Below are positions 1 through 64,000 of a DNA stretch of 64,000 nt, piece by piece. Every line of letters starts with the position of its first letter. Within the stretch, counting starts at the first letter, position 1. The DNA comes from Cytophagales bacterium (lineage in GTDB: Bacteria; Bacteroidota; Bacteroidia; Cytophagales; Spirosomataceae). Both the position numbers and the translations under genes were made by a program. The notes under the pieces are model-generated. The model had not been told where the DNA came from, ran no database searches, and saw only the letters and a program-made list of their open reading frames with translations. The stretch spans positions 1 to 64,000 of the forward strand of contig JAAFJE010000022.1 in NCBI GenBank assembly GCA_013298025.1, in the 5' to 3' direction.

Positions 1-233
1 AATGGAGTAGCAAAAAAACGAGTTAGGCGACGGTAATGAGAATTAGCTAAGGTATCATTCTTATCTGTAATCACACCAACTTGATTTTTAAGTTTGTTGA
101 GATTTACATTTTCTTTAACAATGATACTACAAATAATAACAAACAAGGTTTTTAACAATGTTTGTTGGCTTTTGGGTAAATCAGTCTTAAATTTGTCCAA
201 AAGCGAGACTAGAAGTTGTTGTTGGGTTTTCAC
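1..233 (-). CDS. DDE (IS4-like) transposase, N-terminal part, cut by window edge
   Basis: The minus strand is open from about 233 to the window edge. It reads VKTQQQLLVSLLDKF, then a stretch containing NLNKLKNQVGVITDKNDTL, then NSHYRRLTRFFATP. The segment 'leucine-rich helix, VNLNKLK, SHYRRLTRFF' is typical of the N-terminal region of an IS4-type DDE transposase family common in Bacteroidota; the catalytic part would lie outside the window. The start is uncertain: a GTG at 233 is the first in-frame candidate, while an ATG near 272 lies in another frame and runs into a stop. The start region is covered by an imperfect stem-loop (199-262). It abuts a truncated IS110-type gene of opposite orientation, so one element probably inserted into the other. 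Family assignment is from memory of related proteins. Confidence 0.55.
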   Translation of the reverse strand, partial: MKTQQQLLVSLLDKFKTDLPKSQQTLLKTLFVIICSIIVKENVNLNKLKNQVGVITDKNDTLANSHYRRLTRFFATP

Positions 234-262
234 ACATTCACAACAACTTTTTTCTCGCTTTT
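199..262. repeat. imperfect inverted repeat over transposase start
   Basis: AAAAGCGAGA (199-208) plus AAGTTGTTGT (213-222) recur in inverted order at 253-262 and 240-249, around a 17-base loop. In the minus-strand transcript this would form a stem-loop enclosing the candidate GTG start. Stem-loops at transposase starts are known in other IS elements, where they limit expression from outside transcripts; that role here is inference. Confidence 0.5.
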
Positions 263-297
263 ATTCATTTTGTCCAGTAATCAGTGCCCTAACCTTC

Positions 298-828
298 GAC
301 CCAAGAGCCGCTAAAGATGTCATTGAAAGTTTAGAAACTATCAGTAAAGTCTATCAACAACAAATTGAGGCTTTTCAAGCTCAACTCTTCGATTTGAATG
401 ACGATGAATTTAAGCAAATTAAAGACAAACTCATGCAAATCAAAGGCATTGGCGAGAAAACTGCTACGGGTATTATCATCCAGACGAATGGACTTAAAAA
501 TTTCCATTCGGCTAAAGCCCTTGCTGCTTTTCTGGGACTCGTGCCAACAACAAAACAGTCGGGAACTTCCCTGAAAAGTAGAGGAAAGTTAGTCAATACC
601 GCTTGTAAACAACTCAGAACCGTACTCTTTTGTGCGGCTCAATCAGCAGCCAGATTTAATTTAGATTGCAAAGAACTTTACACAAGACTTATGGCAAATG
701 GTAAAACTAAGAAAGCCGCTAAAATCGCTGTTGCTCACAAATTAATTAGACAAGCTTTCGCAATTATTAAAAACAACACTGTATTTCAAAATGATTTTCA
801 GGCATATAAAATCGTTCTCACAAAATAA
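298..828 (+). pseudogene. IS110/IS1111 family transposase, C-terminal remnant
   Basis: From about base 298 (DPRAAKDVIESL...) the plus strand encodes a C-terminal Transposase_20 domain: the helix-hairpin-helix-like segment LMQIKGIGEKTATGIII, then FLGLVPTTKQSGTS and GKLVNTACKQLRTVLF, ending at a TAA at 828. In IS110 elements this domain carries the serine thought to act with an N-terminal DEDD RuvC-like domain. That N-terminal domain is missing: the open frame continues upstream to 94, but 94-297 is antisense to another transposase fragment and does not look like IS110 protein. I read this as a 5'-truncated, inactive copy broken by insertion of the neighbouring element. The exact junction lies between about 265 and 298. 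Confidence 0.7.
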
Positions 829-899
829 TATTTGCCTAAATTTTTGCTTTTTAATACAGTTCATTGACAATTCACAATTTTACTATAAATACCTTCAAG

Positions 900-2564
900 T
901 TACTTTGTTTTCAATATCGTTTGATAACGATTCATGTCTTTGAAAAGCTGTAACGAGGCTTGTATTTCGGCATCTTTGGCAAACGATTGTTCACGAGTGC
1001 CTTTTTGCAAATAATAATGTACAACAATTTCCTGCTCTAATGCCGTTTTGATTTCTTCCTTAAATTTCATCAAATCGGCTTCCTTGCTATGCGACAATTT
1101 AGTACGTAAGGCTTTGAGTTGTTCGGATACGCTATCATAGTAGCGTTCTTTTTTGGCATTGGCTTCCAACATAGCCAAATCTTTTTCTACCTGAGTGGTA
1201 TAATCGAAAGTCTGCGTATTGGCCCATTTGACAAACTCGTCATATTCGGCATCGCTCAAACTGAACTCTTTGGCTGGTTTGATAGCAGTGTGTTCGTGAT
1301 GGTATTTTACGGCATAATCAAACAAAATCAAGTTGTTGGCAAGTGTTTGGGTTACGACGGCAGGCGTTGGTTTATCAAGTATTACATCAGGTAAAATACC
1401 TCCGCCATCATATACGGTGCGGCCACTTCTCACAGTTTTGAAGGCCGTCATCAACGAATCGGGTACTTTTCCTACGCTGCCATCGGGGTTGCGGTGGCTG
1501 TAATCTATGGCCTGAATACAACGACCACTTGGAATGTAGTATTTGGCTGTGGTAACTTTGAGCTTGGTGTTGTACGACAAGTCACGGGTGATTTGCACTA
1601 AACCTTTGCCATAACTTCTCTGCCCAATCAGTACGCCTCGGTCATAATCTTGAAGAACACCCGCCACAATTTCGGCGGCAGAAGCACTGCGAGAATTGAT
1701 GAGTACCACCAGTGGGATTTCGGTATCAACGGCTTGTTTGTTGCCCGTGTAGGTTTTGTTCCATTCTTCTACTTTCCCTTTCGTAGAAACAATTTCGGCA
1801 TCTTTAGGAATAAACACATTACAAATATCAACCGCCATATTGAGCAAGCCACCTGGGTTTTCTCTGAGGTCGATAACCAATTTTTTCATACCACTGCTCT
1901 TCAAATCGGCAAAAGCTTGGCGAAATTCTTTGGCAGCGGTGCTGTTGAAATCTTTCAAGTCGATATAGCCTACTTCTTCGTTTATCATGCCGAAATAGGG
2001 TACATTCTTCATTTTTACCACATCTCTCGTTACACTGATGTCTTCGAGTTTGTTACTGCCAAAACGTTTTATCGTAATTTTTACGCTTGTTCCCGTTTGC
2101 CCTTTGATGAGTTTGCTGGGGTCTATTCCTTTTTTGAGGTTGATTTCTACTCCATCGACTTTCACGATTTCATCGCCAATTTGTAAGCCCGATTTTTCGG
2201 CAGGAGCTCCTTCGTCGATGCCCATAATCATTACTTTTCCTTGACGGTTGCTCGTTACAATGCCAATGCCATTGTATTTGCCGGTAGTCATGGTCATGTA
2301 ATCTTCAATATCATCTTCGGCATAAAACACCGTGTAAGGGTCGAACGATTTGAGCATGGCATCAATCGACGTTTTGATGGTACGATTCGGATTGATGTCA
2401 TCAACATAATACCGATTCAACTCCTTGAATAAGGTAGCGTAAATGTCGAGATTTTTGGCAATTTCAAAGAAATTTTCTCCTGTTTGGGTAAAAGAAGCCA
2501 AGGACACAGCCACCACCGTAAGGCTGGCTGTAAGATACATTTTGAAGGAACGAGTTAGTTTCAT
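900..2564 (-). CDS. S41 family C-terminal processing peptidase
   Basis: A 554-residue protease of the CtpA/Prc family, which cleaves proteins near their C-termini in the periplasm. A hydrophobic N-terminus (about residues 8-26, MYLTASLTVVAVSLASF) acts as signal or anchor. A PDZ domain follows at about 85-170, with GIGI and GAPAEKSGLQIGDEIVKVDG. The S41 catalytic domain holds SASAAE (serine 295 is the expected nucleophile by comparison with E. coli Tsp) and SYGKG (lysine 320 as general base). About 150 further residues follow the catalytic core, common in Bacteroidota members. It lies downstream of rnpA on the same strand with a 130-base gap. The ATG at 2564 gives a sensible signal sequence. 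Family certain; substrate unknown. Confidence 0.93.
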   Translation of the reverse strand: MKLTRSFKMYLTASLTVVAVSLASFTQTGENFFEIAKNLDIYATLFKELNRYYVDDINPNRTIKTSIDAMLKSFDPYTVFYAEDDIEDYMTMTTGKYNGIGIVTSNRQGKVMIMGIDEGAPAEKSGLQIGDEIVKVDGVEINLKKGIDPSKLIKGQTGTSVKITIKRFGSNKLEDISVTRDVVKMKNVPYFGMINEEVGYIDLKDFNSTAAKEFRQAFADLKSSGMKKLVIDLRENPGGLLNMAVDICNVFIPKDAEIVSTKGKVEEWNKTYTGNKQAVDTEIPLVVLINSRSASAAEIVAGVLQDYDRGVLIGQRSYGKGLVQITRDLSYNTKLKVTTAKYYIPSGRCIQAIDYSHRNPDGSVGKVPDSLMTAFKTVRSGRTVYDGGGILPDVILDKPTPAVVTQTLANNLILFDYAVKYHHEHTAIKPAKEFSLSDAEYDEFVKWANTQTFDYTTQVEKDLAMLEANAKKERYYDSVSEQLKALRTKLSHSKEADLMKFKEEIKTALEQEIVVHYYLQKGTREQSFAKDAEIQASLQLFKDMNRYQTILKTK

Positions 2565-2694
2565 AGCAATACAAAACGGCGAGCGTATAACGATAATTTC
2601 TCAACGAAAGAGGGCGTACTTTTGATATATGCAAGAAGCTATAAGTATCTCATTTTCTACTCCAGCATCGTGCTATCTAACGAAGGCACTGGGT

Positions 2695-3072
2695 TTAGAG
2701 TTTTTTCAAAAGATTTTTCATAGTCTTTTCAATTTTGGCATATTCCTCTATTTCTTTAGCAATATACACAAAAGCGATGTACGCTGGCGGATTAGGCTCT
2801 TTTTTTTGAAACAACAAGGCTTTGTGGAGGCGATAAGCTTCTCTGATACGGCGTTTGATGAGGTTGCGGTCAACGGCTTTTTTGAAGTAACGCTTCGATA
2901 CCGAGATAAGAATTTGGGGCAAAACAGGCGTTTCGCTCGAAGGGGCTACATGATAAGAAACACGAAAAGGGTAGAGAAAAACGCCCTTGGTTTGTTCACT
3001 ACCCTTGTCAAAGAGAGAATCAATAATTTTTTTACTAGAAAGTCGTTCTGCTTTACTAAAAGTTGCTTTCAT
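2695..3072 (-). CDS. rnpA: ribonuclease P protein component
   Basis: Encodes the small basic protein subunit of RNase P, which assists the catalytic RNA in removing 5' leaders from precursor tRNAs. The sequence shows FSKAERLSSKKIIDSLFDKG at the N-terminus and the family signature NLIKRRIREAYR. The open frame extends to 3138, but the extra 22 residues do not resemble RnpA. The ATG at 3072 (MKATFSKAE) gives the usual 125-residue protein and is chosen as start. It lies downstream of rpmH with an 85-base gap, the conserved rpmH-rnpA order, probably transcribed from the rpmH promoter. Confidence 0.93.
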   Translation of the reverse strand: MKATFSKAERLSSKKIIDSLFDKGSEQTKGVFLYPFRVSYHVAPSSETPVLPQILISVSKRYFKKAVDRNLIKRRIREAYRLHKALLFQKKEPNPPAYIAFVYIAKEIEEYAKIEKTMKNLLKKL

Positions 3073-3157
3073 GAAAGTTGCTGGATGACCTGCTTCTGGC
3101 TTCGCTCTGAGTAGAGGCTCATACGAGGCATGAAACACGAAACACAGAAACTTACAA

Positions 3158-3313
3158 TTACTTACCTCTCTTTTCGTCAGATACTGTCAATTTATGTCTG
3201 CCTCTTGCACGACGAGCAGCTAACACACGACGACCGTTGGCAGTCGACATTCTTTCACGGAATCCGTGCTTGTTTTTTCTCTTTCTTACTGATGGTTGAA
3301 ACGTTCTTTTCAT
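3158..3313 (-). CDS. rpmH: 50S ribosomal protein bL34
   Basis: A 51-codon gene. It starts [20 protein letters not shown], continues [20 protein letters not shown] and ends [11 protein letters not shown], which is unmistakably ribosomal protein L34 of the large subunit. It lies directly upstream of rnpA on the same strand, as in most bacteria. A well-formed Bacteroidota promoter precedes it at 3460-3489, leaving a leader of about 140 bases. The adjacent gene dnaA, found next to rpmH in many phyla, is not present here. Confidence 0.97.
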
Positions 3314-3459
3314 TGCTATGGAAAAATTGAAATGCCTTGTACAATTACACTATAAAGCAACTGATTTTCTGTAGTATTTTGAAAAAAATTCAATGTACTA
3401 CTGCGTATCAGTGAAAATTTTCAAAATCTTTAAACCTTTGCACCCTAAAAATAGGAGTG

Positions 3460-3489
3460 CAAAGGTACTTAATCTTTTTGATAATACAA
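3460..3489 (-). promoter_or_regulatory. promoter of rpmH-rnpA
   Basis: On the minus strand TTG (3489-3487) is followed, after 19 bases, by TACCTTTG (3467-3460), an exact match to the Bacteroidota -33/-7 consensus. Transcription would start near 3453. The -7 box sits in an 8-bp inverted repeat: CCTTTGCA at 3435-3442 and TGCAAAGG at 3458-3465. Confidence 0.75.
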
Positions 3490-3592
3490 ACTACTTTTTA
3501 AAAAGATTGTGAAGTCTTGCAGCTTGATTATGAGTCACTTTGGTTTTTTTGTGAATAATTGTACCTTGCAACTTTAGCATTCCCTATAAAAA

Positions 3593-5044
3593 ATGAGATA
3601 TAAAATTTATACAGAAAATCCACAAAGCCATGTATTGACCATCGAAATGGTGGTAGAAAACATTGCTGCTGACCGTATCAAAATACAGATTCCTGCGTGG
3701 CGACCTGGACGCTATGAGCTACAAAATTTTGCCAAAAACATCCAGCATTTTGAAGTTGTTGATGAGCATCAGCAGCCTGTTGCTTTTCATAAAGTAAACA
3801 AAGACCGTTGGAAAGTTTATACCAAAGGGCTATCGCAGTTGACGGTGCGTTTGCAATATTATGCCTATATCAAGCAAGCCAACGGGGTGTTTGCCAATGC
3901 GGGAAGCTCGTATGTAGATGAGCAAACGCTTTACCTCAATTTTGTAAACTGTTTGCCTTATGTGAGTGGCCGCATGAACGAACCACATGAGGTACAATTG
4001 GATTTACCTGCCAATTACCAAGTGGCTTGTGGCTTACCATACGTCAATGGGTCGGTTGTTGCCGAAGATTATTACCAACTCATAGACGCTCCCTTATTGG
4101 CAAGTCCTTATTTACAACAGCAATCTTACGAAGTACAAGGCGTGTCGTTTTATGTGTGGTTTTTGGGCGATTATCAGCCCAATTGGGAAAAATTGTTGCC
4201 TGATTTCCAGCGCTTTTCGGAAAAACAAATACAAGTAATGGATGGTTTTCCTGAAAAAGAATACCATTTTATCAACTGGATTTTGCCTATGCCTTTTTAT
4301 CATGGTGTAGAGCACCGCAATTCGACGATGATTGTCCTAGGCCCTGATGCGGAGGGAGATGGCTTATATACCGATTTGTTGGGTGTCAGCTCCCATGAGC
4401 TTTACCATGCTTGGAATATCTGCAAGATTCGCCCTGTAGAGATGATGCCTTATGACCTTACCAAGGAAAATTATTTTTACACGGGCTTTGTCGCCGAAGG
4501 CGTAACGACGTATTTGGGCGATGTTTTCCTCAAACAAGCAGGGGTGTTCGATTTACAGGCGTATCTCCAAGAGTTTGAAACTACGCTCAAACGCCATTTC
4601 GAGCAAGATGGTTTGTCGAAAATGTCGCTCTTGGAAGCTTCGTTTGATTTGTGGCTTGATGGCTACGTGCCTCCAGTGCCGCACCGACGGGTTTCTATTT
4701 ATAATAAAGGAGCTGTGGTGGCTTTTATTTTAGATACCTTGATTCGGCAGAAAAGCCAACACCAATGCTCTATCCACGATGTGATGCGATTGATGTATGA
4801 GCGTTTCGGAAAAACAGGCATCGGTTATTCGCTCGAAGATTATATTGCCGTGGCAGAAGAGGTTTATGGCGACTCGCTAGAAACATACGTTTCTACTTGT
4901 CTGGCAGGCAATACGCCACTCGAAACACAGGTAAAAGAACTATTGGCTTGGTATGGCATCGACTTTGCTTGGCAACCAAATACGTCTTTGCATTTTGCTT
5001 TGCTCGATGCCCAAAATCAGAATTTAATCGAATGGTTGGGATAA
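3593..5044 (+). CDS. M61 family metallopeptidase (glycyl-aminopeptidase type)
   Basis: A 483-residue protein with the two-part structure of peptidase family M61. The N-terminal beta-rich domain (about 1-165) includes the signature IQIPAWRPGRYELQNFAKN. The catalytic domain contains HELYHAWN near residue 270, the zinc-binding HExxH, followed by the downstream glutamate segment FVAEGVTTYLGD. Characterised members remove N-terminal glycine or acidic residues. Typical members carry a C-terminal PDZ domain and reach about 600 residues; this one stops soon after the catalytic domain, so the PDZ part is absent. No signal peptide is evident, suggesting a cytoplasmic location. A stem-loop follows the stop. 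Confidence 0.88.
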   Translation: MRYKIYTENPQSHVLTIEMVVENIAADRIKIQIPAWRPGRYELQNFAKNIQHFEVVDEHQQPVAFHKVNKDRWKVYTKGLSQLTVRLQYYAYIKQANGVFANAGSSYVDEQTLYLNFVNCLPYVSGRMNEPHEVQLDLPANYQVACGLPYVNGSVVAEDYYQLIDAPLLASPYLQQQSYEVQGVSFYVWFLGDYQPNWEKLLPDFQRFSEKQIQVMDGFPEKEYHFINWILPMPFYHGVEHRNSTMIVLGPDAEGDGLYTDLLGVSSHELYHAWNICKIRPVEMMPYDLTKENYFYTGFVAEGVTTYLGDVFLKQAGVFDLQAYLQEFETTLKRHFEQDGLSKMSLLEASFDLWLDGYVPPVPHRRVSIYNKGAVVAFILDTLIRQKSQHQCSIHDVMRLMYERFGKTGIGYSLEDYIAVAEEVYGDSLETYVSTCLAGNTPLETQVKELLAWYGIDFAWQPNTSLHFALLDAQNQNLIEWLG

Positions 5045-5067
5045 GCTTTTTTTGTAATGTAACTTTG
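5036..5067 (+). promoter_or_regulatory. promoter candidate for M20 peptidase gene
   Basis: TTG at 5036-5038 (inside the end of the M61 gene) is followed after 21 bases by TAACTTTG at 5060-5067. Transcription would begin near 5074, just ahead of the stem-loop at 5084-5108 and about 50 bases before the M20 start codon. Confidence 0.5.
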
Positions 5068-5083
5068 TCGATATTTTACCAAA

Positions 5084-5112
5084 GCAGTCGGCCTATATGG
5101 CTGACTGCCTTT
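5084..5112 (+). terminator. stem-loop with short T-run after the M61 gene
   Basis: GCAGTCGGCC (5084-5093), loop TATAT, GGCTGACTGC (5099-5108), followed by CTTTT. The single non-Watson-Crick position is a G-U pair. It can end the M61 transcript, but it also lies within the leader expected for the M20 gene, 14 bases before its ATG. The ten-base arm GGCTGACTGC recurs in the terminator at 25.2 kb. Confidence 0.6.
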
Positions 5113-5125
5113 TCGCAAAGAGCAA

Positions 5126-6307
5126 ATGAAAGAGACTATCAAGCAACTAGCTACCACTTTTACCGCCGAAATTATCGGTAATCGTCGGCACTTACATACC
5201 AATCCTGAATTATCTTTTCAAGAATTTAATACCCAAAAATTTGTTGCCCAAAAGCTCAAAGACATGGGTATTACGCCTGTCGAAATAGCCAATACTGGCT
5301 TGGTTGCCACCATCGAGGGCCGCAATCCTAACAGTAAAGTAGTGGCTTTACGTGCCGACATGGATGCCCTTCCTATTGTTGAAGCCAATGATGTGCCTTA
5401 CAAATCGCAAAACCCTGGCGTGATGCACGCCTGTGGGCATGATGTGCATACGGCTTCGTTGCTGGGTACGGCAAAAATTTTATCAGAACTGAAAAATGCG
5501 TTTGATGGAACGGTAAAGTTGGTCTTCCAACCTGCCGAAGAGAAAGCGCCTGGGGGTGCGAGTATCATGATTGAACAAGGAGTTTTGCAAAATCCAACGC
5601 CCCATAAAATGCTTGGGCAGCACGTTGCACCCAATATTCCTGTGGGAAAAATTGGTTTTAGAGAAGGAATGTACATGGCTTCGGCAGATGAAATTTATCT
5701 TACCGTTAAAGGAAAAGGAGGACATGGTGCAATGCCCGAAATCTGTATCGACCCCGTGTTGATTGCTTCGCATATCATTGTAGCCATGCAGCAAATCATT
5801 TCTCGCAACCGCAATCCACGTTATCCTTCAGTCTTAACTTTCGGGAAAGTGATTGCCAACGGTGCTACCAATGTTATTCCGAATGAAGTATATATCGAAG
5901 GAACATTCCGTGCTATGGACGAAGAATGGCGTGCCGAGGGGCTGAAACGTATCCGTAAAATTGCCGAACTAACGGCAGAAGCCATGGGCGGAAGCTGCGA
6001 GGTGTTTATTCAAAAAGGCTATCCTTTCTTGAAAAACGAACCCGAACTTACCCGTAGGATGAAAGGAGCAGCCGTTGATTATATGGGTGCTGAAAACGTC
6101 ATAGATTTGGATATTTGGTTGGCAGCCGAAGATTTTGCTTTTTATACGCATCATGTAGATGCCTGTTTTTATCGCTTAGGCACACGCAACGAAGCCAGAG
6201 GCATTGTGTCGGGGGTACATACGCCTACTTTTGATATAGACGAAACAGCCTTGAGCATTGGGGCAGGCTTGATGACTTGGTTGGCAGTACAGGAATTGAG
6301 TATGTAA
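5126..6307 (+). CDS. M20 family amidohydrolase (N-acyl-amino-acid hydrolase type)
   Basis: A 393-residue cytoplasmic metallohydrolase of the M20D branch (hippurate hydrolase / N-acyl-L-amino acid amidohydrolase). Visible signatures: RRHLHTNPELSFQEF near the N-terminus, LRADMDALPI with the metal-ligand aspartate region, MHACGHDVHTA (metal cysteine and histidine), FQPAEEKAPGGASIM (glutamates), and a late AAEDFAFY histidine/glutamate region. Such enzymes split acyl groups from amino acids or small amides; the natural substrate cannot be told from sequence. A candidate promoter and a stem-loop lie immediately upstream. The methyltransferase gene follows after 24 bases on the same strand. Confidence 0.92.
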   Translation: MKETIKQLATTFTAEIIGNRRHLHTNPELSFQEFNTQKFVAQKLKDMGITPVEIANTGLVATIEGRNPNSKVVALRADMDALPIVEANDVPYKSQNPGVMHACGHDVHTASLLGTAKILSELKNAFDGTVKLVFQPAEEKAPGGASIMIEQGVLQNPTPHKMLGQHVAPNIPVGKIGFREGMYMASADEIYLTVKGKGGHGAMPEICIDPVLIASHIIVAMQQIISRNRNPRYPSVLTFGKVIANGATNVIPNEVYIEGTFRAMDEEWRAEGLKRIRKIAELTAEAMGGSCEVFIQKGYPFLKNEPELTRRMKGAAVDYMGAENVIDLDIWLAAEDFAFYTHHVDACFYRLGTRNEARGIVSGVHTPTFDIDETALSIGAGLMTWLAVQELSM

Positions 6308-6331
6308 GATGAAGTGTTAGCAATCGTCACC

Positions 6332-7069
6332 ATGGCAAAAGACAATTTTTCCAAACAGGCACATTTGTATGCCCAATTCAGGCCTACGTATCCACAAGAA
6401 TTGTATGATTTTTTGTGGAAAAATGTTGCACAATTCGATACCGCTTGGGACTGTGCCACGGGCAACGGACAAGTCGCAAAGGAATTATCTTATCATTTCA
6501 AAGAAGTATGGGCAAGTGATATAAGTCAAAAACAACTCGACCACGCCACTGTAGCCGACAACATTCGTTATGTGCTTGCACCTGCCGAACAAATCCCTTT
6601 GCCCGACCAAAGTGTAGATTTGATTACAGTCGGACAAGCCCTGCACTGGTTCGATTTTGAGGCTTTTTTTCGGGAGGTCAAACGAGTGGCGAAGCCTCAT
6701 GCTCTTTTTGCGGCTTGGGGTTATGGGACATTACAAGTAAAAAATCCTGTTATTCAAGAAGCAATAGACAGATTCTATACGCATGAAATAGAAGCTTATT
6801 GGGATGATGAACGTAGGCATATCGACGACTATTTTGCTCGGATTCCTATTCCTTTTGCTTTGGAAACAAAGTTTTTTGCAATGCCTTATACTTGGACTTA
6901 CGAGCAGTTGGAGGGTTATCTCAACACGTGGTCGAGTGTACAAAAATATATTCAAATTCATCAGAAAAATCCCGTAGATACGCTCCTCAAGCAACTTAGA
7001 GAACAATGTCCAATCAATAGCTTTGAGTTGTATTTTCCGATTTTTATAAAAGCTGGAAAAGTACAATAA
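6332..7069 (+). CDS. class I SAM-dependent methyltransferase
   Basis: A 245-residue protein of the Methyltransf_11 type. MAKDNFSKQAHLYAQFRPTY is the typical beginning of this group. Motif I reads WDCATGNGQVAKEL, with the SAM-binding glycines in GNG. Motifs around VWASDISQKQLDHA and LITVGQALHWFDFEAFFREV follow. The frame opens at a GTG at 6314, but the ATG at 6332 gives the usual N-terminus and is preferred. Related proteins are annotated only generally; substrate unknown. It probably shares a transcript with the upstream M20 gene. Confidence 0.85.
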   Translation: MAKDNFSKQAHLYAQFRPTYPQELYDFLWKNVAQFDTAWDCATGNGQVAKELSYHFKEVWASDISQKQLDHATVADNIRYVLAPAEQIPLPDQSVDLITVGQALHWFDFEAFFREVKRVAKPHALFAAWGYGTLQVKNPVIQEAIDRFYTHEIEAYWDDERRHIDDYFARIPIPFALETKFFAMPYTWTYEQLEGYLNTWSSVQKYIQIHQKNPVDTLLKQLREQCPINSFELYFPIFIKAGKVQ

Positions 7070-7099
7070 GGTTTTTTGATTTCAAAACTGATAGTAACG

Positions 7100-7441
7100 A
7101 TGTATAAAGTTTATGGTATTCCCAACTGCGATACGGTCAAAAAGGCAATCACTTGGCTGAAAGAAAATAACATTCCTTACGAGTTTCACAATTATAAAAA
7201 AGAAGGAATTTCGGAAGAAAAACTCGCCTCATGGCTCGACCAATATGCTTGGGAAGTATTGGTTAACAAAGCTGGTACAACATGGAAAAAACTAGCAGAG
7301 GAAGACAAAGCTACCGATGCCACATCGGCTTTGCAATTGATGGCTTCGCAAACCTCGGTTATCAAAAGACCCATCATTGAAGCCGAAAAAATTGTGGCAA
7401 TTGGGTTTAAGCCAGAAGAATATAGCAAAATATTTTTGTAG
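7100..7441 (+). CDS. ArsC/Spx family (YffB-like) thioredoxin-fold protein
   Basis: A 113-residue protein of the arsenate reductase-like family. MYKVYGIPNCDTVKKAITWL carries the single N-terminal cysteine of the YffB-type members (PNCDTVKKA). IKRPIIE is the conserved cis-proline segment and GFKPEEY closes the family core. Members of this group resemble arsenate reductases but mostly have uncertain, probably glutathione- or thiol-linked, functions. The frame opens eight codons earlier, but the ATG at 7100 begins the domain precisely. It is the last gene before the restriction-modification cassette. Confidence 0.88.
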   Translation: MYKVYGIPNCDTVKKAITWLKENNIPYEFHNYKKEGISEEKLASWLDQYAWEVLVNKAGTTWKKLAEEDKATDATSALQLMASQTSVIKRPIIEAEKIVAIGFKPEEYSKIFL

Positions 7442-7551
7442 GGCTAATAGTTCCGAAATGTCAAAACAAAATTAATGCGTGTGTTGGCTTTTGAGTGTGA
7501 ATGATGGTTTCTTAACTATTTGAAAATGAATGTATTGTTGTGTTTTTTTAA

Positions 7552-8523
7552 ATGAAAGATTTAATCGTACATAAAATAAATATAACTCATTACAGACTAA
7601 TGGCATTAGTGAATCTGGCAGACCAAGCTAAACCATTTTATGATTGGGTAGAAAAACAGGCGAAAATGGTAACAGGTTCGCATAAGTCTTTCAACGAAAT
7701 TATTTTGAGTTGTTCAAAGGAAGAATTAAAAAACATCATTCAGGCTTGCTATCTCGATAATAACGACGAAAAGCCTTTCTTATTTGATGGCATCGGTAGG
7801 GTTTACAACCATTCAAAAGCGTGTTTCTACTTTTTTGCATGGCTCATACGTGATGCTCCCCAACAGAGATTATCTCCACTCATTTCTAGGATGCAAAAGG
7901 TAAATGATATAAAAAAAATCATAGCCGAAATAGACACTTTAACTGAACTTATATTTGAATATAGGGATATTGTAAAGAACTTTGAGTGGACAACAATCAG
8001 AGAGATTGTTATTGACCGACTGGAGGGTTCTCGAAGAAGTATAAGTGGACATCATATTGAAAGTAACGTAAGAATGGGTTTGATTACTGCTATTCAACAC
8101 TTTTTTTCGATTTATCATAACTATGGGCAATACAAAAAAGTAGAGATAGCAGATAAACAAATCAAAGTTGGAAGGCATACAGTTGATATATCAGCGAAAC
8201 TTTATCCTAAAAATGGTAGCGAAGCCATATCGCTACTGATTCCAGTCAAAACTAGAGAAACAGAAGGCGGCGGTCATTCGCATATATTTTCAAGGGATAT
8301 TCTCGCCGCAATAAACGATATAAAAAAAGAAAGAGGTCATTATCATATTGCTGTGATAATTGTTGCTGAAAACTGGTCTGTTTCTGAAATATCAACAATC
8401 ACGGAAGAAATAGACGAAATCTTTCACTTCAATATGTCACCAAATAAATTTCATGGCTTTGATGACAAATCACAAATTATACTCAATAAATACATTGAAA
8501 ACGTTTTAAAGGGAAAAATATGA
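7552..8523 (+). CDS. probable type II restriction endonuclease (unclassified)
   Basis: A 323-residue protein that I do not recognise. It overlaps the following DNA methyltransferase gene by four bases (ATGA), the usual arrangement of a restriction-modification pair. Possible PD-(D/E)xK-like elements are GHHIESNVR (glutamate 170), HTVDISAKL (aspartate 212) and LLIPVKTRETEGGGHSH (lysine 233 and glutamate 236), but the acid two residues before the lysine is a proline, so the motif is not canonical. The N-terminal half looks helical with no known domain. Its DNA is visibly richer in A and T than the neighbours. Function rests mainly on its position; it could instead be a control or accessory protein. 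Confidence 0.6.
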   Translation: MKDLIVHKINITHYRLMALVNLADQAKPFYDWVEKQAKMVTGSHKSFNEIILSCSKEELKNIIQACYLDNNDEKPFLFDGIGRVYNHSKACFYFFAWLIRDAPQQRLSPLISRMQKVNDIKKIIAEIDTLTELIFEYRDIVKNFEWTTIREIVIDRLEGSRRSISGHHIESNVRMGLITAIQHFFSIYHNYGQYKKVEIADKQIKVGRHTVDISAKLYPKNGSEAISLLIPVKTRETEGGGHSHIFSRDILAAINDIKKERGHYHIAVIIVAENWSVSEISTITEEIDEIFHFNMSPNKFHGFDDKSQIILNKYIENVLKGKI

Positions 8524-9422
8524 ATGACTTAATTACAAATAAAGTTCTTTTAGGAGACGTTCGTGAAGTTGCCAAACTTTTACCCGACAATCATTTTCAA
8601 GCAATTATTACGAGTCCGCCGTACTACAATTTGAGGGATTATTCTGAAGGTAAATTAGAAAATGAAATCGGAAAAGAATTAAGTCATGTAGAATATGTAT
8701 CAAACTTAGTAGAAGTGTTTACCATTTTAAAATCAAAACTAAAAAATGATGGTCTTTTGTGGTTAAATCTCGGCGATACATACAAAAACAAAATGCTATT
8801 AGGAATGCCTTGGCGAGTTGCTTTAGCTCTACAAGACAGTGGATGGATATTGAGAAGTGATATAATTTGGCATAAACCCAATGCCATGCCTTCTTCTATT
8901 AAAGATAGGCCCACAACAGACCATGAATATATTTTTATGTTTTCAAAAAACAATGAATATTTCTACGATTCGGATGCTATCAGAGAACCGCATAAAACTT
9001 TTTCGGAAGACTCAAAAATGAAAGGAGGGAGAAATCATTTTGGTAAAGTCAATGGTACGCCTGAAAAAGGAAAAAATGGCGGTAATAGCAATTTACATGA
9101 TGGGCGTTGGAATCAAGCTTTCCACCCCAAAGGAAGAAATAAAAGAACTGTCTGGGAAATCCCATTAGGAAAATTTAAAGATGCGCATTTTGCAGTTTAT
9201 CCAGAAAAATTAGTCGAAATTTGCCTATTTGCCTCTACAAAAGAAAATGACTTTGTTTTAGACCCTTTCACTGGTGCAGGTACGACGGGAGTAGTGGCTT
9301 GCCGTAATAGTAGAAAATTTGTCGGTATCGAGTTAGTAGATAAATATCAGGGTATGTCACAAAAGCGTATTGATGAGGTTACGGTACAATCCTCAATTTT
9401 TGACATGATACACACAAAATAG
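8520..9422 (+). CDS. site-specific DNA methyltransferase (beta class, probably N4-cytosine)
   Basis: A 300-residue DNA methyltransferase. Motif IV, TSPPYYNLRDY, starts at residue 31, and the SAM-binding motif I, DPFTGAGTTG, lies near residue 250. This order (IV first, then a target-recognition part, then I) defines the beta class. The TSPPY form of motif IV is the one mostly found in N4-cytosine enzymes, although some N6-adenine enzymes of this class look alike. WHKPNAMPSSIKDRPTTDHE is also a conserved stretch of the family. It would protect host sites from the nuclease encoded upstream. AT-rich, like its partner, which suggests horizontal acquisition. Confidence 0.9.
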   Translation: MNDLITNKVLLGDVREVAKLLPDNHFQAIITSPPYYNLRDYSEGKLENEIGKELSHVEYVSNLVEVFTILKSKLKNDGLLWLNLGDTYKNKMLLGMPWRVALALQDSGWILRSDIIWHKPNAMPSSIKDRPTTDHEYIFMFSKNNEYFYDSDAIREPHKTFSEDSKMKGGRNHFGKVNGTPEKGKNGGNSNLHDGRWNQAFHPKGRNKRTVWEIPLGKFKDAHFAVYPEKLVEICLFASTKENDFVLDPFTGAGTTGVVACRNSRKFVGIELVDKYQGMSQKRIDEVTVQSSIFDMIHTK

Positions 9423-9477
9423 CTTCTTCGCTCAATAGTAGTGTATTGCCATGAGAACCAGCAATGCTATTACGCTT

Positions 9478-9504
9478 AGAACTTGTGACTAATCGGCAAG
9501 TTCT
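9478..9504 (+). terminator. stem-loop after the restriction-modification cassette
   Basis: AGAACTTG (9478-9485) pairs with CAAGTTCT (9497-9504) around an 11-base loop. No long T-run follows, so termination is only probable. Confidence 0.4.
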
Positions 9505-9602
9505 GTTGTGTACTATCCGCTATAGTGGTTAGATTTGTGAATTTTACAGTAAGCTAAAAATCTGTATTTTAAGCTCAAAACTTAGTACTTATATTATTTC
9601 GT

Positions 9603-10286
9603 ATGTCCTTAATTATCAGCATAGATACTTCCACCAAAGTTTGTTCGGTTGCCTTGCATCAGGAAGGTAAACTACTCGCATCGGGCGAGTTATTTGCAGA
9701 AAAATCGCATTCTGGGCGACTCACCATGCTTATCGCTCAAATGGTCGAAAATGCGGGCTTTACTTTGGGTGATTTAGAGGCCATTGCCGTCGCAAAAGGT
9801 CCCGGTTCTTACACGGGTTTGCGTATTGGCGTTTCAACGGCAAAAGGATTGGCGTTTGCTTTAGACAAACCACTGCTGTCGGTCAATACTTTAGAAGCAA
9901 TGGTGACGCAAATTGTTCCATTTTTTCCGAAAGACTACTGGTTTTGTCCTATGTTAGACGCTCGCAGAATGGAGGTATATTGTGGTATTTGGGATAGTTC
10001 CTTGACAATCGTGCAACAAACACAGGCAAAAATTATTGATGAAACATCGTTTGAGGAACTTTTAGACGAGCGTTGTGTTGTATTTTTTGGAGATGGTGCT
10101 GCCAAATGCAAGCAGAAAATTGCCCATCCCAATGCCTTGTTTTTGGCTACAGACATCCATCCTTCTGCCAAAACGATTGGGGTGTTGGCTTGGGAAGCGT
10201 ATCAGCAGCAAGCCTTTGAAAACGTGGTAAGTTTTGAACCTTTCTATCTAAAAGATTTTGTAGGAACAATGCCTAAAAGCAAATAA
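9603..10286 (+). CDS. tsaB: tRNA threonylcarbamoyladenosine biosynthesis protein TsaB
   Basis: A 227-residue ASKHA-fold protein (YeaZ). The start ISIDTSTKVCSVAL is the usual phosphate-1 loop, and AKGPGSYTGLRIGVSTAKGLA is the family signature. TsaB scaffolds TsaD in making the t6A modification at position 37 of tRNAs that read ANN codons. The length is normal. The DUF2480 gene starts at the base after its stop, so the two are almost certainly co-transcribed. Confidence 0.95.
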   Translation: MSLIISIDTSTKVCSVALHQEGKLLASGELFAEKSHSGRLTMLIAQMVENAGFTLGDLEAIAVAKGPGSYTGLRIGVSTAKGLAFALDKPLLSVNTLEAMVTQIVPFFPKDYWFCPMLDARRMEVYCGIWDSSLTIVQQTQAKIIDETSFEELLDERCVVFFGDGAAKCKQKIAHPNALFLATDIHPSAKTIGVLAWEAYQQQAFENVVSFEPFYLKDFVGTMPKSK

Positions 10287-10811
10287 ATGTGCATGGAAAC
10301 AACAGGAGAAATTATCAATAAAGTAGCCAATAGCGGTTTGATTAGCCTGAATTTAGAAGACTATTATCATACTGGCGAACGGGTCGTATATGATTTGAAA
10401 GATAACCTTTTTATGGGAATGATTTTGAGAGAAAAAGATTTTAGAGAATTTCTCAAAACCCATGATTGGTCGCTATACGCAGGAAAAAACGTAGCCATTA
10501 TTTGCTCCGAAGATGCTATTATTCCTACTTGGGCGTATATGCTATTGGCCTTGCAACTAGAGCCTTATGCCCATTGTATTGTATTTGGCGATTTGGCACA
10601 CTTAGAAGAAAAGCTCTATTTTGAAGCGATTCAAGGCATCAATCCTGAAGATTATAGAGATGCTAAAGTGGTGGTAAAAGGTTGTTCTAAAGTACCTGTG
10701 CCAATCTCGGCTTACGTAGAAATTACTCGTGTATTGAAGCCATCTGTTGCTTCGTTGATGTTTGGTGAGCCTTGTAGTACAGTGCCTTTATACAAGCGTA
10801 AACGCCAATAA
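10287..10811 (+). CDS. DUF2480 family protein
   Basis: A 174-residue protein of a family nearly confined to Bacteroidota and of unknown function. Recognisable features are GEIINKVANSGLISLNLEDYY at the start and the long KDNLFMGMILREKDFREFLK segment, followed by WSLYAGKNVAIICSEDAIIPTW. No membrane segment or signal peptide is seen. Translation may begin at the ATG directly after tsaB or at a second ATG two codons later (METTGE). A strong bidirectional terminator follows 3 bases after the stop. Confidence 0.85.
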   Translation: MCMETTGEIINKVANSGLISLNLEDYYHTGERVVYDLKDNLFMGMILREKDFREFLKTHDWSLYAGKNVAIICSEDAIIPTWAYMLLALQLEPYAHCIVFGDLAHLEEKLYFEAIQGINPEDYRDAKVVVKGCSKVPVPISAYVEITRVLKPSVASLMFGEPCSTVPLYKRKRQ

Positions 10812-10813
10812 AC

Positions 10814-10848
10814 AAAAAGTGGAGTTTTTCTTCAAAACTCCACTTTTT
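10814..10848. terminator. bidirectional terminator between DUF2480 and gldE
   Basis: A perfect 15-bp stem (AAAAAGTGGAGTTTT / AAAACTCCACTTTTT) around a TCTTC loop. It lies between two convergent genes and has A- and T-tracts on both sides, so it works in either direction. Confidence 0.9.
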
Positions 10849-10853
10849 ACTCA

Positions 10854-12224
10854 CTAGGTTAGTTCTCGGTTGGTTTCGTCATTTTCTCCATGTTTCAGGA
10901 TGACTTTCACTCGTTTGATGCGACGAGAATCTACGGCGACTACTTTAAACCTAAATTTTTCATAGTCCATATCTTCGCCTGCGTGTGGCAGTCGGGCAAA
11001 AAGCTCAATAATCAAACCTGCCAAAGATTCGCTTTCCCCTTTCACTTTGTCGAAATAATCATTTTCTATGCTCAGTGCTCGGCATACGTCGTTGAGCGTA
11101 ACCTTTCCTTCAAACTCAAAAGAGCCATCATCTAGGCGTTTGTAGCCCAATTCTTCTTCGTCGTACTCGTCTTTGATGTCGCCTACGATTTCTTCGATAA
11201 TATCCTCCATTGTAATGATTCCTTCGGTTTCGCCATATTCGTTTACGACAATAGCAATATGTACCCGTTTTTCTTGAAAATCGTACAATAAATCGTCTAT
11301 TTTTTTACTTTCAGGAATAAAAAACGCCGAATGAATCAGTTCTTGCCAATTAAAATGTTCGTCTTTTTCGATATGTGGCAACAAATCTTTGATATACAAA
11401 ACACCTTCAATTTTGTCGATGGTATCTTTGTAAACAGGCACACGAGAGTAGCCCGATTTATTGATTTTGTCCATCAATTCATGAAAATCTAAACTAATAT
11501 CAAAAGCTGTCACATCTCTTCTTGGTCGCATCACACTTTTGGCAGCGGTACTTCCAAAATTGACAATGCCTTTCAAAATATCTTTCTCCTGCGACGAAGT
11601 GCCTTGCCCAGTTGTGATTTCGAGGGCGTGGTTTAGCTCGTCGGCCGTAATGGTATAGCCTTTTCGTTCTACTCTTTTTTCTATAATATTACTTAAACCC
11701 AACAATAAGGACGACAACGGTTTGAAAACCACAAGAGCCACTTCGATAAACGGTGCGGTGATTTTGGCAAATTTCAGGCTGTTTTGTTGTGCCCACACTT
11801 TCGGAATAAGTTCGCCAAAAAACGTAATCATAAAGGTTACACCAACCAATAAAATGAGTGTAGCCATCAATCCATCTTTTTCTTTTTCGCCCAGCACTTG
11901 CTCGGTTATCACGGTAGAAAGCGTAACAAACGTAATATTGACTAGGTTGATAAAAATTAAGAGGGTGGCTAAAAGCAGTTGAGGTTTGTCGAGCAGTTTG
12001 GCTACGGTTCTTTCGCTAGAGCTATCACTTTCACGACAAGCGGCACGTTCTTCGGCAGAAATAGAAAAAAAGGCTACTTCTGAACCCGCCAATAATGCCG
12101 AAAGTAGCAATAATGCCAGTAAAATCAGCGCATCAATTCCGTAAACGCTGTAAGAAGAGGTGCTTTCAACTTGTGCCAAAAGCACCCTAATCGGGTGATA
12201 ATCGTCAGATAATCGTGTTTCCAA
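10854..12224 (-). CDS. gldE: gliding motility-associated protein GldE (CNNM/CorC-type)
   Basis: A 456-residue membrane protein with the CNNM / hemolysin C architecture. Four hydrophobic segments (about residues 28-50, 80-110, 120-145, 155-180) precede two CBS domains (SVMRPRRDVTAFD..., FFIPESKKIDDLLYDFQEKR...), and then a CorC_HlyC domain with FEFEGKVTLNDVC. The placement directly after ssb and mutY is the one characteristic of gldE, required for or aiding gliding and type IX secretion in Flavobacterium johnsoniae. The family also includes divalent cation transporters. The usual downstream partner gldD is absent here: a terminator and a convergent gene follow instead. Confidence 0.85.
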   Translation of the reverse strand: METRLSDDYHPIRVLLAQVESTSSYSVYGIDALILLALLLLSALLAGSEVAFFSISAEERAACRESDSSSERTVAKLLDKPQLLLATLLIFINLVNITFVTLSTVITEQVLGEKEKDGLMATLILLVGVTFMITFFGELIPKVWAQQNSLKFAKITAPFIEVALVVFKPLSSLLLGLSNIIEKRVERKGYTITADELNHALEITTGQGTSSQEKDILKGIVNFGSTAAKSVMRPRRDVTAFDISLDFHELMDKINKSGYSRVPVYKDTIDKIEGVLYIKDLLPHIEKDEHFNWQELIHSAFFIPESKKIDDLLYDFQEKRVHIAIVVNEYGETEGIITMEDIIEEIVGDIKDEYDEEELGYKRLDDGSFEFEGKVTLNDVCRALSIENDYFDKVKGESESLAGLIIELFARLPHAGEDMDYEKFRFKVVAVDSRRIKRVKVILKHGENDETNRELT

Positions 12225-12251
12225 GGGTTTGGTAGGTTAAGTTATACATAA

Positions 12252-12290
12252 GCTACTCGCAGAGAGGTAAGCTGTTTCGCTACGAGTAGC
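12252..12290 (-). terminator. stem-loop between ssb and gldE
   Basis: GCTACTCG (12252-12259) pairs with CGAGTAGC (12283-12290), with partial pairing inside. No T-run follows on the minus strand, so it may attenuate or process rather than end the ssb transcript. Confidence 0.4.
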
Positions 12291-12304
12291 CAACGAAAAA
12301 CCTG

Positions 12305-12766
12305 TTAAAAAGGTAAGTCATCATCTGCCCCAGCATTGAATGTTGGTTGTGGTGCTGGCGGATTTACGGGTGCTGGGCGTGGTGTTGCCACAGGCTGCGT
12401 ATTATTATCGGTGGAAGCAGTATTGTTACCACTATTGCCCGAACCCACCAAGGTCATGGCTGTTCCTCGAATTTTAATAACTTTACGAGAAATATTGTCT
12501 TTGTCAACATATTCCTCCGTTCTGATTTTTCCTTCAATATATACCGGATTACCTTTTTTGAGGTATTGCTCGGCAATGTTTGCCAAGTTGTCCCACAGCT
12601 CAATTCTGTGCCATTCGGTTTGGTCAACTCTTTGCCCTTCTTTATTGGTGTAGGATTCGGAGGTAGCGATATTGAAATTCGCTACTTTTGTGCCACTAGG
12701 GAGTACTCTGACTTCTGGGTCTGAACCAAGATTTCCTAGCAAAATAACTTTATTTACGCCTGCCAT
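12305..12766 (-). CDS. ssb: single-stranded DNA-binding protein
   Basis: A 153-residue SSB. It begins MAGVNKVILLGNLGSDPEVR, the OB-fold start, includes YTNKEGQRVDQTEWHRIELW and GKIRTEEY, and ends in the acidic tail DDDLPF that binds partner proteins in replication and repair. The low-complexity linker rich in N, T and P is normal. It lies between mutY (upstream) and gldE (downstream) on the same strand, the order conserved in Bacteroidota. Confidence 0.97.
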   Translation of the reverse strand: MAGVNKVILLGNLGSDPEVRVLPSGTKVANFNIATSESYTNKEGQRVDQTEWHRIELWDNLANIAEQYLKKGNPVYIEGKIRTEEYVDKDNISRKVIKIRGTAMTLVGSGNSGNNTASTDNNTQPVATPRPAPVNPPAPQPTFNAGADDDLPF

Positions 12767-13042
12767 TTGTGTAAGAATTTTGATGAATATTGAATTTGAG
12801 TTTAAAACTTATCACTTCTTTAGACGAAATGACAAGAAAAAAGTCACACAAATATGAGTGAATTTAGCAACAAAACCCCAATATAGCAAGTCAATTTATC
12901 AATATATTCCGATAGTATAAAAAAATAATTTTCGGTAATTTATTGATAAATAATCAGTTAACGTGTTCTCTGTTGGTTTTTGTAGTTTTGGGTAAAAGGC
13001 TGCATTTTTTTTACTGCAAATGTGCTTTCTGCTTTTAATGGC

Positions 13043-14119
13043 TTATTGTAGTTGTTTGTATAAATATTGTGTCAGGTAATTATGAATCAAAATGGGCTTA
13101 GGCAAATTATCCATTGCTTCGGGCGTATAAAAATGTAGGTGTTCGTGCCAATCGCTCGAAGGTGTGCTGTGGAGCTTGATATGCCAAAAAGTCGTTTGAA
13201 TTTTCTGATGCGTAAGAATGTGCGTAAATACGTCTGACACCCCTACAATAGATGCTTCTGGCAAGATTTTTTGTAGCAAGGCATCTTGTGCTACGAGGTC
13301 GTCGAGTTGTAATGGCTCGGTCGATTCTACCAAGTGAAAATCATACATTTCTGCCCAAATATCTTTCAACAACCGTTTTTTCATGGCTATTTCATCTTGG
13401 TATTGCACCACAATGTAATGAAAGAAACGCTCTTTTACCTTTACTTTTTTGGTTTTAACGGGCAAAATGCCTTGGCGTTGGGTTGCGTTGGCGGTACATT
13501 CTTGGGCAAAAACACAAAACATACAAGTAGGAGGCACGCCGGGCGTACACTGTATCGCACCAAATTCCATAATCGCTTGGTTGTACAAATTGACGTGCTG
13601 TGACGGTAGCAAAGCCGTAGCCCAAGTCATAAATATTTTTTTGGCTTCGTGACTAGCAATGTCGGTTTCGATGCCAAACACCCTTGCCAACACCCGATAC
13701 ACATTGCCATCAAGCACGGCCACTCGTTCGTTGAAGGCAAACGAAACAATGGCGGCGGCGGTATAAGAGCCAACGCCTTTGAGTTTGAGAAGCTCTTCGT
13801 AGGTTTGTGGAAAAACACCCCCATAAGCCTCTACCACTTGTTTGGCGGTAGCGTGCAAATTTCTAGCCCTTGAATAATAGCCTAAGCCTTGCCAAAGGCG
13901 TAGCACTTCGCTTTCGTTGGCGGCCGCCAAATCGAATACCGTGGGAAATGCCTCAATAAACTTATAGTAATAGGGCATTCCTTGTGCAACCCTTGTTTGC
14001 TGCAAAATGACTTCCGAGAGCCATATATAATAAGGATTGGTGGTGTGTCGCCAAGGCAAATCTCTTTGGGCGGTACGGTACCAAGTGAGGAGTTTTTCGG
14101 CAAAAAATGAATGTTCCAA
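13043..14119 (-). CDS. mutY: A/G-specific adenine DNA glycosylase MutY
   Basis: A 358-residue base-excision repair enzyme that removes adenine opposite 8-oxoguanine. Visible: LSEVILQQTRV with the catalytic glutamate, the helix-hairpin-helix LKGVGSYTAAAI, catalytic aspartate in VAVLDGNVYRV, then four cysteines for an iron-sulfur cluster, and a C-terminal NUDIX-like (MutT-type) domain with AEMYDFHLVE. The cluster spacing is C-x7-C-x2-C-x5-C, one residue more in the first gap than the usual C-x6-C. Length is typical. It is the first gene of the mutY-ssb-gldE group. Confidence 0.95.
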   Translation of the reverse strand: MEHSFFAEKLLTWYRTAQRDLPWRHTTNPYYIWLSEVILQQTRVAQGMPYYYKFIEAFPTVFDLAAANESEVLRLWQGLGYYSRARNLHATAKQVVEAYGGVFPQTYEELLKLKGVGSYTAAAIVSFAFNERVAVLDGNVYRVLARVFGIETDIASHEAKKIFMTWATALLPSQHVNLYNQAIMEFGAIQCTPGVPPTCMFCVFAQECTANATQRQGILPVKTKKVKVKERFFHYIVVQYQDEIAMKKRLLKDIWAEMYDFHLVESTEPLQLDDLVAQDALLQKILPEASIVGVSDVFTHILTHQKIQTTFWHIKLHSTPSSDWHEHLHFYTPEAMDNLPKPILIHNYLTQYLYKQLQ

Positions 14120-14594
14120 AGATGCTGTATAAATGGTTGTTGGAATAAAAAAAAAAGGTCATTTTTTTCGTTTTATACGGCGGTTTATCATTCGATTGCC
14201 ATGCACGAAAAAAACGCTAGTTTTCACTATAACACTTCTGTTCTAAAAAGGTTCTACCGAAAAAAACAGACACAAAAATCTAATTTTTTTCCATAAATCT
14301 GTTATTTCTGTAATTGTTTCCGTCTAAATGTAAAAGGCAAACAATTAAATATTAGGCATTTACAAAAAAAAAGTTCTTACAATTATTTGTTGATTCTTTC
14401 ATAATTCAAAGCAAAGTCGTACCTTTGTGACCCTTAATAATCAGGGGCTTATAATTTGACGCTGTGACAGTTAGCAAAATTCGCTGAAACCAAGCCTTCA
14501 TTGGTATTAATTCGGTAGAATTTTTAAGAAACTTGTTGCTATCAATAATCATATTGTTTATCATATTTTTATTAACTCCTAAATTTTTAAAAAA
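14120..14594. other. intergenic region between divergent mutY and HU genes
   Basis: No gene seen in 475 AT-rich bases. It holds the -7 element of the HU gene (14420-14427) and a 160-base HU leader with a small stem ACCAA/TTGGT near 14492-14508. The mutY promoter must also lie here but I could not identify it. Confidence 0.6.
14420..14427 (+). promoter_or_regulatory. -7 promoter element of the HU gene
   Basis: TACCTTTG is an exact match to the Bacteroidota -7 consensus TAnnTTTG. The -33 position (about 14398) reads TTTC rather than TTG, so it is a weaker match. Transcription would start near 14434, giving a leader of about 160 bases. Confidence 0.55.
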
Positions 14595-14879
14595 GTGACA
14601 AAAGCAGACGTAATCGCAGAAATCGCAGACAAGACGGGCATCGACAAAGCAGATGTATCAAGTACTTTAGAGTCATTCTTCTCAGTTATTAAAGACAATT
14701 TGGCTGGTGGAGAACCAATCTATGTACGTGGATTTGGTAGCTTTGTGAACAAGAAAAGAGCGAAGAAGGTTGCTCGTAATATCTCGAAAAACACTTCAAT
14801 TGTGATTGACGAGCATTATATTCCTAGCTTTAAACCTGCTAAAATCTTCATCGAGCAAGTTAAATCGAACGCTAAGTAA
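14595..14879 (+). CDS. HU family DNA-binding protein
   Basis: A 94-residue nucleoid protein. TKADVIAEIADKTGIDKADV is the helical dimerisation part, and GEPIYVRGFGSFVNKKRAKK leads into the DNA-bending arm (ARNISKNTSIVIDEHYIPSFKPAK). Translation starts at a GTG (14595), since no ATG is available in frame near the domain start and an in-frame extension is blocked. It heads a conserved Bacteroidota cluster: HU, TPR protein, tiny basic protein, RNase G/E. Confidence 0.93.
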   Translation: MTKADVIAEIADKTGIDKADVSSTLESFFSVIKDNLAGGEPIYVRGFGSFVNKKRAKKVARNISKNTSIVIDEHYIPSFKPAKIFIEQVKSNAK

Positions 14880-14895
14880 TAATTGTATTGTAAAA

Positions 14896-14927
14896 TATCG
14901 GTTGTGGGGTCTGCCCTGCAACCGATA
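14896..14927 (+). promoter_or_regulatory. stem-loop between HU and TPR genes
   Basis: TATCGGTTG (14896-14904) pairs with CAACCGATA (14919-14927), with an inner GGG/CCC pair around TCTG. It ends two bases before the ATG at 14930 and lacks a T-run, so it could stabilise the HU message or mask the TPR start rather than terminate. Confidence 0.45.
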
Positions 14928-14929
14928 GA

Positions 14930-15790
14930 ATGAAGGTCATGCAAAAATCATTTATCATTGTTATTGCTGTTTCGCTCGGTACTATTGGGGCTTTGTATAG
15001 CTTACCCAAAGTGGTGGTGAGCGACGAGAAAAAAACCTTGGAACAAACGAATGCGCCTACAGCCAATCGTGACCAAGCTACTGCGGCAGCTACGCCTACC
15101 CCTGATGCTACCGATAATCATGGTAGCAAATTTACGGCTGAACAGCAGCAAAACCTTGATAAAATTAGGGCTACCTATGCAGGAAAAACCGATATGCCTA
15201 GCCAATTGGCCTTGGCAAACAGCCTCGTAGAAACCTTCGTTCAATATACACGTTATGATAGTGCCGCTTATTATGCAGAGAAGATAGCTCAACTCAACAC
15301 GACTGAAACTACCTTATTGAAAGCCGCAGATTTGTATTACGAAGCATTTACTTATGCCCTAGACAATACCAAAACTGCTACGATGGGAGAAAAAGCCAGG
15401 GCTTTGTACCAACAAGTGCTAGACAAAAATCCCAACAACTTGATGGCTAAAACCAATATGGCAATGACCTTCGTTTCGTCGCCAAATCCGATGCAAGGAA
15501 TTTTGATGCTCAGAGAAGTAATTGCCAAAGAACCAGAGTTTGAGCCAGCGTTGTTTAACTTAGGTATTCTTTCTATCAGGTCGAATCAATTTGGAAAAGC
15601 CGTAGAGCGTTTCAAACAAATCCTGAAAATCAATCCTGCTAATAGTAAAGCAGCCTTGAATTTGGGCTATTGTTTGGCAGAGCTAGACCGCAAAGATGAA
15701 GCAAAGCAAATTCTTGAAAAAGTACTGGCTAATGCCAAAGACCCTCAAGAAAAAGCAGCCGCCAACGAAATTTTATCAAAATTAAAATAA
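14930..15790 (+). CDS. tetratricopeptide repeat protein, membrane-anchored
   Basis: A 286-residue protein with an N-terminal signal anchor (about residues 5-25, SFIIVIAVSLGTIGALYSLP), a linker rich in T, A and P, then at least three TPR units (for example EPALFNLGILSIRSNQFGKAVERFKQILKINP and SKAALNLGYCLAELDRKDEAKQILEKVL). It should sit in the periplasm tethered to the inner membrane and serve in protein assembly; no partner is known. The position between HU and the RNase G/E gene is conserved in the phylum. ATGs at 14930 and 14939 are both possible. Confidence 0.85.
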   Translation: MKVMQKSFIIVIAVSLGTIGALYSLPKVVVSDEKKTLEQTNAPTANRDQATAAATPTPDATDNHGSKFTAEQQQNLDKIRATYAGKTDMPSQLALANSLVETFVQYTRYDSAAYYAEKIAQLNTTETTLLKAADLYYEAFTYALDNTKTATMGEKARALYQQVLDKNPNNLMAKTNMAMTFVSSPNPMQGILMLREVIAKEPEFEPALFNLGILSIRSNQFGKAVERFKQILKINPANSKAALNLGYCLAELDRKDEAKQILEKVLANAKDPQEKAAANEILSKLK

Positions 15791-15896
15791 AGTTTCTGGG
15801 TAAGTTACCAGTTTCTGGCTATCTTGTAGCCGAAACAACGACTTACGGAGAAACGCAAATCAAACAATTTTATAACATTTAAAACCTTTTAAAGTC

Positions 15897-15986
15897 ATGC
15901 CTTGCGGAAAGAAAAGAAAAAGACACAAAATTGCCACTCACAAGAGAAAGAAGCGTCTTAGAAAAAATAGACATAAGAAGAAGTAG
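15897..15986 (+). CDS. 29-residue basic protein, AURKAIP1/COX24-like (bS22/mS38 type)
   Basis: A complete 30-codon gene: MPCGKKRKRHKIATHKRKKR followed by LRKNRHKKK and TAG. More than half of the residues are lysine, arginine or histidine. Such proteins are annotated as AURKAIP1/COX24-domain proteins, related to mitochondrial mS38 and to the tiny mycobacterial ribosomal protein bS22, so a ribosomal location is likely. It follows the TPR gene by about 100 bases and is followed by two stem-loops. Its codons are clean and its placement upstream of the RNase G/E gene is repeated in other Bacteroidota, which supports it as a real gene. Ribosome binding is inference. Confidence 0.8.
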   Translation: MPCGKKRKRHKIATHKRKKRLRKNRHKKK

Positions 15987-15995
15987 TAAGTAGCT

Positions 15996-16025
15996 AAGGA
16001 TTAGGTGTTTTTTACCCTAATCCTT
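15996..16025 (+). terminator. stem-loop after the tiny basic protein gene
   Basis: AAGGATTAGG (15996-16005) and CCTAATCCTT (16016-16025) form a perfect 10-bp stem with a T-rich loop. Confidence 0.55.
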
Positions 16026-16040
16026 GGTTGCTAATTACTG

Positions 16041-16081
16041 AAAAACAGGCTATTTTCTTTGGAAGAAAATTGCCTGTTTTT
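16041..16081 (+). terminator. strong terminator ending the HU cluster
   Basis: AAAAACAGGC (16041-16050) through ATTTTCTT pairs with AAGAAAAT through GCCTGTTTTT (16072-16081), around a TGG loop with one T-T mismatch. It ends in a T-run and separates the HU cluster from the RNase G/E leader. Confidence 0.8.
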
Positions 16082-16693
16082 GTCGTTTTTGTGAGATTGT
16101 CTGGTTTATTATGCTTAATTGCTCTATATTTTCACAGTCCTTGGGTTTTCGATTATCGCTATCCCCTTGAATTATAACACCTTGTGTTGAAAACATCGCT
16201 GTTTTTACGCACTATATAAGTACTAGCACGAACCTCCATTACCGAAATTATTCCAATAGAGATACTTCGTAGAGGTGCTTAATTTTATCATGATAAGAGC
16301 AATTATAGGTCTCGACCGTTGTGGTTTTGCTGTATAAATACCTAGATTTATGCACGCCCCAACATTATGTCACCAATATTAAAGTCAAAAAGCAACACCT
16401 CGGATAGACTTTAGTAAACTTAATGAAGAATGATTGCTACCCGCGCGTAGGTAATTTTCAGCAAAGATTGTCAAGTGTAATCATCCTTTACTTTGGTTTA
16501 CTATTCTTTACTTATCGCCTCTTGGGCGATTCCCTCGTAAAAATTTGCGTCAGAACAATACCGATGACCACTATTTTTCACGAGGCACGAGCCTTTCTAT
16601 CGGTGGTTTTGTCTTACTTGATTTTTTACCATTCCTCACAGCGACCATATATACATTCTTATTTCTATTCAATTCTAAATCCTTCATTCACCT
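16082..16693 (+). other. 612-base non-coding stretch, probable long leader of RNase G/E gene
   Basis: No convincing gene: an open frame at 16423-16734 has no recognisable protein character and runs into the ribonuclease gene out of frame. Structured elements include the palindrome TTATCATGATAA (16285-16296) and the stem ATCGCC-TCTTG-GGCGAT (16514-16530). In enterobacteria the RNase E gene has a 361-base leader through which the enzyme limits its own message; the same could hold here. Confidence 0.4.
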
Positions 16694-18250
16694 GTGAGCA
16701 ACGAATTAATCATCAATTCGACTCCCAAAGGTGACCGCATTGCTCTTTTGCAAGACAAAAGGATTGTGGAGTATCACTTAGAGGAGTCTGAGCCACACTT
16801 TTCGGTAGGAGATATATATCTTGGTACAGTAAAGAAGATGGTTACGGGATTGAATGCCGCCTTCATTGATATTGGCTATGAGAAAGATGCCTTTCTACAT
16901 TACCACGATTTAGGCCCAAATGTCAATTCTCTCAACAAGTTTACGAAAGATGTTATCGCTGGCCGCCAAAATTCTGGCAAACTCGATAATTTCAAACTAG
17001 AACCTGAAATAGATAAACACGATAAAATTGATAAGGTGTTGGGTAAAAATAGCCCAATTCTGGTTCAGGTCGTAAAAGAGCCTATCTCTACGAAAGGGCC
17101 TCGTTTATCTTGCGATATTTCTATTGCAGGTCGGTTTACGGTGCTGGTGCCGTTTTCTAATGGGGTAAATATTTCTAAAAAAATTACCGCCAAATCAGAG
17201 CGTCAGCGTTTGCACAAATTAATGTCTTCTATCAAACCTGCCAATTTTGGGGTGATTGTACGCACCGTGGCAGAAAGCAAAGATGTAGAAGAACTCGACA
17301 AGGATTTGAAAGAATCGTTGGCCAAATGGGAAGCGGGTATCAAAGCCTTGCGTGCCGCCAAACCTCGGGAGAAAATCATCGGAGAAATGAGCCGTGCTAC
17401 GTCTATGCTCAGAGATTTACTCAACGAAAACTTCGATAGCGTTATCGTCGATACGCCTGAGTTGTTTCAAGAGGCAAGGGCTTATGTGCAGCATATCGCT
17501 CCCGAAAAAGAACGGATTGTTAAATTACACCAAGGTAAAAACAAGGTGTTTGAGCAATACGGCATCGAAAAGCAATTGAAAATGCTCTTCGGGCGTTCGG
17601 TAAGCTTGCCGGGTGGTGGTTATTTGATTATCGAACATACCGAAGCTTTGCATGTAATTGATGTAAACTCTGGGAATAAATCGAATAGCGAGGAAGACCA
17701 AGAGGCTACAGCCCTGAGCGTAAACACCGAAGCCGCCAGAGAAATTGCCCGACAATTGCGTTTGCGTGATATGGGTGGCATTATTGTTATCGACTTTATA
17801 GACATGAAAAAGGCTGAAAACAAAAAGCTGATTCATGATATTATGAAGGATGAAATGAGGTCAGACCGCTCGAAATATACCATTTTGCCGCTTACCAAAT
17901 TTGGCTTAATGCAAATTACACGCCAACGAGTAAGACCAGAAATGAACGTAGTGACGGCCGAAAATTGCCCCACTTGCGGTGGTACAGGTAAAATTACGGC
18001 GAGTATCGTGGTGTCTGATGTAATTGAACATCACTTAGAGCATATCATTGTTAAACAAAATGAGAAAAAGCCAACCATCGTACTGCATCCGTTTTTGTAT
18101 GCGTACTTTACCAAAGGACTAATCTCTCGTCGAATGAAGTGGTACTTTACTTATAAAACGTGGGTGAATCTGATTCAAGATAGCTCGCTGGGTATAACAG
18201 ACTTTAAGTTTCACAACAACCAAGGCGAAGAAATAGAGCTACATGGCTAA
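16694..18250 (+). CDS. ribonuclease E/G family endoribonuclease
   Basis: A 518-residue RNase G-like enzyme that cuts single-stranded, AU-rich RNA and acts in rRNA maturation and mRNA decay. Order: S1-like RNA-binding part at about 35-130 (VGDIYLGTVKKMVTGLNAAFIDIGYEKDAFL), a 5'-sensor/RNase H-like part, the catalytic magnesium sites in VIDVNSGNKS (about residue 316) and IVIDFIDM (about 360), and the zinc-link CPTCGGTGK near 430. The length matches RNase G rather than the longer RNase E with its scaffold tail. The start is a GTG at 16694 (SNELIINSTPKGDRIALL), since no nearby ATG is in frame. Confidence 0.93.
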   Translation: MSNELIINSTPKGDRIALLQDKRIVEYHLEESEPHFSVGDIYLGTVKKMVTGLNAAFIDIGYEKDAFLHYHDLGPNVNSLNKFTKDVIAGRQNSGKLDNFKLEPEIDKHDKIDKVLGKNSPILVQVVKEPISTKGPRLSCDISIAGRFTVLVPFSNGVNISKKITAKSERQRLHKLMSSIKPANFGVIVRTVAESKDVEELDKDLKESLAKWEAGIKALRAAKPREKIIGEMSRATSMLRDLLNENFDSVIVDTPELFQEARAYVQHIAPEKERIVKLHQGKNKVFEQYGIEKQLKMLFGRSVSLPGGGYLIIEHTEALHVIDVNSGNKSNSEEDQEATALSVNTEAAREIARQLRLRDMGGIIVIDFIDMKKAENKKLIHDIMKDEMRSDRSKYTILPLTKFGLMQITRQRVRPEMNVVTAENCPTCGGTGKITASIVVSDVIEHHLEHIIVKQNEKKPTIVLHPFLYAYFTKGLISRRMKWYFTYKTWVNLIQDSSLGITDFKFHNNQGEEIELHG

Positions 18251-18266
18251 TGACCTTTGTCCTACG

Positions 18267-18298
18267 AAACCAGTCAACGTCGCCGTTGGCTGGTTTTT
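18267..18298 (+). terminator. terminator of the RNase G/E gene
   Basis: AAACCAGTCAACG (18267-18279) pairs with CGTTGGCTGGTTT (18284-18296), with one T-G pair, and is followed by T's. The TTG of the next promoter lies within its right arm. Confidence 0.75.
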
Positions 18299-18315
18299 AT
18301 TTTTTATTACCTTTG
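18286..18315 (+). promoter_or_regulatory. promoter of the mcrBC-like operon
   Basis: TTG (18286-18288), a 19-base gap and TACCTTTG (18308-18315) match the Bacteroidota promoter exactly. Transcription would begin near 18320-18322, at or within the ATG of the McrB gene, so the message should have essentially no leader. Confidence 0.7.
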
Positions 18316-18319
18316 CGAT

Positions 18320-19633
18320 ATGAGGCAAAGAAATCGAAATTACTGGTGGCTAAATATCAAAGGAATTGATGGCATACGCAACAATCAAATCCAATGGTTT
18401 GCTACGCATAATGCTTTTGGCAACAAGCGACGGATTTATCGGAATTTTGAAAAAATACAAACAGGCGACTGGGTGATTGGCTACGAGTCAACACCTGTGC
18501 GACAAGTAAAGGCGATTTTTGAAATTACGCATCCTTTACAGCAGCACGAAGAATGGGGCGAGGCGATAGGGTTTGTCCTCAAAGATAAAGCTATTTTACC
18601 GATTGATTGGGCAGAATTGAAAGAACTCTATTTTTTCAAAGATGCCGAAATATTACGCCACAACCAAGGAAGTTTGTTTCAATTGACCGAAGATGAGTTT
18701 GAATCTATTCAGGCGATGATGGATTGGCAAAAGGAATCGACCCACCTCGAAGTGCCTACTTTGTCGTATGAAAAGCAAGATGCCCTCCGTGATTTGTTTT
18801 TAGATGAAAGCCATTTTGACGAAATTATAGAAACGTTACGGTATAAGAAAAACATCATCTTGCAAGGCCCGCCTGGCGTAGGGAAAACCTATCTTGCCAA
18901 AAAACTAGCCTATACGTTGCTCGGAATGCAAGATGACAGTAAAATCAAAATGGTGCAATTTCACCAATCTTATACCTACGAAGACTTTATCCAAGGGCTT
19001 CGCCCCGATGGCACTGGAGGCTTTAAATTGAAAAATGGCGTTTTTTACGAATTTTGTCGCCTAGCTCAACGCCAACCTGCTATCGACCATTTTTTTATTA
19101 TCGACGAAATCAACCGAGGGAATGTGAGTGCCATTTTTGGCGAGTTGCTGTTGCTGATTGAATCGGATAAACGAGGGCGTTTGCACGAAATTCCCCTCAC
19201 CTACAACGAATCGCTTGAGGAGGGCTTTTCTGTTCCCGAAAATCTCTATATCATTGCTACCATGAATACCGCCGACCGCTCTTTAGTGCCTATCGACTAC
19301 GCCCTAAGACGCAGGTTTGCCTTTGTGTATTTGTCGCCATTATTCAACGAAAAATTTAAAAAACACTTGATAGGGCAGGGGCTACCCGAAAAATTTGTAC
19401 AACAACTCATCGAAGCATTGCTTCGTTTGAATCAACAAATTGCCCAAGACCATCAGCTACAAAAAGGCTTTCAAATTGGGCATAGCTATTTCTGCCATTT
19501 TCCTATAGGTGAAGACCCTTATCGTTGGTATAATCGGCTTATCAAACTAGAAATAACGCCCTTGTTGGAGGAGTATTGGTTTGACCAACCCGATAGCGTT
19601 GTGCAAGCCATAGAAATGCTATCAATACGATGA
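18320..19633 (+). CDS. McrB-type AAA+ GTPase with N-terminal EVE-like domain
   Basis: A 437-residue protein. Residues 1-135 (NYWWLNIKG, FEKIQTGDWVIGYE, VKAIFEIT) fit an EVE/PUA-fold domain, which binds modified bases. The C-terminal AAA+ motor has Walker A GPPGVGKT (183-190), Walker B FIIDEINRG (259-267) and the McrB signature MNTADRS (315-321), plus the arginine finger region ALRRRF. McrB translocates on DNA by GTP hydrolysis and drives cleavage by McrC next to modified cytosines. The frame opens at a TTG at 18257, but the ATG at 18320 starts the domain and fits the promoter. It overlaps mcrC by four bases. The combination is known in McrBC-type systems; target modification cannot be predicted. 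Confidence 0.9.
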   Translation: MRQRNRNYWWLNIKGIDGIRNNQIQWFATHNAFGNKRRIYRNFEKIQTGDWVIGYESTPVRQVKAIFEITHPLQQHEEWGEAIGFVLKDKAILPIDWAELKELYFFKDAEILRHNQGSLFQLTEDEFESIQAMMDWQKESTHLEVPTLSYEKQDALRDLFLDESHFDEIIETLRYKKNIILQGPPGVGKTYLAKKLAYTLLGMQDDSKIKMVQFHQSYTYEDFIQGLRPDGTGGFKLKNGVFYEFCRLAQRQPAIDHFFIIDEINRGNVSAIFGELLLLIESDKRGRLHEIPLTYNESLEEGFSVPENLYIIATMNTADRSLVPIDYALRRRFAFVYLSPLFNEKFKKHLIGQGLPEKFVQQLIEALLRLNQQIAQDHQLQKGFQIGHSYFCHFPIGEDPYRWYNRLIKLEITPLLEEYWFDQPDSVVQAIEMLSIR

Positions 19634-20649
19634 TTCCTGTAGAAAATATCTATTACTTGCTGTGCTATGCTTGGGATAAGTTGGCACAGAAAGATTTAGT
19701 GCCTGCTGGTACGACAGGTCAAAAAGATATTTATACCTTATTGCTGACGGTTTTGCTCAAAGAATTGCCTCGTTTGTCGCATCAAGGGTATCATACCGAC
19801 TACCAGCCACAGCGACGAGAAATACAGGGCATCAAGGGAAAATTGTTGCTCACCCCTTCCTTGAAAAACCAAAGCTTTTTGAAAGGCTACGCCCATTGTA
19901 GTTATCATCATTTGACAAACGACACCTTGCCCAACAGGGTTTTACGCAGTACTTTAGTACGGGTTTTACAAGTAAAAAACCTCCCTGCCGATATATACAA
20001 AGGACTGGTAAAAGCCTTGCATAAGATGCCTGCTTTTAGTCCTATTACGCTCGATGCACAGGTATTCCAACAAGCCTTGGCGATGTGCCACCGAAAATCG
20101 CACTATCTTTTTGTGTTGCATATTTGTGCGTTGTTGCATAGCCAAAGTATGCTCACTGAAAATGGTAAAGCTTTGATATTCAAAGATTTTGAGCGAGATG
20201 AGCGAAAGATGGCTTTGCTGTTTGAAGCTTTTGTCCGTAATTTTTATAAAATAGAATTGCCACACGTGCGTGTATTTCGGGAAAATTTGCATTGGCAAAT
20301 GAAGGGCGAGGCCTTGAATTACCTACCAACTATGCAAACCGATATTAGTTTGCAATGGTCTTCGGGTAGAAAAGTGATTATCGACACAAAGTTTTACAGT
20401 CAAACATTAAGTTTATACTATAAAACTGAAAAAATTTATTCAGAAAACTTATATCAATTATTTGCCTATCTCAAAAATCAAAAGAATCCACAAGCGGAAG
20501 GTATTTTGCTGTACCCAACCATTATGCAGTCTTTGGCGTTGCAATACCAATACGAAGGGCATCAGATTGGCGTGCGAACACTCAATTTGGCACAACCTTG
20601 GTACAAAATCCATGCAGACTTATTGGAAATTGTGAGTATATTTGAGTAA
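19630..20649 (+). CDS. McrC-type nuclease subunit
   Basis: A 339-residue partner of the preceding McrB. It begins IPVENIYYLLCYAWDKL, the standard McrC N-terminus that contacts McrB, and carries a PD-(D/E)xK nuclease near the C-terminus: MQTDISL (aspartate 238) and VIIDTKFY (aspartate 252, lysine 254), followed by EKIYSENLYQLFAYL. Together the two genes form a type IV restriction system that cuts DNA bearing modified bases. The ATG overlaps the mcrB stop (ATGA), indicating translational coupling. Confidence 0.92.
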   Translation: MIPVENIYYLLCYAWDKLAQKDLVPAGTTGQKDIYTLLLTVLLKELPRLSHQGYHTDYQPQRREIQGIKGKLLLTPSLKNQSFLKGYAHCSYHHLTNDTLPNRVLRSTLVRVLQVKNLPADIYKGLVKALHKMPAFSPITLDAQVFQQALAMCHRKSHYLFVLHICALLHSQSMLTENGKALIFKDFERDERKMALLFEAFVRNFYKIELPHVRVFRENLHWQMKGEALNYLPTMQTDISLQWSSGRKVIIDTKFYSQTLSLYYKTEKIYSENLYQLFAYLKNQKNPQAEGILLYPTIMQSLALQYQYEGHQIGVRTLNLAQPWYKIHADLLEIVSIFE

Positions 20650-20662
20650 AAATATAAAGTAA

Positions 20663-20887
20663 ATGTGCATGAAAACGTATAGAAAAACAGCAACAGTACA
20701 AGCAAAGTTATTTGAACCGGGCGACGAAGACGGAATCGACCCAGACGGAATGCCTTACATTGCAACCTTAGAAAATCAACACCACAGGGGTGCTCATTAT
20801 TTGAACTATGTGTGCACAGGCATTCAGGGAGAACGTTGGTTGGTAGAGAAAGTGATTTTTGAAGAAACTTACGAAGAAGTAAAATAG
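20663..20887 (+). CDS. small phage-type protein of the PGDYG-like family
   Basis: A 74-residue protein (start at the first or third codon; both methionines). The pattern KTYRKTATVQAKLF near the start, then GERWLVEKVIFEETYEEV at the end resembles short proteins (about 70-100 residues) common in prophages and mobile elements, whose function is unknown. It lies 13 bases after mcrC on the same strand and ahead of a terminator, so it is likely in the same operon. Family assignment is by pattern memory only. Confidence 0.6.
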   Translation: MCMKTYRKTATVQAKLFEPGDEDGIDPDGMPYIATLENQHHRGAHYLNYVCTGIQGERWLVEKVIFEETYEEVK

Positions 20888-20889
20888 GG

Positions 20890-20945
20890 GAGAAGGTGCA
20901 TAATAGCGTCAAATTGGGCTAGATAACACCTTCTCTTCTCATAAA
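20890..20945 (+). terminator. terminator of the mcrBC-like operon
   Basis: GAGAAGGTG (20890-20898) pairs with CACCTTCTC (20937-20945) over a long loop, two bases after the small gene. It may also serve the convergent DUF6702 gene. Confidence 0.5.
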
Positions 20946-20962
20946 ATTTCACCCACAAAGCC

Positions 20963-21499
20963 CTATAGCCCAATCGTAAAAAGCCTATTTTTCTGGTTGA
21001 AAATATAGGACTTTTTGTCGTTTTGTATAAAAATATTTACAATATTGGTTTGGTCGTCGAAGCTATCTAGCAAAATAGCTTGCTGCATTTTTACGCCATT
21101 GAGCGATGCCGTATGAGGCAATTCTATGTAGAGCCAAATGGCATCGCCTTCTTGTTCTTTGCCCAAAACATGATACGCAAGCTTCTGATTTTGGGCATTG
21201 GTCAATACAAAATGCTTTTGTACATACTTTTCTATCAGGGCATCGTATTTATTCGACGCATCGAGAACCACCTTTTTGTGCTGGTTTTCGTTGGTGAGTG
21301 CCGTTTCCAAATCGTCTTTAAACACCCGCATACTGATTTCAAAGTAGCGTTCTTGGGCATTGTAGCGTATTTCGGTAAGGCTGGTATGAAAGGCATGAAA
21401 GCCCCATGCCGTGAGCGTCGCCAAGGTACATAAAACAATGAAACACCTGCGTAAAGCATCGCTCGCAGGTCGGCAGAATAGCATCTTTATAAAATTCAT
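20963..21499 (-). CDS. DUF6702 family protein
   Basis: A 178-residue protein of a Bacteroidota family without known function. The N-terminal hydrophobic stretch (about 18-34, RCFIVLCTLATLTAWGFHAF) looks like a signal peptide or anchor. The core FHTSLTEIRYNAQERYFEISMRVFKDDLE and the late segment IVNIFIQNDKKSYIFN are typical of the family. It is probably periplasmic. It follows rseP on the same strand, separated by a strong stem-loop. Confidence 0.8.
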   Translation of the reverse strand: MNFIKMLFCRPASDALRRCFIVLCTLATLTAWGFHAFHTSLTEIRYNAQERYFEISMRVFKDDLETALTNENQHKKVVLDASNKYDALIEKYVQKHFVLTNAQNQKLAYHVLGKEQEGDAIWLYIELPHTASLNGVKMQQAILLDSFDDQTNIVNIFIQNDKKSYIFNQKNRLFTIGL

Positions 21500-21542
21500 G
21501 GTTTGTTGACTTATTTGCTATTGAAATAGAACCCTAAGTTAG

Positions 21543-21582
21543 CAAACGAGGCAAATATGCTGATACATATTTGCCTCGTTTG
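21543..21582 (-). terminator. terminator stem-loop after rseP
   Basis: A perfect 17-bp stem (arms 21543-21559 and 21566-21582, core GAGGCAAATATG) around a six-base loop. There is only a weak T-run, so some read-through into the DUF6702 gene is possible. Confidence 0.7.
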
Positions 21583-21594
21583 TGTAATTATCGT

Positions 21595-23031
21595 TTAAGG
21601 TTTGACAGGTTTTTCTACTTGAACCTTTGCTTTTTCTTTGTCTTTTTCGACGAAAGTCTTCCATGCACCATTGCCAATCACAAAAAACATCAATCCTAAT
21701 AAAATAAACGTTCCAACTTGTTGGGCACGCTCTAGGACTTTTTCTGAAGGCGGACGACCCGTGATGATTTCGTAAAGTAAAAACAAAGCATGGCCACCAT
21801 CTAAAGCTGGAATAGGCAACAAGTTCATGAATGCTAAAGCCATTGATAATAAACCTGTTAAGTTCCAGAAATTGAACCAATTCCAATGCTCACCATACAT
21901 ATCGGCAATTTCAAAAGGTCCACTCAAAGCCTTGCCTGGACTCACTTTTCCTTGGAAAATTTTCTTAAATCCTTGGATATTCTTCCATACCACATCGAAC
22001 GCATCAAATACGCCCACCGGAAAAGCTTGGGCAAAGGTATAATCTTCATGTACTTTTTGTATCAACAATTCTGGAGCAAAGCCAACCGTTCCATTTTCTA
22101 ATACCTTCATTTGTAGCGTATCTACTTTCCCTTGACGGCGTATGGCAAGCTGGATATTTTTATCGGCTTGTTTCAATAACTCTTCTTGGAAAAGCTGAAA
22201 ATACAGCACTGGCTTCCCATTGAGCCCCACCAACTCGTCGCCATCTTTTAGCCCTGCCAGATACGCTGGTTTAGGTGCGATGGTTCTACCCAATAGCTTG
22301 TCAAGAAATGAAGGTTTCTGAGGAGGTGGCACTTTTCCGATTTTGAATTTGTACAAAGGCTGTATAAACTGCGATTTGTTATCCGCCAATTCGTTCAAGA
22401 AATTGTCGGGAATAACAATCTCTAGCTGTTTTCCTGCTCTTTCGATGGTATAAACAGCCTTATCTTCGAGAATAGCCTCCGATACATTGCTGTAATCTCT
22501 AAAATCTTTGCCATTGATAAGCAAGATTTTATCGCCCGTTTGGAAGCCTACTTTTCTTCCAAGCTCGCCAGCATAGATACCATTTTTGTTGAGTTCGGTT
22601 TTAGAAATATAATTGTTTCCATAAACAAAGGCTAAACCCCAAAAAATGAGAATGCCCAGTATGACGTTTACAATCACCCCACCGAGCATCACAATGAGGC
22701 GTTGCCAAGCAGGTTTACCTCTAAATTCCCAAGGTTGAGGCTCGGCCGATAACTTAGACGCATCTTGCGTTTCGTCAATCATACCCGCAATAGAAACATA
22801 ACCTCCGAGCGGAAACCAACCTATACCGTACTCTGTTTCGCCGATTTTTTTCTTAAATAAGGCAAAATTTAAAAGGGTAGGAACAGGAAACAAAAAGTCG
22901 AAAAAAAGATAAAAGCGGTCAACTCTCATTTTACACCATTTGGCCGTGATATAATGCCCAAACTCGTGTAAACTCACCAAGATAGACAATCCGAAGATGA
23001 ACTGCCCTAATTTAATTAATATTCCTTCCAT
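21595..23031 (-). CDS. rseP: RseP-type site-2 intramembrane metalloprotease
   Basis: A 478-residue inner-membrane zinc protease. HEFGH at residues 22-26 lies in the first membrane segment, and NLLPIPALDGGH near residue 400 supplies the third metal ligand. Two periplasmic PDZ-type regions lie between (about 135-215 and 240-310, e.g. GRKVGFQTGDKILLINGKDF and GLKDGDELVGLNG). RseP cleaves anti-sigma factors and signal-peptide remnants within the membrane. Length is normal. It lies directly after dxr, a pairing common in bacteria. Confidence 0.94.
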   Translation of the reverse strand: MEGILIKLGQFIFGLSILVSLHEFGHYITAKWCKMRVDRFYLFFDFLFPVPTLLNFALFKKKIGETEYGIGWFPLGGYVSIAGMIDETQDASKLSAEPQPWEFRGKPAWQRLIVMLGGVIVNVILGILIFWGLAFVYGNNYISKTELNKNGIYAGELGRKVGFQTGDKILLINGKDFRDYSNVSEAILEDKAVYTIERAGKQLEIVIPDNFLNELADNKSQFIQPLYKFKIGKVPPPQKPSFLDKLLGRTIAPKPAYLAGLKDGDELVGLNGKPVLYFQLFQEELLKQADKNIQLAIRRQGKVDTLQMKVLENGTVGFAPELLIQKVHEDYTFAQAFPVGVFDAFDVVWKNIQGFKKIFQGKVSPGKALSGPFEIADMYGEHWNWFNFWNLTGLLSMALAFMNLLPIPALDGGHALFLLYEIITGRPPSEKVLERAQQVGTFILLGLMFFVIGNGAWKTFVEKDKEKAKVQVEKPVKP

Positions 23032-23121
23032 TTATTTTGTAGCGTCGAGCCTAGGCTTATGTTGTAAGTTTTTGATAATCAATGCGCTTAGGCTACTTGG
23101 GTTTTGTGTTTTATGTGATTG

Positions 23122-24273
23122 TTAGAGTAAAGTATTGGCAAACCTTCTCGTTTCGGTATCTGTATAAACATAATCCTCTAGCGAAGGACTACTAAGATAC
23201 GACACTTTAGCCATACAAGTAGCGATTAGGTCTGACATTTCTAAAAATCCAATTTTATCTTCTAAAAAAGCGGCTACAGCAACTTCGTTGGCGGCGTTTA
23301 AGATACAAGGCATATTGCCTCCTTGATTCATGGCATCAAAGGCAAGGGCAAGGTTGCGGAAGGTATCGGTATCGGGTTTTTCAAAAGTAAGATTGGGGTA
23401 ATTGATGAAATCAAAACGAGGAAAATCCGATTTTAGTCTATCAGGAAAACCTAATGCAAACTGAATGGGCAATTTCATATCGGGCAAACCCAGTTGGGCT
23501 TTGATAGAACCATCTTCAAATTGTACTAAAGAATGGATAATCGACTGCGGATGCACAATTACTTCTATTTGCGAGGCTTGTAGCCCAAAGAGCCACTTGG
23601 CTTCAATCACTTCGAGGCCTTTGTTCATCAAACTTGCCGAGTCGATGGTGATTTTTGCACCCATGACCCAGTTGGGATGTTTCAGGGCTTGGGCTTTGGT
23701 CACAGCAGCGAGGTCGGCGGTTTTCTTTCCTCTGAAAGGCCCACCCGAAGCCGTCAGGATAATTTTTTCTATCGGATTATGAAACTCGCCTACGAGGCAT
23801 TGGAAAATAGCCGAATGTTCAGAATCGACGGGATAGATATTCACCCCGTATTGTTGTGCCAATGCCGTAATAAGCTCGCCTGCTACTACCAGCGTTTCTT
23901 TGTTGGCAAGGGCAATATGCTTGCCTGCTTCGATGGCTTTGATGGTGGGCAACAAACCAGCATACCCAACCATAGACGTGAGTACGATGTCGATGGTATC
24001 CATTTGTACTACCGCTTCGAGGGCTTTTGCCCCTGCATACACCTTTATGTCGAGGGGATTGAGTGCCGCAAAAACTTTATCATACAGATGCTCGTCGCCA
24101 ATCACCACACAATTGGGCTTGAAAATACTGGCCTGCGTAATGAGCAAGTCGGCATTGCGTTGGGCCGTGAGTACCTCTACCGCAAATTTATCGGTATTCG
24201 CTGCTATTACTTCTAGGGCTTGTGTACCAATAGAGCCTGTTGAACCTAAAATGGCAATGTTTCTTTTTTGCAT
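23122..24273 (-). CDS. dxr: 1-deoxy-D-xylulose 5-phosphate reductoisomerase
   Basis: A 383-residue enzyme converting DXP to 2-C-methyl-D-erythritol 4-phosphate with NADPH, the committed step of non-mevalonate isoprenoid synthesis. Seen: the nucleotide loop GSTGSIGTQALEV, LANKETLVVAGELI, PVDSEHSAIFQCL with the metal-binding aspartate/glutamate, ASGGPFRG, and MNKGLEVIEAKWLF. It matches the presence of a prenyl diphosphate synthase gene 1 kb upstream on the same strand. Confidence 0.97.
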   Translation of the reverse strand: MQKRNIAILGSTGSIGTQALEVIAANTDKFAVEVLTAQRNADLLITQASIFKPNCVVIGDEHLYDKVFAALNPLDIKVYAGAKALEAVVQMDTIDIVLTSMVGYAGLLPTIKAIEAGKHIALANKETLVVAGELITALAQQYGVNIYPVDSEHSAIFQCLVGEFHNPIEKIILTASGGPFRGKKTADLAAVTKAQALKHPNWVMGAKITIDSASLMNKGLEVIEAKWLFGLQASQIEVIVHPQSIIHSLVQFEDGSIKAQLGLPDMKLPIQFALGFPDRLKSDFPRFDFINYPNLTFEKPDTDTFRNLALAFDAMNQGGNMPCILNAANEVAVAAFLEDKIGFLEMSDLIATCMAKVSYLSSPSLEDYVYTDTETRRFANTLL

Positions 24274-24423
24274 ATACTAAAAAGTTTCTTCGTTGGAAAT
24301 CGACCAAGAAGATGGAGCGATGGCGTGCGTTAGGGTTATGTTTTGTACGAATATTTCAATGCTAAATGGGGAATTGTTCATGAGGGATATACAAAAGTTT
24401 AATTTTGTCTTTCAATTAAAATT

Positions 24424-24488
24424 GTAGTAGTGGCAACCCTTGCGGTTGCCCTTTGGAATGTGGCAATCGCAAGGGTTGCTGCTACTAC
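24424..24488 (+). repeat. REPIN-like palindrome
   Basis: Two 27-base arms (24424-24450 and 24462-24488) around an 11-base loop. They match at 24 positions, and in a plus-strand RNA the other three are all G-U pairs, so the RNA is fully paired. The left arm contains a smaller perfect hairpin GGCAACC-CTTGC-GGTTGCC. Two palindromic units in opposite orientation is the build of REPIN elements mobilised by REP-associated transposases. The rest of the 312-base gap (24274-24585) holds no gene that I can see. Confidence 0.6.
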
Positions 24489-24585
24489 AAAAAATGCAAA
24501 TAATAAGAACGCTTTTATGGTAAAGACAAAGCCAAACCTTCGTACAAAATATTAACTCACAATTGACAATTCACGACTCATTCAT

Positions 24586-25218
24586 TTACTTTATCCAGTG
24601 TTGAATATCCGCCAAGAAAATTTTCCAAACATCAGGATAAACCAAAGTGGTGAACACTACGCCATACAAAGCCCCGTACAAGTGGGCGTCGTGATTGACG
24701 TTGTCGCCGCCCCTGCGTGACATGGCTATAGAATACCAAACATATAATACCGCAAAAAGAATAGCCGGAATCGGAATGATACCATAAATACGCAACATGG
24801 CTGTGGGGGCAAACAAAATAGCCGAAAACACAACGCTCGATACGCCTCCTGATGCACCGAGTGAGCTATAATAAGGATTATTGATGTTCTTTTTGTAAGC
24901 TGGATAATCCGACAGCACAATACCACCCAAGTATAAAGCCAAATAATAAAGTTGTCCCTTGACGCTGCCACCGCCAATTTGTAAAAAGATACTTTCTATC
25001 ATCGAGCCAAACGAAAGCAATGCCAACATATTGAACAACAAGTGCATAAAATCGGCGTGGATGAATCCAGAAGTAAGAAATCGCCAGTACTCACGGTAGC
25101 GAGCAATGCGATAAGGGGTCATGAGCAATTTACCCAAAAGTTCATAGTTTCTGAATCCCAATAGGCTTATGCCCGTGGTAATGATGATTAAAAAAACGGT
25201 AAGCGACAAATCTCCCAT
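24586..25218 (-). CDS. rhomboid family intramembrane serine protease
   Basis: A 210-residue protein with about six hydrophobic segments. HADFMHLLFNMLALLSFG carries the conserved HxxxN-type membrane helix. GASGG (serine 123) holds the nucleophile, and NHDAHLYGALYG the catalytic histidine (179). Rhomboids cut membrane proteins within or near their membrane segments; no substrate can be named. The last helix is followed by a short tail. It lies downstream of the prenyl synthase, separated by a terminator. Confidence 0.92.
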   Translation of the reverse strand: MGDLSLTVFLIIITTGISLLGFRNYELLGKLLMTPYRIARYREYWRFLTSGFIHADFMHLLFNMLALLSFGSMIESIFLQIGGGSVKGQLYYLALYLGGIVLSDYPAYKKNINNPYYSSLGASGGVSSVVFSAILFAPTAMLRIYGIIPIPAILFAVLYVWYSIAMSRRGGDNVNHDAHLYGALYGVVFTTLVYPDVWKIFLADIQHWIK

Positions 25219-25235
25219 GATTGTTTAGAAAATAA

Positions 25236-25259
25236 AAGCAGTCAGTAGGCTGACTGCTT
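25236..25259 (-). terminator. terminator of the prenyl diphosphate synthase gene
   Basis: AAGCAGTCAG (25236-25245), loop TAGG, CTGACTGCTT (25250-25259), with TTTATTTT following on the minus strand. Confidence 0.85.
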
Positions 25260-25278
25260 AGGTTTCTACAAAATTATA

Positions 25279-26256
25279 TTAAACTTCTCTATCAATCAAT
25301 ATTTCTACGAAAGACCTCAGTGGTTCTTTACGACTTTGTTCAATTGGTAAGTTTTCGAGTAATTCAAAAGCTTTATCGAAATAGTAGTTAATTTTCTGAG
25401 TAGCTATCTCTTTAATGCCCAATTGTTCATAGATTTCGGTAACGGCTTTTACTTTTTCGGTAGGGTCGAAGGCGGTAGCATTGAGCCAATGATGCAAAGT
25501 TTGGGCAGTTTCGCCTTCTGCTTTCAGCAAAGCTTCAATCAGCATAAAGGTTTTTTTATTAGAAATAATATCGCCTCCTACCTGTTTGCCAAACTTGGCG
25601 GGGTCGCCGAATACGTCGAGTAAATCGTCTTTTAACTGAAAGCCTAGTCCAACGCAAATTCCAAAATCGTACAATGCTTGTGTGGTATCGGCATCGGCAT
25701 CACCAACAATAGCTCCTAGTTCGAGGGCAAAGCCTAGCAACACAGAAGTTTTTAGGCGAATCATTTCGATGTATTGTTCTTCCGTAACCGTTTCGGCGGT
25801 TTCAAAAGACATATCCAATTGTTGTCCCTCAAAAACCTCCATTGCCGTGCGGTTGAAGCGGTTGAGCACTTGTCGCAAATGGGCATCTTCAACGGTATTG
25901 ATGAGTTCGTAAGCTAAGATGAGCATGGCATCGCCCGAAAGAATGGCAATATTGTCGTTCCATTTGGCATTGACAGTTGGTTTGCCTCTACGCAAAGGAG
26001 CTTTATCCATAATATCGTCGTGCATCAACGTAAAATTATGGAAAAATTCTACCGCAAGGGCTGGCTTGAGGGCTTTTTGCCATTCGTCAGTAAAAAGCGA
26101 AGCAGCCATGAGCGTCATCAGCGGACGCAGGCGTTTGCCGCCCAATGCCATCAAATACTTTACGGGTTCGTACAATTCAATAGGGCTACTGCTTGTACCG
26201 TATTGTTGTTGTTGAAATGCTTCTTCGAGGGCTTGTAATAATTTTTTTGTATTCAT
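25279..26256 (-). CDS. polyprenyl (geranylgeranyl/farnesyl-type) diphosphate synthase
   Basis: A 325-residue trans-prenyltransferase. GGKRLRP binds isopentenyl diphosphate; DDIMDKAPLRRGKPT is the first aspartate-rich motif and KDDLLDVFGD the second. The five residues before the first DDxxD set chain length (FTLMH), without bulky pairs that would fix a C10 product; an exact product length is not deducible. The open frame reaches 26322, but the ATG at 26256 (MNTKKLLQALEEAF) is the usual start. It uses the isoprenoid units supplied through Dxr and feeds quinone or carotenoid synthesis. Confidence 0.92.
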   Translation of the reverse strand: MNTKKLLQALEEAFQQQQYGTSSSPIELYEPVKYLMALGGKRLRPLMTLMAASLFTDEWQKALKPALAVEFFHNFTLMHDDIMDKAPLRRGKPTVNAKWNDNIAILSGDAMLILAYELINTVEDAHLRQVLNRFNRTAMEVFEGQQLDMSFETAETVTEEQYIEMIRLKTSVLLGFALELGAIVGDADADTTQALYDFGICVGLGFQLKDDLLDVFGDPAKFGKQVGGDIISNKKTFMLIEALLKAEGETAQTLHHWLNATAFDPTEKVKAVTEIYEQLGIKEIATQKINYYFDKAFELLENLPIEQSRKEPLRSFVEILIDREV

Positions 26257-26491
26257 CTGAAAATCCAACGGACACCAATTGGATGAGTTTAATAAAGAAA
26301 TACGATTGTGTGCATGAGGCAATCAAGACCAGCGAGCGATTCGTTATCAGGCAATTAGTCAACGCTTGGGGCTTGTCTTTCAATTGTCATAAATTATAAC
26401 CATAACCTTCAACCTTTACGCTTTGTTATAATTTGTCAAAAATAGTAAAGAAGAAATGAAACCTAAAAAAGGGAATCAATTATATTTTGGC

Positions 26492-26499
26492 TAAATTTG
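26492..26499 (+). promoter_or_regulatory. -7 promoter element of the exonuclease gene
   Basis: TAAATTTG matches TAnnTTTG. Transcription would start near 26506, 26 bases before the ATG at 26532. No clear TTG is found at -33. Confidence 0.45.
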
Positions 26500-26531
26500 C
26501 AAAGCCTCACGACACCAGAGGAAAAACGAAT

Positions 26532-27344
26532 ATGCTTACTCATCAATTAAATCTCCGTAAACCTCTCGCTTTTTTCGATTTAGAAACAACAGGCGTGAGT
26601 GTAATTAAAGACCGTATCGTTGAAATCTGCATTGCAAAAGCCAATGTAGATGGCACGGTGACGGTCAAAACTCGTCGTGTCAATCCGGGCATTCCAATTC
26701 CGTTGGAGTCGTCGTTGGTGCATGGCATTTACGACGAAGACGTAAAAGACGAACCCAGTTTCAAGCAAATAGCCAAGTCGATGGCTCAATTTATCGAAGG
26801 TTGCGATTTGGCAGGTTTCAATTCTAATCGTTTTGATGTACCGATGTTGGTCGAAGAATTTTTGAGAAACGATGTCGAATTTGACTTAAAAAACCGCAGG
26901 CTTATCGACGTACAACGGATTTTCCACATGATGGAGCCTCGTAATTTAGGGGCAGCGTACCGTTTTTATTGCAACAAAGAATTGGTTGATGCCCATTCGG
27001 CGGAGGCTGATACCTTGGCTACGCTCGAAATTTTGGATGCACAGGTAAAGAGGTATGAAGGCGTAACAATTAAAAACGAAAAAAATGAGCTATATGCACC
27101 CATCAAAAACGATATGGATGCCTTACACGAATTGACTTCCTCGAAGTTGGTGGATTTTGCTCAACGCATGGTTTTCAATAAAGACGGGGTTGAAGTCATC
27201 AATTTTGGTAAGCACACGGGCAAACCCGTTGCACAGGTACTCAAAGAAGAACCTTCGTACTACGATTGGATGATGAAAGGCGAGTTTCCGCTTGATACAA
27301 AGCGAAAACTAACAGAGATAAAATTGCGAAATTTTAATAAATAA
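26532..27344 (+). CDS. DEDDh-type 3'-5' exonuclease (DnaQ / ExoX-like)
   Basis: A 270-residue exonuclease. Exo I FFDLETTG holds the first acidic pair, Exo II NSNRFDVPML the third aspartate, and Exo III AHSAEADTLATLEIL the histidine/aspartate pair. The C-terminal part (VINFGKHTGKPVAQVLKEEPSYYDWMMKGEFP) matches the small domain found at the end of exonuclease X and related proteins. A role in trimming DNA ends or proofreading is likely; the specific pathway is unknown. The ATG at 26532 is preferred over an upstream TTG at 26487, which would lie across the promoter. Confidence 0.88.
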   Translation: MLTHQLNLRKPLAFFDLETTGVSVIKDRIVEICIAKANVDGTVTVKTRRVNPGIPIPLESSLVHGIYDEDVKDEPSFKQIAKSMAQFIEGCDLAGFNSNRFDVPMLVEEFLRNDVEFDLKNRRLIDVQRIFHMMEPRNLGAAYRFYCNKELVDAHSAEADTLATLEILDAQVKRYEGVTIKNEKNELYAPIKNDMDALHELTSSKLVDFAQRMVFNKDGVEVINFGKHTGKPVAQVLKEEPSYYDWMMKGEFPLDTKRKLTEIKLRNFNK

Positions 27345-27463
27345 GAAAAATGCGTATCGGCGTAAGCCCGATTTTGCAAAAATTGGTTCTATATACGACC
27401 ATAAATCTTTAAAATACGCTTGGATTTGCAATATTTCTTAATTAGTTTTCAAACATAATTACT

Positions 27464-27471
27464 TATTTTTG
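27464..27471 (+). promoter_or_regulatory. -7 promoter element of the nuoKLMN operon
   Basis: TATTTTTG fits TAnnTTTG and would place the transcript start near 27478, 60-110 bases before nuoK. The -33 region is not a clear TTG. Confidence 0.45.
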
Positions 27472-27585
27472 CCCGAAATTTTCTAACAAACTGTAAGCAC
27501 TTTAATCGCTCCGCACGCTTGGAGCATTCCCATGTAGCGTTGAATGTTGGGAGAAAATCTTCCTGACAAGCAAACTTTAAGACTT

Positions 27586-27915
27586 ATGCAACAAATACCT
27601 GACGTTATCCGACAAATCCCGCTGCACTATTATGTGTGGTTCAGTACGGCACTGTTTTGTATAGGTGTGATTGGTGTTCTCACACGTCGCAATGCCATCA
27701 TTATCTTTATGTCAGTCGAATTGATGCTAAACGCAGCCAATCTACTACTCGCCGCTTTTTCTTCGTACAAATCAGACCCATCAGGGCAAGTATTTGTATT
27801 TTTCATTATGGCGGTAGCTGCTGCCGAAGTAGCGGTAGGGCTGGCGATTATCGTAATGATTTATCGTAACATCCAGTCTATTGATGTTGGTATTTTGAAT
27901 AAATTAAAGTGGTAA
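27586..27915 (+). CDS. nuoK: NADH-quinone oxidoreductase subunit K
   Basis: A 109-residue membrane subunit of respiratory complex I. Three membrane segments; MSVELMLNAANLLL includes the conserved membrane glutamate, and AAAEVAVGLAIIVMIYR the second one. The frame also has an ATG at 27544, but the ATG at 27586 (MQQIPDVIRQIPLHYY) gives the usual length. It is the first gene of a nuoK-L-M-N run. The gene immediately upstream is an exonuclease, not nuoJ, so the other ten subunits must be encoded elsewhere. Confidence 0.93.
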   Translation: MQQIPDVIRQIPLHYYVWFSTALFCIGVIGVLTRRNAIIIFMSVELMLNAANLLLAAFSSYKSDPSGQVFVFFIMAVAAAEVAVGLAIIVMIYRNIQSIDVGILNKLKW

Positions 27916-27960
27916 TTATCAGGTAGTGGGGTTTTCTCACGGCACATAGCTCCAAATATT

Positions 27961-29877
27961 ATGTCATTAGCAGTACTTATTCCCCTTTTTCCGCTCATTG
28001 GTTTTCTTATCAACGGAATAGGCTTTCGTAAAGTACCAAACGGATTAGTTGGTATTATTGGCTCGGCGGCCGCCTTGGCTGCATTTGCTTGTTCGCTGAA
28101 TTTATTTTTCGGCTTTACGGGGCAAGCACAGGTTGTTCATGTATTTGACTGGATTTCTGTTGGCAGCCTTCATATTGCTTTATCTTTCCAAATCGACCAA
28201 CTTTCGCTTTTGATGTTGCTGATTATCACAGGCGTAGGTTCACTCATTCATATTTACTCCATTGGCTATATGCACCACGACGAAGGTTTCGGGAAGTTTT
28301 TTGCTTTCTTAAACCTTTTCTTGTTCTTTATGCTTTTGTTGGTGTTGGGGTCGAACTACGTGGTGATGTTCATTGGCTGGGAAGGTGTAGGGCTTTGCTC
28401 TTATCTCTTGATTGGCTTTTGGAACAAAAACACCAATTATGGCAACGCCGCTCGCAAGGCTTTTATCATGAACCGTATTGGTGACTTGGGCTTTTTGCTT
28501 GGTATTTTCTTGATTATCTCGCATTTTGGCAGTGTCGAATACGCCGATGTATTTGGCAAAGTAGCTGAAGGAGGCTATGTGGCTGGCGATAAAACCTTGA
28601 TGGCTATTACCTTGCTTCTTTTTGTGGGGGCTATGGGTAAATCGGCACAGATACCTTTATATACTTGGCTACCCGATGCCATGGCAGGCCCAACGCCAGT
28701 TTCTGCCTTGATTCACGCAGCTACGATGGTGACGGCTGGTATTTATATGATTATCCGCTCTAATATTCTGTATAGTCTTTCGCCCGATACATTACATATC
28801 ATTGGTTGGGTAGGCTTGGCAACGGCTTTGCTTGCTGCGTCGATAGGGCTTTTGCAAAACGATATTAAAAAAGTATTGGCGTACTCTACCGTATCGCAGT
28901 TGGGCTATATGTTTATGGGCTTGGGCGTTGCGGCATACAGCTCTTCGTTTTTCCATGTGATGACACACGCATTCTTCAAAGCGTTGTTGTTCTTGGGTGC
29001 AGGCTCGGTGATTCATGCCATGTCTGACGAGCAAGATATTCGTTCGATGGGTGGACTTCGTAAAAAATTGCCTATCACATTCATTACTTTCTTAATTGCC
29101 ACCATTGCCATTTCGGGTATTCCTCCTTTTGCAGGTTTCTTCTCGAAAGACGAAATTTTGGCCCATGTGTATGAGCACAGCAAATTGATGTGGGCATTGG
29201 CATTGATTGGTTCGATGATGACTTCTTTCTATATGTTCCGCTTGCTGTTTTTGACCTTCTTTGGCGAATTTAGAGGCACACACGAGCAAGAGCATCACTT
29301 GCACGAATCACCTTTGACCATGACAGCCCCTTTGATGATTCTGGCGGTATTGTCTGCGGCAGGTGGTTTCTTCAATTTACCACACGTATTTCATGGCAAT
29401 GCAGGTCTTGCAAGCTTTATGCAACCTCTTTTTGCTCACAGCGAAGGCAGTCATCATGCCCCAGACGAATCTACAGAAATGATGCTCATGGGTATTTCGG
29501 TGGCAGCAGCCTTGGTGTCGGCTATTGCGGCTTATGTGATGTATGTAAGCAAAAATGCTGTACCTGAGCCAGATGGCAACGAAAGTGGTTTGCAAAAAGT
29601 GGTATATAATAAATATTACATCGACGAGCTTTATCATGCCGTTTTTGTGAAACCCATCACCGCTTTGTCGGGCATCTTGGTTTCGTTTGTAGAATTCTTA
29701 GTAATTGATTTGATTGTTGAAAGCATTGGCAAATTGGTGAAAGGTTTATCTTCAGAAGCACGATTATTACAAACGGGTACAACAGGCTACTATATCTTTT
29801 TTATGGTGTTATCCATTGTAGCCATGCTTTCGTGGGGTTTTTACCAACTCTATACCATAACCCATCCAGGTTTCTAA
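27961..29877 (+). CDS. nuoL: NADH-quinone oxidoreductase subunit L
   Basis: A 638-residue antiporter-like proton-pumping subunit at the distal end of the complex I membrane arm. Characteristic stretches are GWEGVGLCSYLLIGFW (conserved glutamate), GAMGKSAQIPLYTWLPDAMAGPTPVSALIHAATMVTAG, and SYLVSQLGYMF-type text in the sixth loop. Some fifteen hydrophobic segments are evident, with the long amphipathic helix towards the C-terminus. Length is normal. Confidence 0.97.
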   Translation: MSLAVLIPLFPLIGFLINGIGFRKVPNGLVGIIGSAAALAAFACSLNLFFGFTGQAQVVHVFDWISVGSLHIALSFQIDQLSLLMLLIITGVGSLIHIYSIGYMHHDEGFGKFFAFLNLFLFFMLLLVLGSNYVVMFIGWEGVGLCSYLLIGFWNKNTNYGNAARKAFIMNRIGDLGFLLGIFLIISHFGSVEYADVFGKVAEGGYVAGDKTLMAITLLLFVGAMGKSAQIPLYTWLPDAMAGPTPVSALIHAATMVTAGIYMIIRSNILYSLSPDTLHIIGWVGLATALLAASIGLLQNDIKKVLAYSTVSQLGYMFMGLGVAAYSSSFFHVMTHAFFKALLFLGAGSVIHAMSDEQDIRSMGGLRKKLPITFITFLIATIAISGIPPFAGFFSKDEILAHVYEHSKLMWALALIGSMMTSFYMFRLLFLTFFGEFRGTHEQEHHLHESPLTMTAPLMILAVLSAAGGFFNLPHVFHGNAGLASFMQPLFAHSEGSHHAPDESTEMMLMGISVAAALVSAIAAYVMYVSKNAVPEPDGNESGLQKVVYNKYYIDELYHAVFVKPITALSGILVSFVEFLVIDLIVESIGKLVKGLSSEARLLQTGTTGYYIFFMVLSIVAMLSWGFYQLYTITHPGF

Positions 29878-29921
29878 GTAATTACTTTCAATAGAATGAT
29901 TAACCGATAACGTTTTTATAA

Positions 29922-31373
29922 ATGTTAACACTCACACTCATACTTCTTCCCATTTTCGCTGGACTAATCACCTTAGCCACGAAAGGAGAAAATGCAAAAG
30001 TTCTGGCATTGGTAGCTTCATTGGTTGAATTAGCCTTGGGCGCCTATATTTATTCAACTTTTGTTGCAGACAGTAGCACACAGTTTGGTGTTACCTACAA
30101 TTGGATTGCTTCGGCAGGAATCAAATTTGCTGTTGGCATCGACGGCATCAGCCTTGTGTTGGTTTTACTTACTACCTTGCTTGTGCCATTCATTATTTTA
30201 TCGACTTTCAATCTTGCTTATAAAAACGCTTCTGTTTTTTATGCCTTGATTCTCTTTATGCAAGCCGCTCTTGTGGGTGTGTTTACGGCAAAAGATGCGT
30301 TTTTGTTTTACTTCTTCTTTGAAGCGGCACTTATTCCTATTTACTTCATTGCGGCTGTTTGGGGAAGCGAAAATCGTATTAAAGTAACTTTCAAATTTTT
30401 TGTTTATACGCTCTTCGGTTCGTTGTTTATGTTGCTTGCCTTGGTGTATTTGTACCTTAAAACACCAACCCATACCGCCGAAATCACTGCCTTGTATGAG
30501 GTGAGCAAATCGTTGGGAGTAACGGAACAATCGTACTTGTTCGCTGCGTTTTTCATTGCTTTTGCCATCAAAATGCCTTTGTTTCCTTTCCACACATGGC
30601 AACCCGATACCTATGTTGAAGCCCCTACGGCTGGCACGATGCTTTTGTCGGGTATTATGTTGAAAATGGGTACTTATGGGGTCATTCGCTTGTTGTTGCC
30701 TATTGTGCCTTTGGGCGTACAGGCTTGGGGCGGTGTAGCCGTGGTATTGTCGATTATTGGTATTGTGTATGGTTCGATTATTGCCATTCAGCAAAAAGAT
30801 ATGAAACGCCTGATTGCCTATTCTTCTTTTGCACACGTAGGTCTAATGTCGGCTGGTATTTTTGCTAAAAACCTCGATGGTTTACAAGGAGCTTTGGTGC
30901 AAATGTTGGCACATGGTATCAATGTAGTAGGCTTGTTTTTTATCGTAGAAATTATTCAACAACGTACCAAATCGAGAGAATTAGAGCAGTTGGGAGGTAT
31001 TACCCAAACAACGCCTAAACTCAGCGTATTTTTTATCATAATCATGTTGGGTTCGGTGGCATTGCCTTTGACCAACGGATTTGTGGGAGAGTTTTTACTT
31101 TTAAAAAGTGTATATGAATACAACAATTGGATGGGTGCTGTAGCAGGACTAACCATTATTTTGGGGGCTGTTTATATGCTTCGTTTGGTACAAAAATCTA
31201 TGTTTGGTGCTACTACAGCACTCACCGAAGGATTTGAAGATTTGAATACAAGCGAAGTGGCCACATTGTTGCCAATTGCCCTTTTAGTTATCGTGCTAGG
31301 GGTAGCTCCAAATGCTATTCTCAAAGTATCTGAGCCTGCTGTAAGCCAATTGTTATCTATCATTAATCATTAG
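29922..31373 (+). CDS. nuoM: NADH-quinone oxidoreductase subunit M
   Basis: A 483-residue antiporter-like subunit of complex I. FFFEAALIPIYFIAAVWG holds the conserved glutamate, and AFAIKMPLFPFHTWQPDTYVEAPTAGTMLLSG the lysine and the loop shared by NuoL/M/N. KDMKRLIAYSSFAHVGLM is the other family signature. It lies 44 bases after nuoL; a short hairpin separates it from nuoN. Confidence 0.97.
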   Translation: MLTLTLILLPIFAGLITLATKGENAKVLALVASLVELALGAYIYSTFVADSSTQFGVTYNWIASAGIKFAVGIDGISLVLVLLTTLLVPFIILSTFNLAYKNASVFYALILFMQAALVGVFTAKDAFLFYFFFEAALIPIYFIAAVWGSENRIKVTFKFFVYTLFGSLFMLLALVYLYLKTPTHTAEITALYEVSKSLGVTEQSYLFAAFFIAFAIKMPLFPFHTWQPDTYVEAPTAGTMLLSGIMLKMGTYGVIRLLLPIVPLGVQAWGGVAVVLSIIGIVYGSIIAIQQKDMKRLIAYSSFAHVGLMSAGIFAKNLDGLQGALVQMLAHGINVVGLFFIVEIIQQRTKSRELEQLGGITQTTPKLSVFFIIIMLGSVALPLTNGFVGEFLLLKSVYEYNNWMGAVAGLTIILGAVYMLRLVQKSMFGATTALTEGFEDLNTSEVATLLPIALLVIVLGVAPNAILKVSEPAVSQLLSIINH

Positions 31374-31386
31374 AACTTTAATCTAG

Positions 31387-31404
31387 CCTCACATCCTTGT
31401 GAGG
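31387..31404 (+). promoter_or_regulatory. hairpin between nuoM and nuoN
   Basis: A perfect 7-bp stem CCTCACA-TCCT-TGTGAGG followed by TTTTAT. It stands 14 bases after the nuoM stop and 18 before the nuoN ATG, so it resembles a weak intrinsic terminator or mRNA-processing element inside the operon. Confidence 0.5.
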
Positions 31405-31422
31405 TTTTATGATATAGAAAAT

Positions 31423-32844
31423 ATGAACGCAATCATAGCTTTATCACTTTTCGGTATCTCCAATTTGTTTTTAGGGTTTTTAAACAACCGTAAAATCTTA
31501 TTGCCCGCTACTCTGCTATTCATTCTCATTGCTCTGGGTTTGAACTTTCTGGACTGGAATCATGAGTATGTATGGTTTAGCAATATGCTGAAAACCAACA
31601 ACCTATCCGTAAACTTTACCACTGTTATTCTCTTATCAGCCTTGCTGGTAGTGGCTATTTCACGAGGCTTTGGCGACGACGAAGAACACTCGCATCCGGC
31701 AGAGTACTACGCCATTATGTTGTTTTCTGTGGTAGGGGCAATCATGATGGTTACGTACCAAAGTATCATCATGCTTTTTGTGGGTATCGAAATCCTTTCG
31801 GTGGCAATGTATGTACTGACTGGTTCTGACAAACGTAACTTGCGTTCAAACGAAGCAGCTTTGAAGTACTTCTTGATGGGCTCGTTTGCTACAGGTATTT
31901 TCCTTTTTGGGGTAGCACTGATTTATGGTACAACAGGCTCATTCGACCTCAATGGCATAGCTCTTTCTTTATCGCATATCAAAAAACAAGAACTCGGTAT
32001 TTATCCAGCTGCTCCTATTTTGTTTGCAGGAGTGATACTCATTTTTATCGGGATGTTGTTTAAAATATCGGCTGCTCCTTTTCACTTCTGGACTCCCGAT
32101 GTGTATGAAGGTGCACCAAGTATTTTCACGGCATTTATGTCAACTGTCGTAAAAACCGCTGGTATCGCTGCGTTATACCGCTTGTTTTCGGTTTCCTTCC
32201 TTACGATGTATAGCGTTTGGGGAAATCCTTTGGTGTATATCACTTGTATTACGTTGTTGATAGGCAATATTACGGCAGTGTACCAACAAAGCTTCAAGCG
32301 GATGTTGGCGTATTCGAGTATTTCTCACGCAGGGTATTTGTTGATTACGGTATTGGCAAAAGTACCTGGCACCAATTCTTCGCTTTTGTTTTATTCGTTG
32401 GCTTACGCTGTGGCTACTATTTCAGCTTTTGGGGTATTGATTTTGGTATCAGAAGCACAAGCCAAAGCTGGTAAGCCCGACGAAAGTTTCGATGCACTCA
32501 ATGGCTTGGCTGCCAAAAACCCGTTCTTGGCATTTGTGTTGGCGGTGTCAATGCTCTCTTTGGCAGGTATTCCACTGACGGCTGGTTTCTTTGGTAAGTT
32601 TTTCATCTTTGCCGATGCTTTCAGCCATACGTCGAGTATTTTCAAAGGAATCCTTACTATTGCAGTGCTGATGTCGGCTGTGGGGGTGTATTACTACTTC
32701 AAACCCATTATAGCTGCTTATTTGAAAAAAGGTGACATAGAAAAAATTGAAATTTCTCCTATTTATAAGCTGACCTTAATTCTTACGACTGCTATCACGA
32801 TACTACTCGGCTTAATGCCCGATTTAGTAAAAAATATTTTCTAA
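31423..32844 (+). CDS. nuoN: NADH-quinone oxidoreductase subunit N
   Basis: A 473-residue antiporter-like subunit of complex I. LFVGIEILSVAMYVLTG holds the conserved glutamate, ISAAPFHFWTPDVYEGAPSIF the lysine and loop signature, and KRMLAYSSISHAGYLL the second family motif. The frame extends to a GTG at 31399, but the ATG at 31423 gives the standard start and avoids starting within the hairpin. Last nuo gene here. Confidence 0.96.
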   Translation: MNAIIALSLFGISNLFLGFLNNRKILLPATLLFILIALGLNFLDWNHEYVWFSNMLKTNNLSVNFTTVILLSALLVVAISRGFGDDEEHSHPAEYYAIMLFSVVGAIMMVTYQSIIMLFVGIEILSVAMYVLTGSDKRNLRSNEAALKYFLMGSFATGIFLFGVALIYGTTGSFDLNGIALSLSHIKKQELGIYPAAPILFAGVILIFIGMLFKISAAPFHFWTPDVYEGAPSIFTAFMSTVVKTAGIAALYRLFSVSFLTMYSVWGNPLVYITCITLLIGNITAVYQQSFKRMLAYSSISHAGYLLITVLAKVPGTNSSLLFYSLAYAVATISAFGVLILVSEAQAKAGKPDESFDALNGLAAKNPFLAFVLAVSMLSLAGIPLTAGFFGKFFIFADAFSHTSSIFKGILTIAVLMSAVGVYYYFKPIIAAYLKKGDIEKIEISPIYKLTLILTTAITILLGLMPDLVKNIF

Positions 32845-32845
32845 G

Positions 32846-33343
32846 GTGTCTAGTAAAAAACAGTCGAAGTTTCTAAATAAAAAAGATTTAGTAGCGTATT
32901 TTCTAGTTGCAGGAACAGGAGCAATTGTACAAATTGTAGCTGGGAGTATTCTCCGCAATACCCTCGGATTTTCGTATGGGGCTTCTGTTTCGTATGGATA
33001 CATCATCTCGTTTTTTGTAGGCTTTACGCTCACCAAATGGTTTGCTTTCGATGCCCGTAATTCCAATCAAACAAGGCGTGAGGTGGTCAAGTTTATGATG
33101 GTAGCTACAGGTTCTTGGGGCGTAACTTGGGTGGGTTCGATGATGGCTTTACAACTTGCCCACAAAATTTTTGCCAGAGGAATTATCGTTTTACCTGTCG
33201 TGCATCAGCCCATCCATATCAATGAGCTAGGGAGTCAAGTGGTAGGCATGGGGTTTAGTTTTGTTTTCAACTACATTATGCACAAAACTTTTACCTTTAA
33301 AAGTACAGGTTTTTATCACAGACTTAAAAGTTTTATCAAATAG
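32846..33343 (+). CDS. GtrA-like membrane protein
   Basis: A 165-residue protein with four membrane segments of the GtrA (PF04138) type: LVAYFLVAGTGAIVQIVAGS, YGYIISFFVGFTLTKWFAF, and the closing GFSFVFNYIMHKTFTFK typical of the family. GtrA proteins are thought to move lipid-linked sugars across the inner membrane. It starts with GTG (32846) one base after the nuoN stop, so it is probably translated from the same transcript even though the function is unrelated. Confidence 0.82.
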   Translation: MSSKKQSKFLNKKDLVAYFLVAGTGAIVQIVAGSILRNTLGFSYGASVSYGYIISFFVGFTLTKWFAFDARNSNQTRREVVKFMMVATGSWGVTWVGSMMALQLAHKIFARGIIVLPVVHQPIHINELGSQVVGMGFSFVFNYIMHKTFTFKSTGFYHRLKSFIK

Positions 33344-33570
33344 CTTGCCCTGTATTGTTTGTTAAGGTGTTGCACTATTAGGATGAAAATAGTAAAAAAT
33401 CAAGATAAGACTTCGGCAAAAAAGGCTAAAAAGATAGAAAAATTAAAAATTTACTTATTAGAATTGTACTATATATCTTTTTATTTTATAATTATTTGTA
33501 TAAAATACAGGCTTTTATAAAGATTTTTCGCTTAATTATTAAAAATTAATTAAAAAAGTTGGCTAATCGC

Positions 33571-33601
33571 TTGGAGGATATATAAGTTGTACATAACTTT
33601 G
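33571..33601 (+). promoter_or_regulatory. promoter of the small lipoprotein gene
   Basis: TTG (33571-33573), 20 bases, then TAACTTTG (33594-33601). Transcription would start near 33608, 23 bases before the ATG. The 200 bases upstream are extremely AT-rich. Confidence 0.7.
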
Positions 33602-33630
33602 TAACTCAAACCTTAAACACCACAAAAGAA

Positions 33631-33816
33631 ATGAAAAAATTGTTCGCTTTCGCTTTAGTAGCTGGTATGGTTACTTTGGCTGCTTGTTCAAAATCAGGTG
33701 GAGAATCTACTACTACAGATTCAACTGCTGTTGACACTACTGTAGCTGATACTACTGTAGCTGATACTACTGTAGCTGATTCTGCTGCTGCTCCTGCTGA
33801 TTCAGTTAAGAAATAA
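33631..33816 (+). CDS. small low-complexity lipoprotein
   Basis: A 61-residue protein with a lipoprotein signal peptide (KKLFAFALVAGMVTLAAC; lipobox LAAC, cysteine 19). The mature part is made only of S, G, T, D, A, V, P, E and K, with VADTT repeated. It should be exported and lipid-anchored, with a disordered acidic body. Small proteins of this composition are common in Cytophagales; no function is known. The gene has its own strong promoter and a terminator, so it is a single-gene unit and may be highly expressed. Confidence 0.8.
   Translation: MKKLFAFALVAGMVTLAACSKSGGESTTTDSTAVDTTVADTTVADTTVADSAAAPADSVKK
33736..33780 (+). repeat. three perfect 15-bp tandem repeats within the lipoprotein gene
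   Basis: ACTACTGTAGCTGAT occurs three times without change at 33736-33750, 33751-33765 and 33766-33780. The unit is a multiple of three, so copy number can change without shifting the frame. Confidence 0.9.
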
Positions 33817-33840
33817 TTCTTGACCAAAGCAAGACATTAT

Positions 33841-33864
33841 AAAAGCCCCATTTTGGGGCTTTTT
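33841..33864 (+). terminator. terminator of the small lipoprotein gene
   Basis: AAAAGCCCC (33841-33849), loop ATTTT, GGGGCTTTT (33855-33863), then T. Confidence 0.85.
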
Positions 33865-33881
33865 GATTTTTACCCTGTGCC

Positions 33882-34493
33882 ATGTCATTGACTTCCGACT
33901 ATCAAATTTTTGAAACGTATTTTCCTAAAGGGGCATCTACCTATTGCTTTGACCTTTGGAAAAAATATCGTTTTACCTTCAAAATTGCCAAGCCCCGTCA
34001 AAGTAAATTAGGTGATTATTGTTTTCGGAAAGAACAAGGACACCAAATCAGCGTCAATGGCAACCTCAATCCTTATGCTTTTACTATCACCTACATTCAT
34101 GAAGTAGCCCATTTGCTCACTTATAAGCAATACAAAAAGAAACAAGAACCGCACGGATTGGCATGGAAAAAGAATTTTAAAAGCCTGTTTGAACCGCTCC
34201 TTTCCGAAGCTATTTTTCCTAGATCCGTGTTATCGCCTTTGAAGCAGTATTTAGAAAACCCTGCGGCTAGTACCCAAGGATGCCCCGCCTTGGTTTCGGC
34301 TTTACGCTTGTTTGACGCAACCCACAACCATTCTTTAGTCGAATTGATGAGCCTTGCCGAAGGACAATCTTTTGAGCTTCAAAACAGAACTTTTGTAAAA
34401 GGAACGCTGCGACGTACCCGATTTCTTTGCACCGAGCTTAGTTCTGGAAAAAGATATGTCGTAGCGGCGCATGCACTTGTAAAAAAACTATAA
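33882..34493 (+). CDS. SprT-like domain protein
   Basis: A 203-residue protein of the SprT-like (zincin) superfamily. YIHEVAHLL (histidine 73, glutamate 74, histidine 77) is the HExxH motif, and EPHGLAWKKNF supplies the third ligand (histidine 91). Related eukaryotic SPRTN cleaves proteins cross-linked to DNA; the bacterial proteins are not well characterised. No signal peptide, so cytoplasmic. It precedes porU by 49 bases on the same strand. Confidence 0.85.
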   Translation: MSLTSDYQIFETYFPKGASTYCFDLWKKYRFTFKIAKPRQSKLGDYCFRKEQGHQISVNGNLNPYAFTITYIHEVAHLLTYKQYKKKQEPHGLAWKKNFKSLFEPLLSEAIFPRSVLSPLKQYLENPAASTQGCPALVSALRLFDATHNHSLVELMSLAEGQSFELQNRTFVKGTLRRTRFLCTELSSGKRYVVAAHALVKKL

Positions 34494-34542
34494 TTTTACA
34501 GGTAAAATCTCGTTGAATAGCCATACTAGCCCTACAGCATCT

Positions 34543-37500
34543 ATGCACAAAACGCTACTAATAAGTATTCTTTTACTCATCGGCTTCAATACCTTGTCGC
34601 AAACAAATGTATTGTCGAAAGGGACTTGGCTTAAACTTGGCATTACACAAACGGGAATTTATAAGCTAGACAAGGCGTATATGCAGCAGTTAGGCTTCGA
34701 TACGAATACGCTTATTCCCCAAAATATCCAACTCTATGGCAACCAAGCAGGAATGTTGCCCCAAGCCAACGCTACGGCTCGTTTGCAAGGCTTGGTACAA
34801 TTGCCAATAATGGTAGTTGGCGAGCAAGATGGCAAATGGGATACCAACGACTATGTGTTGTTTTATGCCCAAAGTCCGCACCAAATTTTGTACAATGCTA
34901 CAAGTCAGTTGTTTACGCATCAAATAAATTATTACAGCGATACTACTTTTTATTACCTCACTGTAGGCGAAACGGCAGGGTTGCGGCTATCGTCGAATGC
35001 TACGCTTACGAGCAATAATAGTATTACTACTTTCGACGATTACCAGTTTCATGAAATAGACCGTCGTAATATTTTGGCACAAGCCCCCTTTGCTGGCTCT
35101 GGAAGGGAATGGTACGGAGAAGAATTTATTGGAAATAGCAGTCAGGTATTTCGTTTCAATACCACAGGACTAGCCAGTAATACGCCTGTGGTGGTGACAT
35201 CTTCGGTCTTGAATACTTCTTTTGGAACAACGGCGTTTAATGTATCGTTGAACGGACAACCCCTAGGTACACAAACCCTCGATGCCGTTATCAACGACCG
35301 TTATGAATACAAAGGAAAAGCTAATACCCAAGTGTTTCGGCTCAATAGCAGTGTACTTGGCAATACATCAACCCTCGACCTTACCCTTGCATTTGACCGA
35401 AAAGGCTTGAGTTCGGGGGGAGCATTTTTGAATTATGTTGGCGTACAAACGCAACGCCAATTGGGCATTTATGGCGGACAAACGCATTTTTGTAGTATGC
35501 GAAGTGTGCAAAACCCCGATGCCAAATTTGTGTTTGCCCAATTGCCAGCCAACGCCTTTATTTGGGATGTGAGCAATCCGCTGATACCAGCCATACAACC
35601 TATCAACAACAATGCCATAGAGGTTGCAACATCGTCGCTCAAACGATTTATTGTATGCGATAACCAGACCTTTTTAAGTCCCGTAAGTTTTCAAAAGATT
35701 GCCAATCAGCAAATTAGTACATTACCTACGCCAACGATGCTTATTGTTTGTGGTGAAATATTGCGACCAATTGCCCAACAATTAGCTGATTTTAGGCTGA
35801 AAAATGATAACATTGTGGCAACGGTCGTGAGTACAGAAAGCATTTACCACGAATTTTCGGCTGGAAAATCCGACCCGACGGCCATCCGTGATTTCGTGAA
35901 ATTTATGTACGATAAAGCTCCCAATACCCTAAAATACCTGTTACTTTTTGGCGATGCTTCTTACGATTATAAGAAAAGGGTACAAGTAGTAGGCAGCGAA
36001 ACCCAGGCATTGTATATTCCAACCTATGAAAGTAGAGAGTCGTTGCATCCTATTTTTAGTTATGCTTCCGACGATTATTATGGTTTTTTAGAAAAAAATG
36101 AAGGCGAATGGCAGGAAAGTGACCTTGGCGACCATAGTCTTGAGATTGGTATCGGACGTTTGCCCGTTAAAACAAAAGCAGAAGCCCAAAGGCTAGTCAA
36201 TAAGCTTATGGCTTATGCCAACCAAAGCGACAACAGCGACTGGCGAAGCAAAGTGACTTTTGTAGCCGACAATGGCGATGCTAATTTGCACCAAAGCGAT
36301 GCCGAGTTTTTTGCCAATATGCTCAACAATACGGCTTTTCAGGCTGAAAAAATTTACCTAGATAATTATCCGCTCGTTTCATTACCCGAAGGCCAACGTA
36401 GTCCTACAGCCAAAACCATCCTCAACAAGCAAATAGAACAAGGTTCGCTTATTGTTAATTACAACGGGCATGGGGCAGAAGCTGGTTGGACAGACGAGCA
36501 AATACTCACCACAAGCGACATCAATGCTTGGACAAATTATCAACGATTGCCCTTGATGCTTACTGCCACCTGTCAGTTTGGTCGATTCGATGACCCCAAC
36601 CAAGTTTCGGGGGCAGAGTTGGCACTATTGAGCGAAAAGGGTGGGGCAATAGCCTTGTTTTCTACGACAAGACCCGTGTTTCAGAATACCAATTATTTAT
36701 TAAATTACGCTTTTTACGAAGCCGTATTCAAAGCATTGCCGAACGGACAAATGCCTCGTTTGGGCGATATTTTCAAAGAAACCAAAAACAAAAGCTTGGC
36801 AGGGGTCGTCAACCGCAACTTTACATTACTTGGCGACCCTTCGATGCAATTATTATACCCTTCTCAAACAATTAAATTCGCATCCATTGATACACTCAAG
36901 GCACTCCGAAAGATAACGATTCAAGCACAAGTATTGAACACCGCAGGCAATGCCATTGACGACAGTTTTCAGGGCGAAGCCCTTGTGACAGTGTATGACA
37001 AGCCTCAAACCTTACAAACCTTGGGTAACAAAGGTGATGCGTTTCCTTATAGTGCTTATGCCAATGTATTGTTTCGGGGAAAATTACCCGTAAAAAATGG
37101 TCAAATTTCGGGAAGTTTTGTCGTACCTAAAGACATCAATTATCAATATGGTTTAGGAAAAATCACAGCCTTCGCCTATAATACCCAGCAACGCAATGCC
37201 AATGGCTCACAGGCTATTTGGGTAGGAGGAAGTCAAAAAATTAGCCAGCCCGATAACACTCCGCCCGTTTTAGCTGTCTATATGGATGAAAAAGTAGAAA
37301 AAGAGTATTATATTACCAATACAAACGCCAATGTTTTAATAGATTTGTATGATGAAAGTGGCATCAATTTAGCAACCGAAGGTTTAGGGCATGACATAAG
37401 CCTCAACCTAGATGATACCATGACGGTGCGATTAAACCCTTATTATACGAGCCTCTTAGGCGATTTTACAAAAGGCTCAATTGCGTATCCGCTTCAAAAT

Positions 37501-37908
37501 CTTAGTGTTGGCAAGCATATTGTCAAAATAAAAGCATGGGATACGTACAATAATTCGGTAGAAAAGGCGTTAAATTTTGAGGTAATCGTACAGCCTAATC
37601 AAACATTGAGTAATACAAGGGCGTATCCTAATCCTTTTCACCATACGGTACATTTTAGTTTTGAACATAACCGAGTGGGCGACAATGTGCTGGTAGAACT
37701 AGAGCTTTATGATAGTGGGGGCCAAAGCTTACAACATTTTACCCAAACCGTCTATAATATTTCTAGCCCTTGCGAGGCAATTGCGTGGGATTTGAGCGAT
37801 ACCTTTAACCAACGTGCCAAAGGTATTTATTTTTACCGTATCTCTATGAAATCCCTGACCATCAATTATGAAGCATCATCGTATGGGAAACTAATACATA
37901 TCGACTAA
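34543..37908 (+). CDS. porU: type IX secretion system sortase PorU
   Basis: A 1121-residue outer-surface protein. A signal peptide (HKTLLISILLLIGFNTLSQ) is followed by a beta-rich N-terminal region, then a gingipain-type C25 peptidase domain: GHGAEAGWTDEQ with the catalytic histidine near residue 642 and TATCQFGRFDDP with the cysteine near 675. The end has a type IX C-terminal domain (AYPNPFHHTVHFSF ... KGIYFYRISM). PorU removes the C-terminal signal of type IX cargo and joins the protein to the cell surface. The frame opens at a TTG at 34513, but the ATG at 34543 starts the signal peptide. It is followed by porV, as in other Bacteroidota. Confidence 0.93.
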   Translation: MHKTLLISILLLIGFNTLSQTNVLSKGTWLKLGITQTGIYKLDKAYMQQLGFDTNTLIPQNIQLYGNQAGMLPQANATARLQGLVQLPIMVVGEQDGKWDTNDYVLFYAQSPHQILYNATSQLFTHQINYYSDTTFYYLTVGETAGLRLSSNATLTSNNSITTFDDYQFHEIDRRNILAQAPFAGSGREWYGEEFIGNSSQVFRFNTTGLASNTPVVVTSSVLNTSFGTTAFNVSLNGQPLGTQTLDAVINDRYEYKGKANTQVFRLNSSVLGNTSTLDLTLAFDRKGLSSGGAFLNYVGVQTQRQLGIYGGQTHFCSMRSVQNPDAKFVFAQLPANAFIWDVSNPLIPAIQPINNNAIEVATSSLKRFIVCDNQTFLSPVSFQKIANQQISTLPTPTMLIVCGEILRPIAQQLADFRLKNDNIVATVVSTESIYHEFSAGKSDPTAIRDFVKFMYDKAPNTLKYLLLFGDASYDYKKRVQVVGSETQALYIPTYESRESLHPIFSYASDDYYGFLEKNEGEWQESDLGDHSLEIGIGRLPVKTKAEAQRLVNKLMAYANQSDNSDWRSKVTFVADNGDANLHQSDAEFFANMLNNTAFQAEKIYLDNYPLVSLPEGQRSPTAKTILNKQIEQGSLIVNYNGHGAEAGWTDEQILTTSDINAWTNYQRLPLMLTATCQFGRFDDPNQVSGAELALLSEKGGAIALFSTTRPVFQNTNYLLNYAFYEAVFKALPNGQMPRLGDIFKETKNKSLAGVVNRNFTLLGDPSMQLLYPSQTIKFASIDTLKALRKITIQAQVLNTAGNAIDDSFQGEALVTVYDKPQTLQTLGNKGDAFPYSAYANVLFRGKLPVKNGQISGSFVVPKDINYQYGLGKITAFAYNTQQRNANGSQAIWVGGSQKISQPDNTPPVLAVYMDEKVEKEYYITNTNANVLIDLYDESGINLATEGLGHDISLNLDDTMTVRLNPYYTSLLGDFTKGSIAYPLQNLSVGKHIVKIKAWDTYNNSVEKALNFEVIVQPNQTLSNTRAYPNPFHHTVHFSFEHNRVGDNVLVELELYDSGGQSLQHFTQTVYNISSPCEAIAWDLSDTFNQRAKGIYFYRISMKSLTINYEASSYGKLIHID

Positions 37909-37960
37909 AATCAACGAGAGGAAATTTCAAGGAATCGTTCCTTCAACACTAAAAAAATAG

Positions 37961-37968
37961 TACTTTTG
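37961..37968 (+). promoter_or_regulatory. -7 promoter element of porV
   Basis: TACTTTTG fits TAnnTTTG, 36 bases before the porV ATG. A small hairpin AAGGAA-TCG-TTCCTT (37929-37943) lies at about the -33 region, and no TTG is seen there. porV may thus be transcribed both with porU and alone. Confidence 0.45.
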
Positions 37969-38003
37969 AAGGAAGCCTCATACGAAAATTAATTTGAACA
38001 ACA

Positions 38004-39161
38004 ATGATTAAACAAATTATGCACGCTCCTAAAGCGTATTTGATGTTTGGATTTGCTTTATTGGCACTGCCATCACTTACACAAGCCCAAAATACTGCGC
38101 CTACGCCTGTGATTCGTTCCCTTATTTTTACGCCCGACGCACGTTCTGGTGCAATGGCTGATGCAGGTGTGGCTATCGACGCACAAGATGGCGATGCCAA
38201 TAGCCTTTTCTGGAATGCAGGTAAAATGCCTTTTTCTAACAAAGACATGGGCTTTTCTTTGTCTTATACGCCTTGGCTACGCCAGTTGGTCAACGATATG
38301 GCCTTGCTCAACGGAAGTTTTTATAAAAAATTTAAAAATGACCAAGTGTTTGGTGCATCTATCCATTATTTTGATATGGGCTTGTTCCAAAACACCGATA
38401 ACAGTGGCAATATTCTCGGAAATTTCAACTCTAAAGAATATGCTATCAATGTGGCTTATGCACGCAAACTTTCCGAAAAACTCGGTCTGGGTGTGACCAT
38501 CAAATACATCAATTCGTCTTTATTTCAAGGTACGGTGACAGGTACTAGCGGCACGGTAAATGTGCAGCCCGTCAATACGGTGGCTGCCGATATTGGCTTA
38601 TTTCATACCTCCAACAGCGACCGCCCTTGGAACTACAATTGGGGCGTAAGTATCCAAAATATTTCGGGTAGAGTATCGTATGTAGCCAATTCGCTCGACT
38701 TTATTCCGACCAACCTGAAAGTAGGGTTTGCCGCTATCAACGACCTTGACCAACACAATAAAGTGACCTTTACGCTCGATTTAAACAAATTGATGGTACC
38801 AACGCCTACTTACGACAGCAATGGAAATTTGAAACAGCCAGCTACTGCCATCGGAGGGATTCTAGGCTCATTTGGCGATGCTCCAGGGGGCTTGGGTGAA
38901 GAGTTGAGAGAAATTTCGGCTTCGTTTGGTACTGAATATTTATACAATAATACTTTTGCCCTGCGTGCAGGATACCGTTACGAAGACAGAAACAAAGGCA
39001 ATCAGCAATATGCTACGTTTGGTATCGGCGTGAAATTTGACCAAAAATATGGCTTGGATTTCTCTTATTTAGTGCCTAGCTCTAAAGGAAATCCTTTGGC
39101 TCAAACCATCCGTTTATCGCTCCATGCCAACTTGAACACAGGGAAAGATTGGGATAACTAG
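38004..39161 (+). CDS. porV: type IX secretion system outer membrane protein PorV
   Basis: A 385-residue FadL-like beta-barrel. Signal peptide (about 1-28, ending LTQAQ). The family pattern SLIFTPDARSGAMADAGVAIDAQDGDANSLFWNAGKM lies just after it, and alternating barrel strands continue to the end. PorV shuttles cargo from the translocon (SprA/Sov) to the PorU sortase. Normal length, and next to porU. Confidence 0.94.
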   Translation: MIKQIMHAPKAYLMFGFALLALPSLTQAQNTAPTPVIRSLIFTPDARSGAMADAGVAIDAQDGDANSLFWNAGKMPFSNKDMGFSLSYTPWLRQLVNDMALLNGSFYKKFKNDQVFGASIHYFDMGLFQNTDNSGNILGNFNSKEYAINVAYARKLSEKLGLGVTIKYINSSLFQGTVTGTSGTVNVQPVNTVAADIGLFHTSNSDRPWNYNWGVSIQNISGRVSYVANSLDFIPTNLKVGFAAINDLDQHNKVTFTLDLNKLMVPTPTYDSNGNLKQPATAIGGILGSFGDAPGGLGEELREISASFGTEYLYNNTFALRAGYRYEDRNKGNQQYATFGIGVKFDQKYGLDFSYLVPSSKGNPLAQTIRLSLHANLNTGKDWDN

Positions 39162-39213
39162 GGTAAAAAAAATCTGGTACATTCTGCTAAATCCACATTA
39201 TTACTTAACTTGC

Positions 39214-39268
39214 AGGCTTTCGATACATTATCTGAAAAAGGTCTTTGACGATAATGTACCGAAAGCCT
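39214..39268 (+). terminator. terminator stem-loop after porV
   Basis: Arms of 19 bases (39214-39232 and 39250-39268) match at 18 positions, around a 17-base loop; core AGGCTTTCG. TTCTTGTTT follows. Confidence 0.75.
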
Positions 39269-39297
39269 TTCTTGTTTCATATTACTCCAAAAAATAT

Positions 39298-40572
39298 ATG
39301 CTAGATAGATACAGTAGTCCTGCCTTTTATCCCATTGAAAAAGTACATATTCCTGATATTCAAACAATTATTCTTAAAAATGGTACGCCTTTACACGTTA
39401 TCAATGTAGGCGAACAACCCGTTTGTAAAGTAGAACTCGTGTTTGAGGCAGGTCATTGGCAAGATGCCAAGCCAGCCGTTTCACTTTTTACGGCTAAAAT
39501 GATTGGCGAAGGTACTACTCGACACAACGCCCAAGCCATCAGTGAATATTTTGACCAATATGGTGCTTTTACAGAATTTACACATGGGGTCGATAGGGCA
39601 AGTTTTGTTTTGTATGGCCTTACCAAGCACCTGTCAGAGCTATTGCCTATGGTCGATGAAATGCTTCAAGAGGCGACTTTTCCTAGCGGAGAGTTGGAAA
39701 CCATCAAGACTATCCAACGCCAAACGCTTGAGGTAAATCGAGAAAAAACGGCTTTTGTTGCCAACCAGAAATTGAAAGGTACGCTTTTTGGTACGCAACA
39801 CCCTTATGGGTTTGTCCTCGACAATGCCATGATTGATGGCATAGACCAAGCCGCTTTACTTGACTTTTATCAACGTTATTGGAAAAACAAACCTTGTCGT
39901 ATTTTCCTATCTGGACGTATTACCGACACAGAAATTGCACTCGTCGAGCGTTTTTTGGGACAACATACCATTGATTCTGCTCCTGCTCAGGCAACTCACC
40001 CACTTCCAGAAGTGAGTACCCAACAAGTATTAGTCGAAAAAGCCCAAGCCATGCAGTCGTCGGTTCGTTTGGGTAAAACAATTTTTACCAGAAATCATCC
40101 TGATTATTTTAACTTATTGATTGTCAATGAAATACTTGGGGGCTATTTTGGTTCAAGATTGATGAAAAATATTCGGGAAGAAAAAGGACTCACGTATGGC
40201 ATTGGCTCTAATGTAGTACCTTTGTCGAGGGCAGGTTATTTTGTGATTGGTACAGATGTAAAGAAAGAATTTACGCAATTGGCCATCGACGAAATATACA
40301 AAGAAATTCAGGTTTTGCAGACTGAACTTATTAGCAATGAGGAACTTACAACCGTAAGAAATTATATGCTTGGCTCTATTGCAGGTTCGGTCAATACGCC
40401 TTTTGAAATAGCCGACCGCTACAAGGTTATTTTATCAGAAGGCTTGCCCATTGATTTTTATACCCAATATTTCGAGCATATCAAACAAATCGAGGCGGCA
40501 ACCATTGCTCAAACCGCTCAACGCTACCTTGCTACCGATTCGTTTGCAGAAGTAGTGGTAGGTGGAAAATAA
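39298..40572 (+). CDS. M16 family protein lacking the zinc-binding motif
   Basis: A 424-residue protein of the insulinase/mitochondrial-processing-peptidase fold. It has the N-terminal half (VELVFEAGHWQD, MIGEGTTRHNAQAISEYFDQYGAF) and the second half with GGYFGSRLMKNIREEKGLTYGIGS, which is the RxxY loop found in non-catalytic and catalytic members. At the place of the HxxEH motif there is SLFTAKMIGEGT, so no zinc can be bound in the usual way. In two-subunit M16 enzymes one subunit is inactive; the active partner is not in this window. No signal peptide is evident. Confidence 0.85.
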   Translation: MLDRYSSPAFYPIEKVHIPDIQTIILKNGTPLHVINVGEQPVCKVELVFEAGHWQDAKPAVSLFTAKMIGEGTTRHNAQAISEYFDQYGAFTEFTHGVDRASFVLYGLTKHLSELLPMVDEMLQEATFPSGELETIKTIQRQTLEVNREKTAFVANQKLKGTLFGTQHPYGFVLDNAMIDGIDQAALLDFYQRYWKNKPCRIFLSGRITDTEIALVERFLGQHTIDSAPAQATHPLPEVSTQQVLVEKAQAMQSSVRLGKTIFTRNHPDYFNLLIVNEILGGYFGSRLMKNIREEKGLTYGIGSNVVPLSRAGYFVIGTDVKKEFTQLAIDEIYKEIQVLQTELISNEELTTVRNYMLGSIAGSVNTPFEIADRYKVILSEGLPIDFYTQYFEHIKQIEAATIAQTAQRYLATDSFAEVVVGGK

Positions 40573-40598
40573 TGCCATGCCAAGTGGTGTTAGCCTTA

Positions 40599-40637
40599 AA
40601 GCTCGGTGTCAAATAGGTTGACATCGAGCTTATTTTT
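40599..40637. terminator. bidirectional terminator between M16 and recQ genes
   Basis: AAGCTCGGTGTCAA (40599-40612) and TTGACATCGAGCTT (40618-40631) pair with a single G-T pair, and are followed by ATTTTTT. It lies between convergent genes. Confidence 0.85.
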
Positions 40638-40643
40638 TGCAAT

Positions 40644-42755
40644 CTATGCTTTCATCAAGGCTATTCTGATGGTTGTATAGTCGTATTTCCCTCCCAATGC
40701 TTCGAAAATGGGCTTTACGGGTTGTCCTTTCGTAATACCTAGGCTATTGGCTACAAGCCTGATGGCTTGGGCATCGCTGTTGCTAATAAAGCGTTGCCAA
40801 TCAATGGCCAAGCCTCCTTCTTCAAGCTTGACCAAATGCGTGAAAATGGTATCAGCCGATAAGCCTCGTTGTTGTGCGATAGCCGACAACGATAGTCCTT
40901 CTGCATACAATAAATGCGTAGCTTGGTAAGTATTAACATTTTTAGGATTTTGCTTAATAAAATCGTTTATCACCTGTAAAAAAGACAAGCCATATTGTGA
41001 AAATTTATTTTCCGACACCCCTTGTACCTGTAACATTTGGAATTGGTTGAGGGGCTTTTTTGTCGCCATATCGTTGAGGGTGGCATCCGAAAATACCACA
41101 AAAGCAGGAATGTCTTTGGCATCTGCCATTTTTTTACGATGTGCTTTGAGCAATCCAAGTAAGGTATCGTCGGTATTGGTTGGGCTTTTTTCTTTGGTGT
41201 TACTTTCTTGTTTGATGGCTCGTTCTTCAAATGGTCTGAATTGTACCAAAGGCACTTTTCGCCCTTCTTTCAAGACCGCCATCGAAGTAGCATTGAGCTT
41301 GAAAGCGTGCTGCTCGTCGTAAGCAATATCTATGATACCCGAATTGAGCATTTGTTGGATATATTCGGCCCATTCTTCATAACGCAAATCCTTGCCAACG
41401 CCAAAGGTTTTGAGTTGGTCGTAGCGTAGTTCCATGAGCTTTCGGGTATGTGCTCCTCGCAAAATATCTATGAGCATACCCATCGCTACTTTTTGTTGGG
41501 TGCGAGCAATGGCAGAAAGGGCTTTCTGGGCTACGATTGTGCCGTCGAAGCGACGAGGTGGATTTTGGCATACATCGCAATTGCCACAATCGTGGGTAAC
41601 TTCTTCGTTGAAATAACTTAATAAAATTCTTCTACGACAAATTTCGGCTTCGGCATACTGCTTGAGTCGTTCGAGTTTGGCTAGTTGTAGTTCTTTTAGG
41701 TCTTGGCTAAGTTCCGATTGGACAATCATATCTTTTCGTACCAGTAAATCATTGTACGAATAAAACAAAAGGGTGTCTGCTGCTACGCCATCTCGCCCAG
41801 CTCGTCCGATTTCTTGGTAAAAACTTTCGATATTTGCTGGTAAAGAATAATGAATCACCCATCGCACATTCGATTTGTCGATGCCCATGCCAAAAGCGAT
41901 GGTAGCACAAATAACCTGTATGTCGTCACGGAGAAATTGCTCTTGGACTTCGGCTCGGTCTTTGGCACTCATGCCTGCATGGTAAAATTTAGCATTGATA
42001 CCCAATTTTACGAGGCTACTAGCTACTTGTTCGGTATTGTTTCGGCTCAGACAGTAAATAATGCCTGCTTGGGTGGGATGTTCTTGGATAAAACGATGAA
42101 TTGCTTTCATCCGATTGCGTCCAGCTTGTACCGATAGCGACAAATTGGGGCGGTCGAAAGAACTGATATAGATTTGGGCATCAGGAATCCCCAATTGGGC
42201 AAGAATATCTTTACGAGTAATTTTATCGGCAGTGGCTGTGAGGGCTACCACAGGCACATGAGGCAAAGCCCGTTTGAGTTGGTGCAATTGGGTGTATTCG
42301 GGTCTGAAATCATGCCCCCACACCGACACACAGTGCGATTCGTCAACGGCTATCATGCTGATAGGCAAGCGGGTAATCCAGTCAAAAAAGCCTTGAGAGA
42401 AAAGTTTTTCGGGCGAAACATACAATAATTTAAGCTCTCCTTGGCGACATTTACGCTCCACCAACGACTGTTCGGCTCCGCCCATCGACGAGTTGAGATA
42501 AGCCGCAGGAATGCCATTGGCTTGTAGGGCTTGCACTTGGTCGTGCATCAGGGCAATTAGGGGCGAAATCACAAGGCTAAGACCCGAAAACATCAAGGCA
42601 GGCACTTGAAAACAAAGCGATTTACCACCACCCGTGGGCATCAGTACCATACAGTCGTGTCCTGCTACAATGCCGTCGATGATTTCGGCTTGGAGCGGAC
42701 GAAAGGAGTCATAACCAAAGTATTGTTTTAAAACTTGTTCTTTGTTGAAAGGCAT
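40644..42755 (-). CDS. recQ: ATP-dependent DNA helicase RecQ
   Basis: A 703-residue superfamily 2 helicase. Walker A TGGGKSLCFQ (41-50), DESH box AVDESHCVSVWGHDFRPEY (from 137), motif VI GRAGRDG, then the zinc site (C in AEICRRR, and DCGNCDVC), a winged-helix RQC region and an HRDC domain near residues 540-620. The extra C-terminal part (ATHLLYAEGLSLSAIAQQRGLSADTIFTHLVKLEE) is a helix-turn-helix-like tail found in longer RecQ proteins. It unwinds forks and recombination intermediates. Confidence 0.96.
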   Translation of the reverse strand: MPFNKEQVLKQYFGYDSFRPLQAEIIDGIVAGHDCMVLMPTGGGKSLCFQVPALMFSGLSLVISPLIALMHDQVQALQANGIPAAYLNSSMGGAEQSLVERKCRQGELKLLYVSPEKLFSQGFFDWITRLPISMIAVDESHCVSVWGHDFRPEYTQLHQLKRALPHVPVVALTATADKITRKDILAQLGIPDAQIYISSFDRPNLSLSVQAGRNRMKAIHRFIQEHPTQAGIIYCLSRNNTEQVASSLVKLGINAKFYHAGMSAKDRAEVQEQFLRDDIQVICATIAFGMGIDKSNVRWVIHYSLPANIESFYQEIGRAGRDGVAADTLLFYSYNDLLVRKDMIVQSELSQDLKELQLAKLERLKQYAEAEICRRRILLSYFNEEVTHDCGNCDVCQNPPRRFDGTIVAQKALSAIARTQQKVAMGMLIDILRGAHTRKLMELRYDQLKTFGVGKDLRYEEWAEYIQQMLNSGIIDIAYDEQHAFKLNATSMAVLKEGRKVPLVQFRPFEERAIKQESNTKEKSPTNTDDTLLGLLKAHRKKMADAKDIPAFVVFSDATLNDMATKKPLNQFQMLQVQGVSENKFSQYGLSFLQVINDFIKQNPKNVNTYQATHLLYAEGLSLSAIAQQRGLSADTIFTHLVKLEEGGLAIDWQRFISNSDAQAIRLVANSLGITKGQPVKPIFEALGGKYDYTTIRIALMKA

Positions 42756-42802
42756 ACGTTACACTATTATACAAACCATTGCTATGGTATTTAGACGAAA
42801 AA

Positions 42803-42828
42803 GTCCTAATGGAGTCACCCATTAGGAC
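42803..42828 (-). terminator. terminator of ftsZ
   Basis: GTCCTAATGG (42803-42812) and CCATTAGGAC (42819-42828) form a perfect stem, followed on the minus strand by TTTTTC. Confidence 0.85.
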
Positions 42829-42849
42829 TAAAAATAACGATTTTTTTGA

Positions 42850-44214
42850 TTAGCCATACAAAGGCTGGTCGAAAAGCTCTATTTCTGGCACTTGGCTCAA
42901 GTCGAGCAGTTGCACCTTATAACGTTGATACGTTGGAATTTCTAAATCAGACTCTAAAGGCATTTTTTGAGCAAAAGAATCAATCATTTTACGGATTCTC
43001 AAGGAATCATCCTCGTGTTTAAAATTGAATACAGGATTGCCCTTGGTTTCTGGTTCTTTTTCTTCTTCCTCTTCTTCGTCAAAATGCTCTTCTAATTCAA
43101 TAGGTTGCACAGGTACAGGAGGTTTTACGGGAGCAACACTACCGTTGGTATGCCCATTGATGCGAGGTGTAGCCAAAGTTTTGGTAGGCGTTGGCACAGG
43201 TGGTGCAGGTGCGGTTTTGATGGGGGCATCTTCGGGTAAATCGAAGCCCGCCGCAATCACCGTCACACGCATTTCTTCGCCGAGTTCGTCGTCAATGATA
43301 AAGCCTAGTTTAAAACCTGCTGGTTGCTTTCCTACTTCTCGCATAATATAGTCGGTGATGATTTGCTGTTCTTTCACCCCCATAATTTTTGAGTTACTTG
43401 TAGAAACCGTCACCAAAATTCTTTTAGCCCCTTTAATATCTTTATTGTTGAGCAAAGGCGAATCTAGGGCAGCCTTGATTACCTCTGTAGCACGGTTTTG
43501 CCCTCTGGCAGAAGCCGTACTCATCACGGCTTGTCCGGCATTGCTCAGTACTTTTTTAACGTCTTTAAAGTCGGCATTGATTTTCCCCGATTTCGTAATC
43601 ACCTCAGCTACCGATTTTGCTGCATTGGCTAGTACGTCGTCGGCGTGTTCAAATGCTTCTAAAATATTGAGTTCTTCGTAAATTTCTAACAGTTTGTCGT
43701 TCAATACTACCAATACGGTATCGCAGGTGCGTTGCAATTCTTCGATACCTTTCGTAGCGGCATCAATTTTCTCCGTCCCTTCCCAAGAGTAAGGTGCCGT
43801 GACAATGGCTACCGTAAGAATATCGAGGCTTTTGGCAATTTTAGCAATCACAGGAGCAGCCCCTGTACCTGTACCACCACCCATACCAGCCGTAATAAAG
43901 ACCATTTTGGTATTACCTTCGAGCAAAGCCGTAATTTGAGCGGCACTTTCTTCTGCGGCCAAACGCCCTTGTTCGGGTTCTGTTCCCGCACCAAGACCTT
44001 CGGTAAGAATAGCTCCTAATTGCAATTTGGTAGGCACTGAATTATCATTAAGTGCCTGTAAATCTGTATTACAAACGATAAAGTCAACATCTTGTATCTT
44101 CATATCGTACATGTGGCGCACGGCGTTGCTGCCACCGCCCCCCACACCAATTACTTTGATGATATTCGATGGTTTATCCTCCTTTAGCTCGATGTTATGA
44201 TCAAAAAATGCCAT
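42850..44214 (-). CDS. ftsZ: cell division protein FtsZ
   Basis: A 454-residue tubulin homologue that forms the division ring. [11 protein letters not shown] (25-35) and [11 protein letters not shown] (112-121) bind GTP, and [15 protein letters not shown] carries the T7 loop aspartates. After residue 320 comes a P- and E-rich linker ([20 protein letters not shown]) and a C-terminal peptide for partner binding. The gene is normally preceded by ftsA in the division-wall cluster. Here the upstream neighbour is an M28 peptidase on the same strand, 467 bases away, so ftsZ stands alone with its own terminator. Confidence 0.97.
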
Positions 44215-44681
44215 ACTTTTAAATGGATTAAGGATTGAATTTGATAGTAAGGATTGAAAAAATGATTATAAACTTAGGCATATTAATCATGATACGCTGA
44301 CGGCACGAGTTTCGTCACAACGAGCCTCTTTTCCGATAGGCTTATCCGAGATGTCATAAATTAAAACGCATTCAACCTTGTTTAAATAAATACTTGATAA
44401 ACTGCTTTTTTAGTTGTGTTATCTACATATATAATACCAAAATTGAATAATTGGTAAACATATAGAATCTTTTCTTTAGACAAAATGAAATTAGCTCAAC
44501 TTGATATAATAATGCTTTGATAAATAAAGCATTAACAGGAGTTAGTTCATGTAATTTAAGATGGCAATAACTTCTAAAAATTCAGTTTTCCAAATTTACA
44601 AATAAATAAAGATTTTCATAAAACCATTTACTCAGTTATGTGTATAAAATTTATAAACGTTGTTATTATCCAATAAACGTC
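44215..44681. other. upstream region of ftsZ
   Basis: No gene seen in 467 AT-rich bases. A -7-like TAAATTTG lies on the minus strand at 44598-44591 and a 6-bp inverted repeat TACCAA/TTGGTA at about 44449-44470. The ftsZ promoter must lie here; the position is uncertain. Confidence 0.4.
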
Positions 44682-46175
44682 TTATTCTGTTTGTCCCCAA
44701 CGCCACTCCCTGCCTAATTCGAGTTCTTTGCGTAAATTTTGCTTGATAAAAAAGTCCCTTGTGCTGTAATAGTCGAGCTTTTTCGCTGGAATTTCAGGGG
44801 CATTGGCAAGTGCATAAAGCATCATGGCTGTATAACGAACGGTGTTTTGTAACTCATCTTTTTTGACCAAATCAAATTTGTCGCAATTGGCATGATAGCA
44901 GCCCAGTGCGTCTGGGGCTATACTTCCGATGGGCGATGCCGTTGGAATGCCTTCGAGCATAAAGCTTTGGTGGTCTGAATGCAAGCCTGCTTGATTGATG
45001 ACAGTATTTTTATAAGCAGGTTCTATTTTCTGAATCACATTGCCAACTTTTGTAAAAAAGGGTACCATTTCATCTCGCCCCGAAGCATTGAAGCCGTTGG
45101 CGTTGTTGGCCATGTCGAGGTTCATCATAAACACCACTTGCTCTAGGCTATTGGCTTTCGACAAGCGTTCTATCATGGCTTTCGAGCCTAAGAGTCCTTC
45201 TTCTTCCCCCATAAACATCACAAACTCAATGGTACGCTTGGTTTTGAGGTTGAGTTGCTTGAATACCCGTGCTACGTCTAAGATAGAAAATGAACCAATG
45301 CCGTTGTCTAAAGCACCATGGGCCAAATCCCAAGAGTCGAGGTGGCCACCGATGACAATTTTTTCATCACGGTACTTTTTGCTATCGCCTTTGAGGGTTG
45401 CCACAACGTTGCGGGCTTTAATCATTCGACTAAAGTTTTTCATGTCAATCATAGCAATGAGGTTGGGTTCTTGGCTCAACCATGCCCTGATTTCCATGCC
45501 ACTTTCCAACGAAATACATACCGCTGGAATTTCGATAAGGCTACCCGTTACGGAAGCCGTACCCGTAAGTAATACATTGCCTTTGACGGTATTGACAAAT
45601 ATCACGCCGGCCGCACCATACTGCATGGCAAGGGCTGTTTTCTCGGAGCGATGCAGGTTTCTTGGGCCTTTGATGGGGGCTAACAAACCAATATTCACCA
45701 AGGCAATTTTACCTTGAAGCTGGTCTTTTTTCGCCTGAAAATCGGCTTCTAGGCCGTTGCCTACGTCAACAATAGGAGCGGTCACTTTTGAAGCCACGGG
45801 AGTCATGGCCAACGAAACCACTTGCACATCTCTGAAATTATCACTTTTGCGAGGAGCAATCGCCAACGTAACGGTATCTCGTGACCATGCTTCTACTTGG
45901 AAAGGCTGGTATTTTACGTCTTTGAAGCCATAAGATTTGAGCAACGCATTGGTGTATTCTTCGGCTTTTTTGCCGTTGCTACTGCCCGTCAAACGATGCC
46001 CGATAGTGCGACAAGCATCGCCCAAGGTTTCATAAACCTTACTGTGAGCCAATACGTCTTCATTGATTTGTTTGAAGACTTCTTCTAATTCCTCTGTGTC
46101 GTCTTTGAGTGGTTGAGCCGCCATTGTGGCAAGCCCTAAAGCAATGATAACAACTATGTACAAATGTTTTTTCAT
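44682..46175 (-). CDS. M28 family zinc peptidase with PA domain
   Basis: A 497-residue exported aminopeptidase-like protein. Signal peptide (KKHLYIVVIIALGLATMAA). A protease-associated domain lies at about 135-255. The M28 catalytic domain includes GGHLDSWD (first histidine and aspartate), GALDNGIGSF (bridging aspartate), FMGEEEGLLGS (catalytic and metal glutamates), and a late YHANCDKFD histidine. Such proteins act as dinuclear zinc aminopeptidases or carboxypeptidases. The frame allows a start at 46199, but the ATG at 46175 heads the signal peptide. Confidence 0.92.
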   Translation of the reverse strand: MKKHLYIVVIIALGLATMAAQPLKDDTEELEEVFKQINEDVLAHSKVYETLGDACRTIGHRLTGSSNGKKAEEYTNALLKSYGFKDVKYQPFQVEAWSRDTVTLAIAPRKSDNFRDVQVVSLAMTPVASKVTAPIVDVGNGLEADFQAKKDQLQGKIALVNIGLLAPIKGPRNLHRSEKTALAMQYGAAGVIFVNTVKGNVLLTGTASVTGSLIEIPAVCISLESGMEIRAWLSQEPNLIAMIDMKNFSRMIKARNVVATLKGDSKKYRDEKIVIGGHLDSWDLAHGALDNGIGSFSILDVARVFKQLNLKTKRTIEFVMFMGEEEGLLGSKAMIERLSKANSLEQVVFMMNLDMANNANGFNASGRDEMVPFFTKVGNVIQKIEPAYKNTVINQAGLHSDHQSFMLEGIPTASPIGSIAPDALGCYHANCDKFDLVKKDELQNTVRYTAMMLYALANAPEIPAKKLDYYSTRDFFIKQNLRKELELGREWRWGQTE

Positions 46176-46817
46176 ATTTTTTAAGTTAAGGTTAAGCATT
46201 TGCTTACATGCTAGTAGATGCGTAAAGGTTCAAAACATTCTTTTTTACATCGGAATACTGATTTTTGATTTCTGAATTTGGGCAAATTGTTTTTCAACCT
46301 GTACTTTCATACAATCGCTTTGAAATCAGAAATCCAATGTCTGTCATCTGTAAGTAGAAAAATCCTGCGTAAATACTAGCGTCAAGTTCCTAATGCCACA
46401 CTCATATTCAAAGGATTGGGTAAGCAAAAAATAACAGTGAAATTTACAAAAAAGTTAGCCTTTCTCACGCTTATTTCTCCATAATTTAGTAAACGGAAAG
46501 AAAAGATACTACAAATTTTATACTTGTGTGCCTCCCTTCTCATGAATCGCCTGAATAAGACTTGTTTTCATGAATATTTTTACCAACGAGTATCTATTGT
46601 AGGCAAAGTACCAACACCGAACAGAGACTTATTTTGGGTAGTTAAGAGATAGGAAAAATAGAAGAAAAACAAGGTTTTTTGTTTTTGTAAAAAACTTTAT
46701 TTTTATTTGTGTAACTATTTACGTAATTGTTTACGTAAATAGTTACACAAATAAAAAGGTAAATCTTTTCATGCCTTTTTAGTAGTTTGATTGTACGACC
46801 ATTAGCACCATTTATCA
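46176..46817. other. divergent intergenic region between M28 peptidase and decarboxylase genes
   Basis: No gene seen in 642 bases. It holds a 9-bp inverted repeat GATTTCTGA/TCAGAAATC (about 46267-46334), a small hairpin AAAAACAA-GGTTTT-TTGTTTTT (about 46665-46686), and the long perfect palindrome at 46700-46757. No exact TAnnTTTG promoter was found for either flanking gene. Confidence 0.5.
46700..46757. repeat. perfect 27-bp inverted repeat with 4-base loop
   Basis: Arms 46700-46726 and 46731-46757 are perfect reverse complements around TTGT. The arm holds GTGTAACTATTTACGTAA, and TTTACGTAA occurs twice near the centre; TTACGTAA is itself a palindrome. It lies 60 bases before the decarboxylase start in a divergent gene gap, so a role as operator, cruciform or miniature mobile element is more likely than as terminator. 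Confidence 0.85.
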
Positions 46818-48215
46818 ATGAATGTTGAAAGCTTAACACAAGACGCACAGCAATGGGAAATACTGTTGCGTAGCATAACCACCCATAGCGTAGATTTTCT
46901 TCAATCTTTGCCCGAACGCCCTACGTCGGTTGCTTCTAGCGTGGCTAAGGAATCGTTGCCACTGTTGCCTGAGCGTGGTTTGGGTGCAACAAACGCCTTG
47001 GCTGAATTTGAGGAACGATTGGCTCAAAAAATTGTGGCTTCGTCTGGCCCAAGGTATTGGGGTTTTGTGACAGGAGGAGCAACGCCTGCTGCCATTATGG
47101 GCGATTGGCTCGCCTCGGTATTCGACCAAAATACCCAAGCTACTGTAGGGCAAGGCGATGTGTCGGCTGGTATTGAGCTAGAAACCATCCAACTGATGCG
47201 TTCGTTGCTGGGTTTGCCCGATTATTTCTTTGGCGGCTTTGTCACAGGAGCAACCATGTCAAATTTTACCTGCTTGGCCGTGGCACGGCAATGGTATGGC
47301 AAAACGCAACAATTCGATGCAGCCAAAGAAGGAATCAAAACGCCCATACCCATTTTTTCGGCTACGCCGCATTCTTCTTCTATTAAATCGTTGGCAATGT
47401 TGGGCATAGGAAGCCAACAATTTAGCGTAGTTGAAGTGCTTGAAGGCAACAGAGAGGCGATGAATGTAGCGGATTTAGAAGAAAAAATACAAGCCCTAAA
47501 CGGACAACCCTTTATCCTCATCAGCAGTGCTGGCACTGTCAATACGGTTGATTATGACGATTTTCAGGCGATAGCTGCGTTGCGTGCTAAATACCAATTT
47601 TGGTGGCATATTGATGCGGCCTTTGGTGGTTTTGCCGCTTGCTCGCCTCAATACAAGTATTTGTTAAGTGGCTGGGAACAAGCCGATAGCATTACGATTG
47701 ACAACCACAAATGGATGAACGTACCGTATGATAGTGCTGTTTTTTTGGTACAAGAAAAACATCAAGTATTACAAACGGAAACTTTTCAAAATTCTAATGC
47801 TCCTTATTTGGGTAATCCTTTTGAGAATTTTAGTTACTTGAATTTTTTACCTGAAAATTCAAGGCGATTGAGGGCTTTGCCTGTGTGGTTTACGTTGAAA
47901 GCATACGGAAAAGAAGGATACCAAGCCATTGTCGAAAATGCCATCGCAATGGCTCAGGCGTTTAGCCAACGCATCGAGCAGCATGAGGCTTTTGCGTTGC
48001 TTGCACCTACTCGGCTCAACAATGTTTGTTTTACGTTAGGCAACACCACGGCAGACGTGCCTGCTTTTTTACATCGAGTCAATGCTACAGGCAAAGTATT
48101 TATGACTCCGACGGTTTATGGCGGTCAGAAAGGCATCAGGGCAGCGTTTGTCAATTGGCGTACTAGCCTTGAGGATGTCGAAAAAGCCTTTACAATCATG
48201 GAAGAATGTTTATGA
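46818..48215 (+). CDS. PLP-dependent group II decarboxylase family protein
   Basis: A 465-residue fold type I enzyme of the glutamate/tyrosine/aromatic-amino-acid decarboxylase family. GYWGFVTGG-type text (RYWGFVTGGATPAAIMGDWL), GTVNTVDYDDF, WWHIDAAFGGFAACSPQ with the PLP-contacting aspartate, and SITIDNHKWMNVPYDSAVFLV with the lysine that binds PLP. The substrate cannot be told; related proteins include aromatic and acidic amino acid decarboxylases. A large palindrome precedes the gene. The GNAT gene follows after 22 bases. Confidence 0.9.
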   Translation: MNVESLTQDAQQWEILLRSITTHSVDFLQSLPERPTSVASSVAKESLPLLPERGLGATNALAEFEERLAQKIVASSGPRYWGFVTGGATPAAIMGDWLASVFDQNTQATVGQGDVSAGIELETIQLMRSLLGLPDYFFGGFVTGATMSNFTCLAVARQWYGKTQQFDAAKEGIKTPIPIFSATPHSSSIKSLAMLGIGSQQFSVVEVLEGNREAMNVADLEEKIQALNGQPFILISSAGTVNTVDYDDFQAIAALRAKYQFWWHIDAAFGGFAACSPQYKYLLSGWEQADSITIDNHKWMNVPYDSAVFLVQEKHQVLQTETFQNSNAPYLGNPFENFSYLNFLPENSRRLRALPVWFTLKAYGKEGYQAIVENAIAMAQAFSQRIEQHEAFALLAPTRLNNVCFTLGNTTADVPAFLHRVNATGKVFMTPTVYGGQKGIRAAFVNWRTSLEDVEKAFTIMEECL

Positions 48216-48237
48216 TTTTTTACCCGAATTTACAACA

Positions 48238-48720
48238 ATGATACAAATTAGACCTTTTGAAACACAAGATACAACATCCATTGTATCCTTAATTTTACAT
48301 ATCCAACAAGTAGAATTTCAAGTACCTATTACCTTGGCTGACCAACCCGACTTGCTTGAAATCCCTTCTTTTTACCAACAAAAAAGAGGGAATTTTTGGG
48401 TGGCGGTAGTGGAAGGCGAAGTGGTGGGAACAATCGCCTTGATTGATTGTGGCGGCAGCGTAGGAGCTATCAGAAAAATGTTTGTGAAACAGGATTTTCG
48501 TGGGAAACCCTACCATATTGCCCAGCAATTACTTGATGTACTGACGCAATCGGCTCAACAACAGGGAATTAATGCTTTGTACTTAGGCACGTTGGAACGC
48601 CTCCAAGCGGCGATTCGTTTTTACGAACGGAATGGTTTTGTGTTGTTGCCCAAAGGTGATTTACCTCAAGCATTTCCAATTATGGAGGTTGATACGCATT
48701 TTTTTGTCAAAAAATTGTAA
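48238..48720 (+). CDS. GNAT family N-acetyltransferase
   Basis: A 160-residue acetyl-CoA-dependent acetyltransferase. IQIRPFETQDTTSIVSLIL is the typical start, GEVVGTIALIDCGGSVGAIRKMFVKQDFRGKPYHIAQQLL covers beta4 and the acetyl-CoA loop (here RGKPYHIA in place of the usual RGxGxG/A), and AIRFYERNGFVLL the last core strand. The open frame reaches back into the decarboxylase gene, but the ATG at 48238 starts the domain. Substrate unknown; co-transcribed with the decarboxylase. Confidence 0.87.
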   Translation: MIQIRPFETQDTTSIVSLILHIQQVEFQVPITLADQPDLLEIPSFYQQKRGNFWVAVVEGEVVGTIALIDCGGSVGAIRKMFVKQDFRGKPYHIAQQLLDVLTQSAQQQGINALYLGTLERLQAAIRFYERNGFVLLPKGDLPQAFPIMEVDTHFFVKKL

Positions 48721-48741
48721 AAAAGCATCGAAAAAAGGTAA

Positions 48742-48772
48742 TTGGAGCTTGTTGTAACGCAACAAGCTCCAA
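48742..48772. terminator. terminator between GNAT and nadD genes
   Basis: A perfect 13-bp stem TTGGAGCTTGTTG / CAACAAGCTCCAA around TAACG, between convergent genes. Confidence 0.8.
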
Positions 48773-48775
48773 CAC

Positions 48776-49348
48776 TTATACATAAAATTTTTTACGTAAA
48801 ATAAACTCTTCGACGGCTTCGGGTACCATATAGCGGATAGATTGCCCTTTTTTGAGCGATTCACGGATAAACGTTGCCGAAATGTCTAAAAGCGGCGCAT
48901 TAACCAAACGCACTTGTGCATGGTTTTTGAGTGGGCTTTCGTCGGCATTGGGGCGAGGATATACATACAAACCGAAGTATTCGATGATTTTCTCGGCATT
49001 TTTCCATTTTGGAAACTGAGCCAAATTGTCTTCGCCTATAATCAACTTAAAATGGTGTTGTGGGTATTTTTCTTGCAAACGAATCAGCGTATCGATGGTA
49101 TAAGAAGGCTTGGGCATTGAAAACTCAATGTCGATAGCCCGAAAACGATTATTGTCGAGAATCGCCTTTTCCACCATATCGAGGCGGTCGAACTCATGCA
49201 AGAGCGATTTATTTTTTTTAAAAGGGTTTTGTGGCGAAACCACAAACCAAATTTGCTCTAAATCAGTACTCGAAAGCATCACATTGGCCACAATCAAATG
49301 CCCAATATGAATAGGGTTAAACGAGCCAAAAAACAAACCTATTTTCAT
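48776..49348 (-). CDS. nadD: nicotinate-nucleotide adenylyltransferase
   Basis: A 190-residue enzyme joining nicotinate mononucleotide to AMP in NAD synthesis. GLFFGSFNPIHIGHLIVA holds the nucleotidyltransferase HxGH motif, IIGEDNLAQFPKWKN the mid region and DISATFIRESLKKG the ISxTxIR motif. It starts three bases after the gmk stop, so the two form an operon. Confidence 0.96.
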   Translation of the reverse strand: MKIGLFFGSFNPIHIGHLIVANVMLSSTDLEQIWFVVSPQNPFKKNKSLLHEFDRLDMVEKAILDNNRFRAIDIEFSMPKPSYTIDTLIRLQEKYPQHHFKLIIGEDNLAQFPKWKNAEKIIEYFGLYVYPRPNADESPLKNHAQVRLVNAPLLDISATFIRESLKKGQSIRYMVPEAVEEFILRKKFYV

Positions 49349-49351
49349 CAG

Positions 49352-49924
49352 CTAAACCTTGGTAAATTCATCAAACATTGCTTGTGCTTTGGCTACGGCT
49401 ACTTCTAAATCTTCGTTGAGTAGCACCACATCGAATTTATCTTGAAACGACATTTCAAATTTCATTTTAAACACACGCTTAGAAATCGAGTCTTCCGAGT
49501 CGGTGCCTCTTTCTCGTAGTCGTCGTTCGAGTTCTTCTACGCTGGGTACTTTTACAAAAACAGAAAGGGCTCGTTCTTGGTAGTATTCTTTTAATTTAAC
49601 CCCACCACGCACATCTACGTCGAAAATTACGTGTTTGCCCGAAGCCCACAGGCGTTCGATTTCAGATTTGAGCGTACCATAATAAGCCCCCGGATACACC
49701 TCTTCCCATTCTACAAACTCTTGGTTATCAATTTTTTGCTTAAATTCGTCAGGAGTCATAAAATAGTAATCTTTGCCATTTTCTTCATTGCGGCCACGTT
49801 TGTCACGGGTACAAGCCGAAATAGAAAAGCCCAAATTAGCATTATTGGCTAATAGACGCTTCACGATGGTAGTTTTGCCAGACCCCGAAGGAGCTGAAAA
49901 AATGATTAATTTGCCGTTTTCCAA
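49352..49924 (-). CDS. gmk: guanylate kinase
   Basis: A 190-residue kinase converting GMP to GDP. The P-loop is [33 protein letters not shown] holds the GMP-binding tyrosine/arginine region, and [12 protein letters not shown] and [10 protein letters not shown] the other conserved parts. First gene of the gmk-nadD pair, with a -7-like promoter element in the terminator of the gene before it. Confidence 0.97.
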
Positions 49925-49979
49925 AGTCGAAAAATTTAAGTGAAATACCCCTCTTTACCGAATAGTGGGGAAATAAATG

Positions 49980-49987
49980 CAAAATTA
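49980..49987 (-). promoter_or_regulatory. -7 promoter element of gmk-nadD
   Basis: On the minus strand TAATTTTG (49987-49980) fits TAnnTTTG. The nearest TTG upstream lies 23 bases away, longer than usual. It stands at the end of the terminator of the anti-sigma gene. Confidence 0.4.
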
Positions 49988-49988
49988 A

Positions 49989-50034
49989 AAGGTTATTAAG
50001 TAAAACCTCACAAAAGATTTTACTTAATAACCTT
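49989..50034 (-). terminator. terminator of the anti-sigma gene
   Basis: A perfect 17-bp stem (arms 49989-50005 and 50018-50034; core GGTTATTAAGTAAAA) followed on the minus strand by TTTTAATTTT. Confidence 0.85.
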
Positions 50035-50061
50035 GGGTATATGCTTGGCTCAATCAAGGGC

Positions 50062-50346
50062 TTATTTTAAGCCATTGATTTTATTTTTTATGCAATCAAT
50101 CAAAGAAGAAGGCACACATTTTTTCTCTAGCCTTAGCTTCATGGCATCTTTGATACACTTTTCGAGTTCGTAGCCTTTCTCGCATGGAAGACATCTGTCC
50201 ATATTAGCTTTAAATTGGGCGATTTGCTCATCCGTTGCTTGTCCATCGACGATGAGTTGAACCAACTTCATACATTCGGTTTGATGCTCACAATGAGTCT
50301 TTTTTTGTTGGGGAACGCCCTGCACCTTCTCTGCCTCGGAAATCAT
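50062..50346 (-). CDS. probable zinc-type anti-sigma factor
   Basis: A 94-residue soluble protein. It has several cysteines and histidines: HCEHQTECMKL near the start, then DRCLPCEKGYELEKC with CxxC, and a further cysteine pair (KKCVPSSLIDC). The pattern of a histidine, then CxxC with a helical arrangement, fits the zinc anti-sigma domain of RsrA/ChrR-type proteins. It lies downstream of an ECF sigma factor on the same strand, the usual order for sigma and anti-sigma partners. Its cysteines could make it responsive to thiol oxidation. Function inferred from context and pattern. Confidence 0.65.
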   Translation of the reverse strand: MISEAEKVQGVPQQKKTHCEHQTECMKLVQLIVDGQATDEQIAQFKANMDRCLPCEKGYELEKCIKDAMKLRLEKKCVPSSLIDCIKNKINGLK

Positions 50347-50516
50347 GTTTTGATAGAATTAAGCTTTAACTTCGTTTTTTCTATGGATTGGAAATGATAT
50401 GTTTTTCAACAATACATCAACAATATATAAATCAAGTAGTTATTGAACAGTGAGTAATGAAAAAAAATTCCTGATTTAAAAAAAAACTTTCAACGGTTTG
50501 ATTTTTGTCAGGTAAA

Positions 50517-51143
50517 TTAATGACCTTTTTCTGTCAAAGTGTCAGAATTGACATCATAGCCTAAGCGTCGAGCGTAGTTTTTGAGTTTGTCTTTCAGCAA
50601 CATTCTGGCTCTATGCAGGCGTGAACGCACCGTTCCGATAGGAATATCGAGGATTTTTGCCATTTCTTCGTAAGTAAATCCTTCAATATCGCATAGAATA
50701 ATCACCGTTCTGAAATCTACGGGCAAGGCGTTCAATGCGTTGGCGATTTCGTCGCCAATCAAATCTTGCACCGTTTCGGCACGTAAATCAACGGTTTGGG
50801 CTACTTCTGCTTCTTCTTCCGAGTTGTAGGTTGTTTCTACGTCTTGGTAATCAATTTTAGAAGGCTCTTTTGATTTCTTTCTAAAATCATTGATAAAGCT
50901 GTTTTTTAGAATCCTGAACAACCAAGCTTTGGCATTTGTTCCTTCTTCAAAAGAATTGATAAAACGAAAAGCTTTTAAGTAAGTATCTTGCACAAGGTCG
51001 TTGGCATCGTCTTCGTCGTTGGTCAAACGAAAGGCGAAGTTGTACATAGAATCTATATGGGGCATAAACTCCCGTTCAAATACTCGATGCTTTTCGGCTT
51101 CTGAGTAGGTTTGGAGTGTTGGGATTTCTTCTGGCTCTGACAT
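50517..51143 (-). CDS. ECF-type sigma-70 family RNA polymerase sigma factor
   Basis: A 208-residue sigma factor. Region 2 is DSMYNFAFRLTNDEDDANDLVQDTYLKAFRFINSF followed by AWLFRILKNSFINDFRKKSK; region 4 is ALNALPVDFRTVIILCDIEGFTYEEMAKILDIPIGTVRSRLHRARMLLKDKL. No region 1 or 3, as in ECF sigmas. The length and the inter-domain linker fit the SigR/RpoE-like group controlled by anti-sigma proteins. The frame opens at 51260, but the ATG at 51143 (MSEPEEIPTLQ) removes a low-quality extension and is preferred. Confidence 0.93.
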   Translation of the reverse strand: MSEPEEIPTLQTYSEAEKHRVFEREFMPHIDSMYNFAFRLTNDEDDANDLVQDTYLKAFRFINSFEEGTNAKAWLFRILKNSFINDFRKKSKEPSKIDYQDVETTYNSEEEAEVAQTVDLRAETVQDLIGDEIANALNALPVDFRTVIILCDIEGFTYEEMAKILDIPIGTVRSRLHRARMLLKDKLKNYARRLGYDVNSDTLTEKGH

Positions 51144-51463
51144 AGCTGATGATGCGTCTCGATGTTGTGTTAAAACTTGAATATGAATGGGTGTAAAGCT
51201 CTCCCTATTCCATTCAAGTAGTACTGTTTGGAATAGTAGCATATACAAACAATTTGCCAAGTGTGATTTTTGTCACAAAACTGACAAAACGGCACGATAC
51301 CTCTCATACGTTTGTTGGGGGCGTTTCCGATAAGGAAAAATGCGTGCTTGGGTTTTGTTTTGGGGAACAATAGCCCTTGGTAAGGACTATTGTAAAAATG
51401 CTTGTAATGCTTGGTAAGTTACTGATTTTATAGGGTTTTAGCAACAGACGCACCTAAATTTCC

Positions 51464-52423
51464 TTAACGCCCAATGGCCACTCGTCGCAGAATGGTATCA
51501 ATCACCTGCATGGTTGTGATGCCGTCGGCTTCGGCTTCATAATTGAGCATGATACGGTGGTTGAGTACGTCGGGGGCAATTTCTTTGATGTCTTCGGGCA
51601 ACACATAATCTCGCTCGTCTAGGTAAGCCAATACTTTGGCCGCCAAATTGAGGTTGATGGTAGCTCTTGGCGATGCCCCAAATTGGATATACCGAGCCTC
51701 ATCACGCAGGCCGTAATCGGCTGGCTTACGGGTAGCAAAAATCAACTCAATAATGTATCGTTCGAGGGTTTCAGAAATGGTTATTTTGTTGATTTCTTGT
51801 CGAATAGCGGCAATGTCTTCTTTTGTCAAAATTACTTTTGGCGTATAATTGAAGTCCATATTCGACATCTTTTGCATGACCTCCAACTCTTGCTCTTTGT
51901 TGAGATAACCCATAAAAACTTTGAGCATAAAGCGGTCTACTTGGGCTTCGGGCAAGGGAAACGTTCCTTCTTGCTCTACAGGGTTTTGGGTGGCAAGTAC
52001 CAAAAAAGGCTTGTCGAGCAGGTAGCTTTCGTCGCCAATGGTTACTTGTTTTTCTTGCATGGCTTCGAGCAAGGCCGATTGCACTTTGGCTGGAGCTCGG
52101 TTGATTTCGTCGGCAAGAATGATGTTGGCAAAAATGGGCCCTTTGCGTACTTCAAAGTCGTCGAGCTTGCGGTTGTAAATCATGGTACCGATGAGGTCGG
52201 CAGGGAGCAAGTCGGGCGTAAATTGTATGCGATGGAAATTTAAGTCTAATATTTTGGCTAAAGTATTGACCGACAAAGTTTTGGCAAGTCCGGGTACGCC
52301 TTCTAGCAACACGTGTCCCCCTGTGAAAAGACCGATGAGCAGGCGGTTGGTGAGGCGTTCGTGTCCGACCACGATTTTGCCCATTTCGTCAAATACTTGC
52401 TTTATTTTTGAGCGTAAATTCAT
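51464..52423 (-). CDS. MoxR family AAA+ ATPase
   Basis: A 319-residue ATPase. Walker A is EGVPGLAKT (about 40-48), Walker B ILADEINRAP (about 105), and sensor LATQNPVEQEGTFPLPEAQVDRFM. MoxR proteins act as chaperones that load metal or assemble complexes, usually encoded with a DUF58 protein and von Willebrand factor A proteins. In this window the DUF58 gene is on the opposite strand 470 bases away with a small membrane-protein gene between them. Confidence 0.94.
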   Translation of the reverse strand: MNLRSKIKQVFDEMGKIVVGHERLTNRLLIGLFTGGHVLLEGVPGLAKTLSVNTLAKILDLNFHRIQFTPDLLPADLIGTMIYNRKLDDFEVRKGPIFANIILADEINRAPAKVQSALLEAMQEKQVTIGDESYLLDKPFLVLATQNPVEQEGTFPLPEAQVDRFMLKVFMGYLNKEQELEVMQKMSNMDFNYTPKVILTKEDIAAIRQEINKITISETLERYIIELIFATRKPADYGLRDEARYIQFGASPRATINLNLAAKVLAYLDERDYVLPEDIKEIAPDVLNHRIMLNYEAEADGITTMQVIDTILRRVAIGR

Positions 52424-52498
52424 GAAATGCTTTATTGAAAATCATCAAAGATTTTGTTTCTACTTCGACAATTTTACGAAAAAAAAAGCAAACCCTAG

Positions 52499-52870
52499 CT
52501 ACCATTTTTTAAAAATCACATACACAGCCAAAATAATCAAGCCAAAACCAAGTAAATGGTTCCAAGCAGGCTTTTCGGTTTTGAATACATAGATTGTAAT
52601 AAGACTGAATACAATGAGCGAAACGGCTTCTTGAATGGTTTTGAGTTCAAACATCGAAAAAGGTCCTTGGTTGCCCTTAAAGCCTAATTTATTGGCAGGT
52701 ACTTGAAAAATGTATTCAAACAAAGCCATGCCCCAACTGAGCAAAATGATGCTCCACAAACCTAGATTTTTGAGGGCTGGTACGTGCTTGAATTGTAAAT
52801 GACCATACCATGCCAAGGTCATAAAAATATTCGATAGCACGAGTAATACGATGGTATATAAAGCTTTCAT
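52499..52870 (-). CDS. DMT family (DUF486) membrane protein
   Basis: A 123-residue protein with four membrane segments. KALYTIVLLVLSNIFMTLAWYGHL, then SWGMALFEYIFQVPANKLGF, then FELKTIQEAVSLIVFSLITIYVF and a last helix are the standard DUF486 pattern; members belong to the drug/metabolite transporter clan and the substrate is unknown. The ATG at 52870 is preferred to one at 52957, which would overlap the divergent DUF58 gene. It begins 20 bases from that gene's start, so their promoters must overlap. Confidence 0.87.
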   Translation of the reverse strand: MKALYTIVLLVLSNIFMTLAWYGHLQFKHVPALKNLGLWSIILLSWGMALFEYIFQVPANKLGFKGNQGPFSMFELKTIQEAVSLIVFSLITIYVFKTEKPAWNHLLGFGLIILAVYVIFKKW

Positions 52871-52890
52871 AAAAGGTTTTTTTGAAATGA

Positions 52891-54270
52891 ATGCACAAAT
52901 TTGGCAGAAAGTATTTAGTTTGCATAAAAAACCTGTCGCAAGTGAAAGCCCTAACATCTATTTTTCTCTCAACTATCTTTTACTACACTACCGCCTTGCT
53001 GGTACTGTTGTTTGTGTTGGCGTTTTTTATGCCCATTTTATACCACTATGCCCTGCTGGCTACGTGTCTTGCAGGGGTATTGTTGCTCCTCGATGCCCTG
53101 ATGCTCTATACTTTGCAGGGTATTTTTGCCAGACGAAGCGTACCCGAAAGGCTGTCTAATGGCGACGAAAATCCGCTTTCGATTTATGTAGAAAACCATT
53201 ATACTTTTGAAGTAAAGCTCGAAATTATCGACGAAATACCTTTTCAGTTTCAGAAACGGGATGTATTATTTTTGTTACAATTACAACCGAAAGAAAGTAA
53301 AATTATCCGCTATCAACTCCGCCCCACCGAAAGAGGGGTATATCATTTTGGGGTGGTGAATATCTATGCGAGTTCGCCTTTGCGTTTATTGCAACGCCGT
53401 TTTCAGTTTGAGCAAGCCAAAGAAGTGGCGGTATATCCTTCCTTTTTGCAACTAAAAATGTATGACCTCAAGGCGATTTCGCATAAATTAACCGAGTTTG
53501 GCTTGAAAAAAATACGTAGAATAGGACAAAGCCAAGAGTTTGAACAAATTCGGCAATATGTACAAGGCGACGACATCCGTACCATCAATTGGCACGCTAC
53601 AGCTAGGCGTAATGAGTTGATGGTAAATGCTTTCCAAGAAGAAAAAGCCCAATGTGTGTATAATATTATTGATAAAGGAAGAGTGATGCAAAGCCCTTTC
53701 GATGGGCTTACTTTGCTCGATTATGCCATCAATGCTAGTTTGATTGTGAGCAATGTAGCTTTACAAAAACAAGATAAAGCTGGGCTGATGACTTTTGCCG
53801 ATACCGTACACGACCGTCTGCCAGCCGAAAGAAAGGCTACGCAAATGAACAAAATTTTGGAGGTGCTTTACCAACAAACGACTGATTTTAAAGAAAGTAG
53901 CTACGAGGCATTGTATATACAGGTAAAGAAACATATTACCCAAAGGAGCTTATTGGTGATTTATACCAATTTTGAAACAGTCACTTCTATGCGGCGACAG
54001 TTGCCTTATTTCCAGCAATTGGCCAAATCGCATTTGGTGTTGGTGGTGTTTTTTGAAAACACGGCTATTCGGGCATTATTGGAGGGCGAATCTCGTACCA
54101 CAGAAGATATTTACCAGAAAACAATTGCCGAAAAGTTTTATTATGAAAAAGAGCAAATTGTAAAAGAATTAGAAAAATATGGCATCAAAGCCTTGCTTAC
54201 AAGTCCAGCCAATTTGACCATCAATACGCTCAATCGGTATTTGTCTTACAAATCGAGAGGATTGATATAA
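52891..54270 (+). CDS. DUF58 domain-containing protein
   Basis: A 459-residue protein with two hydrophobic segments near residues 21-70 and the DUF58 domain signature GQSQEFEQIRQYVQGDDIRTINWHATARRNELMVNAFQEEK at about 210-255. A von Willebrand A-like fold follows (NIIDKGRVMQ). DUF58 proteins work with MoxR ATPases; the exact client is generally unknown. Normally they sit in one operon; here they are divergent. Confidence 0.9.
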   Translation: MHKFGRKYLVCIKNLSQVKALTSIFLSTIFYYTTALLVLLFVLAFFMPILYHYALLATCLAGVLLLLDALMLYTLQGIFARRSVPERLSNGDENPLSIYVENHYTFEVKLEIIDEIPFQFQKRDVLFLLQLQPKESKIIRYQLRPTERGVYHFGVVNIYASSPLRLLQRRFQFEQAKEVAVYPSFLQLKMYDLKAISHKLTEFGLKKIRRIGQSQEFEQIRQYVQGDDIRTINWHATARRNELMVNAFQEEKAQCVYNIIDKGRVMQSPFDGLTLLDYAINASLIVSNVALQKQDKAGLMTFADTVHDRLPAERKATQMNKILEVLYQQTTDFKESSYEALYIQVKKHITQRSLLVIYTNFETVTSMRRQLPYFQQLAKSHLVLVVFFENTAIRALLEGESRTTEDIYQKTIAEKFYYEKEQIVKELEKYGIKALLTSPANLTINTLNRYLSYKSRGLI

Positions 54271-54284
54271 GCGAAAAATTTCAG

Positions 54285-54328
54285 GCTCATATTGATACAA
54301 AACATAACTGTTTCGTATCAATATGAGC
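54285..54328. terminator. stem-loop between DUF58 and GyrI-like genes
   Basis: GCTCATATTGATAC (54285-54298) and GTATCAATATGAGC (54315-54328) are perfect complements with a 16-base loop. No T-run follows on either strand. Confidence 0.6.
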
Positions 54329-54409
54329 ATTGTACGAAGGGAAAAATAGGGCAGAAAAGCCGTTGAAAAATCCTTCGTCCAATACTCATACAGCGTATTT
54401 TGTTGAAAT

Positions 54410-54865
54410 CTAGGCATTGATGCCCAACAAAATTTCTATCACATTTTCTTCAGAAGTCAAATCAACCCATTTGTGATAAACCTCTCTTACCTGATTTGTC
54501 GGCTGATGCCCCTGAGCAAATAAGTCGTTGAATAGGCGAGTATAAAGCTCATAAGCCTGACTAAAATCGCCTTGGTGCGTATGCGACAATGCTTGAAAAG
54601 AAGCCTTTGGTTCGATTTCGTATTTACCCAAAGCGGTTTGCTCGGTTGCTACAGGCAAGGCGATTTCTAGGGTAAAAGGAGCTTCGGTGTCTTCGCCTAC
54701 ATTCCAATAAATAAATTCTAAAGGCCCTGCAATAGGCAATTGTGCTTGCTGAACAGCCTCATAAAGCGGCGACACTTCACGGGCCGCAATGTCATTAACG
54801 ACACTCAAGGTAGTTTCGGTGCGATACACCACGTAAGTTTGGGCAGGTACTTGTAAAGTTTGCAT
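54410..54865 (-). CDS. GyrI-like / effector-binding domain protein
   Basis: A 151-residue protein of the GyrI-like small-molecule-binding fold (SOUL/AraC effector-binding type). TYVVYRTETTLSVVNDIAAREVSPLYEAVQQ, GPLEFIYWN and the close YHKWVDLTSEENVIEILLGI match the fold. These stand-alone modules bind drugs or small ligands, or act as co-factors of regulators. It follows the HxlR gene on the same strand by about 80 bases, so the two may respond to the same ligand. Confidence 0.75.
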   Translation of the reverse strand: MQTLQVPAQTYVVYRTETTLSVVNDIAAREVSPLYEAVQQAQLPIAGPLEFIYWNVGEDTEAPFTLEIALPVATEQTALGKYEIEPKASFQALSHTHQGDFSQAYELYTRLFNDLFAQGHQPTNQVREVYHKWVDLTSEENVIEILLGINA

Positions 54866-54949
54866 GATTAAAGAAGTTTAAGTATTGTTTACAGGTACAA
54901 AGGAAATACCTTGTAGTGACAAGGGTATGTCAGTAGGAATAAAAAAAGA

Positions 54950-55282
54950 TTATTTTTTTATTTTCTCTTGGTGTATATAGCCCCAACGACGCATTGCTTT
55001 GACAATCGGAAATAAAGTTTCGCCATAAGGCGTTAGGGCGTATTCGACCCGAGGAGGCACTTCGGCAAATACGGTGCGTAAAAGAATGCCATCGGCTTCG
55101 AGTTCGTCTAGTTGCTTGGCAAGCATTCTTTCAGAAATAGAAGGCAAAGCCCTTTTCATCTCGCCGAAACGATTAATGCCCTTTTCGATTAAAACCAAAA
55201 TTGTGGTTTTACATTTTCCCTTCAGCACTTTCATGAAAGTATCGGACGGACAAGTATATTCTACAAAATTTTTATCTATCAT
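54950..55282 (-). CDS. HxlR family transcriptional regulator
   Basis: A 110-residue winged-helix regulator. CPSDTFMKVLKGKCKTTILVLIEKGINRFGEMKRALPSISERMLAKQLDELEADGIL covers the helix-turn-helix, and VEYALTPYGETLFPIVKAMRRWG the dimerisation helix. The N-terminal cysteine (YTCPSD) is the conserved one that senses electrophiles or aldehydes in HxlR/HypR-type proteins. Divergent from a quinone oxidoreductase gene 137 bases away, typical for a regulator controlling a detoxifying enzyme. Confidence 0.93.
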   Translation of the reverse strand: MIDKNFVEYTCPSDTFMKVLKGKCKTTILVLIEKGINRFGEMKRALPSISERMLAKQLDELEADGILLRTVFAEVPPRVEYALTPYGETLFPIVKAMRRWGYIHQEKIKK

Positions 55283-55343
55283 AAAAAAATAAAGCGTTGA
55301 TTATCAACAAAAGTGTATTTTTTGTAAGCTACCAAACCTTGTG

Positions 55344-55364
55344 TAACTACTTGACATTCAGTTA
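55344..55364. promoter_or_regulatory. candidate operator for the HxlR regulator
   Basis: TAACT (55344-55348) and AGTTA (55360-55364) form an inverted repeat with an 11-base gap in the divergent region, a size typical for winged-helix dimers. Confidence 0.35.
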
Positions 55365-55419
55365 TAATTTATTGAAGTTTACAAAATAAATATACAAGTA
55401 AATTAACAAATACAAAACC

Positions 55420-56418
55420 ATGAGTCAAAACTTTAAAGCATTAGTCATTAGCGAAACTTCAGAAAAAAAATACATCAGAAGCTTCGAGCAAAAAAACACG
55501 GATGATTTACCCGCAGGAGAAGTCTTGATTAGGGTACAGTATTCAAGCCTTAATTACAAAGATGCTCTCTCGTCGATAGGCAACAAAGGCGTTACCCGCA
55601 AATATCCGCACACGCCAGGCATTGATGCCGCAGGCGTTGTGATAGAAAGCAGCGTACCCACCTTTCGGCAGGGCGATGCCGTTGTTGTCACGAGTTACGA
55701 TTTGGGGATGAATACAGCTGGTGCATTTGCCGAGTACATTCGTGTGCCAGCCGCTTGGGTCTTGCCCTTACCAAACGATTTGACACTCTTAAACGCCATG
55801 ATTTACGGTACAGCCGGACTTACCGCAGGGCTTTGTATTCGAGCTTTACAACAGCAAGGAATCACACCTGATAAAGGAGAAATATTGGTTTCGGGAGCAA
55901 CGGGAGGCGTAGGGATTTTGTCGGTAGCCCTGTTGGCTAAACTTGGCTATACTGTAGTAGCCCTCACAGGCAAACCCGAAGCGAGTGATTTGCTAATGAG
56001 TATTGGGGCAAATCGGATGATTAATAGAGCAACATTTGAAGATAACAGTCCTAAACCCTTGCTCAAAAGTACTTATGCTGGTGCGATAGATACCGTAGGA
56101 GGAAATATATTGGCAAGCATCCTCAAGTCGTTGCAATATGGCGGAGCTGTGGCTGCTTGTGGTTTGGTGGCTTCGGCTGATTTACACACGAGTGTTTTTC
56201 CTTTTATTTTGCGAGCCAATGCCCTTGTTGGCATTGACTCTGCCGAATGCCCGATGCCTATTCGGGAGGCCATTTGGCAACATTTGGCAAGCGATTGGCG
56301 TTTGAGCGATGATACCTTGGCAACGTTACACCAAATAATTACGCTCGAACAAGTCCCTGAAAAGCTCGACTTGATGCTTGCAGGCAAAGCTTGGGGAAAA
56401 GTGGTTGTAGCCATATAA
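55420..56418 (+). CDS. YhdH/YhfP family quinone oxidoreductase (AcuI type)
   Basis: A 332-residue medium-chain dehydrogenase/reductase without the zinc-binding residues. VQYSSLNYKDALSSIGNKG, TPGIDAAGVVI and the NADPH-binding turn SGATGGVGILSVALL are evident, followed by AVAACGLVAS. Such enzymes reduce acryloyl-CoA or electrophilic enones with NADPH. Likely under the HxlR protein encoded divergently. Length normal. Confidence 0.93.
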   Translation: MSQNFKALVISETSEKKYIRSFEQKNTDDLPAGEVLIRVQYSSLNYKDALSSIGNKGVTRKYPHTPGIDAAGVVIESSVPTFRQGDAVVVTSYDLGMNTAGAFAEYIRVPAAWVLPLPNDLTLLNAMIYGTAGLTAGLCIRALQQQGITPDKGEILVSGATGGVGILSVALLAKLGYTVVALTGKPEASDLLMSIGANRMINRATFEDNSPKPLLKSTYAGAIDTVGGNILASILKSLQYGGAVAACGLVASADLHTSVFPFILRANALVGIDSAECPMPIREAIWQHLASDWRLSDDTLATLHQIITLEQVPEKLDLMLAGKAWGKVVVAI

Positions 56419-56431
56419 GGAAGTTAGTTGG

Positions 56432-56460
56432 CATCACGGGCTAGGCGAAAGCCCGTGATG
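56432..56460. terminator. terminator between the quinone oxidoreductase and SUMF1-type genes
   Basis: CATCACGGGCT (56432-56442) and AGCCCGTGATG (56450-56460) are perfect complements with a 7-base loop, between convergent genes. Confidence 0.8.
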
Positions 56461-56477
56461 TGGGCTTTTATCATCCT

Positions 56478-57602
56478 TTAATTCCTAGCCAACCGAAACC
56501 CAACGCCTTTTTTAGCTGTACCATCCCACCCACCACTATCAAAAACAGTATAATAATTATAGATTATTTTCTTTAAAACTCCTTCGTTCCAATTACTGAT
56601 GTAAGGGTAATAAAAAGGTCCAATAGGGTTATTCTTATCAAAATTATCCTCATAACTTCCTCCTCTCGTGACCTTATTATTCAGCAAATAAGTGTAGTAG
56701 CCTATTGCATCGGCGATACATACTTCGCTCACATTGCCTGATAAGTCATGAATACCCAAATCGTTGGCACGTTTCTGTCCAACAGGATGAATTTGTCCTC
56801 CACTATTGCCACCATACCACCCAACGATAGATATTTCACTACTTCCCGCATAATTAAAATTATTTGTTCCTTCACTTGTGGCGGCACATTCCCATTCCGA
56901 TTCTGTGGGTAAGCGGTAGTGGTATTTGTTCTTTGTTAGGTCATTGAGTCTAATTAAAAAAGTATCTATTTCGGCTTGTGATATATTATCTTTCGGACAA
57001 GTAGGGCAGAAAGAAGGAGTTACAGGTTCGTTCATAACATAGTTCCACAAATCTTGAGTTACTTCATATTTATTAAGCCAAAAAAGTGGTATGTCTTTAG
57101 GATAGAACTTAGAAAATCTAGCAATATTAGGACTATCAAGGGTACTAGAACTAGAAACACCATCCTGTCCTAAATTATAAAAACCACCTGAAATTTTTAT
57201 GAAAGCAGCATTCTTATCAAAGTAGTTAGAAATCCTGTTATCTGGCGTGGAGGTAAACGTAACAGGATTAATAATAGGAACATGAACATCGTTGCAATTA
57301 TCATATATTGTAGCCTCTATTGATAACGTCATATTATTTTGCAAATATATCATACAATCTTTGTAGCCTACAGTGCTATCAGTTAAAGAGAAATTACTTC
57401 CTTTAATAACCCACTTAATGGCCTTTATCTTATCGGGTACATCAATTTTAGCCGTCAAAACGAATATTCCATCATCAATAGTTATTATTTTTCTCTGTAT
57501 GTCACAAGTATAAGCTGGAAATGACTCAGGGGGGTCCATCAAACAAGAACAGAGATTTAGGATAGAAAATAACAAAAAAGTTAAAATCTTAAATTTGCGC
57601 AT
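56478..57602 (-). CDS. SUMF1/FGE-type domain lipoprotein
   Basis: A 374-residue protein with a lipoprotein signal (MRKFKILTFLLFSILNLCSC; cysteine 20), a beta-rich N-terminal part (about 30-135, perhaps Ig-like) and a C-terminal formylglycine-generating-enzyme-like domain (GGFYNLGQDG, PLFWLNKYEVTQDLWNYV, YRLPTESEWECAA, GGNSGGQIHPVGQKRANDLGIHDLSGNVSEV, GVGFRLARN). Most bacterial proteins of this type are not sulfatase-activating enzymes but ligand-binding lectin-like modules. It lies 12 bases after the pseudo-caspase gene and should be in its operon. The region is more AT-rich than its neighbours. Role unknown. Confidence 0.85.
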   Translation of the reverse strand: MRKFKILTFLLFSILNLCSCLMDPPESFPAYTCDIQRKIITIDDGIFVLTAKIDVPDKIKAIKWVIKGSNFSLTDSTVGYKDCMIYLQNNMTLSIEATIYDNCNDVHVPIINPVTFTSTPDNRISNYFDKNAAFIKISGGFYNLGQDGVSSSSTLDSPNIARFSKFYPKDIPLFWLNKYEVTQDLWNYVMNEPVTPSFCPTCPKDNISQAEIDTFLIRLNDLTKNKYHYRLPTESEWECAATSEGTNNFNYAGSSEISIVGWYGGNSGGQIHPVGQKRANDLGIHDLSGNVSEVCIADAIGYYTYLLNNKVTRGGSYEDNFDKNNPIGPFYYPYISNWNEGVLKKIIYNYYTVFDSGGWDGTAKKGVGFRLARN

Positions 57603-57614
57603 GGGTTCTAAAAG

Positions 57615-58805
57615 CTAAAATGTATAACGTAGTGCTATGCCTAGCGAGCGTTGTGCAGGCGAAAACGACAAACCTTTATTTTGTAGTTTTTTATTAATTG
57701 CTTCGGGCGACCTAATAAATAGCAAGTATCCTTCATACAGCACAGATAACGCTGATGTTGCAATAAGTGTATTAACTAAGATTAATGTTGTCTTACGGGT
57801 TTGTATAGCATCATCGTAGGCTTTTTGCCAAGTGATATAATCATTGTACGTTTTAAAATACAGGGTTTTCTTATCATATGAAGTGGCAGCATAGTTATCT
57901 GCCAAGATTTTTTTATTTTGATAGTTGTTGTTCAAAACAAAAGCTACTAAGCCTGTAGCTATGGCGGTGCTTCCTACCAAAATTTTTAACCCTACACGTG
58001 CCGGCCGACTTGCATTAATCAATTGAATATCTCTTGATAATTCATCGTATTTGACGGGCGTTTGTAAGCCTGTTGTTTTTGATGAAACATCGTTGATGGT
58101 ACTGTCTAGTACCGTTCTGATGCCCGTATTTACTTTTCCTAGGTATCTAATCAAAGACGCAGAAAAGGTACTGTTTTGAAAGTCTTGTTGTTCGTTCGAT
58201 AAATTACCTTCCTTGGCTGCAAATACCGATAGTACATTGCCATTTTTACTTGTGCTGTCTTGCACAAAACCTGAATGTATGCCCAGTCGCTCTACGTCAA
58301 AAAGCTCACGGTTGGCATCTAGCACCATAAAGCAATATTTTACTTTTTTACTGCTAAGGTTATCTTTGACACCTTTGAGTGAAATAGTATTTTTCAAAGG
58401 ATTTAGCTGGGCATCAATGGGTAAAATATAATTTGTTTTATTTTTATTGATGCCATACCCTGAAAAGTAAAAAAATACCACATCGTTTTCCTGCAAGGTA
58501 TCTTGTATGCTTTTAAGGCTGAGACTTACATTACTAGAATCGGCATCGGCCAACATTTTTACGGCAAAACCTAGTTGTTGCAAACGAGCCTTGATGGCTT
58601 TGGCGTCGTTGATGGGCGTATGAAGCTCTGGAAGGTTCTGGTAAGTACTGTTACCGATAATAAAAGCAATGCGGCGTTCTTGCTTTTTCTTCGATAAAAA
58701 AGGAAATTGTTGGGCAGATGTAGCCAATGACAACAGGCATAGCCCAAGAGTAAACACAAGCCAATTGGGTCGTAATCGTGCAGTATGGTACAGCTTATCT
58801 ATCAT
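57615..58805 (-). CDS. caspase-family (C14) homologue without catalytic residues
   Basis: A 396-residue protein. Residues 15-33 are a signal/anchor. RIAFIIGNSTYQNLPELHTPINDAKAIKARLQQLGFAV (about 45-82) is the standard start of the caspase-like p20 domain. At the histidine site the text reads FFYFSGYGINKN, with tyrosine 117 in place of histidine, and at the nucleophile site MVLDANRELFD, with asparagine 165 in place of cysteine. Two further membrane-like segments lie at about 273-292 and 340-363, and the end GIALRYTF resembles a last outer-membrane strand. The fold is therefore present but proteolysis cannot occur by the normal mechanism. Co-transcribed with an FGE-type lipoprotein. Confidence 0.85.
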   Translation of the reverse strand: MIDKLYHTARLRPNWLVFTLGLCLLSLATSAQQFPFLSKKKQERRIAFIIGNSTYQNLPELHTPINDAKAIKARLQQLGFAVKMLADADSSNVSLSLKSIQDTLQENDVVFFYFSGYGINKNKTNYILPIDAQLNPLKNTISLKGVKDNLSSKKVKYCFMVLDANRELFDVERLGIHSGFVQDSTSKNGNVLSVFAAKEGNLSNEQQDFQNSTFSASLIRYLGKVNTGIRTVLDSTINDVSSKTTGLQTPVKYDELSRDIQLINASRPARVGLKILVGSTAIATGLVAFVLNNNYQNKKILADNYAATSYDKKTLYFKTYNDYITWQKAYDDAIQTRKTTLILVNTLIATSALSVLYEGYLLFIRSPEAINKKLQNKGLSFSPAQRSLGIALRYTF

Positions 58806-58922
58806 CTTTTGTAATGGATTCGGTTGATACTAAAATGGTACAACAATTTAGTGACATTTTTATGAAAAATTAAAAGGTGAGTGCTTCAATTAGACCGATT
58901 ATTTAGTTTTCGGTCAAAAAAG

Positions 58923-58952
58923 AAAGGGAATGCGACTTATCACATTCCCTTT
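58923..58952 (-). terminator. terminator of lpd
   Basis: AAAGGGAATG (58923-58932) and CATTCCCTTT (58943-58952) pair perfectly; TTTTTT follows on the minus strand. Confidence 0.85.
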
Positions 58953-58982
58953 GGGGTGTATTCGGTGTTCTATTACTGAGGT

Positions 58983-60377
58983 TTATAAGTCAACTGCACA
59001 GCCATACGCTGCTTCTGTTGCTCCTTTGATAGCCTCAGAAATAGTTGGGTGTGGATGCACCGCTGTCATAATTTCGTGTGCTGTAGTTTCCAAACGACGA
59101 GCTACCACAACCTCTGCAATCATTTCAGTTACGTTGTAGCCAATCATGTGAGCACCCAAAAATTCGCCATATTTTGCATCGAAAATAACTTTTACAAAAC
59201 CATCTCTAGCTCCTGCGGCTGTAGCTTTTCCAGATGCCACAAATGGGAATTTACCCACTTTGATGTCGTAACCAGCTTCTTTAGCTTTTTTCTCTGTCAA
59301 ACCAACCGACGCAATTTCAGGCGAGCAATAGGTACATCCCGGAATATTGCTGTAGTCGAGTGGGTGTACAGGGTGGTTGGCAATTTTTTCAACGCAAATA
59401 ATCCCTTCGGCCGAAGCTACGTGAGCCAAAGCTGGGCCAGGTGTTACGTCACCAATAGCATAATAACCCGGAATATTGGTTTCGTACCATTGGTTAACCA
59501 AAATTTTACCTTTGTCTGTAATAATGCCTACGTCTTCCAAACCAATATTTTCGAGGTTGGCAATTACACCTGCCGCCGAAAGTACGATGTCGGCATCAAT
59601 TGTAATATTCCCAGAAGGCGTTTTTACAGCTACTTTACAACCTTCGCCAGCCGTATCAACCGATTCTACCGAAGAATTGGTATAAATATCAACGCCTAGT
59701 TTTTTGTATTGTTTGGCCAATTCTTTCGATACATCTTCGTCTTCTACTGGCACAATATTGGGCATAAACTCTACGATGGTCACTTTTGTACCCATCGCTG
59801 CATATACATAGGCAAATTCAACGCCAATTGCACCAGAGCCGATTACAACCATAGATTTAGGTTGGTTTTCCAACGACATCGCTTTACGGTAATCAATTAC
59901 CTTTACGCCATCTATCGGAATATTCGGCAACGCTCTTGCTCTTGCACCCGTGGCAATCATGATATTTTTGGCATCGTAAACCGTCACTTTGCCATCGGCA
60001 GCCGTCACTTCTACTTTTTTGCCTGGCTTCACTTTGCCATTGCCCATGATTACGTCAATTTTGTTTTTTTTCATCAAAAACTGAACGCCTTTGCTCATGG
60101 AATCGGCAACGCCACGAGAACGCTTGATTACTGCACCAAAATCTGCGTTGGCTTCCGCTACAGTAATGCCATAATCAGCCGCATGTTTGATGTATTCAAA
60201 CACCTGAGCCGATTTTAATAAAGCTTTAGTAGGAATACAACCCCAGTTCAAACAAATACCGCCTAATGACTCACGCTCAACTACTGCACATTTCAAGCCT
60301 AATTGAGAAGCACGAATCGCCGCCACGTATCCGCCTGGACCAGAGCCAATCACTATTAAATCATAAGATGTTGCCAT
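58983..60377 (-). CDS. lpd: dihydrolipoyl dehydrogenase
   Basis: A 464-residue flavoprotein, the E3 subunit of 2-oxoacid dehydrogenases and the glycine cleavage system. It has the FAD loop VIGSGPGGYVAAIRA, the redox disulfide GGICLNWGCIPTKAL, the NAD loop VVIGSGAIGVEFAYVYAAMG, and the C-terminal HPHPTISEA with the active-site histidine. A start at 60437 is possible, but the ATG at 60377 (MATSYDLIVIG) is normal. Single-gene unit. Confidence 0.96.
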   Translation of the reverse strand: MATSYDLIVIGSGPGGYVAAIRASQLGLKCAVVERESLGGICLNWGCIPTKALLKSAQVFEYIKHAADYGITVAEANADFGAVIKRSRGVADSMSKGVQFLMKKNKIDVIMGNGKVKPGKKVEVTAADGKVTVYDAKNIMIATGARARALPNIPIDGVKVIDYRKAMSLENQPKSMVVIGSGAIGVEFAYVYAAMGTKVTIVEFMPNIVPVEDEDVSKELAKQYKKLGVDIYTNSSVESVDTAGEGCKVAVKTPSGNITIDADIVLSAAGVIANLENIGLEDVGIITDKGKILVNQWYETNIPGYYAIGDVTPGPALAHVASAEGIICVEKIANHPVHPLDYSNIPGCTYCSPEIASVGLTEKKAKEAGYDIKVGKFPFVASGKATAAGARDGFVKVIFDAKYGEFLGAHMIGYNVTEMIAEVVVARRLETTAHEIMTAVHPHPTISEAIKGATEAAYGCAVDL

Positions 60378-60414
60378 TTTGTTATATTTTAAAGGGAAAA
60401 GTACAATTTGGATA

Positions 60415-60422
60415 CAAATATA
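60415..60422 (-). promoter_or_regulatory. -7 promoter element of lpd
   Basis: On the minus strand TATATTTG (60422-60415) fits TAnnTTTG and lies 38 bases before the ATG. No TTG at the expected -33 distance. Confidence 0.4.
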
Positions 60423-60510
60423 GTTATTCGTAGGCAAGTCGAATACGATTCTTAGGAAGTTTTTGAAGGAAGATAAACAGAATCAAACGAAGAAGAAAGC
60501 CTGTTTGGTA

Positions 60511-60547
60511 TAAAAGCCCATTTGAAAAGTATTTTCTTGGGCTTTTA
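60511..60547 (-). terminator. terminator of merC
   Basis: TAAAAGCCCA (60511-60520) and TGGGCTTTTA (60538-60547) pair perfectly around a 17-base loop. Confidence 0.75.
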
Positions 60548-60568
60548 TTGTAGCTAAAGGCTTGTTAC

Positions 60569-60955
60569 TTAACAAGTACAAGCTGCTTTGTATTTCCAGT
60601 TGAAATAATACGCTAAGGCTATCAAAAGCCCACCTAAAGTCCCTGTAATAAATTCAAAAGCTTCGCCCAACCATAATACTTCGAGGGCTTTTACGCTCAA
60701 GCTTGCCAACAATAATGTTAGAGGCAAACGGTATTGGTGCTTTTTGTAATCGCCCCAAAGAATTGCTCCTGCCAGCACCACACTGCCAAGAATAAACCAC
60801 AATTCCCATGTATGATTTTGTAGTAAATGCCCTCCAATGTAAGGCAATAACGTGACCAATAGGGGCGTAGCAATGCAGTGTATCGCACATAAAAGCGATA
60901 CATAAAAGCCGATTTTCTCGATTTTGATAGTAGAGTGACGATGAGATTGTTTCAT
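60569..60955 (-). CDS. MerC domain protein
   Basis: A 128-residue membrane protein with about four membrane helices. CAIHCIATPLLVTLLPYIGG contains the conserved cysteine pair of the MerC family; FILGSVVLAGAILWGDYKKHQYRLPLTLL is a second typical region; the protein ends with CTC. MerC takes up mercuric ions in mer operons; chromosomal Bacteroidota members outside mer operons are thought to handle other metals and are often grouped with Zur-type regulation. No other mer gene is present here. The promoter is overlapped by a palindromic operator. Confidence 0.85.
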   Translation of the reverse strand: MKQSHRHSTIKIEKIGFYVSLLCAIHCIATPLLVTLLPYIGGHLLQNHTWELWFILGSVVLAGAILWGDYKKHQYRLPLTLLLASLSVKALEVLWLGEAFEFITGTLGGLLIALAYYFNWKYKAACTC

Positions 60956-60961
60956 AATTGT

Positions 60962-61001
60962 AATATTGTTGCAAAATTAATACAATGCAACAATATTGCA
61001 A
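60962..61001 (-). promoter_or_regulatory. merC promoter with palindromic operator (Fur/Zur-like)
   Basis: On the minus strand TTG (61001-60999), a 19-base gap and TAATTTTG (60979-60972) fit the Bacteroidota promoter. AATATTGTTGCA (60962-60973) and TGCAACAATATT (60986-60997) form a perfect 12-bp inverted repeat flanking the -7 box, and TGCAACAATATTGCA (60986-61000) is itself a 5-5-5 palindrome like Fur/Zur boxes. Transcription would start about 10 bases before the ATG. Confidence 0.65.
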
Positions 61002-61050
61002 ACATATTTTTTGATACTTGTAGTTCCTTGTGAAGGCATTAAAACTAAAA

Positions 61051-61078
61051 AACGCTGTAGAGAATAATCTACAGCGTT
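61051..61078 (-). terminator. terminator of the 42-residue lipoprotein gene
   Basis: AACGCTGTAGA (61051-61061) and TCTACAGCGTT (61068-61078) pair perfectly; TTTTTAGTTTT follows on the minus strand. Confidence 0.85.
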
Positions 61079-61118
61079 GGGTTTGCTCGCAAGTGCCGAA
61101 TTACTTGTAAGATTATGC

Positions 61119-61247
61119 TTAATTTCTTCCTTTGTAAGCAGCAGGGTTGTCTAGGCTTGTGCGGCCATACGCAGGGCAGTTTTGTCTAGCACAAGAAGCG
61201 AATGCCATAAGCGCCAACAATCCGAAAAGAATATGTGCTTTTTTCAT
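61119..61247 (-). CDS. 42-residue lipoprotein, CARQNCPAY type
   Basis: A complete 43-codon gene: MKKAHILFGLLALMAFASC is a lipoprotein signal with lipobox FASC (cysteine 19), followed by ARQNCPAYGRTSLDNPAAYK and GRN. The mature part is only 24 residues. A second cysteine in NCPAYG is close to the lipidated one. Very short lipoproteins with this CxxxxCPAY pattern are common in Cytophagales and have no known function. The gene has a strong terminator of its own. Confidence 0.8.
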   Translation of the reverse strand: MKKAHILFGLLALMAFASCARQNCPAYGRTSLDNPAAYKGRN

Positions 61248-61353
61248 GATGATATGTGGATAAAGTTCTTTGTTTAAAATTACAAAAAAAATGGCTAATT
61301 ACGAAGCTCAATAATGGTACAATTGGCTACGAATAAAGCGTACCGCAACACAA

Positions 61354-61390
61354 AACAAAATGGAAGCTCTATAAGGGCTTCCATTTTGTT
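61354..61390 (-). terminator. terminator of the arginine decarboxylase gene
   Basis: AACAAAATGGAAGC (61354-61367) and GCTTCCATTTTGTT (61377-61390) pair perfectly around a 9-base loop. Confidence 0.85.
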
Positions 61391-61411
61391 GAGAACGTTA
61401 TTGGTTGAAAC

Positions 61412-62887
61412 TTATTGCTCTATAAGCGAAAGATTTTCAGCTCTTTCACGAGATGACTCCGACAATACAACGGGTTGCTGCACGTTTTGGTTGGTATAGC
61501 CCAAAATATCGAGCATTCCTTCGCTGCCTTGTTCCGAAGCAAACAAACGGGTCGTAATGGTGCCGTCTTCGAGGCGATCTACAATTACGTGCTTGGGGGC
61601 AGGAATCAAACAGTGCTGAATACCACCATAGCCACCCAACGACTCTTGATAAGCCCCTGTGTGGAAAAAGCCGACAAACTGGCGTTCTTGTCCTTCTTCA
61701 AAAATAGGTAAATACAAATCGGAGCTATGGGCTTCGGTATTGTAAAAATCCATTGAGTCGCAGGTAAGTCCGCCTAAGTTTACTTTTTGATAAGGAAAAT
61801 TCCAGTTGTTGACTGGCAACATGATATAACGTTGGTTCATGCCCCAAGAGTCGGGCAATTGCGTAATAAACGAGCCATTAATCATGTACCAAAGTTCTTT
61901 GTCGTTTTGGAGCTTTTGGTCGATGATTTCGTATAATACCGCTCCACTTTCGCCGACCGTGTAAGACCCAAATTCGGTAAAAATATTTGGAACTGGCACA
62001 TTGTTTTTATTACAAATCCAAGAAATAGATTCCACGATTTCGTCAATCATGGCTTGGTAATCGTAATTAAATTGCAAAGACGTTTGAATAGGCAAGCCTC
62101 CGCCCAAGTCGATAGAGTCGAGTTCGGGACAAACCTTTTTCATTTCGCAATATTTGTAAATAAAGCGGCTCAATTCCGACCAATAGTAGGCACTGTCTTT
62201 GATGCCCGTATTGATAAAGAAATGCAACATTTTGAGCTTGTACTTCGGACTATTCTGGATTTTGGTTTTGTACAACTCCATCACATCCGAATAGCGAAGC
62301 CCAAGGCGAGAAGTGTAAAAAGCAAAATCGGGTTCTTCGTCGGTCGCAATGCGAATGCCCAAATTAACCGTTTCAGCCGTAACAGATTTCTCGTAAAAAT
62401 CTATTTCCTTCAAATTGTCCAAAATCGGAATACAATTGAAGCCTTCGTTAATCAGCTCGCTAATGTATTGTGTATATAATGGCAATTTATAGCCATTACA
62501 CAAAATATAGGTTGATTTGGAAAGTTTACCCTCGTTGTACAATTGTCTGATAATCGGAATATCATAAGACGACGACGTTTCGAGGTGAACATTATGACTT
62601 AAAACCTCTTCGACCACAAACCTAAAATGGGACGATTTAGTGCAATAACAATACGTATAATTGCCTTTATAGTTATACTTTTTAATAGCATTTTTGAACA
62701 TCCGTTTGGCATTTTCGATATGTTCACCTATTTTGGGCAAATACGTAATTTTGAGTGGCGTACCATACTGCTTGATAATGTCCATCAAAGGCACATTATT
62801 GAACATGAGTTCATTGTTTTCATCAATGTTGAATTCAAGCGTTGGAAACTCAATGGTTTGGTCAATGAGGTCAATGTAATTTTTCAT
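61412..62887 (-). CDS. speA: arginine decarboxylase (fold type III, SpeA-like)
   Basis: A 491-residue PLP enzyme with an alanine-racemase-like barrel. YCTKSSHFRFVVEEVL holds the PLP lysine (YxxKS-type), SIDLGGGLPI the glycine loop that binds phosphate, and EFGSYTVGESGAVLYEI the conserved glutamate region; the late TCDSMDFY stretch includes the catalytic cysteine/aspartate. It makes agmatine, the start of polyamine synthesis. The frame opens at 63010, but the ATG at 62887 (MKNYIDLIDQTIEF) is the usual start. Specificity for arginine rather than lysine or ornithine is by family resemblance. Confidence 0.88.
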   Translation of the reverse strand: MKNYIDLIDQTIEFPTLEFNIDENNELMFNNVPLMDIIKQYGTPLKITYLPKIGEHIENAKRMFKNAIKKYNYKGNYTYCYCTKSSHFRFVVEEVLSHNVHLETSSSYDIPIIRQLYNEGKLSKSTYILCNGYKLPLYTQYISELINEGFNCIPILDNLKEIDFYEKSVTAETVNLGIRIATDEEPDFAFYTSRLGLRYSDVMELYKTKIQNSPKYKLKMLHFFINTGIKDSAYYWSELSRFIYKYCEMKKVCPELDSIDLGGGLPIQTSLQFNYDYQAMIDEIVESISWICNKNNVPVPNIFTEFGSYTVGESGAVLYEIIDQKLQNDKELWYMINGSFITQLPDSWGMNQRYIMLPVNNWNFPYQKVNLGGLTCDSMDFYNTEAHSSDLYLPIFEEGQERQFVGFFHTGAYQESLGGYGGIQHCLIPAPKHVIVDRLEDGTITTRLFASEQGSEGMLDILGYTNQNVQQPVVLSESSRERAENLSLIEQ

Positions 62888-63314
62888 CCTACAGCGAAAA
62901 GCATAAAGCGAATTTTTAAGTTGAACAATATGTAAAGATTGCGTGTTTAAGCCTTGGTTTGTGGCCAAGCGTAAACACTTGCGTGTAATTATAAGAAACG
63001 AAAACCGCAAGAATTTCCATTTTTCTTAGAGATACTTGCGGAGTTTTGCTCATAAAAACGTGCAAAAGTGCAATAAAAGTATGACCTTTGCAAGAATATA
63101 ATTTGGAATTATTATAATTTAACAAAGCAGGTGTTTGAATTGAGTAATTTCTTTGAAAATCAAAGGGTTGCTTCATTCATAACAAACTTTGTATCATGCA
63201 CGAAGGCTTTTTGTATAAATGTGCAGCTTTCATTTGCTGGTCAATTTCCTAACCATAAAGCTTCAATACTAGAAACAGAACTACGAGCCTTTGCGTTCGT
63301 TGCCCATTTTTTTT
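62888..63314. other. divergent intergenic region between speA and mpl
   Basis: No gene seen in 427 AT-rich bases. TTTG-containing stretches such as TATGACCTTTGC (near 63082) and AAACTTTG (near 63183) come close to -7 boxes but do not match fully. Confidence 0.5.
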
Positions 63315-64000
63315 ATGAAAAAAATTCATTTTATTGCTATCGGAGGCGCTGCTATGCACAACCTGGCTATCGACCTTCATAACAATGGTTATTTGATTAC
63401 GGGTTCTGATGATGAAATTTACGAACCTTCACGAAGTTTATTGGCCAAACATCACCTGCTTCCTGCGGAAATAGGATGGTTTCCTGAGAAAATTTCGGAA
63501 GAGTTGACTTGTGTAATTTTAGGGATGCACGCCCGTGCCGACAACCCCGAATTGTTGAAAGCACAAGCCTTGGGCATCCCGATTTATTCATATCCGGCTT
63601 TTGTGTATCTGCAAAGCCAACACAAACAAAGAGTGGTAGTAGCGGGTAGTCATGGTAAAACCACTATTACGTCTATGATTCTGCACGTATTGCAATATCA
63701 TCAACGTAAGTTTGACTATTTGGTAGGGGCAAAAATTGAAGGTTTTGAAACGATGGTAAAGCTTTCAGATGCTCCTGTCATAGTGATAGAAGGCGACGAG
63801 TATTTATCTTCACCCATCGACCGACAGCCCAAATTTTTACATTACCAGCCACACGTAGCCCTCATTTCGGGGATTGCCTGGGACCATATCAATGTATATC
63901 CTGTTTTTGACGATTACGTACAACAGTTTCAAACCCTTGCCGAGCGTTTGCCCAAATCGGGAAGTTTGATTTATGACCAAAGCGATGCCTTGGTGGCTCG
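63315..64000 (+). CDS. mpl: UDP-N-acetylmuramate:L-Ala-D-Glu-meso-Dap ligase Mpl, partial
   Basis: The first 228 codons of a Mur ligase, cut by the window edge. KKIHFIAIGGAAMHNLAIDL is the typical Mpl start, with ITGSDDEIYEPS and GMHARADNPEL after it. The ATP-binding loop is VAGSHGKTTITSMI, followed by EGDEYLSSPIDRQPKFLHY, which distinguishes Mpl from MurC. It attaches the tripeptide recovered from old peptidoglycan to UDP-MurNAc in the cell-wall recycling pathway. The ATG at 63315 is chosen since an earlier frame overlaps intergenic sequence only. Confidence 0.93.
   Translation, partial: MKKIHFIAIGGAAMHNLAIDLHNNGYLITGSDDEIYEPSRSLLAKHHLLPAEIGWFPEKISEELTCVILGMHARADNPELLKAQALGIPIYSYPAFVYLQSQHKQRVVVAGSHGKTTITSMILHVLQYHQRKFDYLVGAKIEGFETMVKLSDAPVIVIEGDEYLSSPIDRQPKFLHYQPHVALISGIAWDHINVYPVFDDYVQQFQTLAERLPKSGSLIYDQSDALVA

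Follow-up and report, generated by a model that had tools for sequence, protein, structure and literature searches.

Pseudo-orthocaspases, in which Tyr stands at the catalytic His and Asn (YN) or Ser (YS) at the nucleophilic Cys, have been published from cyanobacteria and alphaproteobacteria, and pseudo-variants accounted for 10 of the 1078 Bacteroidetes orthocaspases in the survey concerned (PMC6426788; this and the other papers cited were used in excerpt). Fusions of caspase domains with domains of the formylglycine-generating enzyme (FGE) type have also been published (PMC3501461). Inactive caspase effectors and kinase–PP2C neighbours are known from other systems, and the passages available from that source (PMC7159879) do not describe the system reported here. 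The locus studied here shares with the pseudo-orthocaspases a p20-like domain, Tyr at the His position, Asn or Ser at the Cys position and two pocket Asp residues; in contrast, its protein is predicted to be exported, ends in a two-helix module and is accompanied by a lipoprotein (compare PMC6426788). It has the same two domain types as the caspase–FGE fusions, but they are distributed over two proteins, the FGE part is a lipoprotein and the dyad is lost (compare PMC3501461). The YN pseudo-caspase and the caspase–FGE association are therefore already known, and neither is a new kind. What is new is a family-restricted C-terminal module, here called CTMOD, which is fused to a caspase only in the window, and its operon setting. 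Neither the module, nor the lipoprotein partnership, nor the kinase/phosphatase/caspase operon was named in the excerpts of the open-licence papers searched.

The window, a stretch of 64,000 nucleotides from a Cytophagales bacterium of the Spirosomataceae (contig JAAFJE010000022.1), contained two intact minus-strand ORFs separated by 12 nt. The upstream gene (57615–58805, −) encoded a fusion of a pseudo-caspase and a membrane module of 396 aa, and the downstream gene (56478–57602, −) a lipoprotein of 374 aa, which agreed with the intact frames and the two-gene unit proposed in the first-pass annotation. The GC content of the fusion gene was lower than that of the neighbouring genes listed. A terminator-like hairpin with a 12-bp stem was located between convergent genes (56431–56461, +) and was at most suggestive; five terminator-like sites were found in the region, and shuffled sequences averaged 1.9. 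Two genes that we take to encode a MoxR-like ATPase (51464–52423) and a DUF58-like protein (52891–54270) lay a few kb away on other transcription units, and no link to the pair was seen.

The fusion protein had a single Peptidase_C14 match (Pfam, E = 8.8e-29; residues 44–258; 58032–58676, −) with the module directly after it. The caspase fold was predicted with confidence, the block means of the AlphaFold2 model being at least 90 across residues 41–170. The best solved match, both by sequence profile (2.3e-24) and by fold (E = 7.6e-17, 22% identity), was the human MALT1 paracaspase. MALT1 has an intact His–Cys (HC) dyad and is cytosolic. In alignments with other caspases, Tyr117 (YFSGYG; 58455–58457, −) occupied the position of the catalytic His and Asn165 (LDANR; 58311–58313, −) that of the nucleophilic Cys, just as the first reading of the DNA had proposed. 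Asp67 (58605–58607, −) and Asp163 (58317–58319, −), which we matched to the specificity-pocket acids described in PMC6426788, were invariant in two caspase alignments. Judged by its sequence, the protein thus has the p20-like domain, the substituted His–Cys dyad and the kept acidic pocket of a pseudo-orthocaspase, and it has presumably lost proteolysis.

The N-terminus of the fusion protein was hydrophobic (peak at residues 16–34) and was followed by SA/QQ, so that a signal peptide was predicted for residues 1–31 with cleavage before Gln32 (58713–58805, −). This site fits the Q-rule for signal-peptide cleavage in Bacteroidetes (PMC5837995), and the caspase domain is therefore probably periplasmic. 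Two more hydrophobic segments had their peaks at residues 273–291 and 339–357, and the second protein carried a lipobox. Hydropathy and motifs are thus consistent with the membrane attachment and the export of both proteins that had been claimed for the pair.

CTMOD comprised the C-terminal 127 aa (residues 270–396; 57618–57998, −), in which two hydrophobic helices precede a conserved end segment with LGIALRYTF. The model placed the helices at residues 278–309 and 320–365 with moderate confidence. LGIALRYTF resembles an outer-membrane beta-signal; no such claim is made, because residues 383–395 formed a low-confidence helix in the model. The module of the window matched two profiles, both of which included the window sequence, with E-values of 1.8e-36 and 1.1e-38, and the independent pairwise matches to other modules gave 1.3e-12 and 3.9e-12. 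With a 17-row profile, CTMOD was found at 48 places in 44 of the 222 family genomes. It was also found in 4 of 395 class genomes, including the own genome, and all four belonged to the same family. The own genome had two module genes. Among all 48 places examined, a caspase–module fusion occurred in the window only; the other module proteins began with TPR (most of those read), with short beta domains or with no recognised part, and the start positions of some module genes (L110, L242) were uncertain. Only TPR families exceeded the Pfam cut-offs in ten module proteins, and there was no family for the module itself. No module family exceeded the cut-offs in PADLOC (the window protein and one other) or NCBIfam (the window protein and two others). 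In the module tree, which carried long-branch warnings, the window module grouped with two modules of the same-genus genome G053 (support 96/84), and a wider group (98/89) joined it to four modules that lack TPR and are linked to caspases. Of the five caspases associated with the window module and these four, two had lost the nucleophile (those of the window and L046) and three were HC.

The partner protein possessed the lipobox LCSC with Cys20 and a CLMDPP motif, its gene starting 12 nt downstream of the fusion gene. Its FGE-sulfatase match (PF03781, E = 4.9e-14) covered residues 132–296 of 374, and the FGE-type (C-type-lectin-like) domain was assigned to residues 132–374 (56481–57209, −). 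The FGE-type lipoprotein of the earlier reading was thus recovered. In formylglycine-generating enzymes, two catalytic Cys residues follow the RGGS motif. The Cys residues of the partner protein were only at 18, 20, 33, 83, 103, 199, 202, 239 and 295, none of them after RGGS, so an active FGE enzyme was ruled out. GldK and GldJ of the T9SS and gliding machinery are likewise FGE-related Bacteroidota lipoproteins; however, membership was ruled out by the NCBIfam equivalog cut-offs (26.4 vs. 350 and 20.6 vs. 458.2 bits). Between the lipidated Cys and the FGE-type domain, a beta/PKD-like domain may be present (57285–57545, −, including that Cys). Cys20, Cys33 and Cys103 resembled the Cys pattern of module-partner lipoproteins, and the hhalign comparison with their N-terminal domains was weak (score 21.8, E = 0.0035, Prob 9.3; 20 shuffles up to 13.3). 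The structure prediction suggested for both proteins succeeded for the caspase; the lipoprotein model was poor (pLDDT 47.5) and was not used.

A lipoprotein with a C...P motif was found within 2 kb of the module gene at 42 of the 48 places and directly adjoined it at 37. The corresponding values for control genes were 204/668 and 32/668, these genes being neighbours in the same loci and therefore not independent. For the genes of the window the values were 4/49 within 2 kb and 1/49 adjoining, and the only lipoprotein there was the partner itself. The motif rule missed L039, L046, L048 and L057, for which the gene tables list a gene resembling that of a lipoprotein; these four are not counted in the 42. 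The contig of L141 ended 262 nt after the module gene, and no lipoprotein was seen beside the module gene of L123. Three tandem PKD–FGE lipoproteins were located at L039:15036–18876, and the mature N-termini of the first two were identical over the 125 residues compared.

The module loci had a characteristic neighborhood. Among the first 41 loci, a same-strand caspase was located within 6.5 kb or fused in 37, and kinase (33), PP2C (33), FHA (29), ECF-sigma (31) and anti-sigma-like (32) genes were also frequent. Over all 48 loci, such a caspase was found in 39; the nearest ones, including that of the window, were HC in 37 cases, HT in one and YN in one. Kinase and PP2C occurred together in 35/48 loci, with a caspase in 34/48 and with FHA too in 30/48. 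Nine loci had no caspase nearby, five of which were among the last seven fetched. The arrangement at L113:944–9532 was FHA–PP2C–caspase–Ser/Thr kinase with TPR–TPR-CTMOD–PKD/laminin-G lipoprotein; its caspase was HC and probably exported, and an opposite-strand ECF sigma/anti-sigma-like pair came after the operon. This operon is possibly a new envelope signalling system. The window pair resembled these Spirosoma-type operons in the module with its neighbouring lipoprotein, but it had a pseudo-caspase in place of TPR and FGE in place of LamG. No kinase or PP2C was found up to 6.5 kb from the fusion gene, and no FHA was found nearby. The own genome contained a single Pkinase match above the cut-off (E = 4.9e-16, residues 2–153 of 263), on another contig. 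At L138:11172–12365, close to where the stretch ends, an ORF matched both PP2C and caspase and may be a PP2C–caspase fusion.

Two further arrangements bear on the origin of the pair. A cluster of the own genome (G000:C6) comprised an HC caspase–FGE protein, a separate module protein and PKD–FGE lipoproteins in the same order. In Runella's genus group, a TPR-module protein and an FGE lipoprotein occurred with no caspase at L136, L240, L241 and L242, the last with its N-terminus cut by the contig end. This suggested that the window pair was rearranged, with the caspase domain standing at the N-terminus of the module protein.

Both domain types were common in the own genome. There were 14 FGE matches and 14 Peptidase_C14 matches; of the latter, 11 were HC, one was the YN of the window, one was TC and the last was broken up by the alignment. 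Six proteins among its fetched loci were caspase–FGE fusions. In a caspase–FGE gene at L043:5100–6588 (G000:C52), the FGE domain was split across two ORFs, probably by a frameshift. The first-pass annotation had asked for an active caspase with the same C-terminal part elsewhere in the genome: intact dyads were indeed present, but the module was fused to a caspase in the window only, so the HC caspase with this C-terminal region that would have argued for simple loss in this strain was not found at any of the 48 places. Among 175 distinct aligned caspase segments, most from loci fetched for their similarity to the window, 160 were HC, eight were gapped at one or both dyad positions and seven were substituted, one each being FC, TC, YN, YS, HT, LG and MC (LG and MC as read from the alignment only). 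The YN dyad was that of the window protein alone.

A second pseudo-caspase lineage was observed in the genus, with a TC domain at L042:564–1319 in the own genome and an FC domain as the second domain of L047:2674–4188. The two were 72% identical, and both kept Cys and had lost His alone. The FC domain was fused to an HC domain in one protein, and the TC caspase adjoined an HC caspase–FGE protein. The dN/dS of the TC/FC pair was 0.19, compared with 0.06–0.10 for three HC pairs, and this suggested that pseudo-caspases in the host genus can be under constraint, a conclusion drawn from this lineage and not from the window gene. By analogy, the cyanobacterial pseudo-orthocaspase SyOC, the deletion of which raised oxidative-stress tolerance (PMC7889975), may serve as a precedent for the function of a substituted caspase. 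At L046:1817–2908 (G053), an HT caspase was located beside a CTMOD gene and had the longest end branch in the caspase tree.

The two losses within an intact frame had been taken to indicate a retained role. This argument was not upheld. No orthologue of the fusion protein was found in four other genomes of the genus, nor outside the own genome at E ≤ 1e-30 in 390 order genomes (a maximum of four candidates scored per genome), so conservation of the Y/N substitutions could not be seen. The best foreign matches among 200 family genomes were 35–36% identical and covered the caspase domain only, and the closest HC paralogue was ~35% identical. A single-protein scan of the genome contigs returned no relative; an alignment scan returned at least 79 loci, and none among the matches listed had the module. 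Ten close HC homologues shared 53 invariant core columns, of which the window protein retained 35; each of those homologues had lost at most four columns invariant in the others. Eleven of the 18 changes were conservative by our reading (L/I/F, S/T/A, D/E). The end branch of the window caspase was 1.36, against a median of 0.25, in a tree that carried long-branch warnings, placed it among HC proteins and did not fix its exact position. The 18 changed columns also fit relaxed selection, and together with the absence of an orthologue they leave a retained role unproved. The first-pass annotation had not recognised the C-terminal part as a module accompanied by a lipoprotein of its own, which tells more about the protein.

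Here, the explanation that we favour, and hold to be an evenly balanced proposition, is that the dead caspase stands where an interaction domain would usually form the N-terminus of the module protein in an envelope module–lipoprotein pair, and that it works by binding. The window pair would be one form of an envelope cassette specific to the family, whose module protein would consist of an N-terminal interaction domain and a two-helix membrane hairpin (CTMOD). It would work with the neighbouring lipoprotein, which would have a short PKD-like domain and a C-terminal recognition domain of, for instance, the laminin-G-like, beta-propeller or FGE/C-type lectin kind. Most relatives have TPR at the N-terminus, and their cassette shares an operon with genes for a Ser/Thr kinase, PP2C and an HC caspase, and usually also FHA. 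In the window, a caspase domain would have been fused at the N-terminal position and catalysis lost, presumably in that order; the domain would most likely be a periplasmic binding scaffold or adaptor whose retained acidic pocket might still hold basic peptides, and the FGE lipoprotein would sense or bind a ligand. The distribution of the module in the family, the frequency of caspases and motif lipoproteins beside it, the gene order of the C6 cluster and the four TPR-module loci of Runella's genus group all favour this explanation. The same is true of the grouping of the window module with caspase-linked modules, the nearest of which, in G053, also has a caspase without Cys (HT), as well as of the constraint on the TC/FC lineage and the invariant Asp67 and Asp163. 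However, no orthologue of the fusion was found and so there is no direct sign of selection on it, the own genome has only two module genes and lacks the kinase operon, the N-terminal link and the model of the lipoprotein are poor, and nine module loci have no caspase nearby.

The changed core columns, the long branches in both trees and the lower GC would also be expected of a decaying orphan, that is, a caspase–module fusion that lost catalysis and drifts without function. Its restriction to one genome agrees with this, but frames of 396 and 374 codons without a stop, the intact signal peptide, lipobox, helices and gene order, the conservative nature of most changes and the confidently predicted caspase fold led us to consider decay unlikely. 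The kept pocket acids could also serve a decoy or dominant-negative regulator, which would bind the substrates or partners of HC caspases and restrain or tune them. The host has 11 such caspases, HC domains are fused or adjacent to FC and TC domains in the genus, and inactive effector domains have been proposed as decoys (PMC7159879, in excerpt). On the other hand, the closest HC paralogue is distant, the window pair (C15) and the caspase cluster (C6) are on different contigs, and other conserved core residues have changed as well, so that a decoy seemed to us rather unlikely, though slightly more probable than decay. The same source describes FGE and inactive caspase domains as effectors of conflict systems, and the PADLOC 'caspase' model gave 31.2 bits. 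A defence-type effector with the FGE domain as its variable recognition part is nevertheless very improbable, since predicted export fits an extracytoplasmic role and neither associated system was recovered. The sole RVT_1 match in the genome, truncated where its contig ends, was judged by eye to be group II intron-like, and a diversity-generating retroelement was ruled out; an EACC1-associated caspase was ruled out at 34.5 bits against the NCBIfam cut-off of 140.

We propose more tentatively an undescribed envelope signalling system of this family, in which a lipoprotein receptor and the module protein would work with a periplasmic caspase and with Ser/Thr kinase, PP2C and FHA proteins. In this host the dead caspase would have been recruited into that system as its periplasmic adaptor domain, and would then be a bacterial parallel to the pseudo-proteases that act as scaffolds. 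Because gene fusion and neighborhood connect a pseudo-caspase with a membrane module and with a lipoprotein, the locus gives a non-proteolytic role a testable form. It also points to a common kinase/phosphatase/caspase operon in one family. Whether bacterial caspases act at the envelope, and why some of them lose catalysis, can thereby be tested.
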